DNA of 39,759 bases, taken from a virus. This document shows, piece after piece, positions 1 through 39,759 of this stretch. Where the stretch lies: positions 1 to 39,759 of IMG/VR virus record IMGVR_UViG_3300035211_000086. The stretch is one strand, 5' to 3'. How positions within the stretch are numbered: the first letter of the stretch is position 1; each line of letters begins with the position of its first letter. The notes beneath the pieces were generated by a model. The model was not told where the DNA came from. It saw only the letters and a program-made list of their open reading frames with translations, and did not search any database. Made by a program: the position numbers and the translations under genes.

Positions 1-306
1 CACGACCTGCTGATCGAGATGGCTGATAAATACGCCCTTGCTCACATCGAGTTTGCCATGACTGAGGCGGTCAAGGCTAACGTGCGCAAGCTTAACTATG
101 TCCAGGGTATTCTAGATCGTATTGAGCGCGAGGGATTTAACGCGGCGAAACGACCGCCGAGCCGCCGCAACGTACCTGGCACGATCCCACCGGATCGACG
201 CCAAAACAAGGACATTATCGAGGCCACCCCCGAACAACTCGCCGGGGTGGGTAAGGTGATGACACCAGAAAGGATGAAGGAAATCAGTGAGCAGTTCAAA
301 CGGTAA
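1..306 (+). CDS. DnaD-like replisome organizer, C-terminal part (5' truncated by window)
   Basis: The reading frame is open from base 1, so the gene starts before the window. The visible residues run from a DLLIEMADKY-type helix to KLNYVQGILDRIEREG. This matches the conserved C-terminal DnaD/DnaB_2 module of Gram-positive phage replication initiators (LLxxAL...LxYxxxILxxW). In phages that module binds single-stranded DNA or the helicase loader at the origin. The tail after it is basic and flexible. The next gene, a DnaC-like ATPase, overlaps its 3' end by 20 bases, the usual organizer-loader pairing. The N-terminal winged-helix part is not visible, so full function is inferred from the family and the neighbour. 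Confidence 0.65.
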   Translation, partial: HDLLIEMADKYALAHIEFAMTEAVKANVRKLNYVQGILDRIEREGFNAAKRPPSRRNVPGTIPPDRRQNKDIIEATPEQLAGVGKVMTPERMKEISEQFKR

Positions 307-1201
307 ACTCCAACTTCCTGAGTCGTTGATTAACGATTATCGCACCGTGATCGCCCTCGATGGCGGCGATCCGCATGATGTGGTGATCATCTTCGATGAT
401 TACGCGGGCAGCACGTTAGACCGTGATACCTGCCCTAATTGTCTGGGTATCAAAGGACAGGGCAAGTTTAAAGCCCCCACCGGCGATCCGATACCACGCG
501 GGCGACGCGTGAGCGGTTCGATGCTTTACCGGGAATTGGTCGAATATCCCTGCCCTGTCTGCTCAGAAGCATACTATCAACAGCAGCGCCGTGCAAAATG
601 TGGAGTACCATCGTTTATTATGTCAGACGATCCGCTCTGGGATGTACCAGGGCGGGAAACGATGGTTAACATTATCCAGCAAGCAACCATCCAATGGATA
701 GAGAGCCACCCGCCCGCTGGGTGGTTGATGGTCCTGGGTGGCTACGGTTCGGGAAAAACCTTCCTGATGCAGCGGGCGGTTGTTGAGATGATCGAATCGG
801 GCATTGATGCCAAGTACGTCCTGGCCGGTGATATCCGCGACGATCTCATTGAGGCGATCCGACTGCAAAACGAGCCGGATATCACCCACCGGTCACCGGA
901 TCAGGTGGTGGAACACTATAAGCGCCTATCGGTGCTGGTAATCGATCAGCTCGACTGGCTGCGCCAGCGCACCAGCGGCGGTAATGAAACCTTTGCAATG
1001 GAGCATATCCGAGACCTGCTTGACCACCGCTACCAGAACAACAAAGCGACCGCGATTATTTTAAATCGCGAGTGGCATGACGCGGGCGGCGGTGACCTGG
1101 CTCCGATTTTGTCGCGGGCCAGGATGGGGTTGGTCGCTGAGACAACCGTCGGCGACCTGCGCCCGAAAGCAGGCGATTTAATGAGGCAAGTAGAGCGGTA
1201 G
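287..1201 (+). CDS. DnaC-like helicase loader / AAA+ ATPase with N-terminal zinc ribbon
   Basis: GTG start preceded by GAAGG, overlapping the previous gene by 20 nt. The 304-aa product has two Cys pairs (C49/C52 and C89/C92) that look like a split zinc ribbon. A P-loop GGYGSGKT follows at 151-158, then a Walker B strand LSVLVIDQLD at 214-223. This is the layout of DnaC/DnaI/IstB-type loaders that place the replicative helicase on DNA. Its position directly after a DnaD-like gene supports a role in phage replication initiation. No helicase or primase is visible, so the phage probably recruits the host helicase or encodes one upstream of the window. An IstB-like ATPase with another role is less likely. 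Confidence 0.8.
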   Translation: MSSSNGKLQLPESLINDYRTVIALDGGDPHDVVIIFDDYAGSTLDRDTCPNCLGIKGQGKFKAPTGDPIPRGRRVSGSMLYRELVEYPCPVCSEAYYQQQRRAKCGVPSFIMSDDPLWDVPGRETMVNIIQQATIQWIESHPPAGWLMVLGGYGSGKTFLMQRAVVEMIESGIDAKYVLAGDIRDDLIEAIRLQNEPDITHRSPDQVVEHYKRLSVLVIDQLDWLRQRTSGGNETFAMEHIRDLLDHRYQNNKATAIILNREWHDAGGGDLAPILSRARMGLVAETTVGDLRPKAGDLMRQVER

Positions 1202-1221
1202 CGACCGCATAGGAGCGTGAC

Positions 1222-1626
1222 ATGAGAAAAGTACACATTTATACGGATGGCTCGTGCGATGTCCATCACCAGGACAAACCCGGCGGTTGGGCGGCGATCC
1301 TGGTGGATATCAGCACCGGGCGAACCAAAGAGATATCAGGTAAACAACTACACACCACCATTGGAGAGATGGAAATCCTTGCAGCGGTTGAGGGTTTAGC
1401 AGCTCTCCGGTATGGGCCTCACAAGGTGACTCTATTCACCGACAGCCAATATTTGGTCGGTGCCATGAATGGCAACAAGCGCAAGAAGAACCGGCGGTTA
1501 TTGGCTGAGTTGGATGAATTGGTCAACGAGCATCAGGTTACCTTCAAATGGGTGCGCGGGCACGAAGATACCACGCATAATTTATTAGTCGATAAATTGG
1601 CAGTGGCAGCACGGAAGGGAGCGTGA
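1222..1626 (+). CDS. rnhA: ribonuclease HI
   Basis: The 134-aa product has the complete RNase HI active site: D9 in IYTDGSC, E51 in GEMEILAA, D74 in FTDSQYL, the catalytic-loop H114 in RGHED, and D124 in NLLVDKLA. It cleaves the RNA strand of RNA-DNA hybrids, for example primers and R-loops. The ATG has a good SD (TAGGAGCG). Length is slightly short for bacterial RNase HI because the basic handle region is reduced. It lies in the replication module between the loader and a DNA/RNA methylase, consistent with primer removal during phage replication. Confidence 0.93.
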   Translation: MRKVHIYTDGSCDVHHQDKPGGWAAILVDISTGRTKEISGKQLHTTIGEMEILAAVEGLAALRYGPHKVTLFTDSQYLVGAMNGNKRKKNRRLLAELDELVNEHQVTFKWVRGHEDTTHNLLVDKLAVAARKGA

Positions 1627-2211
1627 ATGATGCCTAACAGGTACCAACTGATAGCCGCCGATCCGCCCTGGAATTTTCGCAACTGGGGAGCCGATAAAGT
1701 CGGTGTCACCCATGAGCGCAGCCGGGGGGCCAACAAACACTACCCCACGATGACCATCGATGATATTTGCGCCCTACCGGTCGAGTCGATGGCCGCGCCC
1801 GATAGCGTGCTGTTGCTGTGGATGGTCTGGACTCATCTACCCGAAGCGCTCCGGGTGATCGAAGCGTGGGGGTTTGAGTATAAGACCTGTGCTTATACCT
1901 GGGTCAAAGCCAACCCTGGCGGTATGGGATTTTTTACCGGAATGGGATACTACACCCGCGCGAATACTGAGGCATGTTTACTGGCTACGCGCGGCAAAGG
2001 GCTGGTGCGGCAAGCCGCCGACGTGGGGCAGCTCATCTATTCGCCGGTCAAAAAACATTCCCAGAAGCCCAAGGAGTTTTTCTGGAAAACCGAACGGTTA
2101 TTCGGGGATGTATCACGGGTAGAACTGTTCGCCCGCCGAACTCGCCCAGGTTGGGATGCCTGGGGCAATGAAGTTGAATGTACCGCACAATTAGCGGTGG
2201 CAGGAGCGTGA
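1627..2211 (+). CDS. MT-A70 family adenine N6-methyltransferase
   Basis: The 194-aa product carries the DPPW catalytic signature at residues 12-15 near its N-terminus, followed by YPTMTIDDICALP and a LLLWMVW strand. These are characteristic of MT-A70-like SAM-dependent adenine N6-methyltransferases found in phages as orphan methylases. The start directly follows the RNase H stop, with the SD in GGGAGCG. No restriction partner is encoded nearby, so self-protection of phage DNA against host restriction, or regulatory methylation, is the likely role. Target sequence and whether the substrate is DNA or RNA cannot be read from the sequence; DNA is usual for phage members. Confidence 0.88.
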   Translation: MMPNRYQLIAADPPWNFRNWGADKVGVTHERSRGANKHYPTMTIDDICALPVESMAAPDSVLLLWMVWTHLPEALRVIEAWGFEYKTCAYTWVKANPGGMGFFTGMGYYTRANTEACLLATRGKGLVRQAADVGQLIYSPVKKHSQKPKEFFWKTERLFGDVSRVELFARRTRPGWDAWGNEVECTAQLAVAGA

Positions 2212-2976
2212 ATGATGGCAACGAACACCGGCATAGAATGGACTGATGCGACCTGGAATCCGCATGTGGGTTGTCACTGGGTTTCCCCCGGCTGCGATAA
2301 CTGCTACATGTATCGAGATATGGAGCGCTACAGGAAAAACCCGCGCAAGGTGGAACGGACAAAGAGCGTCTTTGATCTCCCCCTGCGACTGAAGAAACCC
2401 TCGAAGATCTTCGTGTGCAGCTGGTCAGACTTTTTCATCAAAGAGGCAGACGAATGGCGGGCTGAGTGCTGGGATATCATTGCCCGCTGCCCACAGCATA
2501 CGTTCCAACTGCTGACCAAACGCCCGGAGCGGATTGCGGATTGTTTACCGCGAGGGTGGACAAAGGGTTGGCCCAACGTCTGGTTAGGTGTAAGCACCGA
2601 AAATCAGGAGATGGCAGACGAGCGCATACCGCTGCTGTTGGATATCCCGGCCAGGGTGCACTTCCTGAGTGTTGAGCCGATGTTGGAGCCGATCAGAATC
2701 GATGGTTGGGAGTCATTCGATGGCGATGAACAATACATTGACTGGGTAATTTGCGGGGGTGAAAGCGGCCCTAATGCGCGACCCATGAAAAAAGAATGGG
2801 TTAAATCGCTTGAGCTTCATTGTGATCGGCACGGCATCCCCTTCTTCTTCAAACAATGGGGTGGCAATCGGAAGCTCGACGGTCACTGGGTCGGGAACCT
2901 GCTTGACGGCAAGGTCTACCACCAGTTCCCGGACGTGCCCCAGTACCGTGAGCCTGAGCAGTTGGAGATGTTCTGA
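2212..2976 (+). CDS. DUF5131 (phage Gp37/Gp68) three-Cys protein
   Basis: The 254-aa product begins with the family signature GIEWTDATWNPHVGC. A Cys triad follows at C21, C28 and C31 (C-x6-C-x2-C, ending GCDNCY). WVICGGESGPNARP and FFFKQWG come later. All are hallmarks of the Gp37/Gp68 (DUF5131) family, common in phages and mobile elements. The Cys triad and predicted TIM-barrel-like fold suggest radical-SAM-type iron-sulfur chemistry, but the substrate is unknown. Some relatives pair with a three-Cys-motif partner (TcmP); none is visible here. SD is in CAGGAGCG and the start abuts the previous stop. Confidence 0.85.
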   Translation: MMATNTGIEWTDATWNPHVGCHWVSPGCDNCYMYRDMERYRKNPRKVERTKSVFDLPLRLKKPSKIFVCSWSDFFIKEADEWRAECWDIIARCPQHTFQLLTKRPERIADCLPRGWTKGWPNVWLGVSTENQEMADERIPLLLDIPARVHFLSVEPMLEPIRIDGWESFDGDEQYIDWVICGGESGPNARPMKKEWVKSLELHCDRHGIPFFFKQWGGNRKLDGHWVGNLLDGKVYHQFPDVPQYREPEQLEMF

Positions 2977-3266
2977 TGTCCGGCTATCGACATAATAACC
3001 GCGATGCCAACGAAAGTGATCTGATTAGTGAATTGCAACAGGTCGGGCTGGACGTGTACCGGGTGAAGTCTGATACCGCTGGCGTGCCGGACTTGCTGAT
3101 CGGCTATGGTGAGGATTGGTGGCTGGTTGAGATTAAAACCGATGGGGGAAAGTTGAGCACCACGCAGGAGCAGTTTATAGAGCACCATACCTACCACAAC
3201 CGGCGGGTATGTGTGGCACGGACTGCACGGGACGTGCTCCGGTACATCGGAGCGTTAATCGAGTGA
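2976..3266 (+). CDS. VRR-NUC / PD-(D/E)XK nuclease
   Basis: The 96-aa product overlaps the previous stop as TGATG. It carries the small PD-(D/E)XK core: VPDLLIGY with D39, then LVEIKT with E52 and K54, then a conserved Q64 (TTQEQF). These are typical of standalone VRR-NUC domain nucleases in phages, which are thought to act on branched DNA or Holliday junctions during replication and recombination. It sits in the replication block with RNase H and the loader. A structure-specific nuclease role is inferred from the family. Confidence 0.85.
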   Translation: MSGYRHNNRDANESDLISELQQVGLDVYRVKSDTAGVPDLLIGYGEDWWLVEIKTDGGKLSTTQEQFIEHHTYHNRRVCVARTARDVLRYIGALIE

Positions 3267-3278
3267 AAGTAGGCTAAC

Positions 3279-4406
3279 ATGCCAGACATCAAACAGATTT
3301 GGGAAACTCACGACATGCCCAGCACACGGGCGCTGCACAATATTTTGGATCGTTCCGGCTGGGATATCTCCTGGTCGCAGACGGTCCACCAGCTCCGCGA
3401 TTCGTTGGGAATGGACATCAGCACCTACCGCCGAATGAGAACCGGCGCGGTTGATGTCCCAGACGACGCGCCATCACTGGCGATTGTCGATCACCTCAGC
3501 CCGTCCTACGCCGCGATGGAATCCATGATAACGCAGGACACGCAGACCTGGCAGCGCGAAAAAGAGCGGCTATCCAAACTGAGCCGCTGGGTCAAGTTGT
3601 TTGACAAAGGTGATGAGCATTACCCCTACCAGGACAATGCCGCGATTGAGGTGGCAGCGGCGATATGCCAGGACTTCGCGCCCGATGTCATTACGGACTG
3701 GTCCGATCTGTGGGATATGTCTGAATTTGGGCGCTGGGAGGATGCAAACACCGCCTTCCAGCATATTTGGGGCGGTGATGTCCGCAACCTGATCAATACC
3801 TATGCAGGCAATCGAGCCATCTGGCGAGACGCGGCCCCAAATGCGGTTAGCCTGGCGTTGCCCGGTAACCATGATATGCGGATCTTCCGGGCGCTCAGGA
3901 CCGGCGCTAAAAATGTAGCCGACTATACCCTGGACTATTTCGTGCGAGATATTCGCCAGCATGGATCGCTCTGGTTTGGCTGGTCAGAATACTACATCGA
4001 ATTATCGCCTGGGCTGGTCGTGCTGCATGGCTATCACGCTACTAAAAACATCATGACGACCATCAAAAACACCATGCAGCGATTTGGTTTCCAGCGCTCC
4101 GTTGTAGCAAACCATGTTCATCGCGAGGGATATTACAACATGCATGGACTCGATCATGATATCCAGGGCTGGGTATCGGGTTGTCTGTGTCAGCTACAGC
4201 CTCACTACTCACCCGCCCCGCAGGACTGGAATCATGGGATAGTACTGGGTTACTACGATCCGGTCAGTTGGCACTGTGCATTATACAACGTGCGGATCAT
4301 GCAGATTGGCAGCTATTACGAGGCTCACTGGGGCGATAAAGCCTATAGGGAGCGGTTACCCGGCAGCGTGTTTGCTATGCCGGAACGATTGGAGGATGCA
4401 GCATGA
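3279..4406 (+). CDS. calcineurin-like metallophosphoesterase
   Basis: The 375-aa product has the metal-binding blocks of the metallophosphoesterase superfamily in order. These are FDKGDEHYP (about 108-116), DLWDMSEF (about 143-150), the signature LPGNHDMR with GNHD at 196-199, VVLHGYH, and VVANHVHRE. An N-terminal ~75 residues with a helix-turn-helix-like stretch (TRALHNILDRSGW) may bind DNA. The substrate is unknown; phage relatives near replication genes are proposed nucleases or phosphodiesterases. The start ATG lies 12 nt after the VRR-NUC gene. Its stop overlaps the next small gene as ATGA. Confidence 0.8.
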   Translation: MPDIKQIWETHDMPSTRALHNILDRSGWDISWSQTVHQLRDSLGMDISTYRRMRTGAVDVPDDAPSLAIVDHLSPSYAAMESMITQDTQTWQREKERLSKLSRWVKLFDKGDEHYPYQDNAAIEVAAAICQDFAPDVITDWSDLWDMSEFGRWEDANTAFQHIWGGDVRNLINTYAGNRAIWRDAAPNAVSLALPGNHDMRIFRALRTGAKNVADYTLDYFVRDIRQHGSLWFGWSEYYIELSPGLVVLHGYHATKNIMTTIKNTMQRFGFQRSVVANHVHREGYYNMHGLDHDIQGWVSGCLCQLQPHYSPAPQDWNHGIVLGYYDPVSWHCALYNVRIMQIGSYYEAHWGDKAYRERLPGSVFAMPERLEDAA

Positions 4407-4543
4407 AACCACCTAACTATCTCCGGGTGCTCGCCTGGTCCATGGCCTCGGTGCTGATCGCCGTCTGGCGGTTTGCGCTGTGGTGTGTGGGCAAGACCAT
4501 CAGGCCGGGCTTGACCTGGGAGGAGGCGGACGGTGAGCGATAA
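4403..4543 (+). CDS. small membrane peptide, 46 aa
   Basis: An ATGA overlap couples this short ORF to the metallophosphoesterase. It encodes a hydrophobic segment (about residues 7-30) flanked by basic residues, with an acidic C-terminus. No family was recognised. The next ORF starts inside its 3' end, at a GTG preceded by GAGGAGG. Tight coupling on both sides and the predicted single transmembrane helix support it being real. It is too short for homology to say more. Confidence 0.5.
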   Translation: MKPPNYLRVLAWSMASVLIAVWRFALWCVGKTIRPGLTWEEADGER

Positions 4544-4709
4544 GACTGCCAATGCATTTGTATTTTATGGTTGCTTAGGAGTCATGAGCATTATAACGAT
4601 CATAGCATACCCAGACAGCACGATTGTCTATGCGTTGATCATGATGTTCTGGCTTTCACTAGCGGTTGCATTCGGGATAGCAACGTATTTCCCGAAATGG
4701 CTTGAATAA
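4533..4709 (+). CDS. small membrane protein, 58 aa, two predicted TM helices
   Basis: GTG start with a strong SD (GGAGGAGG) located inside the previous gene. The product has two hydrophobic stretches (about 9-25 and 32-51) and ends in a short KWLE tail, a hairpin-like membrane protein. Function unknown. Candidates in phage early regions are superinfection-exclusion or host-takeover peptides, but nothing in the sequence shows that. The next gene follows after 15 nt with the same style of SD (GGAGAGCGGACG). Confidence 0.5.
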   Translation: MSDKTANAFVFYGCLGVMSIITIIAYPDSTIVYALIMMFWLSLAVAFGIATYFPKWLE

Positions 4710-4724
4710 ATAGGAGAGCGGACG

Positions 4725-4985
4725 GTGAACGAAGATAAGAAATTCAGACCACATGACTTTGTACGAATTCCAGGTGAGGACGTTTGGCGGTGCGGTGTAG
4801 TTCGTCGCCAATATTCCGAGAATGGCGAGACTCGCGTTTTGGTTGACTGGTACCGGCCTAACTGGGCTGATGAAACCGGTGACGAAACTATCTTGAGATT
4901 TTGGGGCTGCAATTCTTGTGCGCTTGATGAGCTGGAGCACCGCGAACCATTCACCCCCCAGCGATTCATGGTAATTGAGGGCTAG
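4725..4985 (+). CDS. hypothetical protein with SH3/Tudor-like barrel character
   Basis: 86 aa from a GTG start with an AGGAG-type SD. Alternating polar and hydrophobic strands (DFVRIPG, WRCGVVRRQYS, TRVLVDWYRPNW) look like the small beta-barrel found in KOW/Tudor or hypoxanthine-type binding modules (xPGDxVRxxG...WxGxVxxxxxxxVxVxW). Function is not identified. It is one of a run of small co-directional genes with similar junctions (GGAGCGGACGGTG). The fold is a guess from the residue pattern only. Confidence 0.6.
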   Translation: MNEDKKFRPHDFVRIPGEDVWRCGVVRRQYSENGETRVLVDWYRPNWADETGDETILRFWGCNSCALDELEHREPFTPQRFMVIEG

Positions 4986-5018
4986 GTTACGCAACGGGTC
5001 TCTAGAAAGGAGCGGACA

Positions 5019-5249
5019 GTGAGCGATAAGATTGAATGCTGGTGTGGTCGTGTATTTACTGGCGATCACTGTGATTATTGCGGACGTCCAGTGGGGCGGC
5101 TAGGCAAGGCATGGGACAAAGGCGCAGAAGCTTTTCACAATGGAGATGATCCGGACGATCCGCCCTACAACATACAAGCATATATCAATGCTTATTGGGC
5201 CGGGTGGCAATACGAATTTGAAGCATGGGAACACCAAGCAGAGTGGTGA
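5019..5249 (+). CDS. small zinc-ribbon-like protein
   Basis: 76 aa from a GTG start with the SD AAAGGAGCG. The N-terminus has IECWCGRVF followed by DHCDYCGRPVG, a four-Cys knuckle (CxC...CxxC) able to bind zinc. The remainder is acidic and aromatic-rich (NIQAYINAYWAGWQYEFEAW). Function unknown. The stop codon lies in the 5' arm of the hairpin at 5248-5281, the first of several intercistronic hairpins between small genes here. Confidence 0.6.
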   Translation: MSDKIECWCGRVFTGDHCDYCGRPVGRLGKAWDKGAEAFHNGDDPDDPPYNIQAYINAYWAGWQYEFEAWEHQAEW

Positions 5250-5281
5250 TGGTTACGCAACGGTGCTTAAGTGTAACCATC
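5248..5281 (+). repeat. intercistronic hairpin, with a 13-bp copy upstream at 4985-4997
   Basis: GATGGTTAC (5248-5256) pairs perfectly with GTAACCATC (5273-5281), with an inner GCA/TGC pairing. The left arm contains GGTTACGCAACGG (5251-5263), and the same 13 bases occur at 4985-4997 in front of the previous gene. The hairpin starts at a stop codon and ends about 8 nt before the next SD region. It has no following T-run, so it is not a simple terminator. It may affect mRNA stability, processing or translational coupling. Confidence 0.5.
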
Positions 5282-5307
5282 ATTTCAGAGAGAAAGGTAA
5301 GAGAAAA

Positions 5308-5622
5308 ATGGCAAAGGGATCACACGATTTGTTGTACAAGTTGGTGCTCGCGTTGAAGCGAAACGGACTCCAGGACGCGATCATTATACAGGATGACATG
5401 GGAGCCTATGATACTATTGAGTGCCTATTATGCGGAGTGTTTTTGTCGGACGCTGATCCGGCAGATCGCGAAACCGCACGACTGGCAATGAGAGACTATG
5501 ATAAATTCCCACACGCAGACAACTGCCCCTGGAAACAAGCGGTAGACTATTTAACCGGGAGAGAAAAGGGATTCGAGATATTTGACCGCCCGCCCGCTGA
5601 CGGCGGGGAAAGCGTGGAATGA
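5308..5622 (+). CDS. hypothetical protein, 104 aa
   Basis: The start chosen is the ATG preceded by GAGAAAGGTAAGAG, a leader that recurs almost unchanged before the genes at 6597 and 6916. An in-frame extension back to 5140 would overlap the previous gene and is unlikely. The product has four Cys in IECLLCGVF and ADNCPW contexts plus histidine, perhaps a metal site (CxxC...HxxxC). It ends in RPPADGGESVE, a C-terminal tail shared with the gene at 6916. Stop and next start overlap (ATGA). Function unknown. Confidence 0.65.
   Translation: MAKGSHDLLYKLVLALKRNGLQDAIIIQDDMGAYDTIECLLCGVFLSDADPADRETARLAMRDYDKFPHADNCPWKQAVDYLTGREKGFEIFDRPPADGGESVE
5584..5612 (+). repeat. 29-bp GC-rich repeat, copy A (copy B at 7165-7193)
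   Basis: Coding repeat at the end of the gene ending at 5622. It matches 7165-7193 at 28 of 29 positions, and a diverged partial copy lies at 6882-6904. It encodes the tail DRPPADGGE and forms a short hairpin (CCCGCC...GGCGGG) just before the SD/start region of the next gene. Same position in each gene, at the 3' end. Confidence 0.75.
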
Positions 5623-6401
5623 TGGACCACATTGTATTCGTATCAGGCGGAAAAGCATCGTTTGAATTACTCAGGCGAGTCATTGACCGCTACGGCAAAT
5701 CAAACACGATTGCTATTTTTGCCGACACCAAAACCGAAGACCCCGATCTCTATCGCTTCCTGAATGACGTCGAGCGGGCATTAGACATTAATATTTTCAG
5801 GCTAGCTGAAGGCCGCACCGTCTGGGGAGTATTCGAGACTGAGGGCATGATGGGCAATTCGCGAATTGATCCATGCTCCCGAATCCTGAAGCGCGATCTT
5901 CTTATGAGCTACCTCAAAGAAAACTACTCACCAGATGATACCATTGTCCACCTGGGGTTAGATTGGCAGGAGGAACACCGGATTAAGCGGGTGCGCAAGA
6001 ATTACGAGCGTATTGGCTATCGCACCGAATTTTTGTTAGCTGAACCGCCCTATCAGTGGGGCGATCAGTATATGGCCTCTATCCGCAGTTTGGGTATAGA
6101 GCCACCTCACCTATACTTGTTGGGTTTTGAACACAACAACTGTGGTGGAACCTGCGTGAAAGCAGGTCAGGCACAATGGGCAATGGTTTATCGTAAGTTA
6201 CCCGCCCGGTTTGCTGATTGGGAAGCGAAAGAACAGCAGTTCAGAGAGGATCACGGTGATGTATCGATCCTGAGAGACTGGAAAAACGGCGGGCGCGAAA
6301 ACTTTAAAACTCTTACATTAAGAGAGTTTCGCCACCGATTAGAAAATGGCGGGCAAGTTGATATGTTCGTCCCTGCAAGTTGCACTTGTTTTGTGGAGTG
6401 A
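5619..6401 (+). CDS. PAPS reductase / PP-loop family protein (adenylyl-dependent sulfur chemistry)
   Basis: The 260-aa product has the PP-loop SGGKAS at 9-14, then FADTKTEDPDLYRF, and a later Cys-rich region (DPCSRILKRD, NNCGGTCVKAGQ, SCTCF). This is the organisation of phage and mobile-element PAPS-reductase-like ATP pyrophosphatases, related to CysH/DndC-type proteins that activate or transfer sulfur. CysH-like sulfate reduction is unlikely in isolation. A role in thio-modification of DNA or RNA, or nucleotide activation, fits better, but no dnd partner genes are visible. The start is coupled to the previous gene (ATGA). Confidence 0.75.
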   Translation: MMDHIVFVSGGKASFELLRRVIDRYGKSNTIAIFADTKTEDPDLYRFLNDVERALDINIFRLAEGRTVWGVFETEGMMGNSRIDPCSRILKRDLLMSYLKENYSPDDTIVHLGLDWQEEHRIKRVRKNYERIGYRTEFLLAEPPYQWGDQYMASIRSLGIEPPHLYLLGFEHNNCGGTCVKAGQAQWAMVYRKLPARFADWEAKEQQFREDHGDVSILRDWKNGGRENFKTLTLREFRHRLENGGQVDMFVPASCTCFVE

Positions 6402-6407
6402 AAAAAA

Positions 6408-6539
6408 ATGGAAACAGCAATTGTTATTTTTGTGATAATGGCGGCAGTGGTTCTGCTGATTAACCGCGCCGGTGATCGCGATGCTGAGTATTGGGATAGC
6501 ATGGAACAACTTATCGATTTAGATAGTTACAAGGATTGA
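6408..6539 (+). CDS. small membrane peptide, 43 aa
   Basis: The ATG follows the previous stop by 6 nt, within an A-rich stretch with GTGGAG as the SD. The product starts with one predicted transmembrane helix (about residues 3-19, IVIFVIMAAVVLLI) followed by an acidic tail. No family recognised. It is placed between the PP-loop enzyme and a hairpin (6546-6572), and it resembles the single-helix peptides at 4403 and 36052 in style only. Confidence 0.5.
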   Translation: METAIVIFVIMAAVVLLINRAGDRDAEYWDSMEQLIDLDSYKD

Positions 6540-6545
6540 CGGCGA

Positions 6546-6572
6546 GTAACTCCCGATATCCCATATCGTTAC
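6546..6572 (+). repeat. intercistronic hairpin
   Basis: Two nested pairings: GTAAC (6546-6550) with GTTAC (6568-6572), and GATAT (6555-6559) with ATATC (6563-6567), with an asymmetric bulge. It lies between the stop at 6539 and the recurring SD leader GAGAAAGGTAAGAG before 6597. The GTAAC/GTTAC arms echo the hairpin at 5248-5281. There is no T-run, so termination is unlikely. Confidence 0.45.
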
Positions 6573-6596
6573 TTAGTAGAGAAAGGTAAGAGAAAA

Positions 6597-6908
6597 ATGA
6601 TGACCAACATACCACAACCGAAGCGTGGATTTAAAATAAAGACGTTCGGAAGTGTTCAACCAGAACATGAGCCGATTTGGTTTGAGTGTAACGTGCCCGA
6701 CATTATTGCAGATATTCAAACCGCCTGTGAGAGTGGTATGGGAATACTGCACCCTCCGCAGGGAACTTGCAAGTATTTCATATTATCACCGTCCATTTTG
6801 TATGATTACAATGAGATACTTGAGTATCTTCGTAGCTTTGAGGAAAACTTGTCTGGCATGGAGCCTGGGCTTGGTAGCCAAGACCCGCCCGGCGGCGGGG
6901 AAAGGTGA
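6597..6908 (+). CDS. hypothetical small protein, paralog of the gene at 35551-35790
   Basis: 103 aa, SD leader GAGAAAGGTAAGAG. The N-terminal stretch KIKTFGSVQPEHEPIW resembles VLKRFDAERPEHEPIG in the leftward gene at 35551-35790, so the two share an N-terminal module. The C-terminus ends with ENLSGMEPGLGSQDPPGGGER, a tail whose LSGMEPGLG motif recurs in genes at 7459 and 35315. Function unknown. The mix of shared ends with unlike middles suggests modular exchange between small genes. Confidence 0.65.
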   Translation: MMTNIPQPKRGFKIKTFGSVQPEHEPIWFECNVPDIIADIQTACESGMGILHPPQGTCKYFILSPSILYDYNEILEYLRSFEENLSGMEPGLGSQDPPGGGER

Positions 6909-6915
6909 GAGAAAA

Positions 6916-7197
6916 ATGAGCATGTTGGAACAGTGGCACAAGCAAGAATTATCACGACTGGAAACAACAAGAGGACACGGCGCGGGCTGGTTCATTGTCC
7001 GCGATCCCGATCCCTTCACCACCGGTAACGGATATCGGCGTCTTGCTGGCCCGTTTGCAACACGGGAGGCTGCTATGGAGACACTTCAAATTGTCGATAG
7101 GGGCGATGCCTTTCGCGGTGGCAAGTGGAAGGCAACCGGCTCGTGTATCGTGATAAAGGGTATTGACCGCCCGCCCGCAGACGGCGGGGAAAGGTGA
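6916..7197 (+). CDS. hypothetical protein, 93 aa
   Basis: ATG chosen because GGAAAGGTGAGAG precedes it, as at other starts here. An upstream in-frame extension overlaps the 6597 gene entirely and is rejected. The product has a WFIVRDPDPF...YRRLAGPFATREAAMETL pattern, seen in small alpha/beta proteins that read as 'field value plus sequence index', of unknown role. It ends in IDRPPADGGER, encoded by the 29-bp repeat also found at 5584. Not otherwise recognised. Confidence 0.65.
   Translation: MSMLEQWHKQELSRLETTRGHGAGWFIVRDPDPFTTGNGYRRLAGPFATREAAMETLQIVDRGDAFRGGKWKATGSCIVIKGIDRPPADGGER
7165..7193 (+). repeat. 29-bp GC-rich repeat, copy B
   Basis: Differs from the copy at 5584-5612 by a single base. 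It encodes the C-terminal DRPPADGGE and places GGGGAAAGGTGAG, the SD, directly in front of the next start. The repeat therefore supplies both the tail of one gene and the ribosome-binding site of the next. Confidence 0.75.
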
Positions 7198-7199
7198 GC

Positions 7200-7466
7200 A
7201 TGATGAACCGTGATGATACCAGACGCTTGGTGACCTGCCCCAAGTGCGAGGGGTATGGATCTATTTTTGATAGTCATTTATCTATGGATAGCCGCGAATG
7301 CGATTTGTGCAAAGGAGTTGGCGAGGTCAGTCTAAGGTTGGCGCTTCACGAAATGGAACTTCAGGAGCGGTTGCAGAGTCTCAGAGATGACTACTATCAA
7401 AATATAAACAAAATTTTGGAACAGGCCGCCCGCGAGAGGGAGGATATGGAGAATCTGAATGAGTGA
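7200..7466 (+). CDS. DnaJ-type zinc-finger small protein
   Basis: 88 aa. Two CxxCxGxG-like knuckles, CPKCEGYGSIF and CDLCKGVGEV, form the zinc-binding half of a DnaJ-type cysteine-rich domain, followed by a coiled-coil-like acidic C-terminus. There is no J domain. ATG at 7200 is preferred for SD spacing; GTG at 7194 and ATG at 7203 are possible. Such mini-proteins are common in phages and their role is unknown. It overlaps the next gene by 8 nt. Confidence 0.65.
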   Translation: MMNRDDTRRLVTCPKCEGYGSIFDSHLSMDSRECDLCKGVGEVSLRLALHEMELQERLQSLRDDYYQNINKILEQAAREREDMENLNE

Positions 7467-7725
7467 TGAAAACAATCAACTTACCGGCAACAGCCCGTAT
7501 TCATTGGAGAAGTATTTGCCTGAAAAGTGTATATTCGAGTTAAAACTTAAGGATCCGCAGCAGCCCCGTCTCGGAAACGAAGCGGTAATAACTATCTTTT
7601 ATGTGTCTACTGTTCAGGAGATCATTGACAAATTACATGGCGTTGCCAATGGCTTAGAACGCGCCTTTCGTCCTGATTTGTCAGGCAATGAGCCGTCTCT
7701 AGGCGGGGATAAGCGGGAGGAGTAA
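7459..7725 (+). CDS. hypothetical protein with LSG-EP-LG tail
   Basis: 88 aa, overlapping the previous gene by 8 nt. A central beta-rich segment (CIFELKLKD...NEAVITIFYVSTVQEIIDKLHGVANGL) ends in the tail PDLSGNEPSLGGDKREE. The middle is similar in character to the leftward product at 35315-35551 (ITVIEVKIMMRRNE...LALQLRKIADGL followed by PDLSGMEPGLG). The two are probably diverged paralogs 28 kb apart on opposite strands. Function unknown. Confidence 0.65.
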   Translation: MSDENNQLTGNSPYSLEKYLPEKCIFELKLKDPQQPRLGNEAVITIFYVSTVQEIIDKLHGVANGLERAFRPDLSGNEPSLGGDKREE

Positions 7726-7727
7726 CT

Positions 7728-8009
7728 ATGCGTTGTCCAGTCTGTGGAACTAAACTGTCTATTGCTAAAGAAGAAATCCAATTGACCCCGCGCCAGGTTG
7801 ATATTATGGCCGCGATTGAACAGGTGAGTCGGGATACCCAGCGCGGTTACGCCCGCACCAGTGAGATCGCTGCTGCTGTTGGGTGGTCGGTTCGTACTGT
7901 CCAGTATGAACTATCTCACCTATTGCATATTGAACGAATTGGCCGGGCAGGAGAGCGGGCCGGATATTTTATCCCCCAGGAACGGATCGCCCTCGTGCAA
8001 GTAGCCTAA
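7728..8009 (+). CDS. winged-helix DNA-binding protein with N-terminal zinc knuckle
   Basis: 93 aa. It begins MRCPVCGTKL, a CxxC knuckle. A winged helix follows: LTPRQVDIMAAIEQ, RTSEIAAAVGWSVRTVQYELSHLLHI (the helix-turn-helix), and a wing RAGERAGYFI. This is typical of small phage transcription regulators. As the last gene before the terminator at 8069 and the late operon, it could be a regulator of the early-to-late switch; that is inference from position. Confidence 0.75.
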   Translation: MRCPVCGTKLSIAKEEIQLTPRQVDIMAAIEQVSRDTQRGYARTSEIAAAVGWSVRTVQYELSHLLHIERIGRAGERAGYFIPQERIALVQVA

Positions 8010-8068
8010 TCTAACCAGATTCATATACTCCCCAGGGGTATTGCATAAGTTTGCATACCTTGTTCTTT

Positions 8069-8098
8069 AGGTCTGCCATACTGTAGGCAGACCTTTTA
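8069..8098 (+). terminator. Rho-independent terminator closing the early-type operon
   Basis: Perfect 9-bp stem AGGTCTGCC (8069-8077) / GGCAGACCT (8086-8094), 8-nt loop, then TTTA. It sits 60 nt after the winged-helix gene and about 90 nt before the sortase gene, separating early and late transcription units. Just upstream, TTGCATA occurs twice, 10 bp apart (8041 and 8051). The rest of 8010-8184 shows no gene; a late promoter or packaging site may lie here but none is clear. Confidence 0.85.
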
Positions 8099-8184
8099 TA
8101 TTCTCGACTCCCGGTGGATATCCGAAATGGACGCAAGCTGATGAGCTAACCACGACGACAGGGGCGAGTGAGCGAGGTCGAGGA

Positions 8185-8709
8185 GTGAGCGCCATATACA
8201 ACCTGTTTGGATTGATGATAGCATTACTACCCTACACGCGGCTGTATATTCCCGCGCTCCAACTGGACGTTAACATTATCGCGGTATCCGACCTGTGGCA
8301 GCTCCCTGGCGGGGGCACCAGTTGGGATCTGGCCGTTATCGGCGATCAGGTCGGTTGGCTTGACCCGGTAGGCTATCCCCTGGCAGGATCCGGCAACATC
8401 GTACTGGCCGGGCATTACACTATTCCGCCGGGCGGACAATCTGGTCCGTTTTACGAGCTGCACCGGCTATCCTACGGCGATTTCATCTATGTCATGCGAC
8501 CAGACGGCACGACCGTAGGTTATCGCGTGTTTCAGACCGGGATTGTAGACGATGACGATATGTCGGTGGTCTGGGATACTGGCGACCAGCGGCTCACGCT
8601 GATTGGTTGCCCTGGCACAGACTATGAGCACCGCCGGGTAGTGGTAGCCGACTCGCCCAGTAGAGTGACCTGCACCCAACCAGGCGGCGCGGTGGTGCCG
8701 TGTTTTTGA
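8185..8709 (+). CDS. phage-encoded sortase (class E/Chloroflexota-like)
   Basis: The 174-aa product has the sortase catalytic triad in order: H77 in NIVLAGHYT, C142 in LTLIGCPG, and R150/R151 in HRRVVVAD. A hydrophobic N-terminal anchor (about 4-16) runs straight into a sortase-domain start (YIPALQLDVNIIAV). GSGNIVLAGH, GPFYELHRLSYGD and YRVFQTGIVDDDDMSVV follow the family alignment well. Sortases cleave a C-terminal sorting motif and join the protein to the cell wall or another protein. The GTG start overlaps its SD (GAGGAG). It heads the late operon. No LPXTG-type substrate was found in the window. Confidence 0.82.
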   Translation: MSAIYNLFGLMIALLPYTRLYIPALQLDVNIIAVSDLWQLPGGGTSWDLAVIGDQVGWLDPVGYPLAGSGNIVLAGHYTIPPGGQSGPFYELHRLSYGDFIYVMRPDGTTVGYRVFQTGIVDDDDMSVVWDTGDQRLTLIGCPGTDYEHRRVVVADSPSRVTCTQPGGAVVPCF

Positions 8710-8715
8710 GGCTCT

Positions 8716-9411
8716 ATGGATTACGACTCATTAGCCGATATGCCATTACCCGATCTGCCTGATTTGCCGGACAGTGACGGCGAGAGTGATATCATCACTC
8801 AGAAGACGCTCAAGAAATCACTCAAGCAGGTTAAGAAAGCGGCCAAGCGCATCATGGTAACCATGATGCAGCGGGAAGCCTTAAGCGACTTTATCCAGGA
8901 GTTACCCCCGCCGGATCATGACCTGTGGATCATCGGAAATGGCAGTGGCGGCACCTATGGACGCCGGGTAATCGAAACCCGTTTCGAGTTTGGACACTTT
9001 ATCCCGGTACTGATCGATTTACTCGGTGGACATGTTACCGATTTATACATCAGTACATGGACTATGAACCGGGATCACGCTCAGAACATTCTGGATACCT
9101 ATGACGAACGGCGGGCGGATCGTATTGTGGTATTGACGGACCCGTATTTTTTGCAGCGGGAGTCGTTCGTGGCCAATGCGTTAGTTGCGGGTATGAAGTT
9201 GCGAGGACAGACCTTTATCGCCTTCAAAAACCATACCAAAATGCTGGCGCTGGCGACTGAAGACGGGAGAACCTGCGTAATCCAGGGGAGTGCCAATCTG
9301 AGCAGCACCCCCCGCGCGGAAAACTGGGTATTAACGACCAGCCCGGATGTTTACGAGTGGGTACGAGATAGTTTCTTTGAAGTGATTATTGATGGCGAAA
9401 AAGGCGACTAA
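8716..9411 (+). CDS. PLD-like nuclease-fold protein
   Basis: 231 aa. The acidic N-terminus (repeated LPDLPD) is followed by a basic coiled helix (KKSLKQVKKAAKR). The C-terminal half has one HKD-type half-site: H173 and K175 in NHTKML, then GSANLSS (191-197) and E202, the layout of phospholipase-D-superfamily proteins that act as dimers on phosphodiesters. Its position just before terminase suggests a DNA-related job such as packaging or nuclease action. The canonical Asp of HxK(x)4D is not well placed, so activity is uncertain. Confidence 0.65.
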   Translation: MDYDSLADMPLPDLPDLPDSDGESDIITQKTLKKSLKQVKKAAKRIMVTMMQREALSDFIQELPPPDHDLWIIGNGSGGTYGRRVIETRFEFGHFIPVLIDLLGGHVTDLYISTWTMNRDHAQNILDTYDERRADRIVVLTDPYFLQRESFVANALVAGMKLRGQTFIAFKNHTKMLALATEDGRTCVIQGSANLSSTPRAENWVLTTSPDVYEWVRDSFFEVIIDGEKGD

Positions 9412-9841
9412 ACAGGAAACCGAGGCCCGAATCAATCAGGTTTACGACTGGATTCTGGCAAACGAACCTGCCCACAAAATTATTCAAAATGCTGCTGAAA
9501 AGTGGGGGATAAGTAGTCGCTCAGTTTACAACTATATCAAACGGGCCAACGAACGGATCGCCGAACAAGCCGAATCGAACCGGAGTGCAGAATTCGGCAA
9601 AGCAATAGCCAGATTGAATGGACTATACAATAGCGCACTAAAAGTGATGGACTTGCGCCTGGCCCTGGATATCGTTAAAGAGATCAGCAAATTATTGGCA
9701 TTGTATCAGCCGGTCAAGGTTGAACACACGGGCAAGGATGGAGGCCCGATTGAGCATAGTCACCAACCCGACCTTACAAAACTTACAGATAGCGAACTTG
9801 ACGCGCTGGAGCAAATCGCCCAGCGCCTTAGAAGCGATTAA
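9392..9841 (+). CDS. terminase small subunit
   Basis: 149 aa. The N-terminus has a helix-turn-helix-like segment (AHKIIQNAAEKWGISSRSVYNYIKRAN) that would recognise the packaging site. A central helical oligomerisation region follows (ALDIVKEISKLLALY), and the C-terminal tail (DSELDALEQIAQRL) resembles the part that contacts the large subunit. The ATG at 9392 is taken; a TTG lies 3 nt upstream. It overlaps the PLD-like gene by 20 nt and the large subunit gene by 92 nt. Confidence 0.8.
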   Translation: MAKKATKQETEARINQVYDWILANEPAHKIIQNAAEKWGISSRSVYNYIKRANERIAEQAESNRSAEFGKAIARLNGLYNSALKVMDLRLALDIVKEISKLLALYQPVKVEHTGKDGGPIEHSHQPDLTKLTDSELDALEQIAQRLRSD

Positions 9842-11198
9842 GCAGGAGCGGGCGCGGCGAGACTTTACCTATTGGTTACCAGAAGTCAGCCCGACCTGGA
9901 ATTGGTCATGGCCGCATCTAGGCTATGTCCGCAAGTACCTTAACAAAATCACCTGTGGTGACATATCCCGACTGATGATCTTTATGCCACCCCGACATGG
10001 CAAATCTGAAATGACCACCGTCCGGTATGCAGTTTGGCGGCTAGAGAGAGATCCAGAGTTAAAAGTAATCATCGGGGCATATAGTCAGACACTCGCTAAC
10101 ACATTCAGCCGAAAGGCCAGGCGAATCGCCTCACAGCGTCTTACCCTGACTTCCGAGCGGATGGATAGCTGGGAGACGAACCAGGGCGGCGGCGTTCGTG
10201 CCGTCGGCGTGGGCGCTGGTATCACTGGTCAGGGTGGCGACTTGATTATCATCGACGACCCGGTGAAGAATCGCAAAGAGGCCAATAGCGAAACGTACCG
10301 CGAGACAGTCTGGGAGTGGTATACCGATGACCTGTACACCCGGTTAGAACCAGACGCCGCCATGATCTTGATTATGACCCGGTGGCATGAGGACGACCTC
10401 GCCGGGCGAATCCTGGCGAGTGAAGATGCCCACGAGTGGACGGTGATCAGTTTACCCGCCGAAGCAGAAGAAAAAGACCCGCTGGGGCGCAAGGTTGGGG
10501 AGGCGTTATGTCCTGACCGGTACGATCTTGAAGCGCTCGGCAATCGAAAGCGAGTGCTTAGAAATAGTTACTATGCGTTATTCCAGCAGCGCCCCCTACC
10601 CGCCGAGGGGGGCATGTTTAAATCTCACTGGTTTGAAGCCGTCCGGGAATTCCCGCGAAAGGACACACAGTATTGTCGGTACTGGGACAAGGCAGGGACT
10701 GCAGACGACGGCGCATACACAGTCGGGGTATTGATGGCAAAATCGAGGGATAACGTCTTTTACGTGGTGGACGTGGTGCGTGGTCAGTGGTCATCCCTAC
10801 AGCGTGAGCAGGTGATTAAACAGACGGCAATCGAAGATCGCAATCTATACGGAAATAACACCGTGTGGGTTGAGCAGGAACCAGGCAGCGGCGGCAAGGA
10901 AAGCGCCGAGGCAACGATCCGAAATCTGGCGGGGTTTACCATCAGGGCGGAACGGGTAACAGGTAGCAAAGAAGCCCGCGCCGAACCCTATGCAGCCCAG
11001 GCCGAAGCAGGAAACGTGAAATTGATACAAGGCGACTGGAATCAAGTTTATAAATCAGAGTTGGCAGCGTTCCCGTTTGGGACGTATGCCGATCAGGTTG
11101 ACGCCAGTAGTGGCGCATTCAACAAATTGGTGGCCGCCCAGCCGTCTGTTGCAACCGTCCAGGTATCCGGTTTATACGCCAGCCGGGGGAGGCGTTAA
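9750..11198 (+). CDS. terminase large subunit (ATPase and nuclease)
   Basis: Numbered from the TTG at 9750, which has the best SD (GGAGG, 5-nt spacing); starts at 9720 or 9738 are possible. Walker A PPRHGKSE at about 80-87, Walker B LIIIDD at 165-170, and coupling segment IMTRWHEDD. The nuclease acidic residues are D313 (YWDKAGTADD), E375 (VWVEQEPGSGG) and D448 (TYADQVDASSGAF). It is the DNA-packaging motor that pumps and cuts concatemers, docking on the portal encoded next. Long overlap with the small subunit gene is unusual but supported by the reading frame. Confidence 0.95.
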   Translation: MSIVTNPTLQNLQIANLTRWSKSPSALEAIKQERARRDFTYWLPEVSPTWNWSWPHLGYVRKYLNKITCGDISRLMIFMPPRHGKSEMTTVRYAVWRLERDPELKVIIGAYSQTLANTFSRKARRIASQRLTLTSERMDSWETNQGGGVRAVGVGAGITGQGGDLIIIDDPVKNRKEANSETYRETVWEWYTDDLYTRLEPDAAMILIMTRWHEDDLAGRILASEDAHEWTVISLPAEAEEKDPLGRKVGEALCPDRYDLEALGNRKRVLRNSYYALFQQRPLPAEGGMFKSHWFEAVREFPRKDTQYCRYWDKAGTADDGAYTVGVLMAKSRDNVFYVVDVVRGQWSSLQREQVIKQTAIEDRNLYGNNTVWVEQEPGSGGKESAEATIRNLAGFTIRAERVTGSKEARAEPYAAQAEAGNVKLIQGDWNQVYKSELAAFPFGTYADQVDASSGAFNKLVAAQPSVATVQVSGLYASRGRR

Positions 11199-12709
11199 TG
11201 GTTATTGAGCGTATTCGCCGCAATAAACCCGCGCCCGGCGTGGTTCGTGAGCTGATCGGGCGGGTGGCACTGATGGTCACCGGCTCGTGGAAGAGCCTGT
11301 TTAATATCCGAACGGTGGACGATACCCGCACTGATTACGCATTCTGGGACAAGCTCCGGCGCGGGAAGTCCAAAGGGTACAAGCTAGGTGGGTTGTTTGC
11401 CCAGCCGATAACGGAGATCGTCGCCTCCTACGTCATCGGGGAAGCGCCTACTGCCAAGCTGACCGCCACCGGAGAAGATGAGCCGGAAGGATCGCCGGTC
11501 GCATACACCAACGACCTGTTAACGCGGTGGTTCCGGCGGTTTACCGCGACGTTGGCCGATTTATATATCGACCTGCTGGCGCTGGGGGATCAGTTCGTGA
11601 TTGTTAACCCGGATGGCACCCTGAGCATCCCCAGCCCGGAAACGGTCGATATTGAGTTCAGCGAGCTTGACCCGCGTGAAATGGTCAAGTTTACGGTTGA
11701 AAGCAAACTCGACAAAGCAACCATCAAAGATGAGTACCGGGCAGACGGGCGAACGGTCACCATCAAATACACCGACAGCCGCCCGGATGTGGTACTGGAA
11801 TTCGCCAACCTGATCGGGCGTATCCCGGTTGTGCACTTTGCCAACGATAGAGGCCCAAATGAGCGGTTTGGCCGCCCGATTTACGAACGGTGTCTGAGCC
11901 TGTTTAGCCGGTATGATGACCTGCTGAACAAAGCCGCCGATGGTGTTGAATTGATGGGTAACCCGATCCCAACGTTTGATGGACTGGAGGACATCCAAAA
12001 AACCATCGAGGCCAACGCGACGGCAGAAGATCCAACCTATACCGACCGGGAAGGCAACGAACAAACTCAAAAGACGATCCGGTTTGACCAAATACCAGCA
12101 GTCTTTGTTGGCAAGGGCGGATCGTTCGGTTTCAAGTCCCCGGCGGGCGGGTTTACCGGTGACGCTCGGAACGTGATTAAGGTATTTTTTCTGCTGCTGC
12201 TGGACACCATGCGGATCCCTGAGTTTGTCTGGGGTGGTGCCATTGCCAGCAGTAAGGCCAGCGCTGAGGCTCAAATGCCCCCCTTCACCCGGTTCGTGGA
12301 ATTCCGGCGGCAAAAGTTTGCCGGATCGCCTGCTGATGAGCTGCTGGCGACTGATGCCAGGGGCGGGTTGTTGGAACTGCTCAGTCTATGGCTTGAGATG
12401 CGCAGCCTGATTGATGGGCAGGTGGTCGTAGGGCCTATCGAGTTAGAGTGGCCCGAATTGATGGCCGAAGATGAGCAGCTTAAACTTGAGAAGGTCAAGT
12501 ACGCGGATAGTCAGAGTTTGCTCACCGATGAGACGACCTTAAGGCTACTCGATTTAGTCAGCAATCCGGAGCGTGAAGCTGAAGCCGCCCGCAAGGAAGC
12601 CGACGAACGAGCACAGCAGTTTGACCCGTTCCCGTCCATGCTCCAGGGTGAAGCCCAGGCCGCCAACGGGCAAAACGGTAATCAACAGCCAGTAGGAGCG
12701 CCAGCATAA
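11198..12709 (+). CDS. portal protein (SPP1 gp6-like)
   Basis: 503 aa, starting at the last base of the terminase gene. Typical portal features are RGKSKGYKLGGLFAQPITEIVASYVIG-type N-terminal helices, LADLYIDLLALGDQFVIVNPDG, IGRIPVVHFAN, RFGRPIYERCL, and a C-terminal helix-rich tail ending in a Gln/Asn-rich tract (AANGQNGNQQ). Portals form the dodecameric DNA gate at one capsid vertex. Order terminase-portal-MuF is classical. Confidence 0.9.
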   Translation: MVIERIRRNKPAPGVVRELIGRVALMVTGSWKSLFNIRTVDDTRTDYAFWDKLRRGKSKGYKLGGLFAQPITEIVASYVIGEAPTAKLTATGEDEPEGSPVAYTNDLLTRWFRRFTATLADLYIDLLALGDQFVIVNPDGTLSIPSPETVDIEFSELDPREMVKFTVESKLDKATIKDEYRADGRTVTIKYTDSRPDVVLEFANLIGRIPVVHFANDRGPNERFGRPIYERCLSLFSRYDDLLNKAADGVELMGNPIPTFDGLEDIQKTIEANATAEDPTYTDREGNEQTQKTIRFDQIPAVFVGKGGSFGFKSPAGGFTGDARNVIKVFFLLLLDTMRIPEFVWGGAIASSKASAEAQMPPFTRFVEFRRQKFAGSPADELLATDARGGLLELLSLWLEMRSLIDGQVVVGPIELEWPELMAEDEQLKLEKVKYADSQSLLTDETTLRLLDLVSNPEREAEAARKEADERAQQFDPFPSMLQGEAQAANGQNGNQQPVGAPA

Positions 12710-13731
12710 TGGCCCAGACCTACCGCCAACGTTTTTTAGGCGTGTTGCGCCAGAACGAGCAGGATATGACCATCCTATTAGGCACCCTCGCCCAGCAGAT
12801 ACGCGGGGCAATCAGTGCCGAGACGGTCGGTGATATCGTGCCGGTGGAGCGGTTGCAAGCCGTCAATAACACTATTCGCCAGGCCACTGATATGCTGTTC
12901 TTAGGATCAGGGCGTGAACCGTTTACAACCACATACGGTATGGTGCTCCCAACCTCATCCTACACGCGGGTACTGTGGGGGCACATCCAGGCAGCGGCCC
13001 GGATCGGAGTTGAGCGTCACCAGTCGATTATGGAGCGCAGACTGACACCCGAATTAGCCTTTCGGTTCCGGCGGGCCACTCAAAATCCGTTTGCCGCCGC
13101 TCGTGTGACATCGGAGCAAACAGACTGGCGACCGCGCCCATTTGCGGCCTATGACCCGCCGCACCTATGGGTTGATCCGAACGGGTACCGGTTGAGTGAC
13201 CGCATTTGGCGGACATCCACCCACACGCGGGCACAGATCGACCGGATCGTCACTGAGGGGATCAGCCAGGGCAAAAGCGCGGTACAGATTGCCAATGAGG
13301 TTGAACGGTTTCTGAATCCTACCCGGCAGGGCGTGCGTACCCGCCGCCCCTACGGTCGCAATCTGAGTTATGACGCGATGCGGTTGAGCCGGACGGAGAT
13401 CGCCAGGGCACACGGACAGGCGGATATTATGGCGGCCAACCTGAATCCGTTTGTTGAAGGGGTAGAGTGCGTACTGTCAGCATCGCACCCTAAATATGAT
13501 ATTTGTGATGAGTACGCCGAGGGAGGCCCCTACCCTAAAGATGCCGCCCCGGCGTTACCAGCGCACCCGCATTGTTTATGCTATTACCGATTCATTATGG
13601 TGAGCAACCCGGCAGCAGTCAATGAGGACTTGCGCCGTCCTGGAATACGGATTATGGATTTTGTCGGTCCGCTGTTGGTGGGGCAATTTGTTAATATGCT
13701 GCTCAGTGAGCCGCAGGGAGTATTTGCGTGA
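12709..13731 (+). CDS. MuF-like minor head protein
   Basis: 340 aa. A helical N-terminal half is followed by the phage minor head (MuF) domain: GISQGKSAVQIANEVERFL, RLSRTEIARAHGQA, and the zinc-like end block CDEYAEGGPYP...LPAHPHCLC. A short hydrophobic C-terminal extension follows. MuF proteins sit at the portal and can be ejected with DNA. It overlaps the portal stop by one base, and its own stop overlaps the next gene (GTGA). Confidence 0.88.
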   Translation: MAQTYRQRFLGVLRQNEQDMTILLGTLAQQIRGAISAETVGDIVPVERLQAVNNTIRQATDMLFLGSGREPFTTTYGMVLPTSSYTRVLWGHIQAAARIGVERHQSIMERRLTPELAFRFRRATQNPFAAARVTSEQTDWRPRPFAAYDPPHLWVDPNGYRLSDRIWRTSTHTRAQIDRIVTEGISQGKSAVQIANEVERFLNPTRQGVRTRRPYGRNLSYDAMRLSRTEIARAHGQADIMAANLNPFVEGVECVLSASHPKYDICDEYAEGGPYPKDAAPALPAHPHCLCYYRFIMVSNPAAVNEDLRRPGIRIMDFVGPLLVGQFVNMLLSEPQGVFA

Positions 13732-14699
13732 ACGAATTTAAAGAAGTCGCATTTGTGAACAAGGGCGCTCCTGATATCCGGGTAACTGAACGGATTATCG
13801 GGGTAGGAGCCTGGTCTAATGCGCTTCAGTGTGACCGGGTGAAATGGGAACAGAAGCCCCCGCCGGAAGTGCGGGATTATAAGTTGTTCCTGGTGAACTT
13901 GTTCCCCCAGTCGCAACATATCTCGCACATACGAACATTAAACTCGGACGCGGTGATCGTCGCCATGCCTGATCCGCATTTAGAGCGGGCGCTCCGGGAT
14001 GGCAACCTGACCATGTTGGAGGAGATGCAGAAGGCCGACATCATCGGCGGGCGGACTAATGCCGATTGTCAGGTATACGGACACTTGTTGAACAAACCAG
14101 CTACCTTGATGCCATCACCGATAGATGTTGAAGCATTGAAGCCCCTGAGAAATACGCCTAAAGAGGATTTTATTCTGACCGTTGATCACCGTGCCGAACC
14201 GAACCTGACCGCTCAAAATGTGGCAGCAGTGGCAGCGGTGCAGCGTGAGCTAGGATTAAGAGTGATTTATTGTAAGCCGATGGGGAACACCCTGGAACTG
14301 GCAAAATTGGCAGGACTTGAGGCCGACTTCCGAACCAAAGTACCGTTTTCTGAATTTGTTCACCTGATAGCACGGGCGAAGTTCGGGATCGATATGTACG
14401 CGGCTCACGCCCAACACCGGCATGGACAGGCCCATGCAGCTATCGGGACGCCATTAATTACCAGTACATGGGTCAACTATTCTGGCGCTCTTTGTGCACC
14501 ACCGTTCGACATCGGCGTGATTTTGGGCCAAGTAGGGCGCATCGAAAGAGATTATATGGCAATACGCGGCGCCGCGATGAATAAAGTTGAAGGGTTTAGC
14601 TTCGAGGCATCGCGCAGTCGTGTTAGAGCATTATTAAATGGAGAAGCATACCTTGTATGCAATCATAGCCAACCATCAAAACAAAACGGTCACCGTTAA
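13728..14699 (+). CDS. glycosyltransferase-like protein (GT-B type), first of the glyco block
   Basis: 323 aa from a GTG inside the MuF stop region. The layout is a GT-B-like Rossmann core: LFLVNLFPQSQ, ADIIGGRTNADCQVYG, LMPSPIDVEAL (end of the N-domain), ILTVDHRAEPNL, LGLRVIYCKPMG, then FVHLIARAKFGIDMYAAH and GQAHAAIGTPLITS. The last part resembles the nucleotide-sugar-binding EGxG...EAMAxGxPVI region with HGQ replacing it. Related in style to the glycosyltransferases at 14828 and 18977. Substrate unknown; virion glycosylation is inferred from context. Confidence 0.65.
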   Translation: MNEFKEVAFVNKGAPDIRVTERIIGVGAWSNALQCDRVKWEQKPPPEVRDYKLFLVNLFPQSQHISHIRTLNSDAVIVAMPDPHLERALRDGNLTMLEEMQKADIIGGRTNADCQVYGHLLNKPATLMPSPIDVEALKPLRNTPKEDFILTVDHRAEPNLTAQNVAAVAAVQRELGLRVIYCKPMGNTLELAKLAGLEADFRTKVPFSEFVHLIARAKFGIDMYAAHAQHRHGQAHAAIGTPLITSTWVNYSGALCAPPFDIGVILGQVGRIERDYMAIRGAAMNKVEGFSFEASRSRVRALLNGEAYLVCNHSQPSKQNGHR

Positions 14700-14850
14700 G
14701 GATTGCGATCCTGGCGATATCCAGGGGCCGCGCGAGGTTCTGGGATTTAACCGGCTCAGAGAGTGGGCCGAGCACATGGCGGGTTACATGGCCCGCGAGC
14801 GTGGATATGAGTTTGTGAAGGAAGAAAATGAGAGTACACGTCGTAGCTAA
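14638..14850 (+). CDS. small hypothetical protein, 70 aa
   Basis: It overlaps the preceding glycosyltransferase by 62 nt and the following one by 23 nt, filling an otherwise empty 128-nt gap. The product (LYAIIANHQNKTVTVKDCD...REVLGFNRLREWAEHMAGYM) is a plausible small alpha/beta protein, but the SD is weak. An internal TTG at 14653 is an alternative start. No family recognised. Confidence 0.5.
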   Translation: MEKHTLYAIIANHQNKTVTVKDCDPGDIQGPREVLGFNRLREWAEHMAGYMARERGYEFVKEENESTRRS

Positions 14851-15691
14851 AGGCGCACATAATAGCGACCGGATTATCCCCCGGCTGGCCCGCCAGTTGG
14901 TGCAGGGGCGGGATGATTGGACGCTGGGAGAGGCACTTGATTCGGTGGCAGACTTCAACTATCTGATGGTCTACCTACACGGTGCAGGCGTTGAGGGTTG
15001 GGATCATACCCTGGTAGGGGCTTGGTTCAGCCACTACCCGACAACAACCGCCAAGCGCCACAGTTATGCAAACATGGCAGGCCGGGTAGACTTACGCACC
15101 ACGTCGGCTCGCCAGTATCTCTACAAATTGCGCAAATACGGCACCACGCGGTTAGTCCGCCCGCCGGTGGACGGGGAACACTTTACCATCCGGGATCGAG
15201 GGCGAGCGGTGCGGAGGAACGTTGGGTTAGTCGGTTTCATGTCTGAAAAGGGGCGAAAAGGCCCGGATTTAGCGCTCAAATTATCACAATCCGATATGAG
15301 CCGGTCGATCCGGTTGCGAGTAGCGGGTAAAGGCTGGCCGATCCCGTGCCGGTCGTACACTTATGCTGAAATGCCGGAGTTTTACCAGGGACTACAGGTG
15401 TTTCTCTGCACCTCATTGACTGAAGGGATCCCCCTACCCCCGCTTGAGGCGATGTCCTGCGGGGTGAAGGTCGTATTGCCCGATGGCGTGGGCCTGCTGG
15501 ATGATTTCGATGAGCAACCCGGAGTCCGGCACTATCAGGCCGGTGATTTTAGGGATATGTGTCGAGCGCTGTGGATTGCTCTCGACGATGAGATAGAGGC
15601 AGAAGCGATCCGGGAACTGGTCAGCACCTACAACATTAAACGCTGGCAATCCGACCACGAGAAAGCACTCAAGGCGGTATTGGATGGCTAA
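14828..15691 (+). CDS. GT4-like glycosyltransferase
   Basis: 287 aa; the start lies in the SD-like context GAAGGAAGAAA. The C-terminal nucleotide-sugar-binding region is well conserved: VGLVGFMSEKGRKGPDLALKL, LRVAGKGW, YAEMPEFYQGLQVFLCTSLTEGIPLPPLEAMSCGVKVVLPDG. This matches GT-B family 4 (EGxPLPxLEAMxCGxPVV). The N-terminal acceptor domain is short, as in other phage-encoded versions. It overlaps the next gene by 8 nt, so it is in one operon with the capsid genes. Confidence 0.82.
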   Translation: MRVHVVAKGAHNSDRIIPRLARQLVQGRDDWTLGEALDSVADFNYLMVYLHGAGVEGWDHTLVGAWFSHYPTTTAKRHSYANMAGRVDLRTTSARQYLYKLRKYGTTRLVRPPVDGEHFTIRDRGRAVRRNVGLVGFMSEKGRKGPDLALKLSQSDMSRSIRLRVAGKGWPIPCRSYTYAEMPEFYQGLQVFLCTSLTEGIPLPPLEAMSCGVKVVLPDGVGLLDDFDEQPGVRHYQAGDFRDMCRALWIALDDEIEAEAIRELVSTYNIKRWQSDHEKALKAVLDG

Positions 15692-16265
15692 GTTTGTTTT
15701 CCAGGGCAAGCAATACGATTATTTCGACCATCCGCACAACAAGACGTTACATAACGAGCGGGCGGTGGAAGTGCCGGTTATCTGGGAGGTAGTTAAGCAG
15801 TATGCCCCGGCGGACGTGCTGGAATTCGGTAACGTGCTGAATTACTACTACCCGTTTGAGCATGATGTGATCGACAAGCGCGAGGGGCCAACTTTTAAGA
15901 CTGACATCGTAGACTGGGAACCAGCCCGGAAATATCCGCTTGTGATCAGTATCTCGACGTTAGAGCACGTCGGGCACACGAACGGCAAATACGGGGAAAA
16001 TGCAGCCCCGTTTAAATTTCTGGCGGCGCTGGGAATTCTTTTGATGGCGGTAGCCCCCGACGGGCAACTGCTGATCACCGTTCCGATAGGCTACCACGAA
16101 AGCATGGATAACTACTTACAAAGTGATGATCACGGCCTGGAAATGGCCTGTATGCAAAAGGTCGCCCCCACGCGGTGGGTACAGTGCGAGCCTGATTTTT
16201 CAATCAAGTATGGCAGCCCCTACCGGCGCGGTAATGGCGTGCTGTTTTTGAGCAAGGGAGTATAA
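15684..16265 (+). CDS. SAM-dependent methyltransferase-like protein
   Basis: 193 aa. The Rossmann-like blocks are VLEFGNVLNYY (motif I position), HDVIDKREGPTFKTDIVDWE (acidic end of strand 2), YPLVISISTLEHVGH (post-motif II, IxxxxTLEHV) and APDGQLLITVPIGYHE. This fits class I methyltransferases that modify sugars or lipids, where the first motif is often degenerate. It lies between a glycosyltransferase and the scaffold gene, so methylation of a virion glycan is a reasonable inference. Confidence 0.65.
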   Translation: MAKFVFQGKQYDYFDHPHNKTLHNERAVEVPVIWEVVKQYAPADVLEFGNVLNYYYPFEHDVIDKREGPTFKTDIVDWEPARKYPLVISISTLEHVGHTNGKYGENAAPFKFLAALGILLMAVAPDGQLLITVPIGYHESMDNYLQSDDHGLEMACMQKVAPTRWVQCEPDFSIKYGSPYRRGNGVLFLSKGV

Positions 16266-16268
16266 GCA

Positions 16269-17336
16269 ATGGATACATTGCGGGAATACATGATCGGTGA
16301 ATTCCAGGGGACCTACCCGGAAATCCCAACCGATCCGAAAATCGATATCGCCGCCCTGACTGAGGGAGACGACGATCCCTTTTTTGTAACCCTACCGGTT
16401 GCCCAGATTGGCCGCGTGAGTGAAAACGGGCTGGTCTATGATGAGAAACTTGTCAACGCTATCGAAGCACAGATGGTTGGCAAGGGTGGCAATATGGGAC
16501 ACATCAAACCAGAGGATCGGAGTTCTGCCTTCCCCGTCGAGGACGTGGATTGGGTAGCCTCATTAAGAGTCGGTGATACCACCTGGGGTAAAGCATATGT
16601 TCCCCCCGGTAAGGCGCGAACGTTTATTCGCCGCCTGAAGGCAAGGGGCGGGCAACTGGCAACCTCAATTTATGGCCCGCATGGGGGACGTGAGACGTTA
16701 CCCGGCGGATCGTGGCGAGCGGCAAATTTTACACTCGAATCGCTGGACCTAGCGCCAGCAGATCGGGCGGCCCTCAAGATTTCGGGGCAATTTGCTGTGA
16801 CCGCCCAAATGACAACCGATAACAATTCGGAGGATGAAACAATGGATAAAGCACAACTGATTGCGGAGCTGAAGGTGGACGATCTGCCGGAAGCGCTCCG
16901 CCAACAGGTGATCCAGGGATGGCAGGCGGACAAGGGCGAGGCCGACCGCGTAGCCGAACTGGAAAACCAACTCAAGGCCGCCGGTGATAAGGTGGCTGAA
17001 ATGGAAAAGCAGGTTGCAGAGACTCAACGCGCGGCGTTTGAAGCAACCCTCGATAATCTGATCGCCGAAACCGTCAAGATTGCCGACTTGCGTCCGGTCG
17101 TTCGCCGGGCGGTGTTGGCTGAACTGGCGGGAGAGGCCGAGGCGGACAAGGCGAAGGAAGTGTTAAAAGAGTACACCGAGGGTGAAGAGTACAAGGGGCT
17201 GGCCCAGGCTATGAGCATGAAATTGCAGGGCGGAGCCGCCATTGTCGGAGAGTTGAGCGGCAGGGATGGCAAGAAAGACTGGAAAGACCGGATTGCCGAC
17301 AATGCCGGAGAGTTGGCCCAGGAAGCAGGCGCATAG
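16269..17336 (+). CDS. prohead protease-scaffold fusion
   Basis: 355 aa. The first ~190 residues look like a prohead protease-type domain: GGNMGHIKPEDRSSAF with a candidate catalytic His in MGH, VDWVASLRVGDTTWGKAYV, then GGQLATSIYGPHGG with a candidate Ser. After residue 191 the character changes to a charged coiled coil (VAELENQLKAAGDKVAEMEKQV) typical of scaffolding proteins. An in-frame start at 16842 would make the scaffold alone. Precedes decoration and capsid genes, as expected. The catalytic residues are inferred. Confidence 0.65.
   Translation: MDTLREYMIGEFQGTYPEIPTDPKIDIAALTEGDDDPFFVTLPVAQIGRVSENGLVYDEKLVNAIEAQMVGKGGNMGHIKPEDRSSAFPVEDVDWVASLRVGDTTWGKAYVPPGKARTFIRRLKARGGQLATSIYGPHGGRETLPGGSWRAANFTLESLDLAPADRAALKISGQFAVTAQMTTDNNSEDETMDKAQLIAELKVDDLPEALRQQVIQGWQADKGEADRVAELENQLKAAGDKVAEMEKQVAETQRAAFEATLDNLIAETVKIADLRPVVRRAVLAELAGEAEADKAKEVLKEYTEGEEYKGLAQAMSMKLQGGAAIVGELSGRDGKKDWKDRIADNAGELAQEAGA
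16842..17336 (+). CDS. predicted nested scaffold protein from internal start
   Basis: The ATG at 16842 is in frame (residue 192 of the longer gene) and is preceded by GGAGG at 16829-16833 with 8-nt spacing, stronger than most starts in this window. It begins exactly where the protease-like domain ends and the coiled-coil scaffold begins (MDKAQLIAELKVDDL). A 164-aa product is predicted. The arrangement is like lambda C/Nu3, where the scaffold is made from an internal start of the protease gene. Confidence 0.6.
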   Translation: MDKAQLIAELKVDDLPEALRQQVIQGWQADKGEADRVAELENQLKAAGDKVAEMEKQVAETQRAAFEATLDNLIAETVKIADLRPVVRRAVLAELAGEAEADKAKEVLKEYTEGEEYKGLAQAMSMKLQGGAAIVGELSGRDGKKDWKDRIADNAGELAQEAGA

Positions 17337-17362
17337 CGCCTGCTCAAAGGAGATAGTAAATC

Positions 17363-17788
17363 ATGACAGTTGCAACTGTAACTGCTACAAAAGTTCGCCC
17401 ACTCGATGGTTGCCGTACCCGCGCCTTTGACGCCGGGGAAGCCCTCGATGTTGGAGATGTGATCCAGGTGGATGGATCAGGTGATGCTGTGGCCGCAAAC
17501 GCCACCACCAAAGCCGGGGCAACCGGCACCCTGGGAATCGTCGTCGCTGGATCGCGCAAGCAGCGTGATGGCTCGATTGCTTCTGGCGAACGAGTTACCT
17601 GTGTGATGTTCGGTCCTGTGACCGGTTTCACTGATTTGGACGAAACCAAGACCTATTGGGTTGCCAAGACCGATGGCAAGATGGACGACACCGCACCAAC
17701 CAGCGGTTATCAACGACCCATTGGTAGCCCGGAGAGTTCGACGGTGTTCTTCTTTAACCCGTCGGGCGATGATCCAGATAGCGCTTAG
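17363..17788 (+). CDS. capsid decoration protein
   Basis: 141 aa, SD AAAGGAGATAG. Small, beta-rich and Ala/Gly/Thr-rich, with VLDVGDVIQVDGSGDAVAA- and GTLGIVVAGSRK-type segments that resemble DUF2190/lambda gpD-like head stabilisation proteins. It sits directly between the scaffold and the major capsid gene, the standard position for decoration proteins. Identity rests on size, composition and position. Confidence 0.65.
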   Translation: MTVATVTATKVRPLDGCRTRAFDAGEALDVGDVIQVDGSGDAVAANATTKAGATGTLGIVVAGSRKQRDGSIASGERVTCVMFGPVTGFTDLDETKTYWVAKTDGKMDDTAPTSGYQRPIGSPESSTVFFFNPSGDDPDSA

Positions 17789-17809
17789 GCTGAATAGGGA
17801 GGAATAAAA

Positions 17810-18946
17810 ATGACTTTAGTAGGCCCCCGCGCAGCCATTGACATTGCGCTGCCCACCGGGATAGATACAACCGAAGTCCTGAATTTCCAGCTTCGTGACG
17901 GAGTTTCAGGAGAACAGATCGTCGCTGAGGCCGCCGCCGTGATTGGCGAGGTTAACCAGCGATTGATCAATCGTTATGGCGGCCTGCTGGCAACCACCCA
18001 GACCCTTTACTCTATTGGGACTCAGGGCGAGACCAGCCGGTCGATGACTAAAGAAGTGTCAGAATTCAAGCGCCCCGACGGTAAACGAGCGCAGGAGATC
18101 GGGCAGATGCTCCCCATTCGTGATTATGCGGATGCGACCGAGTGGACGCCGATGTGGTTACGTGATTGCCGTCGAGATCAAGCACTCCGTGACGTCGCAA
18201 AGATCGCCCAGGACTGGGAAGACCGGGTAGACTACGACATCCTGACCAGGGCGTTGACCAATTCGGAAAATGCCATTTCTTCATCTGGTTATGATGTACC
18301 CTGGGCCATTGGCACCGGCATGAATGTGAACTACATCCCGCCTCAATACAGAGGGTACATTTTCTCTGCAAGTCACTCACACTTCAAGTACTACAATGGG
18401 ACAGTGACCGCGCAGTGTGTGAACGCCATCAAGAACGCCGTTAAGGAACTGCGGCATCACGGGCATACCGGACGGTTGGTTGCTCTGGTATCTGACACCG
18501 ATGTGGACACCTGGGCAGGGAAAACCGATAACGGATTCGTCGAACTGAATCCCACCGGATTCCAGGTTGTAGCCGGTAGCTCAAGCGCTCCGGTTCGCGT
18601 AACAACAGGTGAAGTCGAGGGAATGCCGGGTGAATTATTCGGCTACTTCAAGACTAACCGGGGCGTTGTTGAGATGCGCTATCACGAGCGTATTCCAACT
18701 GGCTACCTGTTTGTAACCAAGTCGTATGGGGTGAACAACCCCAATAACGGCCTGGCCGTCCGAACCCACCCGAACTATGGGTTCGGAATGCGAGTTCGCC
18801 CACAGGTGACCAGTGACATCAACCCAGAACTTGATTTTATCAAGTTCGAGGCAACGCACGGCGTGGGTGTTAACGACCGAACAAACGGTCATTGCACCTA
18901 CATGGCGTCTGGTGCGTCTGAATATACCAACCCATCGTTCAGCTAG
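17810..18946 (+). CDS. major capsid protein
   Basis: 378 aa, strong SD (GGGAGGAA). Located after scaffold and decoration genes and before the connector series. It has the size and composition of an HK97-fold capsid protein, with a helical spine-like segment (RDCRRDQALRDVAKIAQDWEDRVDYDILTRAL, given here as about residues 118-149) and a beta-rich P/A-domain-like C-terminal half (GFQVVAGSS, GYFKTNRGVVEMRYHERIPTG). No clear N-terminal delta domain is seen, which agrees with a separate scaffold protein. Confidence 0.8.
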   Translation: MTLVGPRAAIDIALPTGIDTTEVLNFQLRDGVSGEQIVAEAAAVIGEVNQRLINRYGGLLATTQTLYSIGTQGETSRSMTKEVSEFKRPDGKRAQEIGQMLPIRDYADATEWTPMWLRDCRRDQALRDVAKIAQDWEDRVDYDILTRALTNSENAISSSGYDVPWAIGTGMNVNYIPPQYRGYIFSASHSHFKYYNGTVTAQCVNAIKNAVKELRHHGHTGRLVALVSDTDVDTWAGKTDNGFVELNPTGFQVVAGSSSAPVRVTTGEVEGMPGELFGYFKTNRGVVEMRYHERIPTGYLFVTKSYGVNNPNNGLAVRTHPNYGFGMRVRPQVTSDINPELDFIKFEATHGVGVNDRTNGHCTYMASGASEYTNPSFS

Positions 18947-18976
18947 ATCGGACATGGAAGAAATGAGGGAAGACCG

Positions 18977-20011
18977 GTGACTCAGATCAATTGGATGGCT
19001 TGCAATAGTAATCCGTTTGACGGGTATGGCCATCACAGTCTAAACATGCTCCGTGCTTTACAACAGGTGGGGGGAGTCGATGTGACCCCCTTGCCCACTG
19101 AGATCATGGACTGGCCAGGCTGGATGCGCCGGATGGCCGGTCTCCCTTTGGATCGTTTGACAATCTCTTTGATGCCACCTCGACACCTGCGCGGCCTGCC
19201 CTGTCGCCAGTGGTGCTTCACGATGTACGAGAGTACCTGCATTCCGCAAGGTTGGGCCAATGCGATCAACCGGTATTGCGAACGCTTGATTGTTCCGAGT
19301 AACTGGCTGATAAAGGTGTTCAAAGAGAATGGAGTAGATGTGCCGATTCACGTTATCCCGGAGGGCATCTGGTCAGATGCATGGCCCATCTTGACCGGAC
19401 AATACGATCCAGAAAAACCATATACCTTTGTTGCGCTGGGAGATCGAGGAAGTCGAAAGGCACACGACAAAGCCTACGCCGCATTTTATAAGGCATTCGG
19501 CGGACAGAACGATGTTCGACTTGTGATCAAAGTGCGCAGAAACGGACTTATGCTCCCGGATGGGAACGGAATTGAGCGACCAATGCTTGACCTGGCAGGT
19601 TCAGATGGCCGGGTGTCAGTCTGGCGTGAAGATGTGTCAGACATGGCTGATGTATACGCAGTAGCCGATTGTTTCGTTTTTCCGTCTCGTGGCGAGGGTT
19701 GGGGATTGCCGCCGCGCCAAGCCGCCGCGATGGGAATACCAACGATAACCACCAATTGGGGTGGATTGACAGTTGGTATTGAGCATTATGCCTATCCAGT
19801 GGATTACAAACTGGTCGAGAGCCGAATGCCCGGCGGCGGACAATGGGCAGAACCGGACACCGAGCACCTTGCAGGAAGAATGCGCTGGTGTTACGAAAAT
19901 CGAGAGGAATCCCGCGAGTTCGGACTAGAAGCGGCGCAGTGGCTACGAAAAAATCAAACATGGATTCATGCGGCGCAGGAATTCAAAGAACTTTTGGAGC
20001 GTGAAACATGA
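18977..20011 (+). CDS. GT4-like glycosyltransferase between capsid and connector genes
   Basis: 344 aa from a GTG with GAGGGAAGA upstream. Clear GT-B features: N-terminal DGYGHHSLNMLRALQQ, LIVPSNWLIKVFKENGVDVPIHVIPEG, then FVALGDRGSRKAHDKAY, LVIKVRRNG, MADVYAVADCFVFPSRGEGWGLPPRQAAAMGIPTITTNWGG. This closely fits family 4 retaining glycosyltransferases (EGWGLPxxEAxAxGxPVI), with Arg-Gln replacing the usual Glu at PRQ. It is coupled to the next gene by a 4-base overlap. Confidence 0.88.
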   Translation: MTQINWMACNSNPFDGYGHHSLNMLRALQQVGGVDVTPLPTEIMDWPGWMRRMAGLPLDRLTISLMPPRHLRGLPCRQWCFTMYESTCIPQGWANAINRYCERLIVPSNWLIKVFKENGVDVPIHVIPEGIWSDAWPILTGQYDPEKPYTFVALGDRGSRKAHDKAYAAFYKAFGGQNDVRLVIKVRRNGLMLPDGNGIERPMLDLAGSDGRVSVWREDVSDMADVYAVADCFVFPSRGEGWGLPPRQAAAMGIPTITTNWGGLTVGIEHYAYPVDYKLVESRMPGGGQWAEPDTEHLAGRMRWCYENREESREFGLEAAQWLRKNQTWIHAAQEFKELLERET

Positions 20012-20922
20012 AACGGTTAGCGATGATCGGGCTTGACGGGCTATCCTGGCGCGTCATTATCCAACACCCAGAGTGTGCCCCCTACCTGGACAGTATCCGG
20101 TGTGGGCGGGGTGGCTGGCAGGCTGAAGTCCTGACCTGTGTCAGTGTGCCGATCCACAGCGCCCCGTCATGGTCTACGATTTGCTCCGGCGAACTAAATC
20201 ACGGGATTTACGACTTTAATGTAGTCCTTCCCGATGGCACACGCGGGCGACGGGTTACCCGCGCGGATATCCAGGCCACAATGGTTTGGGAACGGTTAGC
20301 AGGGGCGGGGTTTGATGCGAGAGCCTATAGCATCTATGCCACCCTACCCCCGATCACCTATCGCACCGACTTTAAGCAAGATATCCGCTTCGCCCTGACC
20401 TTAACCCGCGATGAAATGAGGCAGGCGATGAACGCCCAACGGGATCACCTGCTTAAATGTCTCGATAGTGGCGCGGACTTTGTGGCGTTTGTGAACATCA
20501 CGCCCGACAAGGCCCACCATATGAGCCACAAGGCAGGACTGGGCAACATTGACGGGGCGCTCGACGCCTACACAATGGTTGATATGTGGCTCCTTGAGAC
20601 GGTCGAGGAACTACAGCAGCGTGATTGTGATGTGTTGGTGCTGAGTGATCACGGCCTGCCGGGGCGAGGTTACCGGCATGAGAGCGGTTTGAAGATACCC
20701 GCCCATCATCCGGACGGGATGATCGCCTTTTTAGGTAAAGAGGATGATCTTGTGAGGCCGCTACCATTACGAACCGACCGGGTAGCCCCCTGGATACTGA
20801 CATACTTTGAGGTGGCACACGACCAACCGCCCTTAAGGGAAGTTGACAGTCTAACCGGGTTGACGCCTGATGAGGAAAAGGAAATTGACGACCGGTTACG
20901 AGCGTTAGGATATATCGAATAA
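20008..20922 (+). CDS. alkaline-phosphatase-superfamily phosphodiesterase/transferase
   Basis: 304 aa. The metal-binding pattern of type I phosphodiesterase/nucleotide pyrophosphatase-like enzymes is present: MIGLDGLSW (D10), VPIHSAPSWSTICSGELNHGIYDF (nucleophile region, Ser51 in place of the usual Thr), ITPDKAHHMSH and VLVLSDHGLPG, with a later His in IPAHHPDG. These enzymes hydrolyse or transfer phospho-groups. Next to a glycosyltransferase it might trim or transfer phospho-sugar or phosphoglycerol groups. Only the superfamily is certain. Confidence 0.72.
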   Translation: MKRLAMIGLDGLSWRVIIQHPECAPYLDSIRCGRGGWQAEVLTCVSVPIHSAPSWSTICSGELNHGIYDFNVVLPDGTRGRRVTRADIQATMVWERLAGAGFDARAYSIYATLPPITYRTDFKQDIRFALTLTRDEMRQAMNAQRDHLLKCLDSGADFVAFVNITPDKAHHMSHKAGLGNIDGALDAYTMVDMWLLETVEELQQRDCDVLVLSDHGLPGRGYRHESGLKIPAHHPDGMIAFLGKEDDLVRPLPLRTDRVAPWILTYFEVAHDQPPLREVDSLTGLTPDEEKEIDDRLRALGYIE

Positions 20923-21257
20923 TGGCAACGTTAACCAGTGACCAACTCGCCGACCTGCGGGCGGATCTGGGGGATGTCCCGACCAGCACCTTTACTGATG
21001 CTGAACTAAACCGCCTCTATACGCGGGCTGATTCGGACTACACCCAGACCGTTGTATTGGCATTACGCCAGATGGTGGTCAATGCGGCCAAGTTTAACGA
21101 CTACACCGCCGGGGAGGACACGACCAAAAAATCTCAAATCTTCGATCATCTGGTCAAGCTGCTGGCCTACTACGAGGGTAAGTCCGGCAGCCAACAGGTT
21201 CAGATCGTCGCGATGCGGTCAGTGCCACCGCGTGACAAGGATGAGCCGAGTGCCTGA
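20922..21257 (+). CDS. head-tail connector protein
   Basis: 111 aa, starting in the stop of the previous gene. Helix-rich, small, with LTSDQLADLRADLGD...FTDAELNRLYTRADSDYTQTVVLALRQMVVNAAKFNDY, like HK97 gp6/SPP1 gp15 adaptor proteins (TDAELxxLxxxA). First gene of the connector set. Confidence comes from the match in length, helices and order. Confidence 0.7.
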   Translation: MATLTSDQLADLRADLGDVPTSTFTDAELNRLYTRADSDYTQTVVLALRQMVVNAAKFNDYTAGEDTTKKSQIFDHLVKLLAYYEGKSGSQQVQIVAMRSVPPRDKDEPSA

Positions 21258-21636
21258 TGTTGACGCCTGGTTAGGCGATACTCAACCCCTCGCAAACTGG
21301 CGAGGGCAGGAAGAACGGGCACACGATACCGCCCGGATTATCGCGGATAAACCATCCGTGATTACGGTGATCCGTGCTGGCGTAGCACAAGACGCCCAAA
21401 CGGTGCGGGTTGATCTGAGCAAACGCAGCGGCAACCGTTACGAAATGCGCAACGATACCGGAAGCGTGGGGTCAATGACCACCCAGATCATCGGCTACAA
21501 GGGACACCCGACCATCACCGATACTGATTTGCAGCGCGGGGATCAGTTCTACCTGGGCACGGCTCTATACCGGGTGACGATGGTCTACCCCGACTTTACC
21601 GACCGGCTGTTGGCTTTTGCGGAGGTGGTACGATGA
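21250..21636 (+). CDS. head closure (stopper) protein
   Basis: 128 aa from a GTG with AAGG 9 nt upstream; ATG at 21241 is an alternative start with poor spacing. Beta-rich second half (MTTQIIGYKGHPTITDTDLQRGDQFYLG, about residues 74-101) resembles SPP1 gp16-type stoppers, where a loop senses DNA. It follows the connector with an 8-nt overlap and precedes the gp10-like tail protein. Function is by synteny. Confidence 0.55.
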   Translation: MPDVDAWLGDTQPLANWRGQEERAHDTARIIADKPSVITVIRAGVAQDAQTVRVDLSKRSGNRYEMRNDTGSVGSMTTQIIGYKGHPTITDTDLQRGDQFYLGTALYRVTMVYPDFTDRLLAFAEVVR

Positions 21637-21986
21637 CAATGACCTTCCGCTGGGAACAACCGCCGACCGTCTGGCTTGCCGGCACCGAGGCGTATATTCG
21701 AGCCGTGTGGAATGCGATCTATGCGGCTTGCCAGAAAAGAGCGCCGGAGATCCAGAACTGGATGCGGAGCAACGCACCCTGGACGGATAGAACCGGCAAT
21801 GCCCGGCAGGGGTTAAATACCCAGGTCGAAGGGTCACAGGATGAGATCGCCCTGTTTTTCGCTCACGGCGTTTTTTACGGGATATTCCTGGAATTGCGCA
21901 ACAGTGGGCGCTACGCAGTCGTTAACCCGGCACTCGACCACTGGGGGCCGATCATCTGGCAGGATGTGTTGGCGGTGATGCGATGA
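21633..21986 (+). CDS. HK97 gp10-like tail/neck protein
   Basis: 117 aa, overlapping the previous gene by 4 nt. It carries RAPEIQNWMRSNAPWTDRTGNARQGL and FFAHGVFYGIFLELRNSGRYAVV..., the typical (NAPWxDRTGxAR...YgxxLE...gry) pattern of the HK97-gp10-like/tail completion family. Acts at the neck between the stopper and tail terminator. Confidence 0.82.
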   Translation: MTMTFRWEQPPTVWLAGTEAYIRAVWNAIYAACQKRAPEIQNWMRSNAPWTDRTGNARQGLNTQVEGSQDEIALFFAHGVFYGIFLELRNSGRYAVVNPALDHWGPIIWQDVLAVMR

Positions 21987-22426
21987 GCCTTGAAGATAAC
22001 GTAAAAGCAGTCTTAGCCGCCGATGGCACCTTTAACGGGCTGATGACGGGGGGGATATACGCCTATGAAGATACCGGTTTGTTAGGGTTTAGCCGGGACG
22101 GTATCCCCGCCGCTTTTGATAGTAATGGGCTGGTAAAGCCGTCATGCGTAGTCAAGGCGCGGGCTGAAACCCCGGACAATCAGATCATGGACGAGGGCGG
22201 GCAGGCCATGAGCTACCGCCAAGGCGTTGAACTCTGGTTCTATGAAGCGCTGGGGTACGACACCATCCACGCGGCAACTACCAGGGCGTTTGCCCTGTTA
22301 CACGGTCAAAAGGTCGCCAGCATCAAGTTTTTATGGGCTGGCGGTATACCCGTCTTCTTTGATGAGAGGATGGGGTTTAATGTAGGTCGCACCGACTATC
22401 AAGCTAATGCGGTGCTGACAGTATAG
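21983..22426 (+). CDS. tail terminator protein
   Basis: 147 aa, coupled by 4-nt overlap. Mixed alpha/beta with PSCVVKARAETPDNQIMD and SYRQGVELWFYEA, consistent with the DUF3168/gpU-like terminator position between the gp10-like protein and the major tail protein. Assigned by order and size rather than clear motifs. Confidence 0.6.
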   Translation: MSLEDNVKAVLAADGTFNGLMTGGIYAYEDTGLLGFSRDGIPAAFDSNGLVKPSCVVKARAETPDNQIMDEGGQAMSYRQGVELWFYEALGYDTIHAATTRAFALLHGQKVASIKFLWAGGIPVFFDERMGFNVGRTDYQANAVLTV

Positions 22427-22438
22427 GAGAAAATAATC

Positions 22439-22990
22439 ATGAGTATTTTTGACAGTTATGGAGCGCCGCAGTTTGGCTTAAAAGATGTCAAGATCGCCGC
22501 CTGGTCAAGCACTGGCAGCTATGGCACCGCCGTTGACGTGCCCAGCGCGCAGATGTTATCAACCAATATCGAGACGATCAACGCCGAACTTGAAGGCGAC
22601 GACCAGATTACCGACACCCACGCCAAACGGCGCAGTGGCGAGGTTACTTTCCGGTTTGGAGCGATTGACCTGGATGTCTGGGAAGTGCTGACCGGAGAAG
22701 CCTCGGTTGAAAGTGGCACGACACCCAACGAGAAAAGTACCCTGACAATGGACGCCGACAATTACCCCTATATCGGGATCGTGGGCATCGCAGATGCTAC
22801 CCAGGGCGATGGTGATCTTCATATTTTCATTCCCAAATGCAAAATCATGGGCAATGTGGCGCTCAAGTTGGAATACGGGCAGTACAGCATTCCAGAAGTG
22901 ACACTTAAGGCCATCCCGGATGGAGCCTATGGTATTTGCCAACTGGTCGAGCATGAAACGGCGGTTGTAGCCGCCCTGCCACCGGCATAA
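22439..22990 (+). CDS. major tail (tube) protein
   Basis: 183 aa, SD TAGGAGA. Beta-rich, with DSYGAPQFGLKDVKIAAW, LEGDDQITDTHAKRRSGEVTFRFGAIDLDVWEVLTGE. The D-x-x-ITDTHAKRRSGEVTF pattern matches tail tube proteins of siphoviruses. Located immediately before the tail assembly chaperones and tape measure, the invariable position of the tube gene. Confidence 0.85.
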   Translation: MSIFDSYGAPQFGLKDVKIAAWSSTGSYGTAVDVPSAQMLSTNIETINAELEGDDQITDTHAKRRSGEVTFRFGAIDLDVWEVLTGEASVESGTTPNEKSTLTMDADNYPYIGIVGIADATQGDGDLHIFIPKCKIMGNVALKLEYGQYSIPEVTLKAIPDGAYGICQLVEHETAVVAALPPA

Positions 22991-22999
22991 GGAGCTGAT

Positions 23000-23479
23000 A
23001 TGTCAGATAACGGGAATCAAACGCTACAGCCAACAAACGGGGCAGCCTGGCGTGAACCCTACGAAAAAGGGGAAATCGTTGAGCTGCCTTCCGGGAAAAT
23101 AGCGCGGCTTGGCCCGGCCAATGTTGAAATCCTGATCAAAGCGATGGGAGATCTCCCCGACGCCCTGACCAGCGTCATTGCCAACCTGTTTTTAGGTGAA
23201 GGGGATGGCGATCTCGGACTGAATAGTCTAACCGACCTGGCTGGATACGTTGATCTGGGCAATGCCTTATGCCGGGCCTGTTTTCTAGAGCCAAAGGTGG
23301 TCGATAAACCACTAAAGGCGACTGAGATCGCCCCAGAACACATCCATTTTATGGACAAGGTTTTTATCCTGGAACGGGCGATCTCGGAGGCAATGTCTTT
23401 AGACAAATTTCGTCCGCAACAAGAAGGCCATGTGGAAACTGTGGACAATAGCAAGCCAGTCAGGGCAAAGGCCAAGTAG
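23000..23479 (+). CDS. tail assembly chaperone, upstream partner (gpG-like)
   Basis: 159 aa, SD AAGGAGCTG. An N-terminal module (EKGEIVELPSGKIARLGPANVEILIKAMGDLPDALT), helical, then a charged C-terminus ending KAK. Precedes the +1-frame ORF and the tape measure gene, matching the G/GT-type chaperone pair of siphophages. See finding on how the downstream frame is expressed. Confidence 0.72.
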   Translation: MSDNGNQTLQPTNGAAWREPYEKGEIVELPSGKIARLGPANVEILIKAMGDLPDALTSVIANLFLGEGDGDLGLNSLTDLAGYVDLGNALCRACFLEPKVVDKPLKATEIAPEHIHFMDKVFILERAISEAMSLDKFRPQQEGHVETVDNSKPVRAKAK

Positions 23480-23480
23480 T

Positions 23481-23717
23481 TTGATCGGTGTGTCTGACCA
23501 GTGGGCCGCCTTGCAATTTGACCGGGCGGTGATCTGGTTAGGGACGTTTATCGAGAACAAACTAATGGAAACGCAGAACGTTGGCACAAAGGGTAGGCCA
23601 AAATACGAGCCTAAGTACAAGTTGGAGGACCTGTTGGCTGATGCCCCGCAGGGCAAGCCGACCAAGGAAGAATTCGTACAGGCGTTCGGCGGATTTGGGA
23701 CAGTGGTAAAACGATAA
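23481..23717 (+). CDS. tail assembly chaperone, downstream frame (GT-like extension)
   Basis: The reading frame (open from 23430) is +1 relative to the upstream gene and encodes GVSDQWAALQFDRAVIWLGTFIENKLM, similar to the downstream part of chaperone fusions (gvDpyxAyxfDeAvxxfgxxie). The TTG at 23481 follows the upstream stop by one base, with AAAGG 9 nt before; the long form from ATG 23430 has an unlikely N-terminus. It could be made by reinitiation or by a ribosomal frameshift. Stop overlaps the tape measure start by one base. Confidence 0.55.
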   Translation: MIGVSDQWAALQFDRAVIWLGTFIENKLMETQNVGTKGRPKYEPKYKLEDLLADAPQGKPTKEEFVQAFGGFGTVVKR

Positions 23718-26446
23718 TGGTTTTCAATATGCCCCCCATAAATAGTGGATCGGGCGGTGCTAATCTTGGCACCGCGTCCGGTGCCCTGCGGATTGATACC
23801 TCCGACCTGAAAAACGCGGTCGGGATGGTTCGTCAATCCGTGCAATCCATCAACAACGAAATGGCGAAAGCCGGACAGGGCGCGAAATCCGCCATGCAAA
23901 CCGCCCGGATGGAAATCCAGAAAGTCCAGGGGTTGTTGACCGGGATCACGGCAGCGGGCGCGGGGTTTATCGCGGTTGGCTTGAAGTGGGCCGACCAGAC
24001 AAAAGCCGCCCGGATTCAGTTCAAACATATGTTAGGCGATGTTCAGAAAGCCGATGCGCTCATGGTTGACCTGAACAAAAAAGCTAATGAATACAGGATC
24101 AGCTCCCAGAAAATGGTCACAATCGCCCGCTCATTGCTGCCAGCTCTAAAGGGCAATACTGAGGAACTAGATCGTTACACTAATTTAACTCTTAGGCTGT
24201 ATGCCCTAAAACCAGAACAGGGGATTGAGGGGGCGATCTATGCGCTCAAAGAAGCGCAATCTGGCAATCTGCGATCCCTGGCCGCCCGCTATGAATTTAA
24301 CCCCGCCGAAATTCGGGCACTCGCGGAAGAGACGGGAGACTGGTCTAGCGCCCTCGATGCTTTACTAAATCGGGCAGGAATGACCACCGAAGCCATCAAA
24401 GAGATGGGAGACACTGCCGGGGTTTCTCTTCAGCAAGTCAAATCACTAATTGCAGAGATTCTGGGTAAAGCAATGGAGCCACTGCTCAACAACTTTGTAG
24501 TTCCAGCGTTGCAAGGTTTTCGGGATCTACTAACAGAATTATCAGAAAATCACCAGGGATTTTTGCAATTGGCGGGCGGTGTGGTTGCCCTGGTAACCGC
24601 CGGAAGTGCGGCGCTGTTGACGTTCGCAAAACTAGCCAAGACGCTCGAAGTTATCAAAACCCTATCGATTGCGCCCCAACTGGGGAAGCTCGGAATTGGG
24701 GCAGGGGTGGTCGCTGCTGGTGTGGGAGCGGGGTTACTGGCAACGCGGGCCTACGGCAAAGCCACCGGCAACGAACAACTGGCAAATGCTAACCTGCAAT
24801 CGGTGATCGAAGTGCTTAAACAAACGGCGGTTGTTTTCGCATCGATGTTACAACCCGCCGGGCGAGCGCTGGGAGAATTGGCCGCCATAGTGATGGTCGT
24901 GGGCGCACAGGTTAAGGACGGATTCGGGCGGGTTATCGAGGCCCTGGCCGGTTTTGTTACCGGAGTTGGGGAAGCGTTGCATATCCAGGCACTACAGGAC
25001 GCCGGAGCGGGATTGCAAGAGTGGGCTGAAGGGCTGAAGCTGACCAACAAAGAGCGGGAAGAACTCGCCCAGAAAATGCAGAACACCCGCGATCAGGTTG
25101 AGCAATTCGGTAAAGGGTTGGGTGAAGCCATCACACAGGCGCTCTATCCCCAGGAGCCGGTTACTGCCGGAGGAGGGGGCGCGGGTACAACCGGCCCAAC
25201 TGACCAGATCGACCAATTCGCCGCCGAACAGGTCGCCGCCTGGGGCGAATTCCAGGACGATCTAAAAACCATCGAAGAACAGGCCCAGACCGACCGGCTG
25301 GCAGCGACCGAGCAATTTGAGAAACAACGCGCAGACGTCGAGGAAAGTTATCAGAAAACACTCCGGCGCATGGGTGAAGATTACGCCATCGAGGATCGGC
25401 GGCGGGCGGACAACCGCGCCAAACAACTGGCAGGTGTCGCCACAAACCGTGATAAACAAATCGAGGCAGAAACCCAATCCTATAATGAACGGATTACGGA
25501 AATCCAGGCAGACGCCCACGAGCGCGGAATCCAGGCTCAAAAGGATTACCAGAAGCGCCGCCGCGAATTACAACTCGAACTCGGCAAATCGCTACTAAAA
25601 TCAGCCGCCCGCCTCGACGCGTTGGGCGTGATTGCTGCCATTGAGAAATACAACGAACAGAACCGCAAAGAGGCCGAGTCCTACAATGAATCACAGCAGC
25701 AGCAGGCCGAGCAGCTCGCCCAGCGGTTGGAGCAAGAGCAAGAATCGCACGAAGAACGGATCCAGCTTGCCCGCGATGCCGCCACCCAACAACTGGCCGA
25801 TTTGCGGGATCGATACGCCGAAGAGGACCGACTGCGGATAGAAGATCGGGCGCTCCGACTGCGACGGATGGAAGAGGATCACCGCGAGCAGTTGAATGAG
25901 TTAGAGCGCACCCACCAGGAACGCCTGACACAGATTAATAACCACGAAACCCAGGAACGCAACGCCCGTGAACAGGCATTTGTTCAACAGTTCAACAGCC
26001 TGGCCCAGCATGAAGGGCAGATGCTCGACGTCCAGAAGGAAGGCCAGGAGGCAATGGCGGCGGAGTTGCGGCGTTGGTGGGAACGCCAACAGGAGATGAT
26101 CGCCGATACGCGCCAGCAGGAGCAATCCAAACGCGATAGGCAGGAAGATTTTAGAGGTGGAGACAACTATCGCGGGCAATACCAGACCGGCGGGCGGGTT
26201 TATGGCACCGGGCTGTATAAACTGCATCAGGGCGAGGAAGTTATCAGGCCCGATGTGGCGGCGGCGGTGCGGCGTATGATGGGGGGGAGTTTAAATCAAA
26301 ATGCCCTTGTCGGGGCACTGTCTGGGGGCGGGGGACCGCAGATCGGCAGTATATCTATCCCGATCTATGCCCAGCCGGGCATGGACGAAAAACAAATTGC
26401 AAAAATCGCGGTTGGTGAACTGATCCGCCAGTTGGGGGAAATATGA
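23717..26446 (+). CDS. tape measure protein
   Basis: 909 aa, the longest gene after the tail-tip gene. An N-terminal region (LKNAVGMVRQSVQSINNEM) and GVSLQQVKSLIAEILGKAMEPLLNNFVVPALQGFRDLLTELSENH match phage tape measure domains. A hydrophobic Gly/Ala-rich stretch is at about 285-340. The second half is a very long charged coiled coil (about 515-805). It sets tail length; at the usual 1.5 angstrom per residue this predicts about 135 nm. Its C-terminal ~100 residues (YQTGGRVYGTGLYKLHQGEEVI) resemble tail-tip contact segments. Confidence 0.92.
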   Translation: MVFNMPPINSGSGGANLGTASGALRIDTSDLKNAVGMVRQSVQSINNEMAKAGQGAKSAMQTARMEIQKVQGLLTGITAAGAGFIAVGLKWADQTKAARIQFKHMLGDVQKADALMVDLNKKANEYRISSQKMVTIARSLLPALKGNTEELDRYTNLTLRLYALKPEQGIEGAIYALKEAQSGNLRSLAARYEFNPAEIRALAEETGDWSSALDALLNRAGMTTEAIKEMGDTAGVSLQQVKSLIAEILGKAMEPLLNNFVVPALQGFRDLLTELSENHQGFLQLAGGVVALVTAGSAALLTFAKLAKTLEVIKTLSIAPQLGKLGIGAGVVAAGVGAGLLATRAYGKATGNEQLANANLQSVIEVLKQTAVVFASMLQPAGRALGELAAIVMVVGAQVKDGFGRVIEALAGFVTGVGEALHIQALQDAGAGLQEWAEGLKLTNKEREELAQKMQNTRDQVEQFGKGLGEAITQALYPQEPVTAGGGGAGTTGPTDQIDQFAAEQVAAWGEFQDDLKTIEEQAQTDRLAATEQFEKQRADVEESYQKTLRRMGEDYAIEDRRRADNRAKQLAGVATNRDKQIEAETQSYNERITEIQADAHERGIQAQKDYQKRRRELQLELGKSLLKSAARLDALGVIAAIEKYNEQNRKEAESYNESQQQQAEQLAQRLEQEQESHEERIQLARDAATQQLADLRDRYAEEDRLRIEDRALRLRRMEEDHREQLNELERTHQERLTQINNHETQERNAREQAFVQQFNSLAQHEGQMLDVQKEGQEAMAAELRRWWERQQEMIADTRQQEQSKRDRQEDFRGGDNYRGQYQTGGRVYGTGLYKLHQGEEVIRPDVAAAVRRMMGGSLNQNALVGALSGGGGPQIGSISIPIYAQPGMDEKQIAKIAVGELIRQLGEI

Positions 26447-26841
26447 CCTACCAGATCGTAGACGGTTACAATAATGAAGCCACCCTCGCCGATGTGACGG
26501 TACAACCGCGCTCGCAGGGAGTCATTGCCGGGCGGTTCAGTATCGCCGGAAATGGGTTAAAATATCATGACGGCTACCCCTCAACGATCTGGGAGTATAC
26601 TGCCCTGACCGATGAACAATTCGCCGCCCTCAACACCCAGTTTGGCTTATCGCGCGATACCCCCAGCAATCAGGTCACCATCCAGACTAACCCGCACGAA
26701 GACGCCGATACCTGGCAGGTGTTTAACGGGATTATCGACTATCCGAATGTAACCCGCGAGGGGAACTATCGCAAGGGGTTCTGGCATGATGTGGAATACC
26801 AGATCAGGCGGTTAACTGTTCCGGCTGAGGAATCATCATGA
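26443..26841 (+). CDS. minor tail protein
   Basis: 132 aa, 4-nt overlap with the tape measure. A compact beta-rich protein (IVDGYNNEATLADVTVQPRSQGVIAGRFSIAG...EWEYTAL-type), with FNGIIDYPNVTREGNYRKGFWHDVEYQIRRL at the end. By position it is the distal-tail/baseplate adaptor between tape measure and the tip. Family not identified further. Confidence 0.6.
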   Translation: MTYQIVDGYNNEATLADVTVQPRSQGVIAGRFSIAGNGLKYHDGYPSTIWEYTALTDEQFAALNTQFGLSRDTPSNQVTIQTNPHEDADTWQVFNGIIDYPNVTREGNYRKGFWHDVEYQIRRLTVPAEESS

Positions 26842-29800
26842 GCCTGAATCATACTACCTGGCGCACCCATCCTCACGCGATTGATGTGTACTGTTATGTG
26901 CATATTCCTGATGTGGTTTTTGAATGCGGGGTCGATCTACCCTCATTTAATTACCCGTTGGTCGCCATCACTTATGACGATGTGACGATTGGCGCTTATA
27001 CCGATGTCCGGATTGATATGACCTTCCGCATTGTTGCCAGCGATGGCACGATACGGGGATATGGCCGGATCCGAAAAGCCGCCACCTCAGACACGCTTTA
27101 TATTAACCGGGTGTCAGAGGGCGAGTTGTATATGACTGGCACCGACCGGATCGAGGTGCTAGACGATTACCGAATCTGGTCAAAACTGCCATACATTGAC
27201 CCCAACACCGGGCAAATATTCAAAGATTACGATATGGAGTACACCGATGAAGGGTATTATCCCCCGCCGATTATAAACTGCGGTCCCGGTTGCGGCATCC
27301 ATACCCCCCAGAATTTGGCGGTGGTGCCGTTTTCATATGCCTACCCTACTAGTTACACCTGGGGGGCCGGAGCAAGCCATAACATCGACCCAGACGCCTT
27401 TGATTTTGATTATGCTGATGGGGCGCTTTTCGGCGGAAGCCCGGCTAATGGATCGGCAGATATCGGCTTTTTGGGTGGTTTTCGATGGGTGCATATCACT
27501 GGCTACGAAACCGGGAGTGACAAGAGTTGGACACGCCATGTCCCGGTTGTGGTCACCAGTAACAGCTTCCCCCCCACCCCAGTAACAATTAAATCACTGC
27601 GGGGTGCACCGGACGGCTGGCGGGTGGAATTCGATATTCTTGACGCCGATATCGCCGCCGCCGTGCCGGATGGAGCACTGGTCATGATCTGGGCGGCAGA
27701 GCGTTATGGCAGCGCTGAGGGTAGCCTGACCGGATACAGTGATCGGGAACAAATGTTGTTTGTGGGATGGTTGGCCGAAGAACGATCTGTATTTGACGAG
27801 GCACTGAGCGAGGCTGAATTTGTAGCTGTTGGACCGCTGGGCAAACTGCGCGAGTTGCCCATGATGAGCCAGAACACATCGAGAAATGGAACCTCATTTC
27901 TAGCATCTTATATTCTTGAGAATACGCTATTCAGACATTTATGTTACTTGCTGATGTGGCATTCGACTATCCTGAACCTGTGTGATCTGGAAGAGCCAGA
28001 CTGGGCAGGAGATTACCCGATTGTGTCGCTTAATTCCGGGCAGGAGGGCGGAGTCAGTAATTTGTTTGACGCGGTAAATGGACGCCCCGGAGCAGATAGC
28101 ATCGGCGCTCGATTTACCTGCGACCACGCGGGGCGGATGTATTTGCGGGAAGACCCGGTGTTAATGCGAGTCGAAGATCGCCAGAATGTAACGATTGATG
28201 TGGCTCTTCAATCATCGGATTGGATGGGAAAAATCGCCATCAGGCGCAGCCACCAATTACCGGTGGCGTGGTTACGGGCATCGGCAATCCTGGCGAACGG
28301 ATCAGAGATTACCCCCCTCTTGGCTGTTGCGCCGGGGGATAATCCTTCCCAGGGCGGGCGCGAGGAACGTTACGATCAATTGTTGGCTCAGAGTTCGGAT
28401 GATTTCATCCGGCGAGTCGGGCGGCAATATGGACGCCTCAATAACCCCATTTTGCCGTTTCCGATGGACATTATCAATGGAGGCTTAGTGGCTGATCCAG
28501 CCTGGATGCATTATGTCAGTATTGACCTGGACGCCAGCTCTAATAAACGGGGGATATCGTTTGATCCGACGCTGACTCCGCAGCAAACTAAAGCCGTTAG
28601 CCGGTTTGCCTTGCAATCCGTTGATATAACTTTTGACCACGAAATAGGGGCCATGTCACAAACCTGGACATTAGAGCCTGACAATTCGGGCTTCAGAGCA
28701 AAATTGGAAAATGTCCCCACCGGTGATGTTGACCGGGCACCATCCCAGCCAGCCAAAGGGGTTATCACCTACAACCCAACAACAACGCCGGAAGGATCGG
28801 GCGTGGTGGTAGCTGCCGACCTGAGTACGCTGAGGAGAACCGCCAACTGGTCGGCGGCTACCCCGACCTGGGTGGAGAAATTTGACCCGGACGACTGGAT
28901 CACGGGTGGCACGCTGACCATCAAAGATTTTGCGATGGATCCCTACGATCCCGGCGAGGGATGCCTGGTGGCAGTCCATGACAGCGATGGTTATTTACAT
29001 ATCGCCCGCCTGACTCAACTCACCAACGACTCGCCGGTCTGTGCGATTAACAAGAGTATCGCCATTGTTGACACTGATCCGGACTCCGTGCAGGTTTTCC
29101 TTCGCCCCCACACGGGACAGGCGGGAAAATTTTTGTTGTTGATTTTTGATAGTGGCGATGTCAATACATATGCTACCACAGACTATTTCGGTACGGTTGA
29201 CACCTGGACATGCCCGGACACCTGGCCGGGCTTCGGAACAATGGATGCCTCAATTTACACTGATGACATATGGGTCGCTGGTCGATCCGGCATATTGTAT
29301 CACTCGACTAACTGGGGCGTATCTTACTCAACGGTTGACATATCAGACGAGACGGCAGTTTTTGGCGGCACGGCCAGCAATTGGGGATTTAATATGATGC
29401 ATCTGCCACCGTACAATAACGCCGACTCTGATAATCTGATTGTCCTGGTGATCGATTCTGTCTCAGCGGATGGCGCTGTGGGAAAAACAGAGAACACCGG
29501 CACAGACTGGGCAAATATTACGCCATCGTATTCAGGCGATGATTATAGATTTGATCTTGTCCCTGTGCACTACATGCCACTCAGCCCCATTGCGACCTCG
29601 TGGAGCGATCATGATAAAATATATGCCGCGTTGCTCAGGGCGGCGCGTGATGTGACCCGCTTGTTTGTCTACGATGGGTCGTGGTCGATGAAATCGGATA
29701 TCAGCACCTACCAACCCTATATCATTTCTGTCTGGCCCGGCGATGACACGGTGGTGTTTGGGGTCTGTGATGAATACTTGATTTATTCCGAGGACGAGGG

Positions 29801-29873
29801 GGAAAACTGGGCGGCCAAACAATGGTCGGGGTTTTCCGGTGGCGTTGGGATCTGGGTGGGGTCAATTGGATGA
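26838..29873 (+). CDS. large tail tip/fibre protein with C-terminal Asp-box (BNR) beta-propeller
   Basis: 1011 aa, largest gene in the window. The N-terminal ~600 residues are beta-rich and contain a tail-hub-like section. The last ~270 residues carry repeats of the Asp-box type (STNWGVSYST, TENTGTDWANI, SEDEGENWAAK), each S-x-D/N-x-G-x-x-W/Y, typical of sialidase-like or VPS10-like propellers. This suggests carbohydrate binding or cleavage at the host surface. The sialidase catalytic set was not identified, so binding only is equally likely. Confidence 0.75.
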   Translation: MSLNHTTWRTHPHAIDVYCYVHIPDVVFECGVDLPSFNYPLVAITYDDVTIGAYTDVRIDMTFRIVASDGTIRGYGRIRKAATSDTLYINRVSEGELYMTGTDRIEVLDDYRIWSKLPYIDPNTGQIFKDYDMEYTDEGYYPPPIINCGPGCGIHTPQNLAVVPFSYAYPTSYTWGAGASHNIDPDAFDFDYADGALFGGSPANGSADIGFLGGFRWVHITGYETGSDKSWTRHVPVVVTSNSFPPTPVTIKSLRGAPDGWRVEFDILDADIAAAVPDGALVMIWAAERYGSAEGSLTGYSDREQMLFVGWLAEERSVFDEALSEAEFVAVGPLGKLRELPMMSQNTSRNGTSFLASYILENTLFRHLCYLLMWHSTILNLCDLEEPDWAGDYPIVSLNSGQEGGVSNLFDAVNGRPGADSIGARFTCDHAGRMYLREDPVLMRVEDRQNVTIDVALQSSDWMGKIAIRRSHQLPVAWLRASAILANGSEITPLLAVAPGDNPSQGGREERYDQLLAQSSDDFIRRVGRQYGRLNNPILPFPMDIINGGLVADPAWMHYVSIDLDASSNKRGISFDPTLTPQQTKAVSRFALQSVDITFDHEIGAMSQTWTLEPDNSGFRAKLENVPTGDVDRAPSQPAKGVITYNPTTTPEGSGVVVAADLSTLRRTANWSAATPTWVEKFDPDDWITGGTLTIKDFAMDPYDPGEGCLVAVHDSDGYLHIARLTQLTNDSPVCAINKSIAIVDTDPDSVQVFLRPHTGQAGKFLLLIFDSGDVNTYATTDYFGTVDTWTCPDTWPGFGTMDASIYTDDIWVAGRSGILYHSTNWGVSYSTVDISDETAVFGGTASNWGFNMMHLPPYNNADSDNLIVLVIDSVSADGAVGKTENTGTDWANITPSYSGDDYRFDLVPVHYMPLSPIATSWSDHDKIYAALLRAARDVTRLFVYDGSWSMKSDISTYQPYIISVWPGDDTVVFGVCDEYLIYSEDEGENWAAKQWSGFSGGVGIWVGSIG

Positions 29874-31210
29874 CTGATATACGCACACTCGGCGAGGCCC
29901 TCCAGCGGGCTAATAATCGGATTGAAGCTAGACAGTATATCCGGGCAGTCGTTGGAACACCGGACGGCACTACCCTGGAGGGTGATCGTCCAGGGTACAT
30001 CTGGGCGCAGATAAAGACAGCAGACAGTGTTAGCGTGATCCAAATCCGGTGCGACAAAGTGCTGCCACAGATGGGCATGGCAGTTATCTGTCGGAAAAAC
30101 CGCTATGACGGGGTGTTGGAAGTCGTAGAGGGCGCACCCGACACCATGAATGAGTATTTTAACGGGTTGGGATCGGCTAACACCGGGACACACGCATGGG
30201 CGCATGGACTGTATGGTCCAGATGTGGACTGGATCGAATCGGGCCGATTCCTGCCGCTGTTGATTCACCCGACCGATCCCCCATCATTGAGCGTCGTAGT
30301 TAGAGAATTCTACTATGTCTATGATGGGGCGCGAGTGTGCCACGCCGAAGAGGAGGTTGATTTAACCTCGTATGTACCCAGCAATACCGGCGAACAACGA
30401 CTCGTAATCCTTGATTTTGTGCCATCAACTGGGGCGATTGCTATTACGGCGGCTGATCCAATCTATTCAACCATTGTCCCCAGCACCGGCCACCCCTTTG
30501 TTGCAGCAGACATCGAGGCAATTAGTTTAGTTGCGGGGCGATCCCCGGTGATGGCCTGGCGTCTATATGCCAGCCAGACCGAGATCAACTGGATCGACTA
30601 CGTAAAGGATCAGCGTCTACACTATGCCGTCTCGCTGGATGCGGCCAATATTACCTTTACCCCGGCAGTGCTGACCGACTGGGATAGCGACGCCGATCCG
30701 GGCGACATGGATGATGCAATTGACCAGTTAGCGGAGCGGGTGGACGATTTAGAGGCGGGCGGCAGCGGTGGCGTGAGCGTTGCCGAGATAGCCGATCAGA
30801 AATCTGCCGGTACATATGGCGGAACGTCAACCGCCGGGTCATGGCAAACTCGCGACATTAACACTGAGGTTAGCGACGCCGACGGGATTGTTACCATCAG
30901 TAGCAACCGATTCACACCGGTTGCGGGAACCTATCGCATAGTCGCCCGCAGCAAGGCCCGCAACATAGGGCAGAACATGCTCAGGCTCTATAACTACACA
31001 CAATCGTCTGTGGTTAAAACGGGAGATTCTGAGTATTTTCTCAGTGCTTCTGGGACAGCCTGGTTATCGGCGGTATTCACCGCCGATGGAACGGATGAAT
31101 ACGAGATACAACATAAATGCTCATCAACCCAAGCGGTTTACGGGTTTGGATACACAAGTAACCAGGCCACCGAAACGTTTACTACTGTTCAACTGCTGAA
31201 GATCGGATAA
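29870..31210 (+). CDS. tail fibre / receptor-binding protein
   Basis: 446 aa; the start chosen is the ATG at 29870, which overlaps the previous stop. The N-terminal half has IYVYDGARVCHAEEEVDLTSYVP-like beta structure. A short heptad-rich linker follows (DDAIDQLAERVDDLEAGG), then a C-terminal jelly-roll-like module (GTYRIVARSKARNIGQNMLR...AVFTADGTDEYEIQHKC) resembling C1q/TNF or trimeric knob domains of phage receptor-binding proteins. Trimerisation and host recognition are inferred. Confidence 0.65.
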   Translation: MTDIRTLGEALQRANNRIEARQYIRAVVGTPDGTTLEGDRPGYIWAQIKTADSVSVIQIRCDKVLPQMGMAVICRKNRYDGVLEVVEGAPDTMNEYFNGLGSANTGTHAWAHGLYGPDVDWIESGRFLPLLIHPTDPPSLSVVVREFYYVYDGARVCHAEEEVDLTSYVPSNTGEQRLVILDFVPSTGAIAITAADPIYSTIVPSTGHPFVAADIEAISLVAGRSPVMAWRLYASQTEINWIDYVKDQRLHYAVSLDAANITFTPAVLTDWDSDADPGDMDDAIDQLAERVDDLEAGGSGGVSVAEIADQKSAGTYGGTSTAGSWQTRDINTEVSDADGIVTISSNRFTPVAGTYRIVARSKARNIGQNMLRLYNYTQSSVVKTGDSEYFLSASGTAWLSAVFTADGTDEYEIQHKCSSTQAVYGFGYTSNQATETFTTVQLLKIG

Positions 31211-31213
31211 CAA

Positions 31214-31627
31214 ATGAGCTTGTCAACCGATGTCAAACTTATAGCCTGGATGCATGATCCAACGCTGGTTTCATCACCTACACCGAGCGAGGCGGACGCA
31301 GCGGAAGACGCGCTAGAAACTGCCCTGACCGATGGCGCGATCCTGTTGGAGAGCAATAAATCCAGCATAGTCGGCAACGGCACGGACGCGGCCACCGTAA
31401 CCGTAACCTTCCGGCTGCCATACCCTGATTACGTAATGCTCAGAGCGGGCGAACAGATTTTCCAGATATCGTTTACCCCGAAAGGGGTTGGAGCGCCGTT
31501 TGAACGAACCGCCCAGATCACTAATCTGATATCAGTCACACCAGAAGAAACAATTGTAATCGAGCCGTATGACTGGTTTGCCCCGGATTTTCCGGGCGGC
31601 GATTCGATTGAGATAGAGGTAACCTGA
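31214..31627 (+). CDS. hypothetical small structural protein
   Basis: 137 aa. Contains TVTVTFRLPYPDYVMLRAGEQIFQISFTPKG and a strand-rich C-terminus ending IEIEVT. It starts 3 nt after the fibre gene and its TGA overlaps the next ATG. Possibly a fibre-associated subunit or chaperone; no family recognised. Confidence 0.55.
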   Translation: MSLSTDVKLIAWMHDPTLVSSPTPSEADAAEDALETALTDGAILLESNKSSIVGNGTDAATVTVTFRLPYPDYVMLRAGEQIFQISFTPKGVGAPFERTAQITNLISVTPEETIVIEPYDWFAPDFPGGDSIEIEVT

Positions 31628-31953
31628 TGGAATTTGATGCAGGCGGAGAACACTATACCGTCCCCCTCGATCCAGAGAGTGCGGGAACAAACCGAGCGCG
31701 GGCAAAAGCGGCATTAGCTAAGATTAAAGCGGCTCAGGATACGATCAATGAAGATGACGGCATAATAGATCAAATAGATGATGATCTTACAACTCTAAAT
31801 AGCTCACCTACCAATGCACAGGTGTTGGCAGTGGTAATCAATATAGCCGAGCGACAGAAGCAGGCTTTCGTCTATCTATCGAAAATTGGTGATTATCTGA
31901 CAGCGATCATCAAATTTGTGTTAAAAGCTGTCAAAAATGGCATGGGGGCATAA
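31627..31953 (+). CDS. hypothetical coiled-coil protein
   Basis: 108 aa. Helical with an acidic heptad stretch (DTINEDDGIIDQIDDDLTTL) and a hydrophobic C-terminal helix ending KNGMGA. Positioned between fibre and lysis genes. Could be a small tail-fibre chaperone or minor structural protein. Unassigned. Confidence 0.5.
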   Translation: MEFDAGGEHYTVPLDPESAGTNRARAKAALAKIKAAQDTINEDDGIIDQIDDDLTTLNSSPTNAQVLAVVINIAERQKQAFVYLSKIGDYLTAIIKFVLKAVKNGMGA

Positions 31954-31972
31954 CATTGAAGGGAAGTAACAA

Positions 31973-32500
31973 ATGGATATATCGACATTTTTAGAACTGT
32001 TTCTAGCCACGCCATCAGCATGGGCAGCGGCGATCCTGATGGCGGGGATACTACTTGCTTTTTTGAAGATAACCGCGCCTGTTGTCCGTGAGTTAAAGGA
32101 CATGATCGATTCTGTCGGCAAGGTGACCAGCGCCCAAAATGATGGGTGGCAATCCATTCTCGACCGGCAGGAAAAAATCCAGACGCGGCAAGAACAATTT
32201 TACCAGCAAAACATCAAAGAAGTCAATGGAGAACTGATCAAATTACGGCAGCAATATAACGAAGTAAGCGAACTCCTCCAGGCGCGGGATAAAGAGATCA
32301 TCGAACTGAGAAAGCAGGTTAAGGCGCTGGAGGATGGCGATAAAGCCAAAACAGAAAAAATTGCAGCCCAGGCCGTAGAGATCAAGGCACTAAGAGAAGA
32401 ATTAAATCAGGTCAAATCAGAACGCGACACACTTAGCGAGAGAATGGACGAATTGCGGCGCGAAATTGAGAAAAAAGAGAAAAAGGATATAGCGGCATGA
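31973..32500 (+). CDS. N-terminal membrane anchor plus long coiled coil
   Basis: 175 aa. A single transmembrane segment (about residues 17-32) is followed by a charged coiled coil for the rest (GELIKLRQQYNEVSELLQARDKEIIELRKQV...), with basic C-terminal EKKEKKDIAA. Its stop overlaps the next gene start. It resembles the membrane-anchored coiled-coil proteins found in lysis regions (i-spanin or Rz-like in shape), but spanin function would need a diderm host, so this is not claimed. Confidence 0.6.
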   Translation: MDISTFLELFLATPSAWAAAILMAGILLAFLKITAPVVRELKDMIDSVGKVTSAQNDGWQSILDRQEKIQTRQEQFYQQNIKEVNGELIKLRQQYNEVSELLQARDKEIIELRKQVKALEDGDKAKTEKIAAQAVEIKALREELNQVKSERDTLSERMDELRREIEKKEKKDIAA

Positions 32501-33705
32501 AACGATTTATACTCATTGCATTTATTGCATTTACGCTGGTCGCCTGTGACCTGCCCGCCCCAACCGCTACCCCCACGCCAACCGAACCGGGGGAGGCAAC
32601 GGATACGCCGACGGTCACACTCAGCCCATCACCGAGTCCGACCGCTACCGCAACGGCCACACCGACCGCCACCGGCACGCCGCATGAGCCGGTACTGGGG
32701 CCAAACCTGCTTGACAATCCGAGTTTTGAGGGGGCATACCGCCCGGTGGTCTATGGTGAGGTCAACGTCGCGCCGGGGTGGTATCCGTTTTACTGCGATG
32801 GTTGCCCGCCACTCAAACCGGATCAGTCCGTCATGGGCAGGCCCGAATACAAACCGGAGGACGTGTACAACTATCCCGACCGGGTACACGGCGGGGAGTT
32901 GGCGCAGGTCTGGTTTAGTTTCTTCAGACCAGCCCAGGCCGGGGTGTATCAGGTGGTCGAAATCCTGCCGGGGTTTACCTACCAGTTTAGTATCTGGGTG
33001 CAAAGTTGGTCATCGTTTGATGACGATCCGGAGAGCGAACTGGACACCGAAGACCAGCGTAATGCCAGCCAGTGGGCCATCCGCATTGACCCATTGGGCG
33101 GTACTGATCCCCATGCGGCGGCGATGTTCGTTTGTGAGTTGGATGGAATTGAGCACTATGATAGCTGGGTAGAGTTTGCCTGTGAGTTTGAATCGCAGTC
33201 GAGCCGGGTCACAGTGTTTGTAGAGAATACCCGCCCCTGGGGGCTGAGGAACCAGAATTCCTACGTTGATGACGCCTACCTGGGTTGTTATGATTGCCCG
33301 GATACGCCCTTTTACACCCCCACCCCGATAGTACCACAGACACCCGGACCCAGCCCGACCCCGACCAACACGCCCACGCCATCCCCCACACCGGAGCGGG
33401 TACTGGACGAGCATATTCTGATATTTGGCCCGGATGCGGTGTACTGGTCGGAAGACTATTCGATGACTCTGAGGTCAACTTATAGCGTCAATGGTTCGGT
33501 GATGGGTGGTCTGGCTGTTGGAGAGGCAACACTGGCGGTGGGGCGTTGGATCGGTGACAACGGGGATCGGTGGGCCTGCGTTGACGACGCGGCGCAAATC
33601 ATACCCAACCCAGACTACGATTGGTTGTTGGTGTTGGATTGTCACAAATGGGTTGCCATGTCGATTGGTAACACAATCTATGGTGACGTACACGATATTG
33701 ATTAA
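32497..33705 (+). CDS. surface lipoprotein with Thr-Pro linkers, CBM-like and SH3-like domains
   Basis: 402 aa. A signal peptide with a lipobox ends at C17 (FTLVAC). A long Thr/Pro/Ala repeat linker (about 20-63) and a second one (about 273-304) connect two globular parts: a carbohydrate-binding-like region starting NLLDNPSFEGAY, and a C-terminal SH3-like region (LRSTYSVNGSVMGGLAVGEATLAVGRW). Such TPT repeats are typical of Chloroflexota surface proteins. May be displayed on the infected cell or involved in lysis. Encoded immediately before holin and endolysin. Confidence 0.7.
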   Translation: MKRFILIAFIAFTLVACDLPAPTATPTPTEPGEATDTPTVTLSPSPSPTATATATPTATGTPHEPVLGPNLLDNPSFEGAYRPVVYGEVNVAPGWYPFYCDGCPPLKPDQSVMGRPEYKPEDVYNYPDRVHGGELAQVWFSFFRPAQAGVYQVVEILPGFTYQFSIWVQSWSSFDDDPESELDTEDQRNASQWAIRIDPLGGTDPHAAAMFVCELDGIEHYDSWVEFACEFESQSSRVTVFVENTRPWGLRNQNSYVDDAYLGCYDCPDTPFYTPTPIVPQTPGPSPTPTNTPTPSPTPERVLDEHILIFGPDAVYWSEDYSMTLRSTYSVNGSVMGGLAVGEATLAVGRWIGDNGDRWACVDDAAQIIPNPDYDWLLVLDCHKWVAMSIGNTIYGDVHDID

Positions 33706-33722
33706 GTTTTTAGGAGAACATG

Positions 33723-33971
33723 ATGTCTGAATTTTTAGAGAAGCTGGAAAAGATTTTTGAACTGCCGATCTTCGGTCCGGTGCTGAACCTGCTCAGGAGC
33801 CGCAAGTTTTGGGCGGCGGTCGCTGGTGTGGTTGCCAGTATGCTGGTCGCACAATTTCCCGCCCTGGAAACTGTCCAGGCCGAAATGGTAACGGTGATAA
33901 CCGCGCTAGCAGTGGCACTTATTGCCGGAATCGCCTATGAAGATGGCAAGAAAAAATCGGGAAACGCATAA
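33723..33971 (+). CDS. holin-like membrane protein
   Basis: 82 aa from ATG 33723, with AGGAG 6 nt upstream (ATG 33720 also possible). Amphipathic N-terminal helix, then two hydrophobic segments (about 27-43 and 53-71) and a basic tail (YEDGKKKSGNA). This RKFWAAVAGVV...LIAGIAYEDGKKK pattern is common in small phage holins placed upstream of an endolysin gene. It controls the timing of lysis by permeabilising the membrane. Confidence 0.75.
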   Translation: MSEFLEKLEKIFELPIFGPVLNLLRSRKFWAAVAGVVASMLVAQFPALETVQAEMVTVITALAVALIAGIAYEDGKKKSGNA

Positions 33972-33997
33972 ACCCAGGCCCGGAACCGGAGCCACGT

Positions 33998-34201
33998 ATG
34001 ATCCCGTTGAACCAACCCGCCCCCGTCGAAGAATTCGAGGAAGAACCGGCGCTGGATATTGACGTGGACAAAACCGAACCGGTGTCGATTGTGTTTGCCT
34101 TGAGAGAGTTGGAAGAGTTTAAAGAACTCAGGCGGCGCGGGTTATCGCGTGGCGTGAAAATCGAGGTCTGGGGAGAAAAGGAAGATAACGACGCGGCATG
34201 A
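33998..34201 (+). CDS. small acidic hypothetical protein
   Basis: 67 aa, very acidic N-terminus (EEFEEEPALDIDVDKTEP) followed by a helical basic segment (ELEEFKELRRRG). ATGA overlap with the endolysin gene. Could be an antiholin or structural accessory; no motif supports either. Confidence 0.5.
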   Translation: MIPLNQPAPVEEFEEEPALDIDVDKTEPVSIVFALRELEEFKELRRRGLSRGVKIEVWGEKEDNDAA

Positions 34202-34743
34202 AAATAATAATCTTGCTGCTACTGTTTTGGCCCTGGGGGTGGTATCCCGTTGACAGAGAGCGTGGGATACCACCCGGCAAAACACCAGATACAGTAGAGC
34301 ATCTGTCAGACTATGATATCAAACTATTAGCAAAGTTGGGAGTTGTCGAGTGCCGGGGGATGGGCGAATACGTTGAAGACTGTACCCGGTCGGTTGTCTC
34401 GACCATTCTCCGCCGCATGGACTTTTATGAAGAGACACACGGCTCCTTTGGCCTATCAGATGGCACGGTTTACGGCACCCTCGACCATAACTATCAAGGG
34501 TTGTGGCAGTTCCCGCCCTGGGTCACACGGGGTTGTGAGTTTGTATCTGAGGAAGCCTGTCTAGACTGGGTAGATCTCGACCCGTTCGTAACTTATGTTA
34601 AAGCCTATCTTGACGACCGGGGAGCGGTCTGTGATGGATTCTTGTACTATGATTCCATTCCCGGTGGCAATTCGGAATGCAAGATAGAGACGCCCTGGGG
34701 CTGGATTGAATTTCATCAGGGGTGGGGTTGGGAACCTAAATAA
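34198..34743 (+). CDS. SleB-like cell wall hydrolase (endolysin)
   Basis: 181 aa. An N-terminal hydrophobic stretch (about 2-12) followed by charged residues looks like a signal or signal-anchor sequence. The hydrolase region begins LAKLGVVECRGMGEYVEDCTRSVVSTILRRM, fitting the SleB/CwlJ (Hydrolase_2) pattern with candidate catalytic E51. Cys pairs are likely to form disulfides outside the membrane. It follows the holin and closes the late operon. A signal-anchor-release type lysin is possible. Confidence 0.7.
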   Translation: MKIIILLLLFWPWGWYPVDRERGIPPGKTPDTVEHLSDYDIKLLAKLGVVECRGMGEYVEDCTRSVVSTILRRMDFYEETHGSFGLSDGTVYGTLDHNYQGLWQFPPWVTRGCEFVSEEACLDWVDLDPFVTYVKAYLDDRGAVCDGFLYYDSIPGGNSECKIETPWGWIEFHQGWGWEPK

Positions 34744-34772
34744 TCCGCCCGGCGGAATGTTCGCACGTGCGA
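34744..34772. terminator. paired palindromes between convergent operons
   Basis: TCCGCC-C-GGCGGA (34744-34756) and TCGCACGTGCGA (34761-34772) sit in the 32-nt gap between the endolysin stop and the end of the leftward operon, with ACAATTATTT on the rightward side. These could act as a bidirectional stop for transcription. Not a textbook T-run terminator, so moderate confidence only. Confidence 0.45.
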
Positions 34773-34775
34773 CAA

Positions 34776-35060
34776 TTATTTGACCTTGCCGGTCAGGTAT
34801 TCGATGATGCGAACTTTTCTCCACTGTTCAAGTTTTGTGCGCTCACTTACCCATTCTGGCGAACAAGCGATTTTGTGTAGATGCGTTATTCGTGGGTTAT
34901 ATTCTGACCAGTACCGCTCTCTCATTTCAGTAGACATCAATGCATAAAGTTCCCAGACTGCCATCTCCTCATACCGCTGCTGATGCAATCGGGGCAGCCC
35001 CGGCTCTCTGCCGTTCGGCCCCGGCTGGCCGCCTAATCCGGGCGCGTTGTCATCGGTCAT
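34776..35060 (-). CDS. hypothetical protein, last gene of the leftward operon
   Basis: 94 aa, SD GAAAGGGG. The N-terminus carries the glycine-proline-rich NAPGLGGQPGPNGREPGL, related to the EPGLG/EPMLGD tails of neighbouring genes, here placed at the start. A helical body follows (EEMAVWELYALMSTEMRERYW). Function unknown. Confidence 0.6.
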   Translation of the reverse strand: MTDDNAPGLGGQPGPNGREPGLPRLHQQRYEEMAVWELYALMSTEMRERYWSEYNPRITHLHKIACSPEWVSERTKLEQWRKVRIIEYLTGKVK

Positions 35061-35072
35061 GGTCTGCCCCTT

Positions 35073-35318
35073 TCACCAGCGCATAGTTGCGCCATCTTTT
35101 CTTCTCAGACTTTGATAAAACAATTTCCAGATTGCTTTTGATTTCCTATAGCATTTCTGGCATAAAAGATATGTTGAATTTGGATTGGCTATCATCGTAC
35201 TGGGGACAGCCCTTTCGCCGCACCAATCGCAATAATCGCCAGAATAATCCTTATCCCCCAACATCGGCTCGTTGCCCTGCGGCTGCCCGCCGATTTGTGG
35301 CTCACGTCCGGTGGTCAT
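35073..35318 (-). CDS. small zinc-ribbon protein
   Basis: 81 aa; the ATG is chosen for its SD (GGAGGTGGAG) and for the ATGA overlap with the upstream stop. The N-terminal linker GREPQIGGQPQGNEPMLGDKD is followed by a four-Cys zinc ribbon (CDWCGE ... CQKCYR) and a basic tail. Similar zinc-ribbon mini-proteins occur in the other small-gene clusters here. Function unknown. Confidence 0.65.
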   Translation of the reverse strand: MTTGREPQIGGQPQGNEPMLGDKDYSGDYCDWCGERAVPSTMIANPNSTYLLCQKCYRKSKAIWKLFYQSLRRKDGATMRW

Positions 35319-35551
35319 GGCTCCACCTCCTGATTTCCGAGTCCCGGTTCCATGCCGGATAGGTCGGGGTTTACATCTAGTCCATCTGCGATTTTGCGTA
35401 ATTGTAGGGCGAGTTCTTCCCAACTCTCATTTCTACGCATCATTATTTTTACTTCGATTACCGTAATACTACCAGGGCCAACTTGGTCAACGTTAATTAC
35501 ATAAGCGTTAGCTTCATCGTTGTAATGTGGTTGGGTAGTTATAATGCTCAT
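35315..35551 (-). CDS. hypothetical small protein with LSGMEPGLG tail, paralog of the gene at 7459
   Basis: 78 aa from ATG 35551 with an excellent SD (GGGAGGTGGAG). Beta strands then a helix (VGPGSITVIEVKIMMRRNE...LALQLRKIADGLD), ending NPDLSGMEPGLGNQEVEP. Same layout as the rightward gene at 7459-7725, so a diverged duplicate on the opposite strand. Its last codons are the SD for the next gene. Function unknown. Confidence 0.65.
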   Translation of the reverse strand: MSIITTQPHYNDEANAYVINVDQVGPGSITVIEVKIMMRRNESWEELALQLRKIADGLDVNPDLSGMEPGLGNQEVEP

Positions 35552-35790
35552 CACTCCACCTCCCGCCCTCGCCGAATATACCCCGCCCAATAGTGGCCGG
35601 TTTCTATCTGGGTTTTTTCGTCAAACACCGCAGACTCGCACCCCTCCGCCACGTACCATGTTTTCCCATACCTTTCATGCAAGCATTTGCACATCGCGTA
35701 AAATGCGGATGGCTCGTCGGGATATTCCCCGATTGGTTCGTGTTCTGGTCGTTCGGCGTCAAAACGCTTTAATACCCAGGGTTCAAACAT
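35551..35790 (-). CDS. hypothetical small protein, paralog of the gene at 6597
   Basis: 79 aa. N-terminal VLKRFDAERPEHEPIGEYPDEPSAFYAM matches KIKTFGSVQPEHEPIW... of the 6597 gene in spacing and composition. The end RRGREVE encodes GGGAGGTGGAG, which is the SD of the next gene. TGATG overlaps on both sides show full translational coupling. Function unknown. Confidence 0.65.
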   Translation of the reverse strand: MFEPWVLKRFDAERPEHEPIGEYPDEPSAFYAMCKCLHERYGKTWYVAEGCESAVFDEKTQIETGHYWAGYIRRGREVE

Positions 35791-36059
35791 CACTCCACCT
35801 CCCGGTGCCCGGTGCTCTCTAGCAGCTTTCGGCATAACTCAACGCCGGGCAGCACCTCGCCGTTTTCGATTTTTGACAGGTAGGTATAGTCATAGCCTAT
35901 CGACTGGGCAAAGTCTCGCAGGGACAGCCCCAGCAGTTCCCGGTGGCGTTTGATGTACCGCCCGGCCTCTTTGCGATGCTTGAGTAGTTGCCGCTCATAG
36001 TTGACAACTGTTTCGTACTCGAATAAGCACCGCCTGATTTGTGCACTTTTGCTAACCAT
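35790..36059 (-). CDS. XRE-family helix-turn-helix regulator
   Basis: 89 aa, SD GGGAGGTAA. The C-terminal two-thirds is a Cro/C1-type HTH: RYIKRHRELLGLSLRDFAQSIGYDYTYLSKIENGEVLPGVELCRKLLES. An N-terminal ~30-residue extension precedes it. Likely a DNA-binding regulator in the leftward operon; the repeats in the control region at 37295-37378 or 37485-37529 are candidate targets. Repressor or anti-repressor role cannot be told. Confidence 0.82.
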   Translation of the reverse strand: MVSKSAQIRRCLFEYETVVNYERQLLKHRKEAGRYIKRHRELLGLSLRDFAQSIGYDYTYLSKIENGEVLPGVELCRKLLESTGHREVE

Positions 36060-36345
36060 TATTTACCTCCCGGCGCCCGTTGCCGATTTTTAACACCCAG
36101 TCTACCACCTTTAGTATTGGCTCAATATCTTCATACAGGCATACTATCACAGTGTCGCGTAGTTCTCCCCACGCTTCCCGCATATCATTTTGAACTGCCT
36201 CGACTCGCTTGTTGTGCTCCTCAATTGCCATCCGGTATAGTTCTGGATTGTCCTTTACCCACGCCATATGCATGAGATGTATAAATAGAGTCAACGTTAG
36301 CGGGATAACAATGTAGAACACTAGCACGAGTAGGTTAGTTGCCAT
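36052..36345 (-). CDS. single-pass membrane protein
   Basis: 97 aa. N-terminal transmembrane segment (about 4-27, LLVLVFYIVIPLTLTLFI) followed by a soluble helical, charged tail. SD GAGGTG. Its start overlaps the stop of the upstream membrane-winged-helix gene by 11 nt. A membrane partner of that protein is possible, from position only. Confidence 0.6.
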   Translation of the reverse strand: MATNLLVLVFYIVIPLTLTLFIHLMHMAWVKDNPELYRMAIEEHNKRVEAVQNDMREAWGELRDTVIVCLYEDIEPILKVVDWVLKIGNGRREVNNG

Positions 36346-37159
36346 CGTTCACCTCAACAAATACATACATACCCTTTCCCGGCGCTTCCTGAGCTGCTCC
36401 GATTTGCAGACCATAGCTAACAATCTGGTATGCATAGGTCTTGCTGTAACCCGTCCACTGTTCGACGTCTGAACGCTTAAACGTATCCCCGGTCTCTAGC
36501 AATCCAGCCACCGTTCGCCAGCCTGCCATAATCGATTGTGAAGCATCAGTAATCGCCCGCGAACTTTCATCTCTATCGATCACCTGACCGTCTACAACGT
36601 TCAGTGAACGTTCAGACCGGGCGCGAACGTAGCGCGGAATCATCGCGTCGAGTTCATTATATACCGCGTTGTTGACTTTGGGCTGCAATTCTTTGCGTGC
36701 TTTGGTGATCCCCTTGCGCATTAGCAGGGACATTTGCTGGCTATAGACATACTCGACTTGTTGCCGTTCCTCACGCCGTTTTTTTAAGTTACCAATCAGA
36801 GTAAGCCACTCTTGAGAAGCAAACCGAAAAATATCCCACCCCAGCACCGCAGCGCCAGCCACGCGAACGGTCACTGATGCAATACCGGGGGCAGCTTCCC
36901 AGCCAATCAGTATCATGAGAACGTACAACGTCACGGCCACAATCGAGGCATATACCCGGTTGATCCGATCTTGCTTGCCTTGCCCAGCATAAGCCAGGTA
37001 AAGCCACAGGGCAAGGAATGCCCCGTCAATGAGAAGCACTTTAAGGATACTGTGGGTAACTTGATAGGTATCCCAACCCGTTTGCCCAGCGGTCAACAAT
37101 TTGACCGCCAGGAAGGGCAGGATAACCAATACCTTTTTTACGTCTTTCCACTTAAACAT
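36335..37159 (-). CDS. four-helix membrane protein with C-terminal winged-helix domain
   Basis: 274 aa; ATG at 37159 chosen because a GGAGG lies 8 nt upstream and an upstream extension would run through the terminator-like hairpin. Four hydrophobic segments (about 10-24, 37-58, 70-88, 93-108) are followed by a long cytoplasmic helical part and a C-terminal GDTFKRSDVEQWTGYSKTYAYQIVSYGLQIGA...GKGMYVF, a winged-helix-like module. First gene of the leftward operon. A membrane-tethered DNA-binding protein, perhaps sensing or anchoring the phage genome. The wHTH is by pattern only. Confidence 0.7.
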   Translation of the reverse strand: MFKWKDVKKVLVILPFLAVKLLTAGQTGWDTYQVTHSILKVLLIDGAFLALWLYLAYAGQGKQDRINRVYASIVAVTLYVLMILIGWEAAPGIASVTVRVAGAAVLGWDIFRFASQEWLTLIGNLKKRREERQQVEYVYSQQMSLLMRKGITKARKELQPKVNNAVYNELDAMIPRYVRARSERSLNVVDGQVIDRDESSRAITDASQSIMAGWRTVAGLLETGDTFKRSDVEQWTGYSKTYAYQIVSYGLQIGAAQEAPGKGMYVFVEVNDGN

Positions 37160-37160
37160 C

Positions 37161-37184
37161 AAAAAACCTCCTGTTGTCAGGAGG
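37161..37184 (-). promoter_or_regulatory. terminator-like hairpin overlapping the SD of the first leftward gene
   Basis: On the minus strand CCTCCTG-ACAA-CAGGAGG forms a 7-bp stem with a 4-nt loop and is followed at once by six T, then ATG two bases later. The stem contains the SD (GGAGG) for the gene starting at 37159. This could be an attenuator, a translation-blocking switch, or both. Confidence 0.65.
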
Positions 37185-37203
37185 CGCAGTCTCGTGCTAC
37201 AAT
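37174..37203 (+). promoter_or_regulatory. predicted sigma70 promoter for a short rightward RNA
   Basis: -35 TTGTCA (37174-37179), 18-nt spacer, -10 TACAAT (37198-37203). Transcription would start about 37210 and meet a hairpin-terminator at 37238-37266. It points into the region antisense to the leftward leader, and its -35 lies in the SD-hairpin. Confidence 0.6.
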
Positions 37204-37209
37204 GGTCTT

Positions 37210-37266
37210 GTATCGGAGACCTGACCTCCGGTATGATAACCACCCCTAGCCGGGTGGTTTTATTTT
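37210..37266 (+). ncRNA. predicted ~55-nt two-hairpin antisense RNA (OOP-like arrangement)
   Basis: From the promoter above, the predicted RNA folds as a first hairpin (TATCGGAG / CTCCGGTA around 37211-37233, a loop of about 7 nt), then a terminator stem AACCACCC (37238-37245) / GGGTGGTT (37252-37259) with TTATTTTA. No ORF fits. It is complementary to the leader of the leftward operon, and its CCTCC lies in the first stem. A small regulatory RNA is predicted from structure and promoter only. Confidence 0.5.
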
Positions 37267-37294
37267 ACGGGTGTGGGTTTCTCTCTACCCACAA

Positions 37295-37378
37295 GTCACA
37301 CCACTTTTCGCACCGTGTCGCTGTTGTCTCTCCACTGTCACACCATTTGGTTAACTAGTACACAGGATGGTGACACCA
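37295..37378. repeat. repeated GTCACACCA motifs and inverted TGGTGACACCA
   Basis: GTCACACCA at 37295-37303 and 37337-37345 (42 bp apart), and the perfect inverted repeat TGGTGACACCA at 37368-37378. They lie in the leader/promoter region of the leftward operon and are candidate operators for one of the HTH proteins. No gene was found in 37160-37568. Confidence 0.45.
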
Positions 37379-37408
37379 AAGACAGTCCATACAGACAATC
37401 TCTTTATC

Positions 37409-37437
37409 ATTGTACAGCACCTCGCCCAAAAACACAA
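37409..37437 (-). promoter_or_regulatory. predicted leftward promoter
   Basis: Minus strand -35 TTGTGT (37437-37432), 17-nt spacer, -10 TACAAT (37414-37409). It would start about 37402 and drive the seven-gene leftward operon, whose leader contains the antisense RNA region and the SD-hairpin. The -10 is near consensus, the -35 moderate. Confidence 0.5.
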
Positions 37438-37484
37438 TTAGAATGTGGGTTGTATCTTGTTCGGAACACTATGTTAAATCCAAC

Positions 37485-37533
37485 CTACAATTGTATAGTA
37501 GCTATTGACTATTATACAATTGTATAGTATGAT
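37485..37533 (+). promoter_or_regulatory. strong rightward promoter with two operators
   Basis: -35 TTGACT (37505-37510), 17-nt spacer, -10 TATGAT (37528-37533). The 14-base direct repeat ACAATTGTATAGTA occurs at 37487-37500 and 37516-37529, exactly 29 bp apart. The second copy is part of the perfect palindrome TATACAATTGTATA (37513-37526) within the spacer and -10. This looks like a repressor-controlled early promoter for the rightward operon starting at 37569. Confidence 0.75.
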
Positions 37534-37568
37534 ATAGACAGTTAAGTAAACCAACCAGGAGACACAAA

Positions 37569-37874
37569 ATGTACACAATCGTTCGATGGGATAATAATCA
37601 ATCGTTAGGCACATATGAGGATTTGGCTACAGCCAAGCGTCAATGTCGGAAGCTCGGTCACACTGGCAAGCCTTACGGCAATACTTATCCTCCTATTGCC
37701 CGCGTCGATGATGAGAATGGAACTGTGTATAATCCCCGGTTCGTAGTTGGTAAACACGACCATTTACAAACCCGTCTCATCGACAAGCCCGACACCAAGA
37801 TTGATCGGGGAATTGCTGCCGCTCATAACGCCAGGACTCAACTTAAACATTGGGATTGGCAGCGCAAGCCATAA
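37569..37874 (+). CDS. hypothetical protein, first gene of the rightward small-gene array
   Basis: 101 aa, SD CAGGAGAC, about 30 nt after the predicted start of the promoter at 37505. Charged, alpha/beta mix (MYTIVRWDNNQSLGTYEDLATAKRQCRKLGHTG, shown to residue 33 in overview). No family recognised. It is followed by structured element 1. Confidence 0.6.
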   Translation: MYTIVRWDNNQSLGTYEDLATAKRQCRKLGHTGKPYGNTYPPIARVDDENGTVYNPRFVVGKHDHLQTRLIDKPDTKIDRGIAAAHNARTQLKHWDWQRKP

Positions 37875-37879
37875 CCGCC

Positions 37880-37933
37880 GCTTAACCCAGACTCAGCCCC
37901 TCACACGCTGGGGGGCTGGCCTCTGTGTTAATC
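37880..37933 (+). repeat. structured intercistronic element 1
   Basis: GCTTAACCCAGACT (37880 on) and TCTGTGTTAATC (37922-37933) pair at the ends (one mismatch). Inside, CAGCCCC pairs with GGGGCTG. It lies 6 nt after a stop and about 23 nt before the next ATG. It shares ends and layout with elements 2-4. Confidence 0.8.
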
Positions 37934-37956
37934 AGTCAATCATTACAGGAGATACC

Positions 37957-38124
37957 ATGACCAACTCGAACGAACAGAACGCAGTAGCTCAAGCCAAAGC
38001 CCGGTTAGCCTGGATAGAGGCGCGAGGGATAAAGAACCAATGGCAGCAGCAGACCTACGAAAGCGCCGTGCACGAATTGGAGAGCGCGGAGAAGCGGTTA
38101 GCGAAGGCCACTCGGAACGACTAA
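37957..38124 (+). CDS. small helical protein, 55 aa
   Basis: ATG with SD CAGGAGATACC. Mostly helix and charged (QNAVAQAKARLAWIEARGI...AVHELESAEKRLAKA), a coiled-coil-like peptide. Its TAA stop is inside element 2 (CTAACCCA). Longer in-frame extension to 37747 would run through element 1 and is rejected. Function unknown. Confidence 0.6.
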   Translation: MTNSNEQNAVAQAKARLAWIEARGIKNQWQQQTYESAVHELESAEKRLAKATRND

Positions 38125-38181
38125 CCCAGACTCAGCCGGGGAAGGAAAGGAAAGGTTCCCCCGCTGGCCTGTGGGTTAATC
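38121..38181 (+). repeat. structured intercistronic element 2
   Basis: TAACCCA (38122-38128) pairs with TGGGTTA (38172-38178). Inside, CAGC (38133-38136) pairs with GCTG (38163-38166), and GGGGAA pairs with TTCCCC around a purine-rich loop. The conserved 3' end GTTAATC is followed by AATATAGGAAAGGA, the SD of the next gene. The stop of the previous gene is within the element. Confidence 0.82.
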
Positions 38182-38202
38182 AATATAGGAAAGGAATTTC
38201 AA

Positions 38203-38385
38203 ATGATCGAAACCATATTCGAGAACTGGAAAACGCGCCGCTGCCCTCATTGCGGGGGTAAAACGCGGACAGCCTTCCGGCAAACGGGCGTTAACTCGTT
38301 TGTAACTGCTAAACGCTGTGATGCGTGCAACGTTTGGGCGGAAGATTTCCGGGCATGGTGGCAGCTCTGGCGCAGCCGGGCTTAA
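38203..38385 (+). CDS. small zinc-ribbon protein, 60 aa
   Basis: SD AGGAAAGGA. Two CxxC knuckles, CPHCGGKTRTAF and KRCDACNVW, make a four-Cys zinc ribbon in the middle of a Trp/Arg-rich peptide. Ends at TAA within element 3. A small DNA- or protein-binding early factor is likely from the fold; target unknown. Confidence 0.65.
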   Translation: MIETIFENWKTRRCPHCGGKTRTAFRQTGVNSFVTAKRCDACNVWAEDFRAWWQLWRSRA

Positions 38386-38436
38386 CCCAAACTTCCGGGC
38401 GCAAGCTGGACTTGTTCCCGGAGCTGTGGGTTAATC
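38380..38436 (+). repeat. structured intercistronic element 3
   Basis: TTAACCCA (38382-38389) pairs perfectly over 8 bp with TGGGTTAA (38427-38434). Inside, TCCGGG (38394-38399) pairs with CCCGGA (38417-38422), and CAAG with CTTG forms an inner stem. Same outer ends, different centre, same place: stop codon inside, SD after (AAGAAAGGAAC). Confidence 0.82.
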
Positions 38437-38457
38437 AATTCAAGAAAGGAACGAGAT

Positions 38458-38652
38458 ATGTCTAATATCAACATCAAAGTCGGCGGCAATGTTGGGGGCG
38501 AGATCAATGTTTCTGAAAAGGACATTGTGATTGCTAACGGAAAACGGGTTACGAACCCTACCGAGAAGAAGCCATGTTTCTTCTGCAATCAACCTGTAAA
38601 AATATATTCGACCTGCCCCCATTGTGGTGGTCCATACACCGAAAGGCATTAA
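38458..38652 (+). CDS. small zinc-finger protein, 64 aa
   Basis: SD AAGAAAGGAAC. A Gly/Asn-rich beta N-terminus (NINIKVGGNVGGEINVSEKD) is followed by a four-Cys zinc ribbon (CFFCNQPV ... CPHCGGPY). TAA stop within element 4. Zinc-ribbon module resembles those at 35073 and 38203. Function unknown. Confidence 0.62.
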   Translation: MSNINIKVGGNVGGEINVSEKDIVIANGKRVTNPTEKKPCFFCNQPVKIYSTCPHCGGPYTERH

Positions 38653-38700
38653 CCCAGACCTTGCCCCGGAGCTTATCCGGGGTGAGACTCTGTGTTAATC
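38647..38700 (+). repeat. structured intercistronic element 4
   Basis: TTAACCCAGA (38649-38658) pairs with TCTGTGTTAA (38689-38698, one mismatch). The centre is CCCCGGA (38664-38670) with TCCGGGG (38676-38682), loop GCTTA. The 3' GTTAATC is followed by GAAAGGAGC, the SD of the excisionase-like gene. Confidence 0.82.
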
Positions 38701-38713
38701 GAAAGGAGCGACT

Positions 38714-38911
38714 ATGATCGACCTACGCGACGTGATGACTGTCCAGGAGGTGGCCGACACCTACGGGATCACCCGTGACACCGTACACAAGGCTATCCAG
38801 GACGACCGGATACCCGCCCGGCAGAGTTCGAAGACCTGGCTCATCAGGCGGGAAGATGCAGAGGCCCGATGGGGCGAAAGGAACGAAGATGATTCTTCTC
38901 AGGATTGGTAG
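38714..38911 (+). CDS. excisionase-like helix-turn-helix protein
   Basis: 65 aa, SD AAAGGAGC. MTVQEVADTYGITRDTVHKAIQDDRIPARQSSKTWLIRREDAEARWGERN is the typical HTH_17/excisionase fold (MTxxEVAxxLGVxxxTVxxxIxxGxIPAxxxGxxWLIxxxDLxxW). Likely a small DNA-binding protein involved in excision or gene control. Acts in the rightward operon; no integrase was found in the window. Confidence 0.85.
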   Translation: MIDLRDVMTVQEVADTYGITRDTVHKAIQDDRIPARQSSKTWLIRREDAEARWGERNEDDSSQDW

Positions 38912-39083
38912 CGGGATTCTGGCCATAGCATGTTTTCCACTAATAATGCTGGCAGCCGAGCGGGCTTCAGTTCTCTACGCTGAGAATCGAAACTTTGTGG
39001 AATTCACTCTATGCTTCACATGGTTCTGTATTGGCCCGGTGGTCATGGTTATTCTGGGTGTATATGCTATTGGTTTAACCTAA
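38889..39083 (+). CDS. small two-helix membrane protein
   Basis: 64 aa; the ATG lies within the previous gene (23-nt overlap) after GGAACGAAG. Two hydrophobic segments (about 5-23 and 41-61). Last gene of the rightward operon, followed by a terminator. Function unknown. Confidence 0.55.
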   Translation: MILLRIGSGILAIACFPLIMLAAERASVLYAENRNFVEFTLCFTWFCIGPVVMVILGVYAIGLT

Positions 39084-39107
39084 TCCCCATCCCCACCACA
39101 GTACAAG

Positions 39108-39127
39108 CCCCGCTCCGGCGGGGTTTT
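39108..39127 (+). terminator. rightward terminator
   Basis: CCCCGC (39108-39113), loop TCCG, GCGGGG (39118-39123), then TTTT. 25 nt after the last rightward gene. Confidence 0.85.
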
Positions 39128-39137
39128 GTGTGGCAAC

Positions 39138-39158
39138 AAAAAGCGCGGTTGCCCGCGC
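39138..39158 (-). terminator. leftward terminator
   Basis: On the minus strand GCGCGG-GCAA-CCGCGC (39158-39143) is followed by TTTTTGTT. It serves the leftward genes ending at 39168 and sits back to back with the rightward terminator. Confidence 0.8.
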
Positions 39159-39167
39159 CGTCTGGTT

Positions 39168-39362
39168 TCAGGCTGCCCGCTGGTAGGCGGTGTCAGCTTG
39201 TAGTAGTGCCAACTCCTGATCGCAAATGCGGAAGGTTTCGTAGTCGGTTGTGTTGGCGAGGCCGCATCTAATCAGGTGGATGGCTAAATCACGAGCAAAG
39301 GTCATCAGTTGAATCGCATCGAATTGCTCCACTACCTCCATGATATCGCCAATCAAACTCAT
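39168..39362 (-). CDS. small hypothetical protein, 64 aa
   Basis: ATG with SD GGGGGT. Helical (IMEVVEQFDAIQLMTFARDLAIHLIRCGL...), Cys-containing, no recognised family. Located downstream of the partial repressor gene and read in the same direction, ending at a terminator. Possibly a repressor partner. Confidence 0.6.
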   Translation of the reverse strand: MSLIGDIMEVVEQFDAIQLMTFARDLAIHLIRCGLANTTDYETFRICDQELALLQADTAYQRAA

Positions 39363-39380
39363 GATACCCCCTGACTAATT

Positions 39381-39417
39381 ACCGTTTGTAATACCAGTAT
39401 ACACTAAAAACCGTTTG
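39381..39417. repeat. two ACCGTTTG direct repeats 29 bp apart
   Basis: ACCGTTTG at 39381-39388 and 39410-39417, separated by 29 bp start to start, with TATACT-like bases between on the minus strand. They lie in the short space between the two leftward genes. Candidate operator pair, with the same 29-bp spacing as the repeats at 37487 and 37516. Confidence 0.4.
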
Positions 39418-39429
39418 AATACAGTTAGA

Positions 39430-39759
39430 CTAATCATGTTCGTTGAGTTTTTGCATTGCCAGCACCAGGAACTCGGCGAGTGATTCGGTGGGCAGTCTGG
39501 TCAGCATATCATAAATGCGCTCCAATAGCCAATCGCGGTTAGGCTCGTGTGTCCTGCCGTTGGGCAGCACCCCGGCCATCCGGTAAACCTCGGCGGGTGG
39601 CAAATTAAAATAACGCCGGGCGAGTTTATCAAGTGTTGGTGTACGCGGTGTAACGCCACTCAGTATTCCCCGGATGGTTGCATCAGATACCCCAGTCTTA
39701 CGGGCAATCGCGCGGATGGATGGTATACGCCCGTCGTCAATGTCTAATTGCAATCGGTC
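39430..39759 (-). CDS. XRE-type repressor-like regulator (partial; 5' end outside window)
   Basis: The frame is open to the window edge. The visible part begins near QLDIDDGRIPSIRAIARKTGVSDATIRGILSGVTPRTPTLDKLARRYFNL (to about residue 50), a lambda-repressor/Cro-type HTH with the recognition helix VSDATIRGIL. The C-terminus is helical (LLERIYDMLTRLPTESLAEFLVLAM), possibly for dimerisation. Likely a phage repressor or Cro-like protein. A TTG at 39753 could be the start but an upstream start is more likely. Confidence 0.75.
   Translation of the reverse strand, partial: DRLQLDIDDGRIPSIRAIARKTGVSDATIRGILSGVTPRTPTLDKLARRYFNLPPAEVYRMAGVLPNGRTHEPNRDWLLERIYDMLTRLPTESLAEFLVLAMQKLNEHD

Follow-up and report, generated by a model that had tools for sequence, protein, structure and literature searches.

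In the early mRNA of phage T7, RNase III sites split the polycistronic transcript into separately usable parts, and the R1.1 substrate yields products of 47 and 13 nt (PMC4858673). In Cluster K mycobacteriophages, the ESAS elements are imperfect inverted repeats with a variable spacer that stand just upstream of many small non-structural gene starts; a 13-bp SAS comes after the 17-bp repeats, and those who described them saw little support for RNA hairpins (PMC3203893). The PeSLs of T4-like phages are intergenic stem-loops linked to gene shuffling and are described as composite promoter–terminator motifs in which an early promoter is combined with a terminator stem-loop (PMC4503421). For mosaic phages, short conserved sequences at gene junctions have been proposed as crossover sites (PMC3029335).

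The window considered here, 39,759 bases long, is an entire IMG/VR record, which its predicted terminase, portal, and head genes identify as that of a tailed phage. The phage is unclassified, and searches of annotated phage records found neither a close relative of it nor relatives of the array described below or of the array proteins tested. Near the right end of the window lies an operon of six small genes, bounded by a promoter-like site at about 37505 and a terminator-like hairpin at about 39106 and interrupted by four structured elements, E1 to E4 (Table 1). The sole relative found to carry such elements is G001 (IMGVR_UViG_3300031274_000004, 48.6 kb), with three at the same locus. We think it somewhat more probable than its negation that the elements are intercistronic hairpins of a polycistronic phage mRNA, probably serving RNase III-type processing or insulation, and that ordinary recombination swaps genes at their edges.

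Table 1. The small-gene operon and its intercistronic elements (window positions).
Feature	Position	Strand	Remarks
Promoter-like site TTGACT-17-TATGAT	37505..37533	+	10/12 consensus matches; operon start
First gene (ORF101), 101 aa	37569..37874	+	no known family; unrelated to the 144- and 126-aa genes found there in G001
Element E1	37882..37933	+	52 nt, 20 pairs; G001 copy identical, preceded by a different gene
Gene 2, helical peptide, 55 aa	37957..38124	+	kept in G001
Element E2	38121..38181	+	61 nt, 19 pairs; gene 2 stop inside; 3' arm of G001 counterpart nearer the E1/E4 type
Zinc-ribbon-like protein, 60 aa	38203..38385	+	missing from G001 at the equivalent place
Element E3	38382..38436	+	55 nt, 20 pairs; contains the stop codon
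Second zinc-ribbon-like protein, 64 aa	38458..38652	+	missing from G001 at the equivalent place
Element E4	38649..38700	+	52 nt, 20 pairs; stop inside; G001 homology restarts in the 3' arm at 38688
HTH protein, 65 aa	38714..38911	+	HTH_17; excisionase-like PHROG; kept in G001
Last gene, small protein	38889..39083	+	different gene in G001, breakpoint at start codon
Terminator-like hairpin AGCCCCGCTCCGGCGGGGTTTTGT	39106..39129	+	common to G001

Each element spans the stop-codon region of a small gene and ends shortly before the next Shine–Dalgarno sequence. As a preliminary description of this DNA had noted in substance, the TAA stop lies within three of the elements and shortly before the fourth (7 nt upstream of E1). 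From the element end to the next start codon there are 23, 21, 21, and 13 nt (E1 to E4), occupied by ordinary Shine–Dalgarno stretches only. Where the reading frames can be tested against G001 they are real: differences by codon position number 0/0/5 in the compared part of gene 2, all in the third position, and 4/0/16 in the HTH gene. Family matches of both zinc-ribbon-like proteins are weak, that of the 60-aa protein falling below the curated cut-off; a domain related to that of the HTH protein is present in two further phages, G002 and G003.

The four elements with shared ends that the preliminary description had reported are real, lie where it had placed them, and are far beyond chance. 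The plus strand of the window contains four copies of their paired end motif, TAACCCARAC...CTSTGKGTTAATC, against zero for the reversed motif and zero for a pattern-reversed control. An element covariance model run over 182 kb returned only the window's four and G001's three elements, with E values from 1e-11 to 4e-18 (leaving aside mirror matches at the same sites). All seven are in sense orientation, within one operon. Their restriction to the sense strand between stop codon and Shine–Dalgarno sequence of one operon, and to no other place in the 182 kb, counts in favor of hairpins acting in the mRNA. The outer arms, TTAACCCAGAC and CTSTGDGTTAATC, keep their sequence across elements, and both are TTAACNCA when each is read on its own strand.

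Rfam gave no family in the window at the gathering score, and at E≤5 none of its matches overlapped the elements. A pattern scan of 85,000 species genomes returned 15 stretches with one match each, mostly folding poorly and fewer than a rough estimate of the number expected by chance; the covariance model gave weak matches only in the same genomes. In a viral collection queried with the pattern, the leader, the HTH gene, gene 2, ORF101, and a 402-aa neighbor, elements appeared in G001 only, and L036, the second leader match there, contains none according to the covariance model.

Each of E1 to E4 folds as a single hairpin (RNA z-scores of −3.2, −2.4, −3.8, and −4.7), and the six distinct elements all form 19–20 pairs despite lengths that range from 52 to 61 nt. 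The earlier observation that the centers all differ within the window and yet are always self-complementary is borne out by the individual folds and by shuffling of the centers, in which 0 (G001-E0), 2 (E1), 18 (E2), 1 (E3), and 0 (E4) of 2000 shuffled versions folded as well as the original. When halves were swapped between elements, matched halves folded better than any mismatched combination in their row or column. Covariation was scored on an alignment of five different centers from two phages, trimmed so as to keep the arms and, from the individual folds, the first five inner pairs. The inner helix is paired in 100% of cells, a percentage that this trimming leans toward structure; both sides have changed at four of the five pairs tested, and the covariation score is 0.52 as against 0.20 for shuffled alignments (0/500 shuffles) and at most 0.09 when the alignment is slid. 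The outer arms show no covariation in this alignment, and their conservation could reflect protein recognition or copying; compensatory change, which the preliminary description had proposed looking for, is thus a property of the inner helix and not of the arms.

We count the near-constant pair number, the half-swap result, and the inner-helix covariation for the mRNA-hairpin explanation, which the preliminary description had offered as its alternative; against it we count the small sample of centers, the arms without covariation, and the lack of a strand preference. The elements fold equally well as single-stranded DNA of the opposite strand: antisense folds are as good as sense folds, and wobble pairs number 9 against 8. 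Folding energy therefore cannot tell RNA from single-stranded DNA, and neither folding nor wobble pairs prove a role in RNA over one in single-stranded DNA; that the hairpins function as RNA is what we infer.

The conserved arms invite a different explanation, in which a phage DNA-binding protein, for instance the HTH protein encoded within the operon itself, uses them as operator half-sites. Arms of the same sequence on their respective strands would suit such a protein, and DNA binding was the role favored for ESAS (PMC3203893). A DNA-binding site, however, needs no self-complementary center with a near-constant number of pairs, and here the centers covary, so we regard this explanation as distinctly unlikely.

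Folded within about 300 nt of context, E2 to E4 take shape with a probability near 1 for most pairs, and E1 forms its inner helix, with its outer helix reaching only about 0.3. No element contains a promoter-like site, those of the operon lying outside them, and E2 and E3 have no T-rich tail. Together with the context folds, these absences count toward hairpins acting in the mRNA. E1 and E4 suggest another role, that of partial transcription terminators or attenuators by which expression would be graded across the operon: their inner hairpins are followed by CCTCTGTGTT and ACTCTGTGTT, respectively, and score as weakly terminator-like. With no such tail at E2 and E3 and no uninterrupted T-run in any element, we hold this to be very unlikely. 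A permissive search of both genomes for hairpins of every kind was uninformative, returning 193 in the window alone.

Of the known systems, the early RNase III sites of T7 (R0.3 to R1.3) offer the closest structural parallel, as imperfect hairpins of about 60 nt situated between small early genes, several to an operon; all seven elements are likewise hairpins of 52–61 nt and 19–20 pairs between the genes of an operon, close to the roughly 60 nt and 20 pairs of the T7 type, of which R1.1 measures 60 nt. T7 is an unrelated phage, however, and the present elements differ in their conserved outer arms, differing centers, and associated gene exchange, while their cleavage is presumed by analogy. 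With ESAS they share an inverted repeat with a variable spacer upstream of the starts of unlike genes, but no SAS motif (GGGATAGGAGCCC) lies between element and start codon, and a hairpin that the ESAS arms do not support is here strongly supported, with a covarying center. PeSLs, as described, resemble the elements as stem-loops between genes tied to gene exchange and differ in that the elements have no promoter-like site and E2 and E3 no terminator tail. ESAS and PeSLs are the nearest named elements, and membership in each fails on a defining feature.

Exchange of the genes between the elements is real, as comparison with G001 shows. The two phages share no structural genes at the DNA level, and within the array they share the leader, which extends downstream of the promoter-like site to the first start codon (37408–37574 against 39816–39983 of G001, 82% identity), E1 with gene 2 (95%), and the HTH gene (90%). 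Between leader and E1, G001 carries two genes (144 and 126 aa) plus an additional element in the place of the window's single 101-aa gene. G001 also lacks both zinc-ribbon genes together with E3 and E4, so that gene 2 and its element lead straight into the HTH gene, and the last gene ahead of the shared terminator differs. These observations support exchangeability, as suspected in the preliminary description, for the first gene or genes, the zinc-ribbon units, and the last gene. Five breakpoints can be placed: at or adjoining the start codon of the first gene; at the stop codon immediately before E1, where TAACCG is common to both phages; in an element interior, where the G001 counterpart of E2 matches it through GCTGG and continues as TCTCTGAGTTAATC, nearer the E4 type; at the start codon that follows the HTH gene; and at the terminator. 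E1 itself is identical over 52 nt behind the unrelated ORF101 (window) and ORF126 (G001).

Such a pattern would also arise if the elements were mainly recombination boundary sequences, their arms kept or spread for letting phage recombinases swap genes and the hairpin being secondary. Window/G001 breakpoints do fall at elements, the additional G001 element lies between genes missing from the window, and in G002 and G003, a pair with a related HTH gene, a block of 98.8% identity stops just past an intercistronic double hairpin and gives way to unlike genes. Yet start codons and the terminator, where no element is present, have breakpoints too, the self-complementarity of every center is left unexplained, and no single-strand-annealing recombinase was recognized among the proteins searched. 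We accordingly rate boundary function as the main role of the elements unlikely while allowing it some weight. The junction sequences proposed for mosaic phages differ from the present case, in which a structured element is repeated within one operon and crossovers also occur at codons without elements.

The preliminary description had further likened the elements to integron attC sites, with which they share an imperfect inverted repeat after a gene, conserved ends, and a variable center. The reading would make the array a set of integron-like cassettes, in which a tyrosine recombinase acting in trans would recombine attC-like sites in their folded single-stranded form, and several features do suit it: the hairpins stand at the 3' ends of promoterless small genes, two units of gene plus element are present in the window and absent from G001, and the leader common to both phages contains GTTAAGT, a fit to the core. 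Core, box layout, integrase, and linkage of gene to site all fail, however. The 3' core is GTTAATC in six elements and GTTAATT in one, so that the misfit to GTTRRRY already remarked upon extends to all seven; the 5' core RYYYAAC fits E1 and E3, as had been said, and fails in E2, E4, G001-E0, and G001-E2. An attC covariance model (R2), trained on a small set of 6 attC sites from class 1 integron plasmids, recovered three held-out attC sites at 47.6–64.3 bits and found nothing at E≤10 in the window and G001, missing all seven elements. Nor do the elements have the R/L box plan of the attC structure model, with its unpaired spacer and extrahelical base.

The absence of a visible integron integrase, also noted earlier, extends to four phage records, in which PF00589 gave no match at E≤1 (control genomes were all positive) and PF00239 gave none, though the host might supply such an enzyme. 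A divergent 302-aa gene adjoining the array, initially suspected to encode an integrase, has no recombinase match. The E2/E4 junction lies upstream of the GTT (GCTGG followed by TCTCTGAG), in the element interior and not at G^TT, and E1 is the same behind unrelated genes; a fixed site-specific cut therefore does not explain the pattern. The breakpoints thus largely refute integron-like cassettes already, and with the failed core, the negative attC model, and the missing recombinase we do not accept the attC reading, to which we give next to no credence. Hardly better placed is a new type of phage cassette system independent of integrons, with folded single-strand sites served by an enzyme in trans or an unrecognized phage protein and loading small accessory genes behind one promoter, which we consider highly improbable. 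The data support exchange by ordinary recombination rather than by an integron; of the overall picture first drawn, exchangeable genes and RNA hairpins survive, and the likeness to attC does not.

On the mRNA-hairpin explanation, an RNase specific for double strands, for example RNase III of the host, would bind or cut each hairpin in the transcript, or the hairpin would have a related RNA role, and cutting would leave transcript parts that are separately stable and separately translated. Expression would then be set by the punctuation and not by the genes, so that reading frames could be swapped from start to stop, through ordinary homologous or illegitimate phage recombination with the repeated arms as short homology; this may be their advantage for gene exchange. 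If this is true, the phage operon is a row of gene slots between standard RNA punctuation, whose structure and ends persist through changes of genes and centers. Messenger RNA processing would be linked to phage mosaicism, and the array would offer a testable case of small accessory genes becoming exchangeable without a dedicated recombinase, with the tempting but unsupported integron reading removed.

Other arrays of these phages have boundary hairpins and repeats of their own, which we likewise count for the mRNA-hairpin explanation. In the early gene array, a GC-rich gene-end hairpin of the CCGCCCGCCCGGTGACGGCGGGG type occurs in the window at 5582–5628, 6884–6909, and 7163–7209 and in G001 at 6552, 6984, 7586, and 8220; it is unrelated to the E1–E4 family, codes for C-termini such as ...RPPADGGE, and stands just ahead of the next Shine–Dalgarno sequence. 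Repeats of GGTTAC type lie near 5.0–5.3 kb of the window. In a leftward array on the minus strand, stop and start codons overlap in a repeated junction, CGGGAGGTGGAGTGATG and variants (35330–35340, 35549–35565, and 35788–35804), which in G001 also precedes an unrelated gene. With different repeats at the gene boundaries of different arrays, repeated punctuation looks like a habit of these phages rather than a single cassette system.

Several further observations concern gene junctions and contents. In L009 (4757–4820) and L010 (5439–5502), a double hairpin follows gene 1 and homology breaks right behind it, the next gene being unlike yet fused to a common related HTH domain. Two minus-strand genes (window 34776–35060 and L029 17989–18486) keep an N-terminal stretch and a C-terminal YLTGKVK around unlike middles, which suggests domain-level exchange inside a gene. 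In G001, a 20-nt hairpin repeat, ATTCCGCCGGGCGGATATT, flanks an extra gene missing from the window (37692–37711 and 37953–37972), and a repeat of about 21–27 nt that spans Shine–Dalgarno sequence and start, TAGGAGGCGTATGAGCCATGA and variants, marks the starts of five genes (14310, 15672, 24149, 24838, and 27100). A tRNA-Met gene, none of which was found in the window, adjoins the array leader in G001 (L029 19565–19636, minus strand). Elsewhere, the window phage has PAPS-reductase-like (5619–6401), sortase-like (8185–8709), and RNase H-like (1222–1626) genes.
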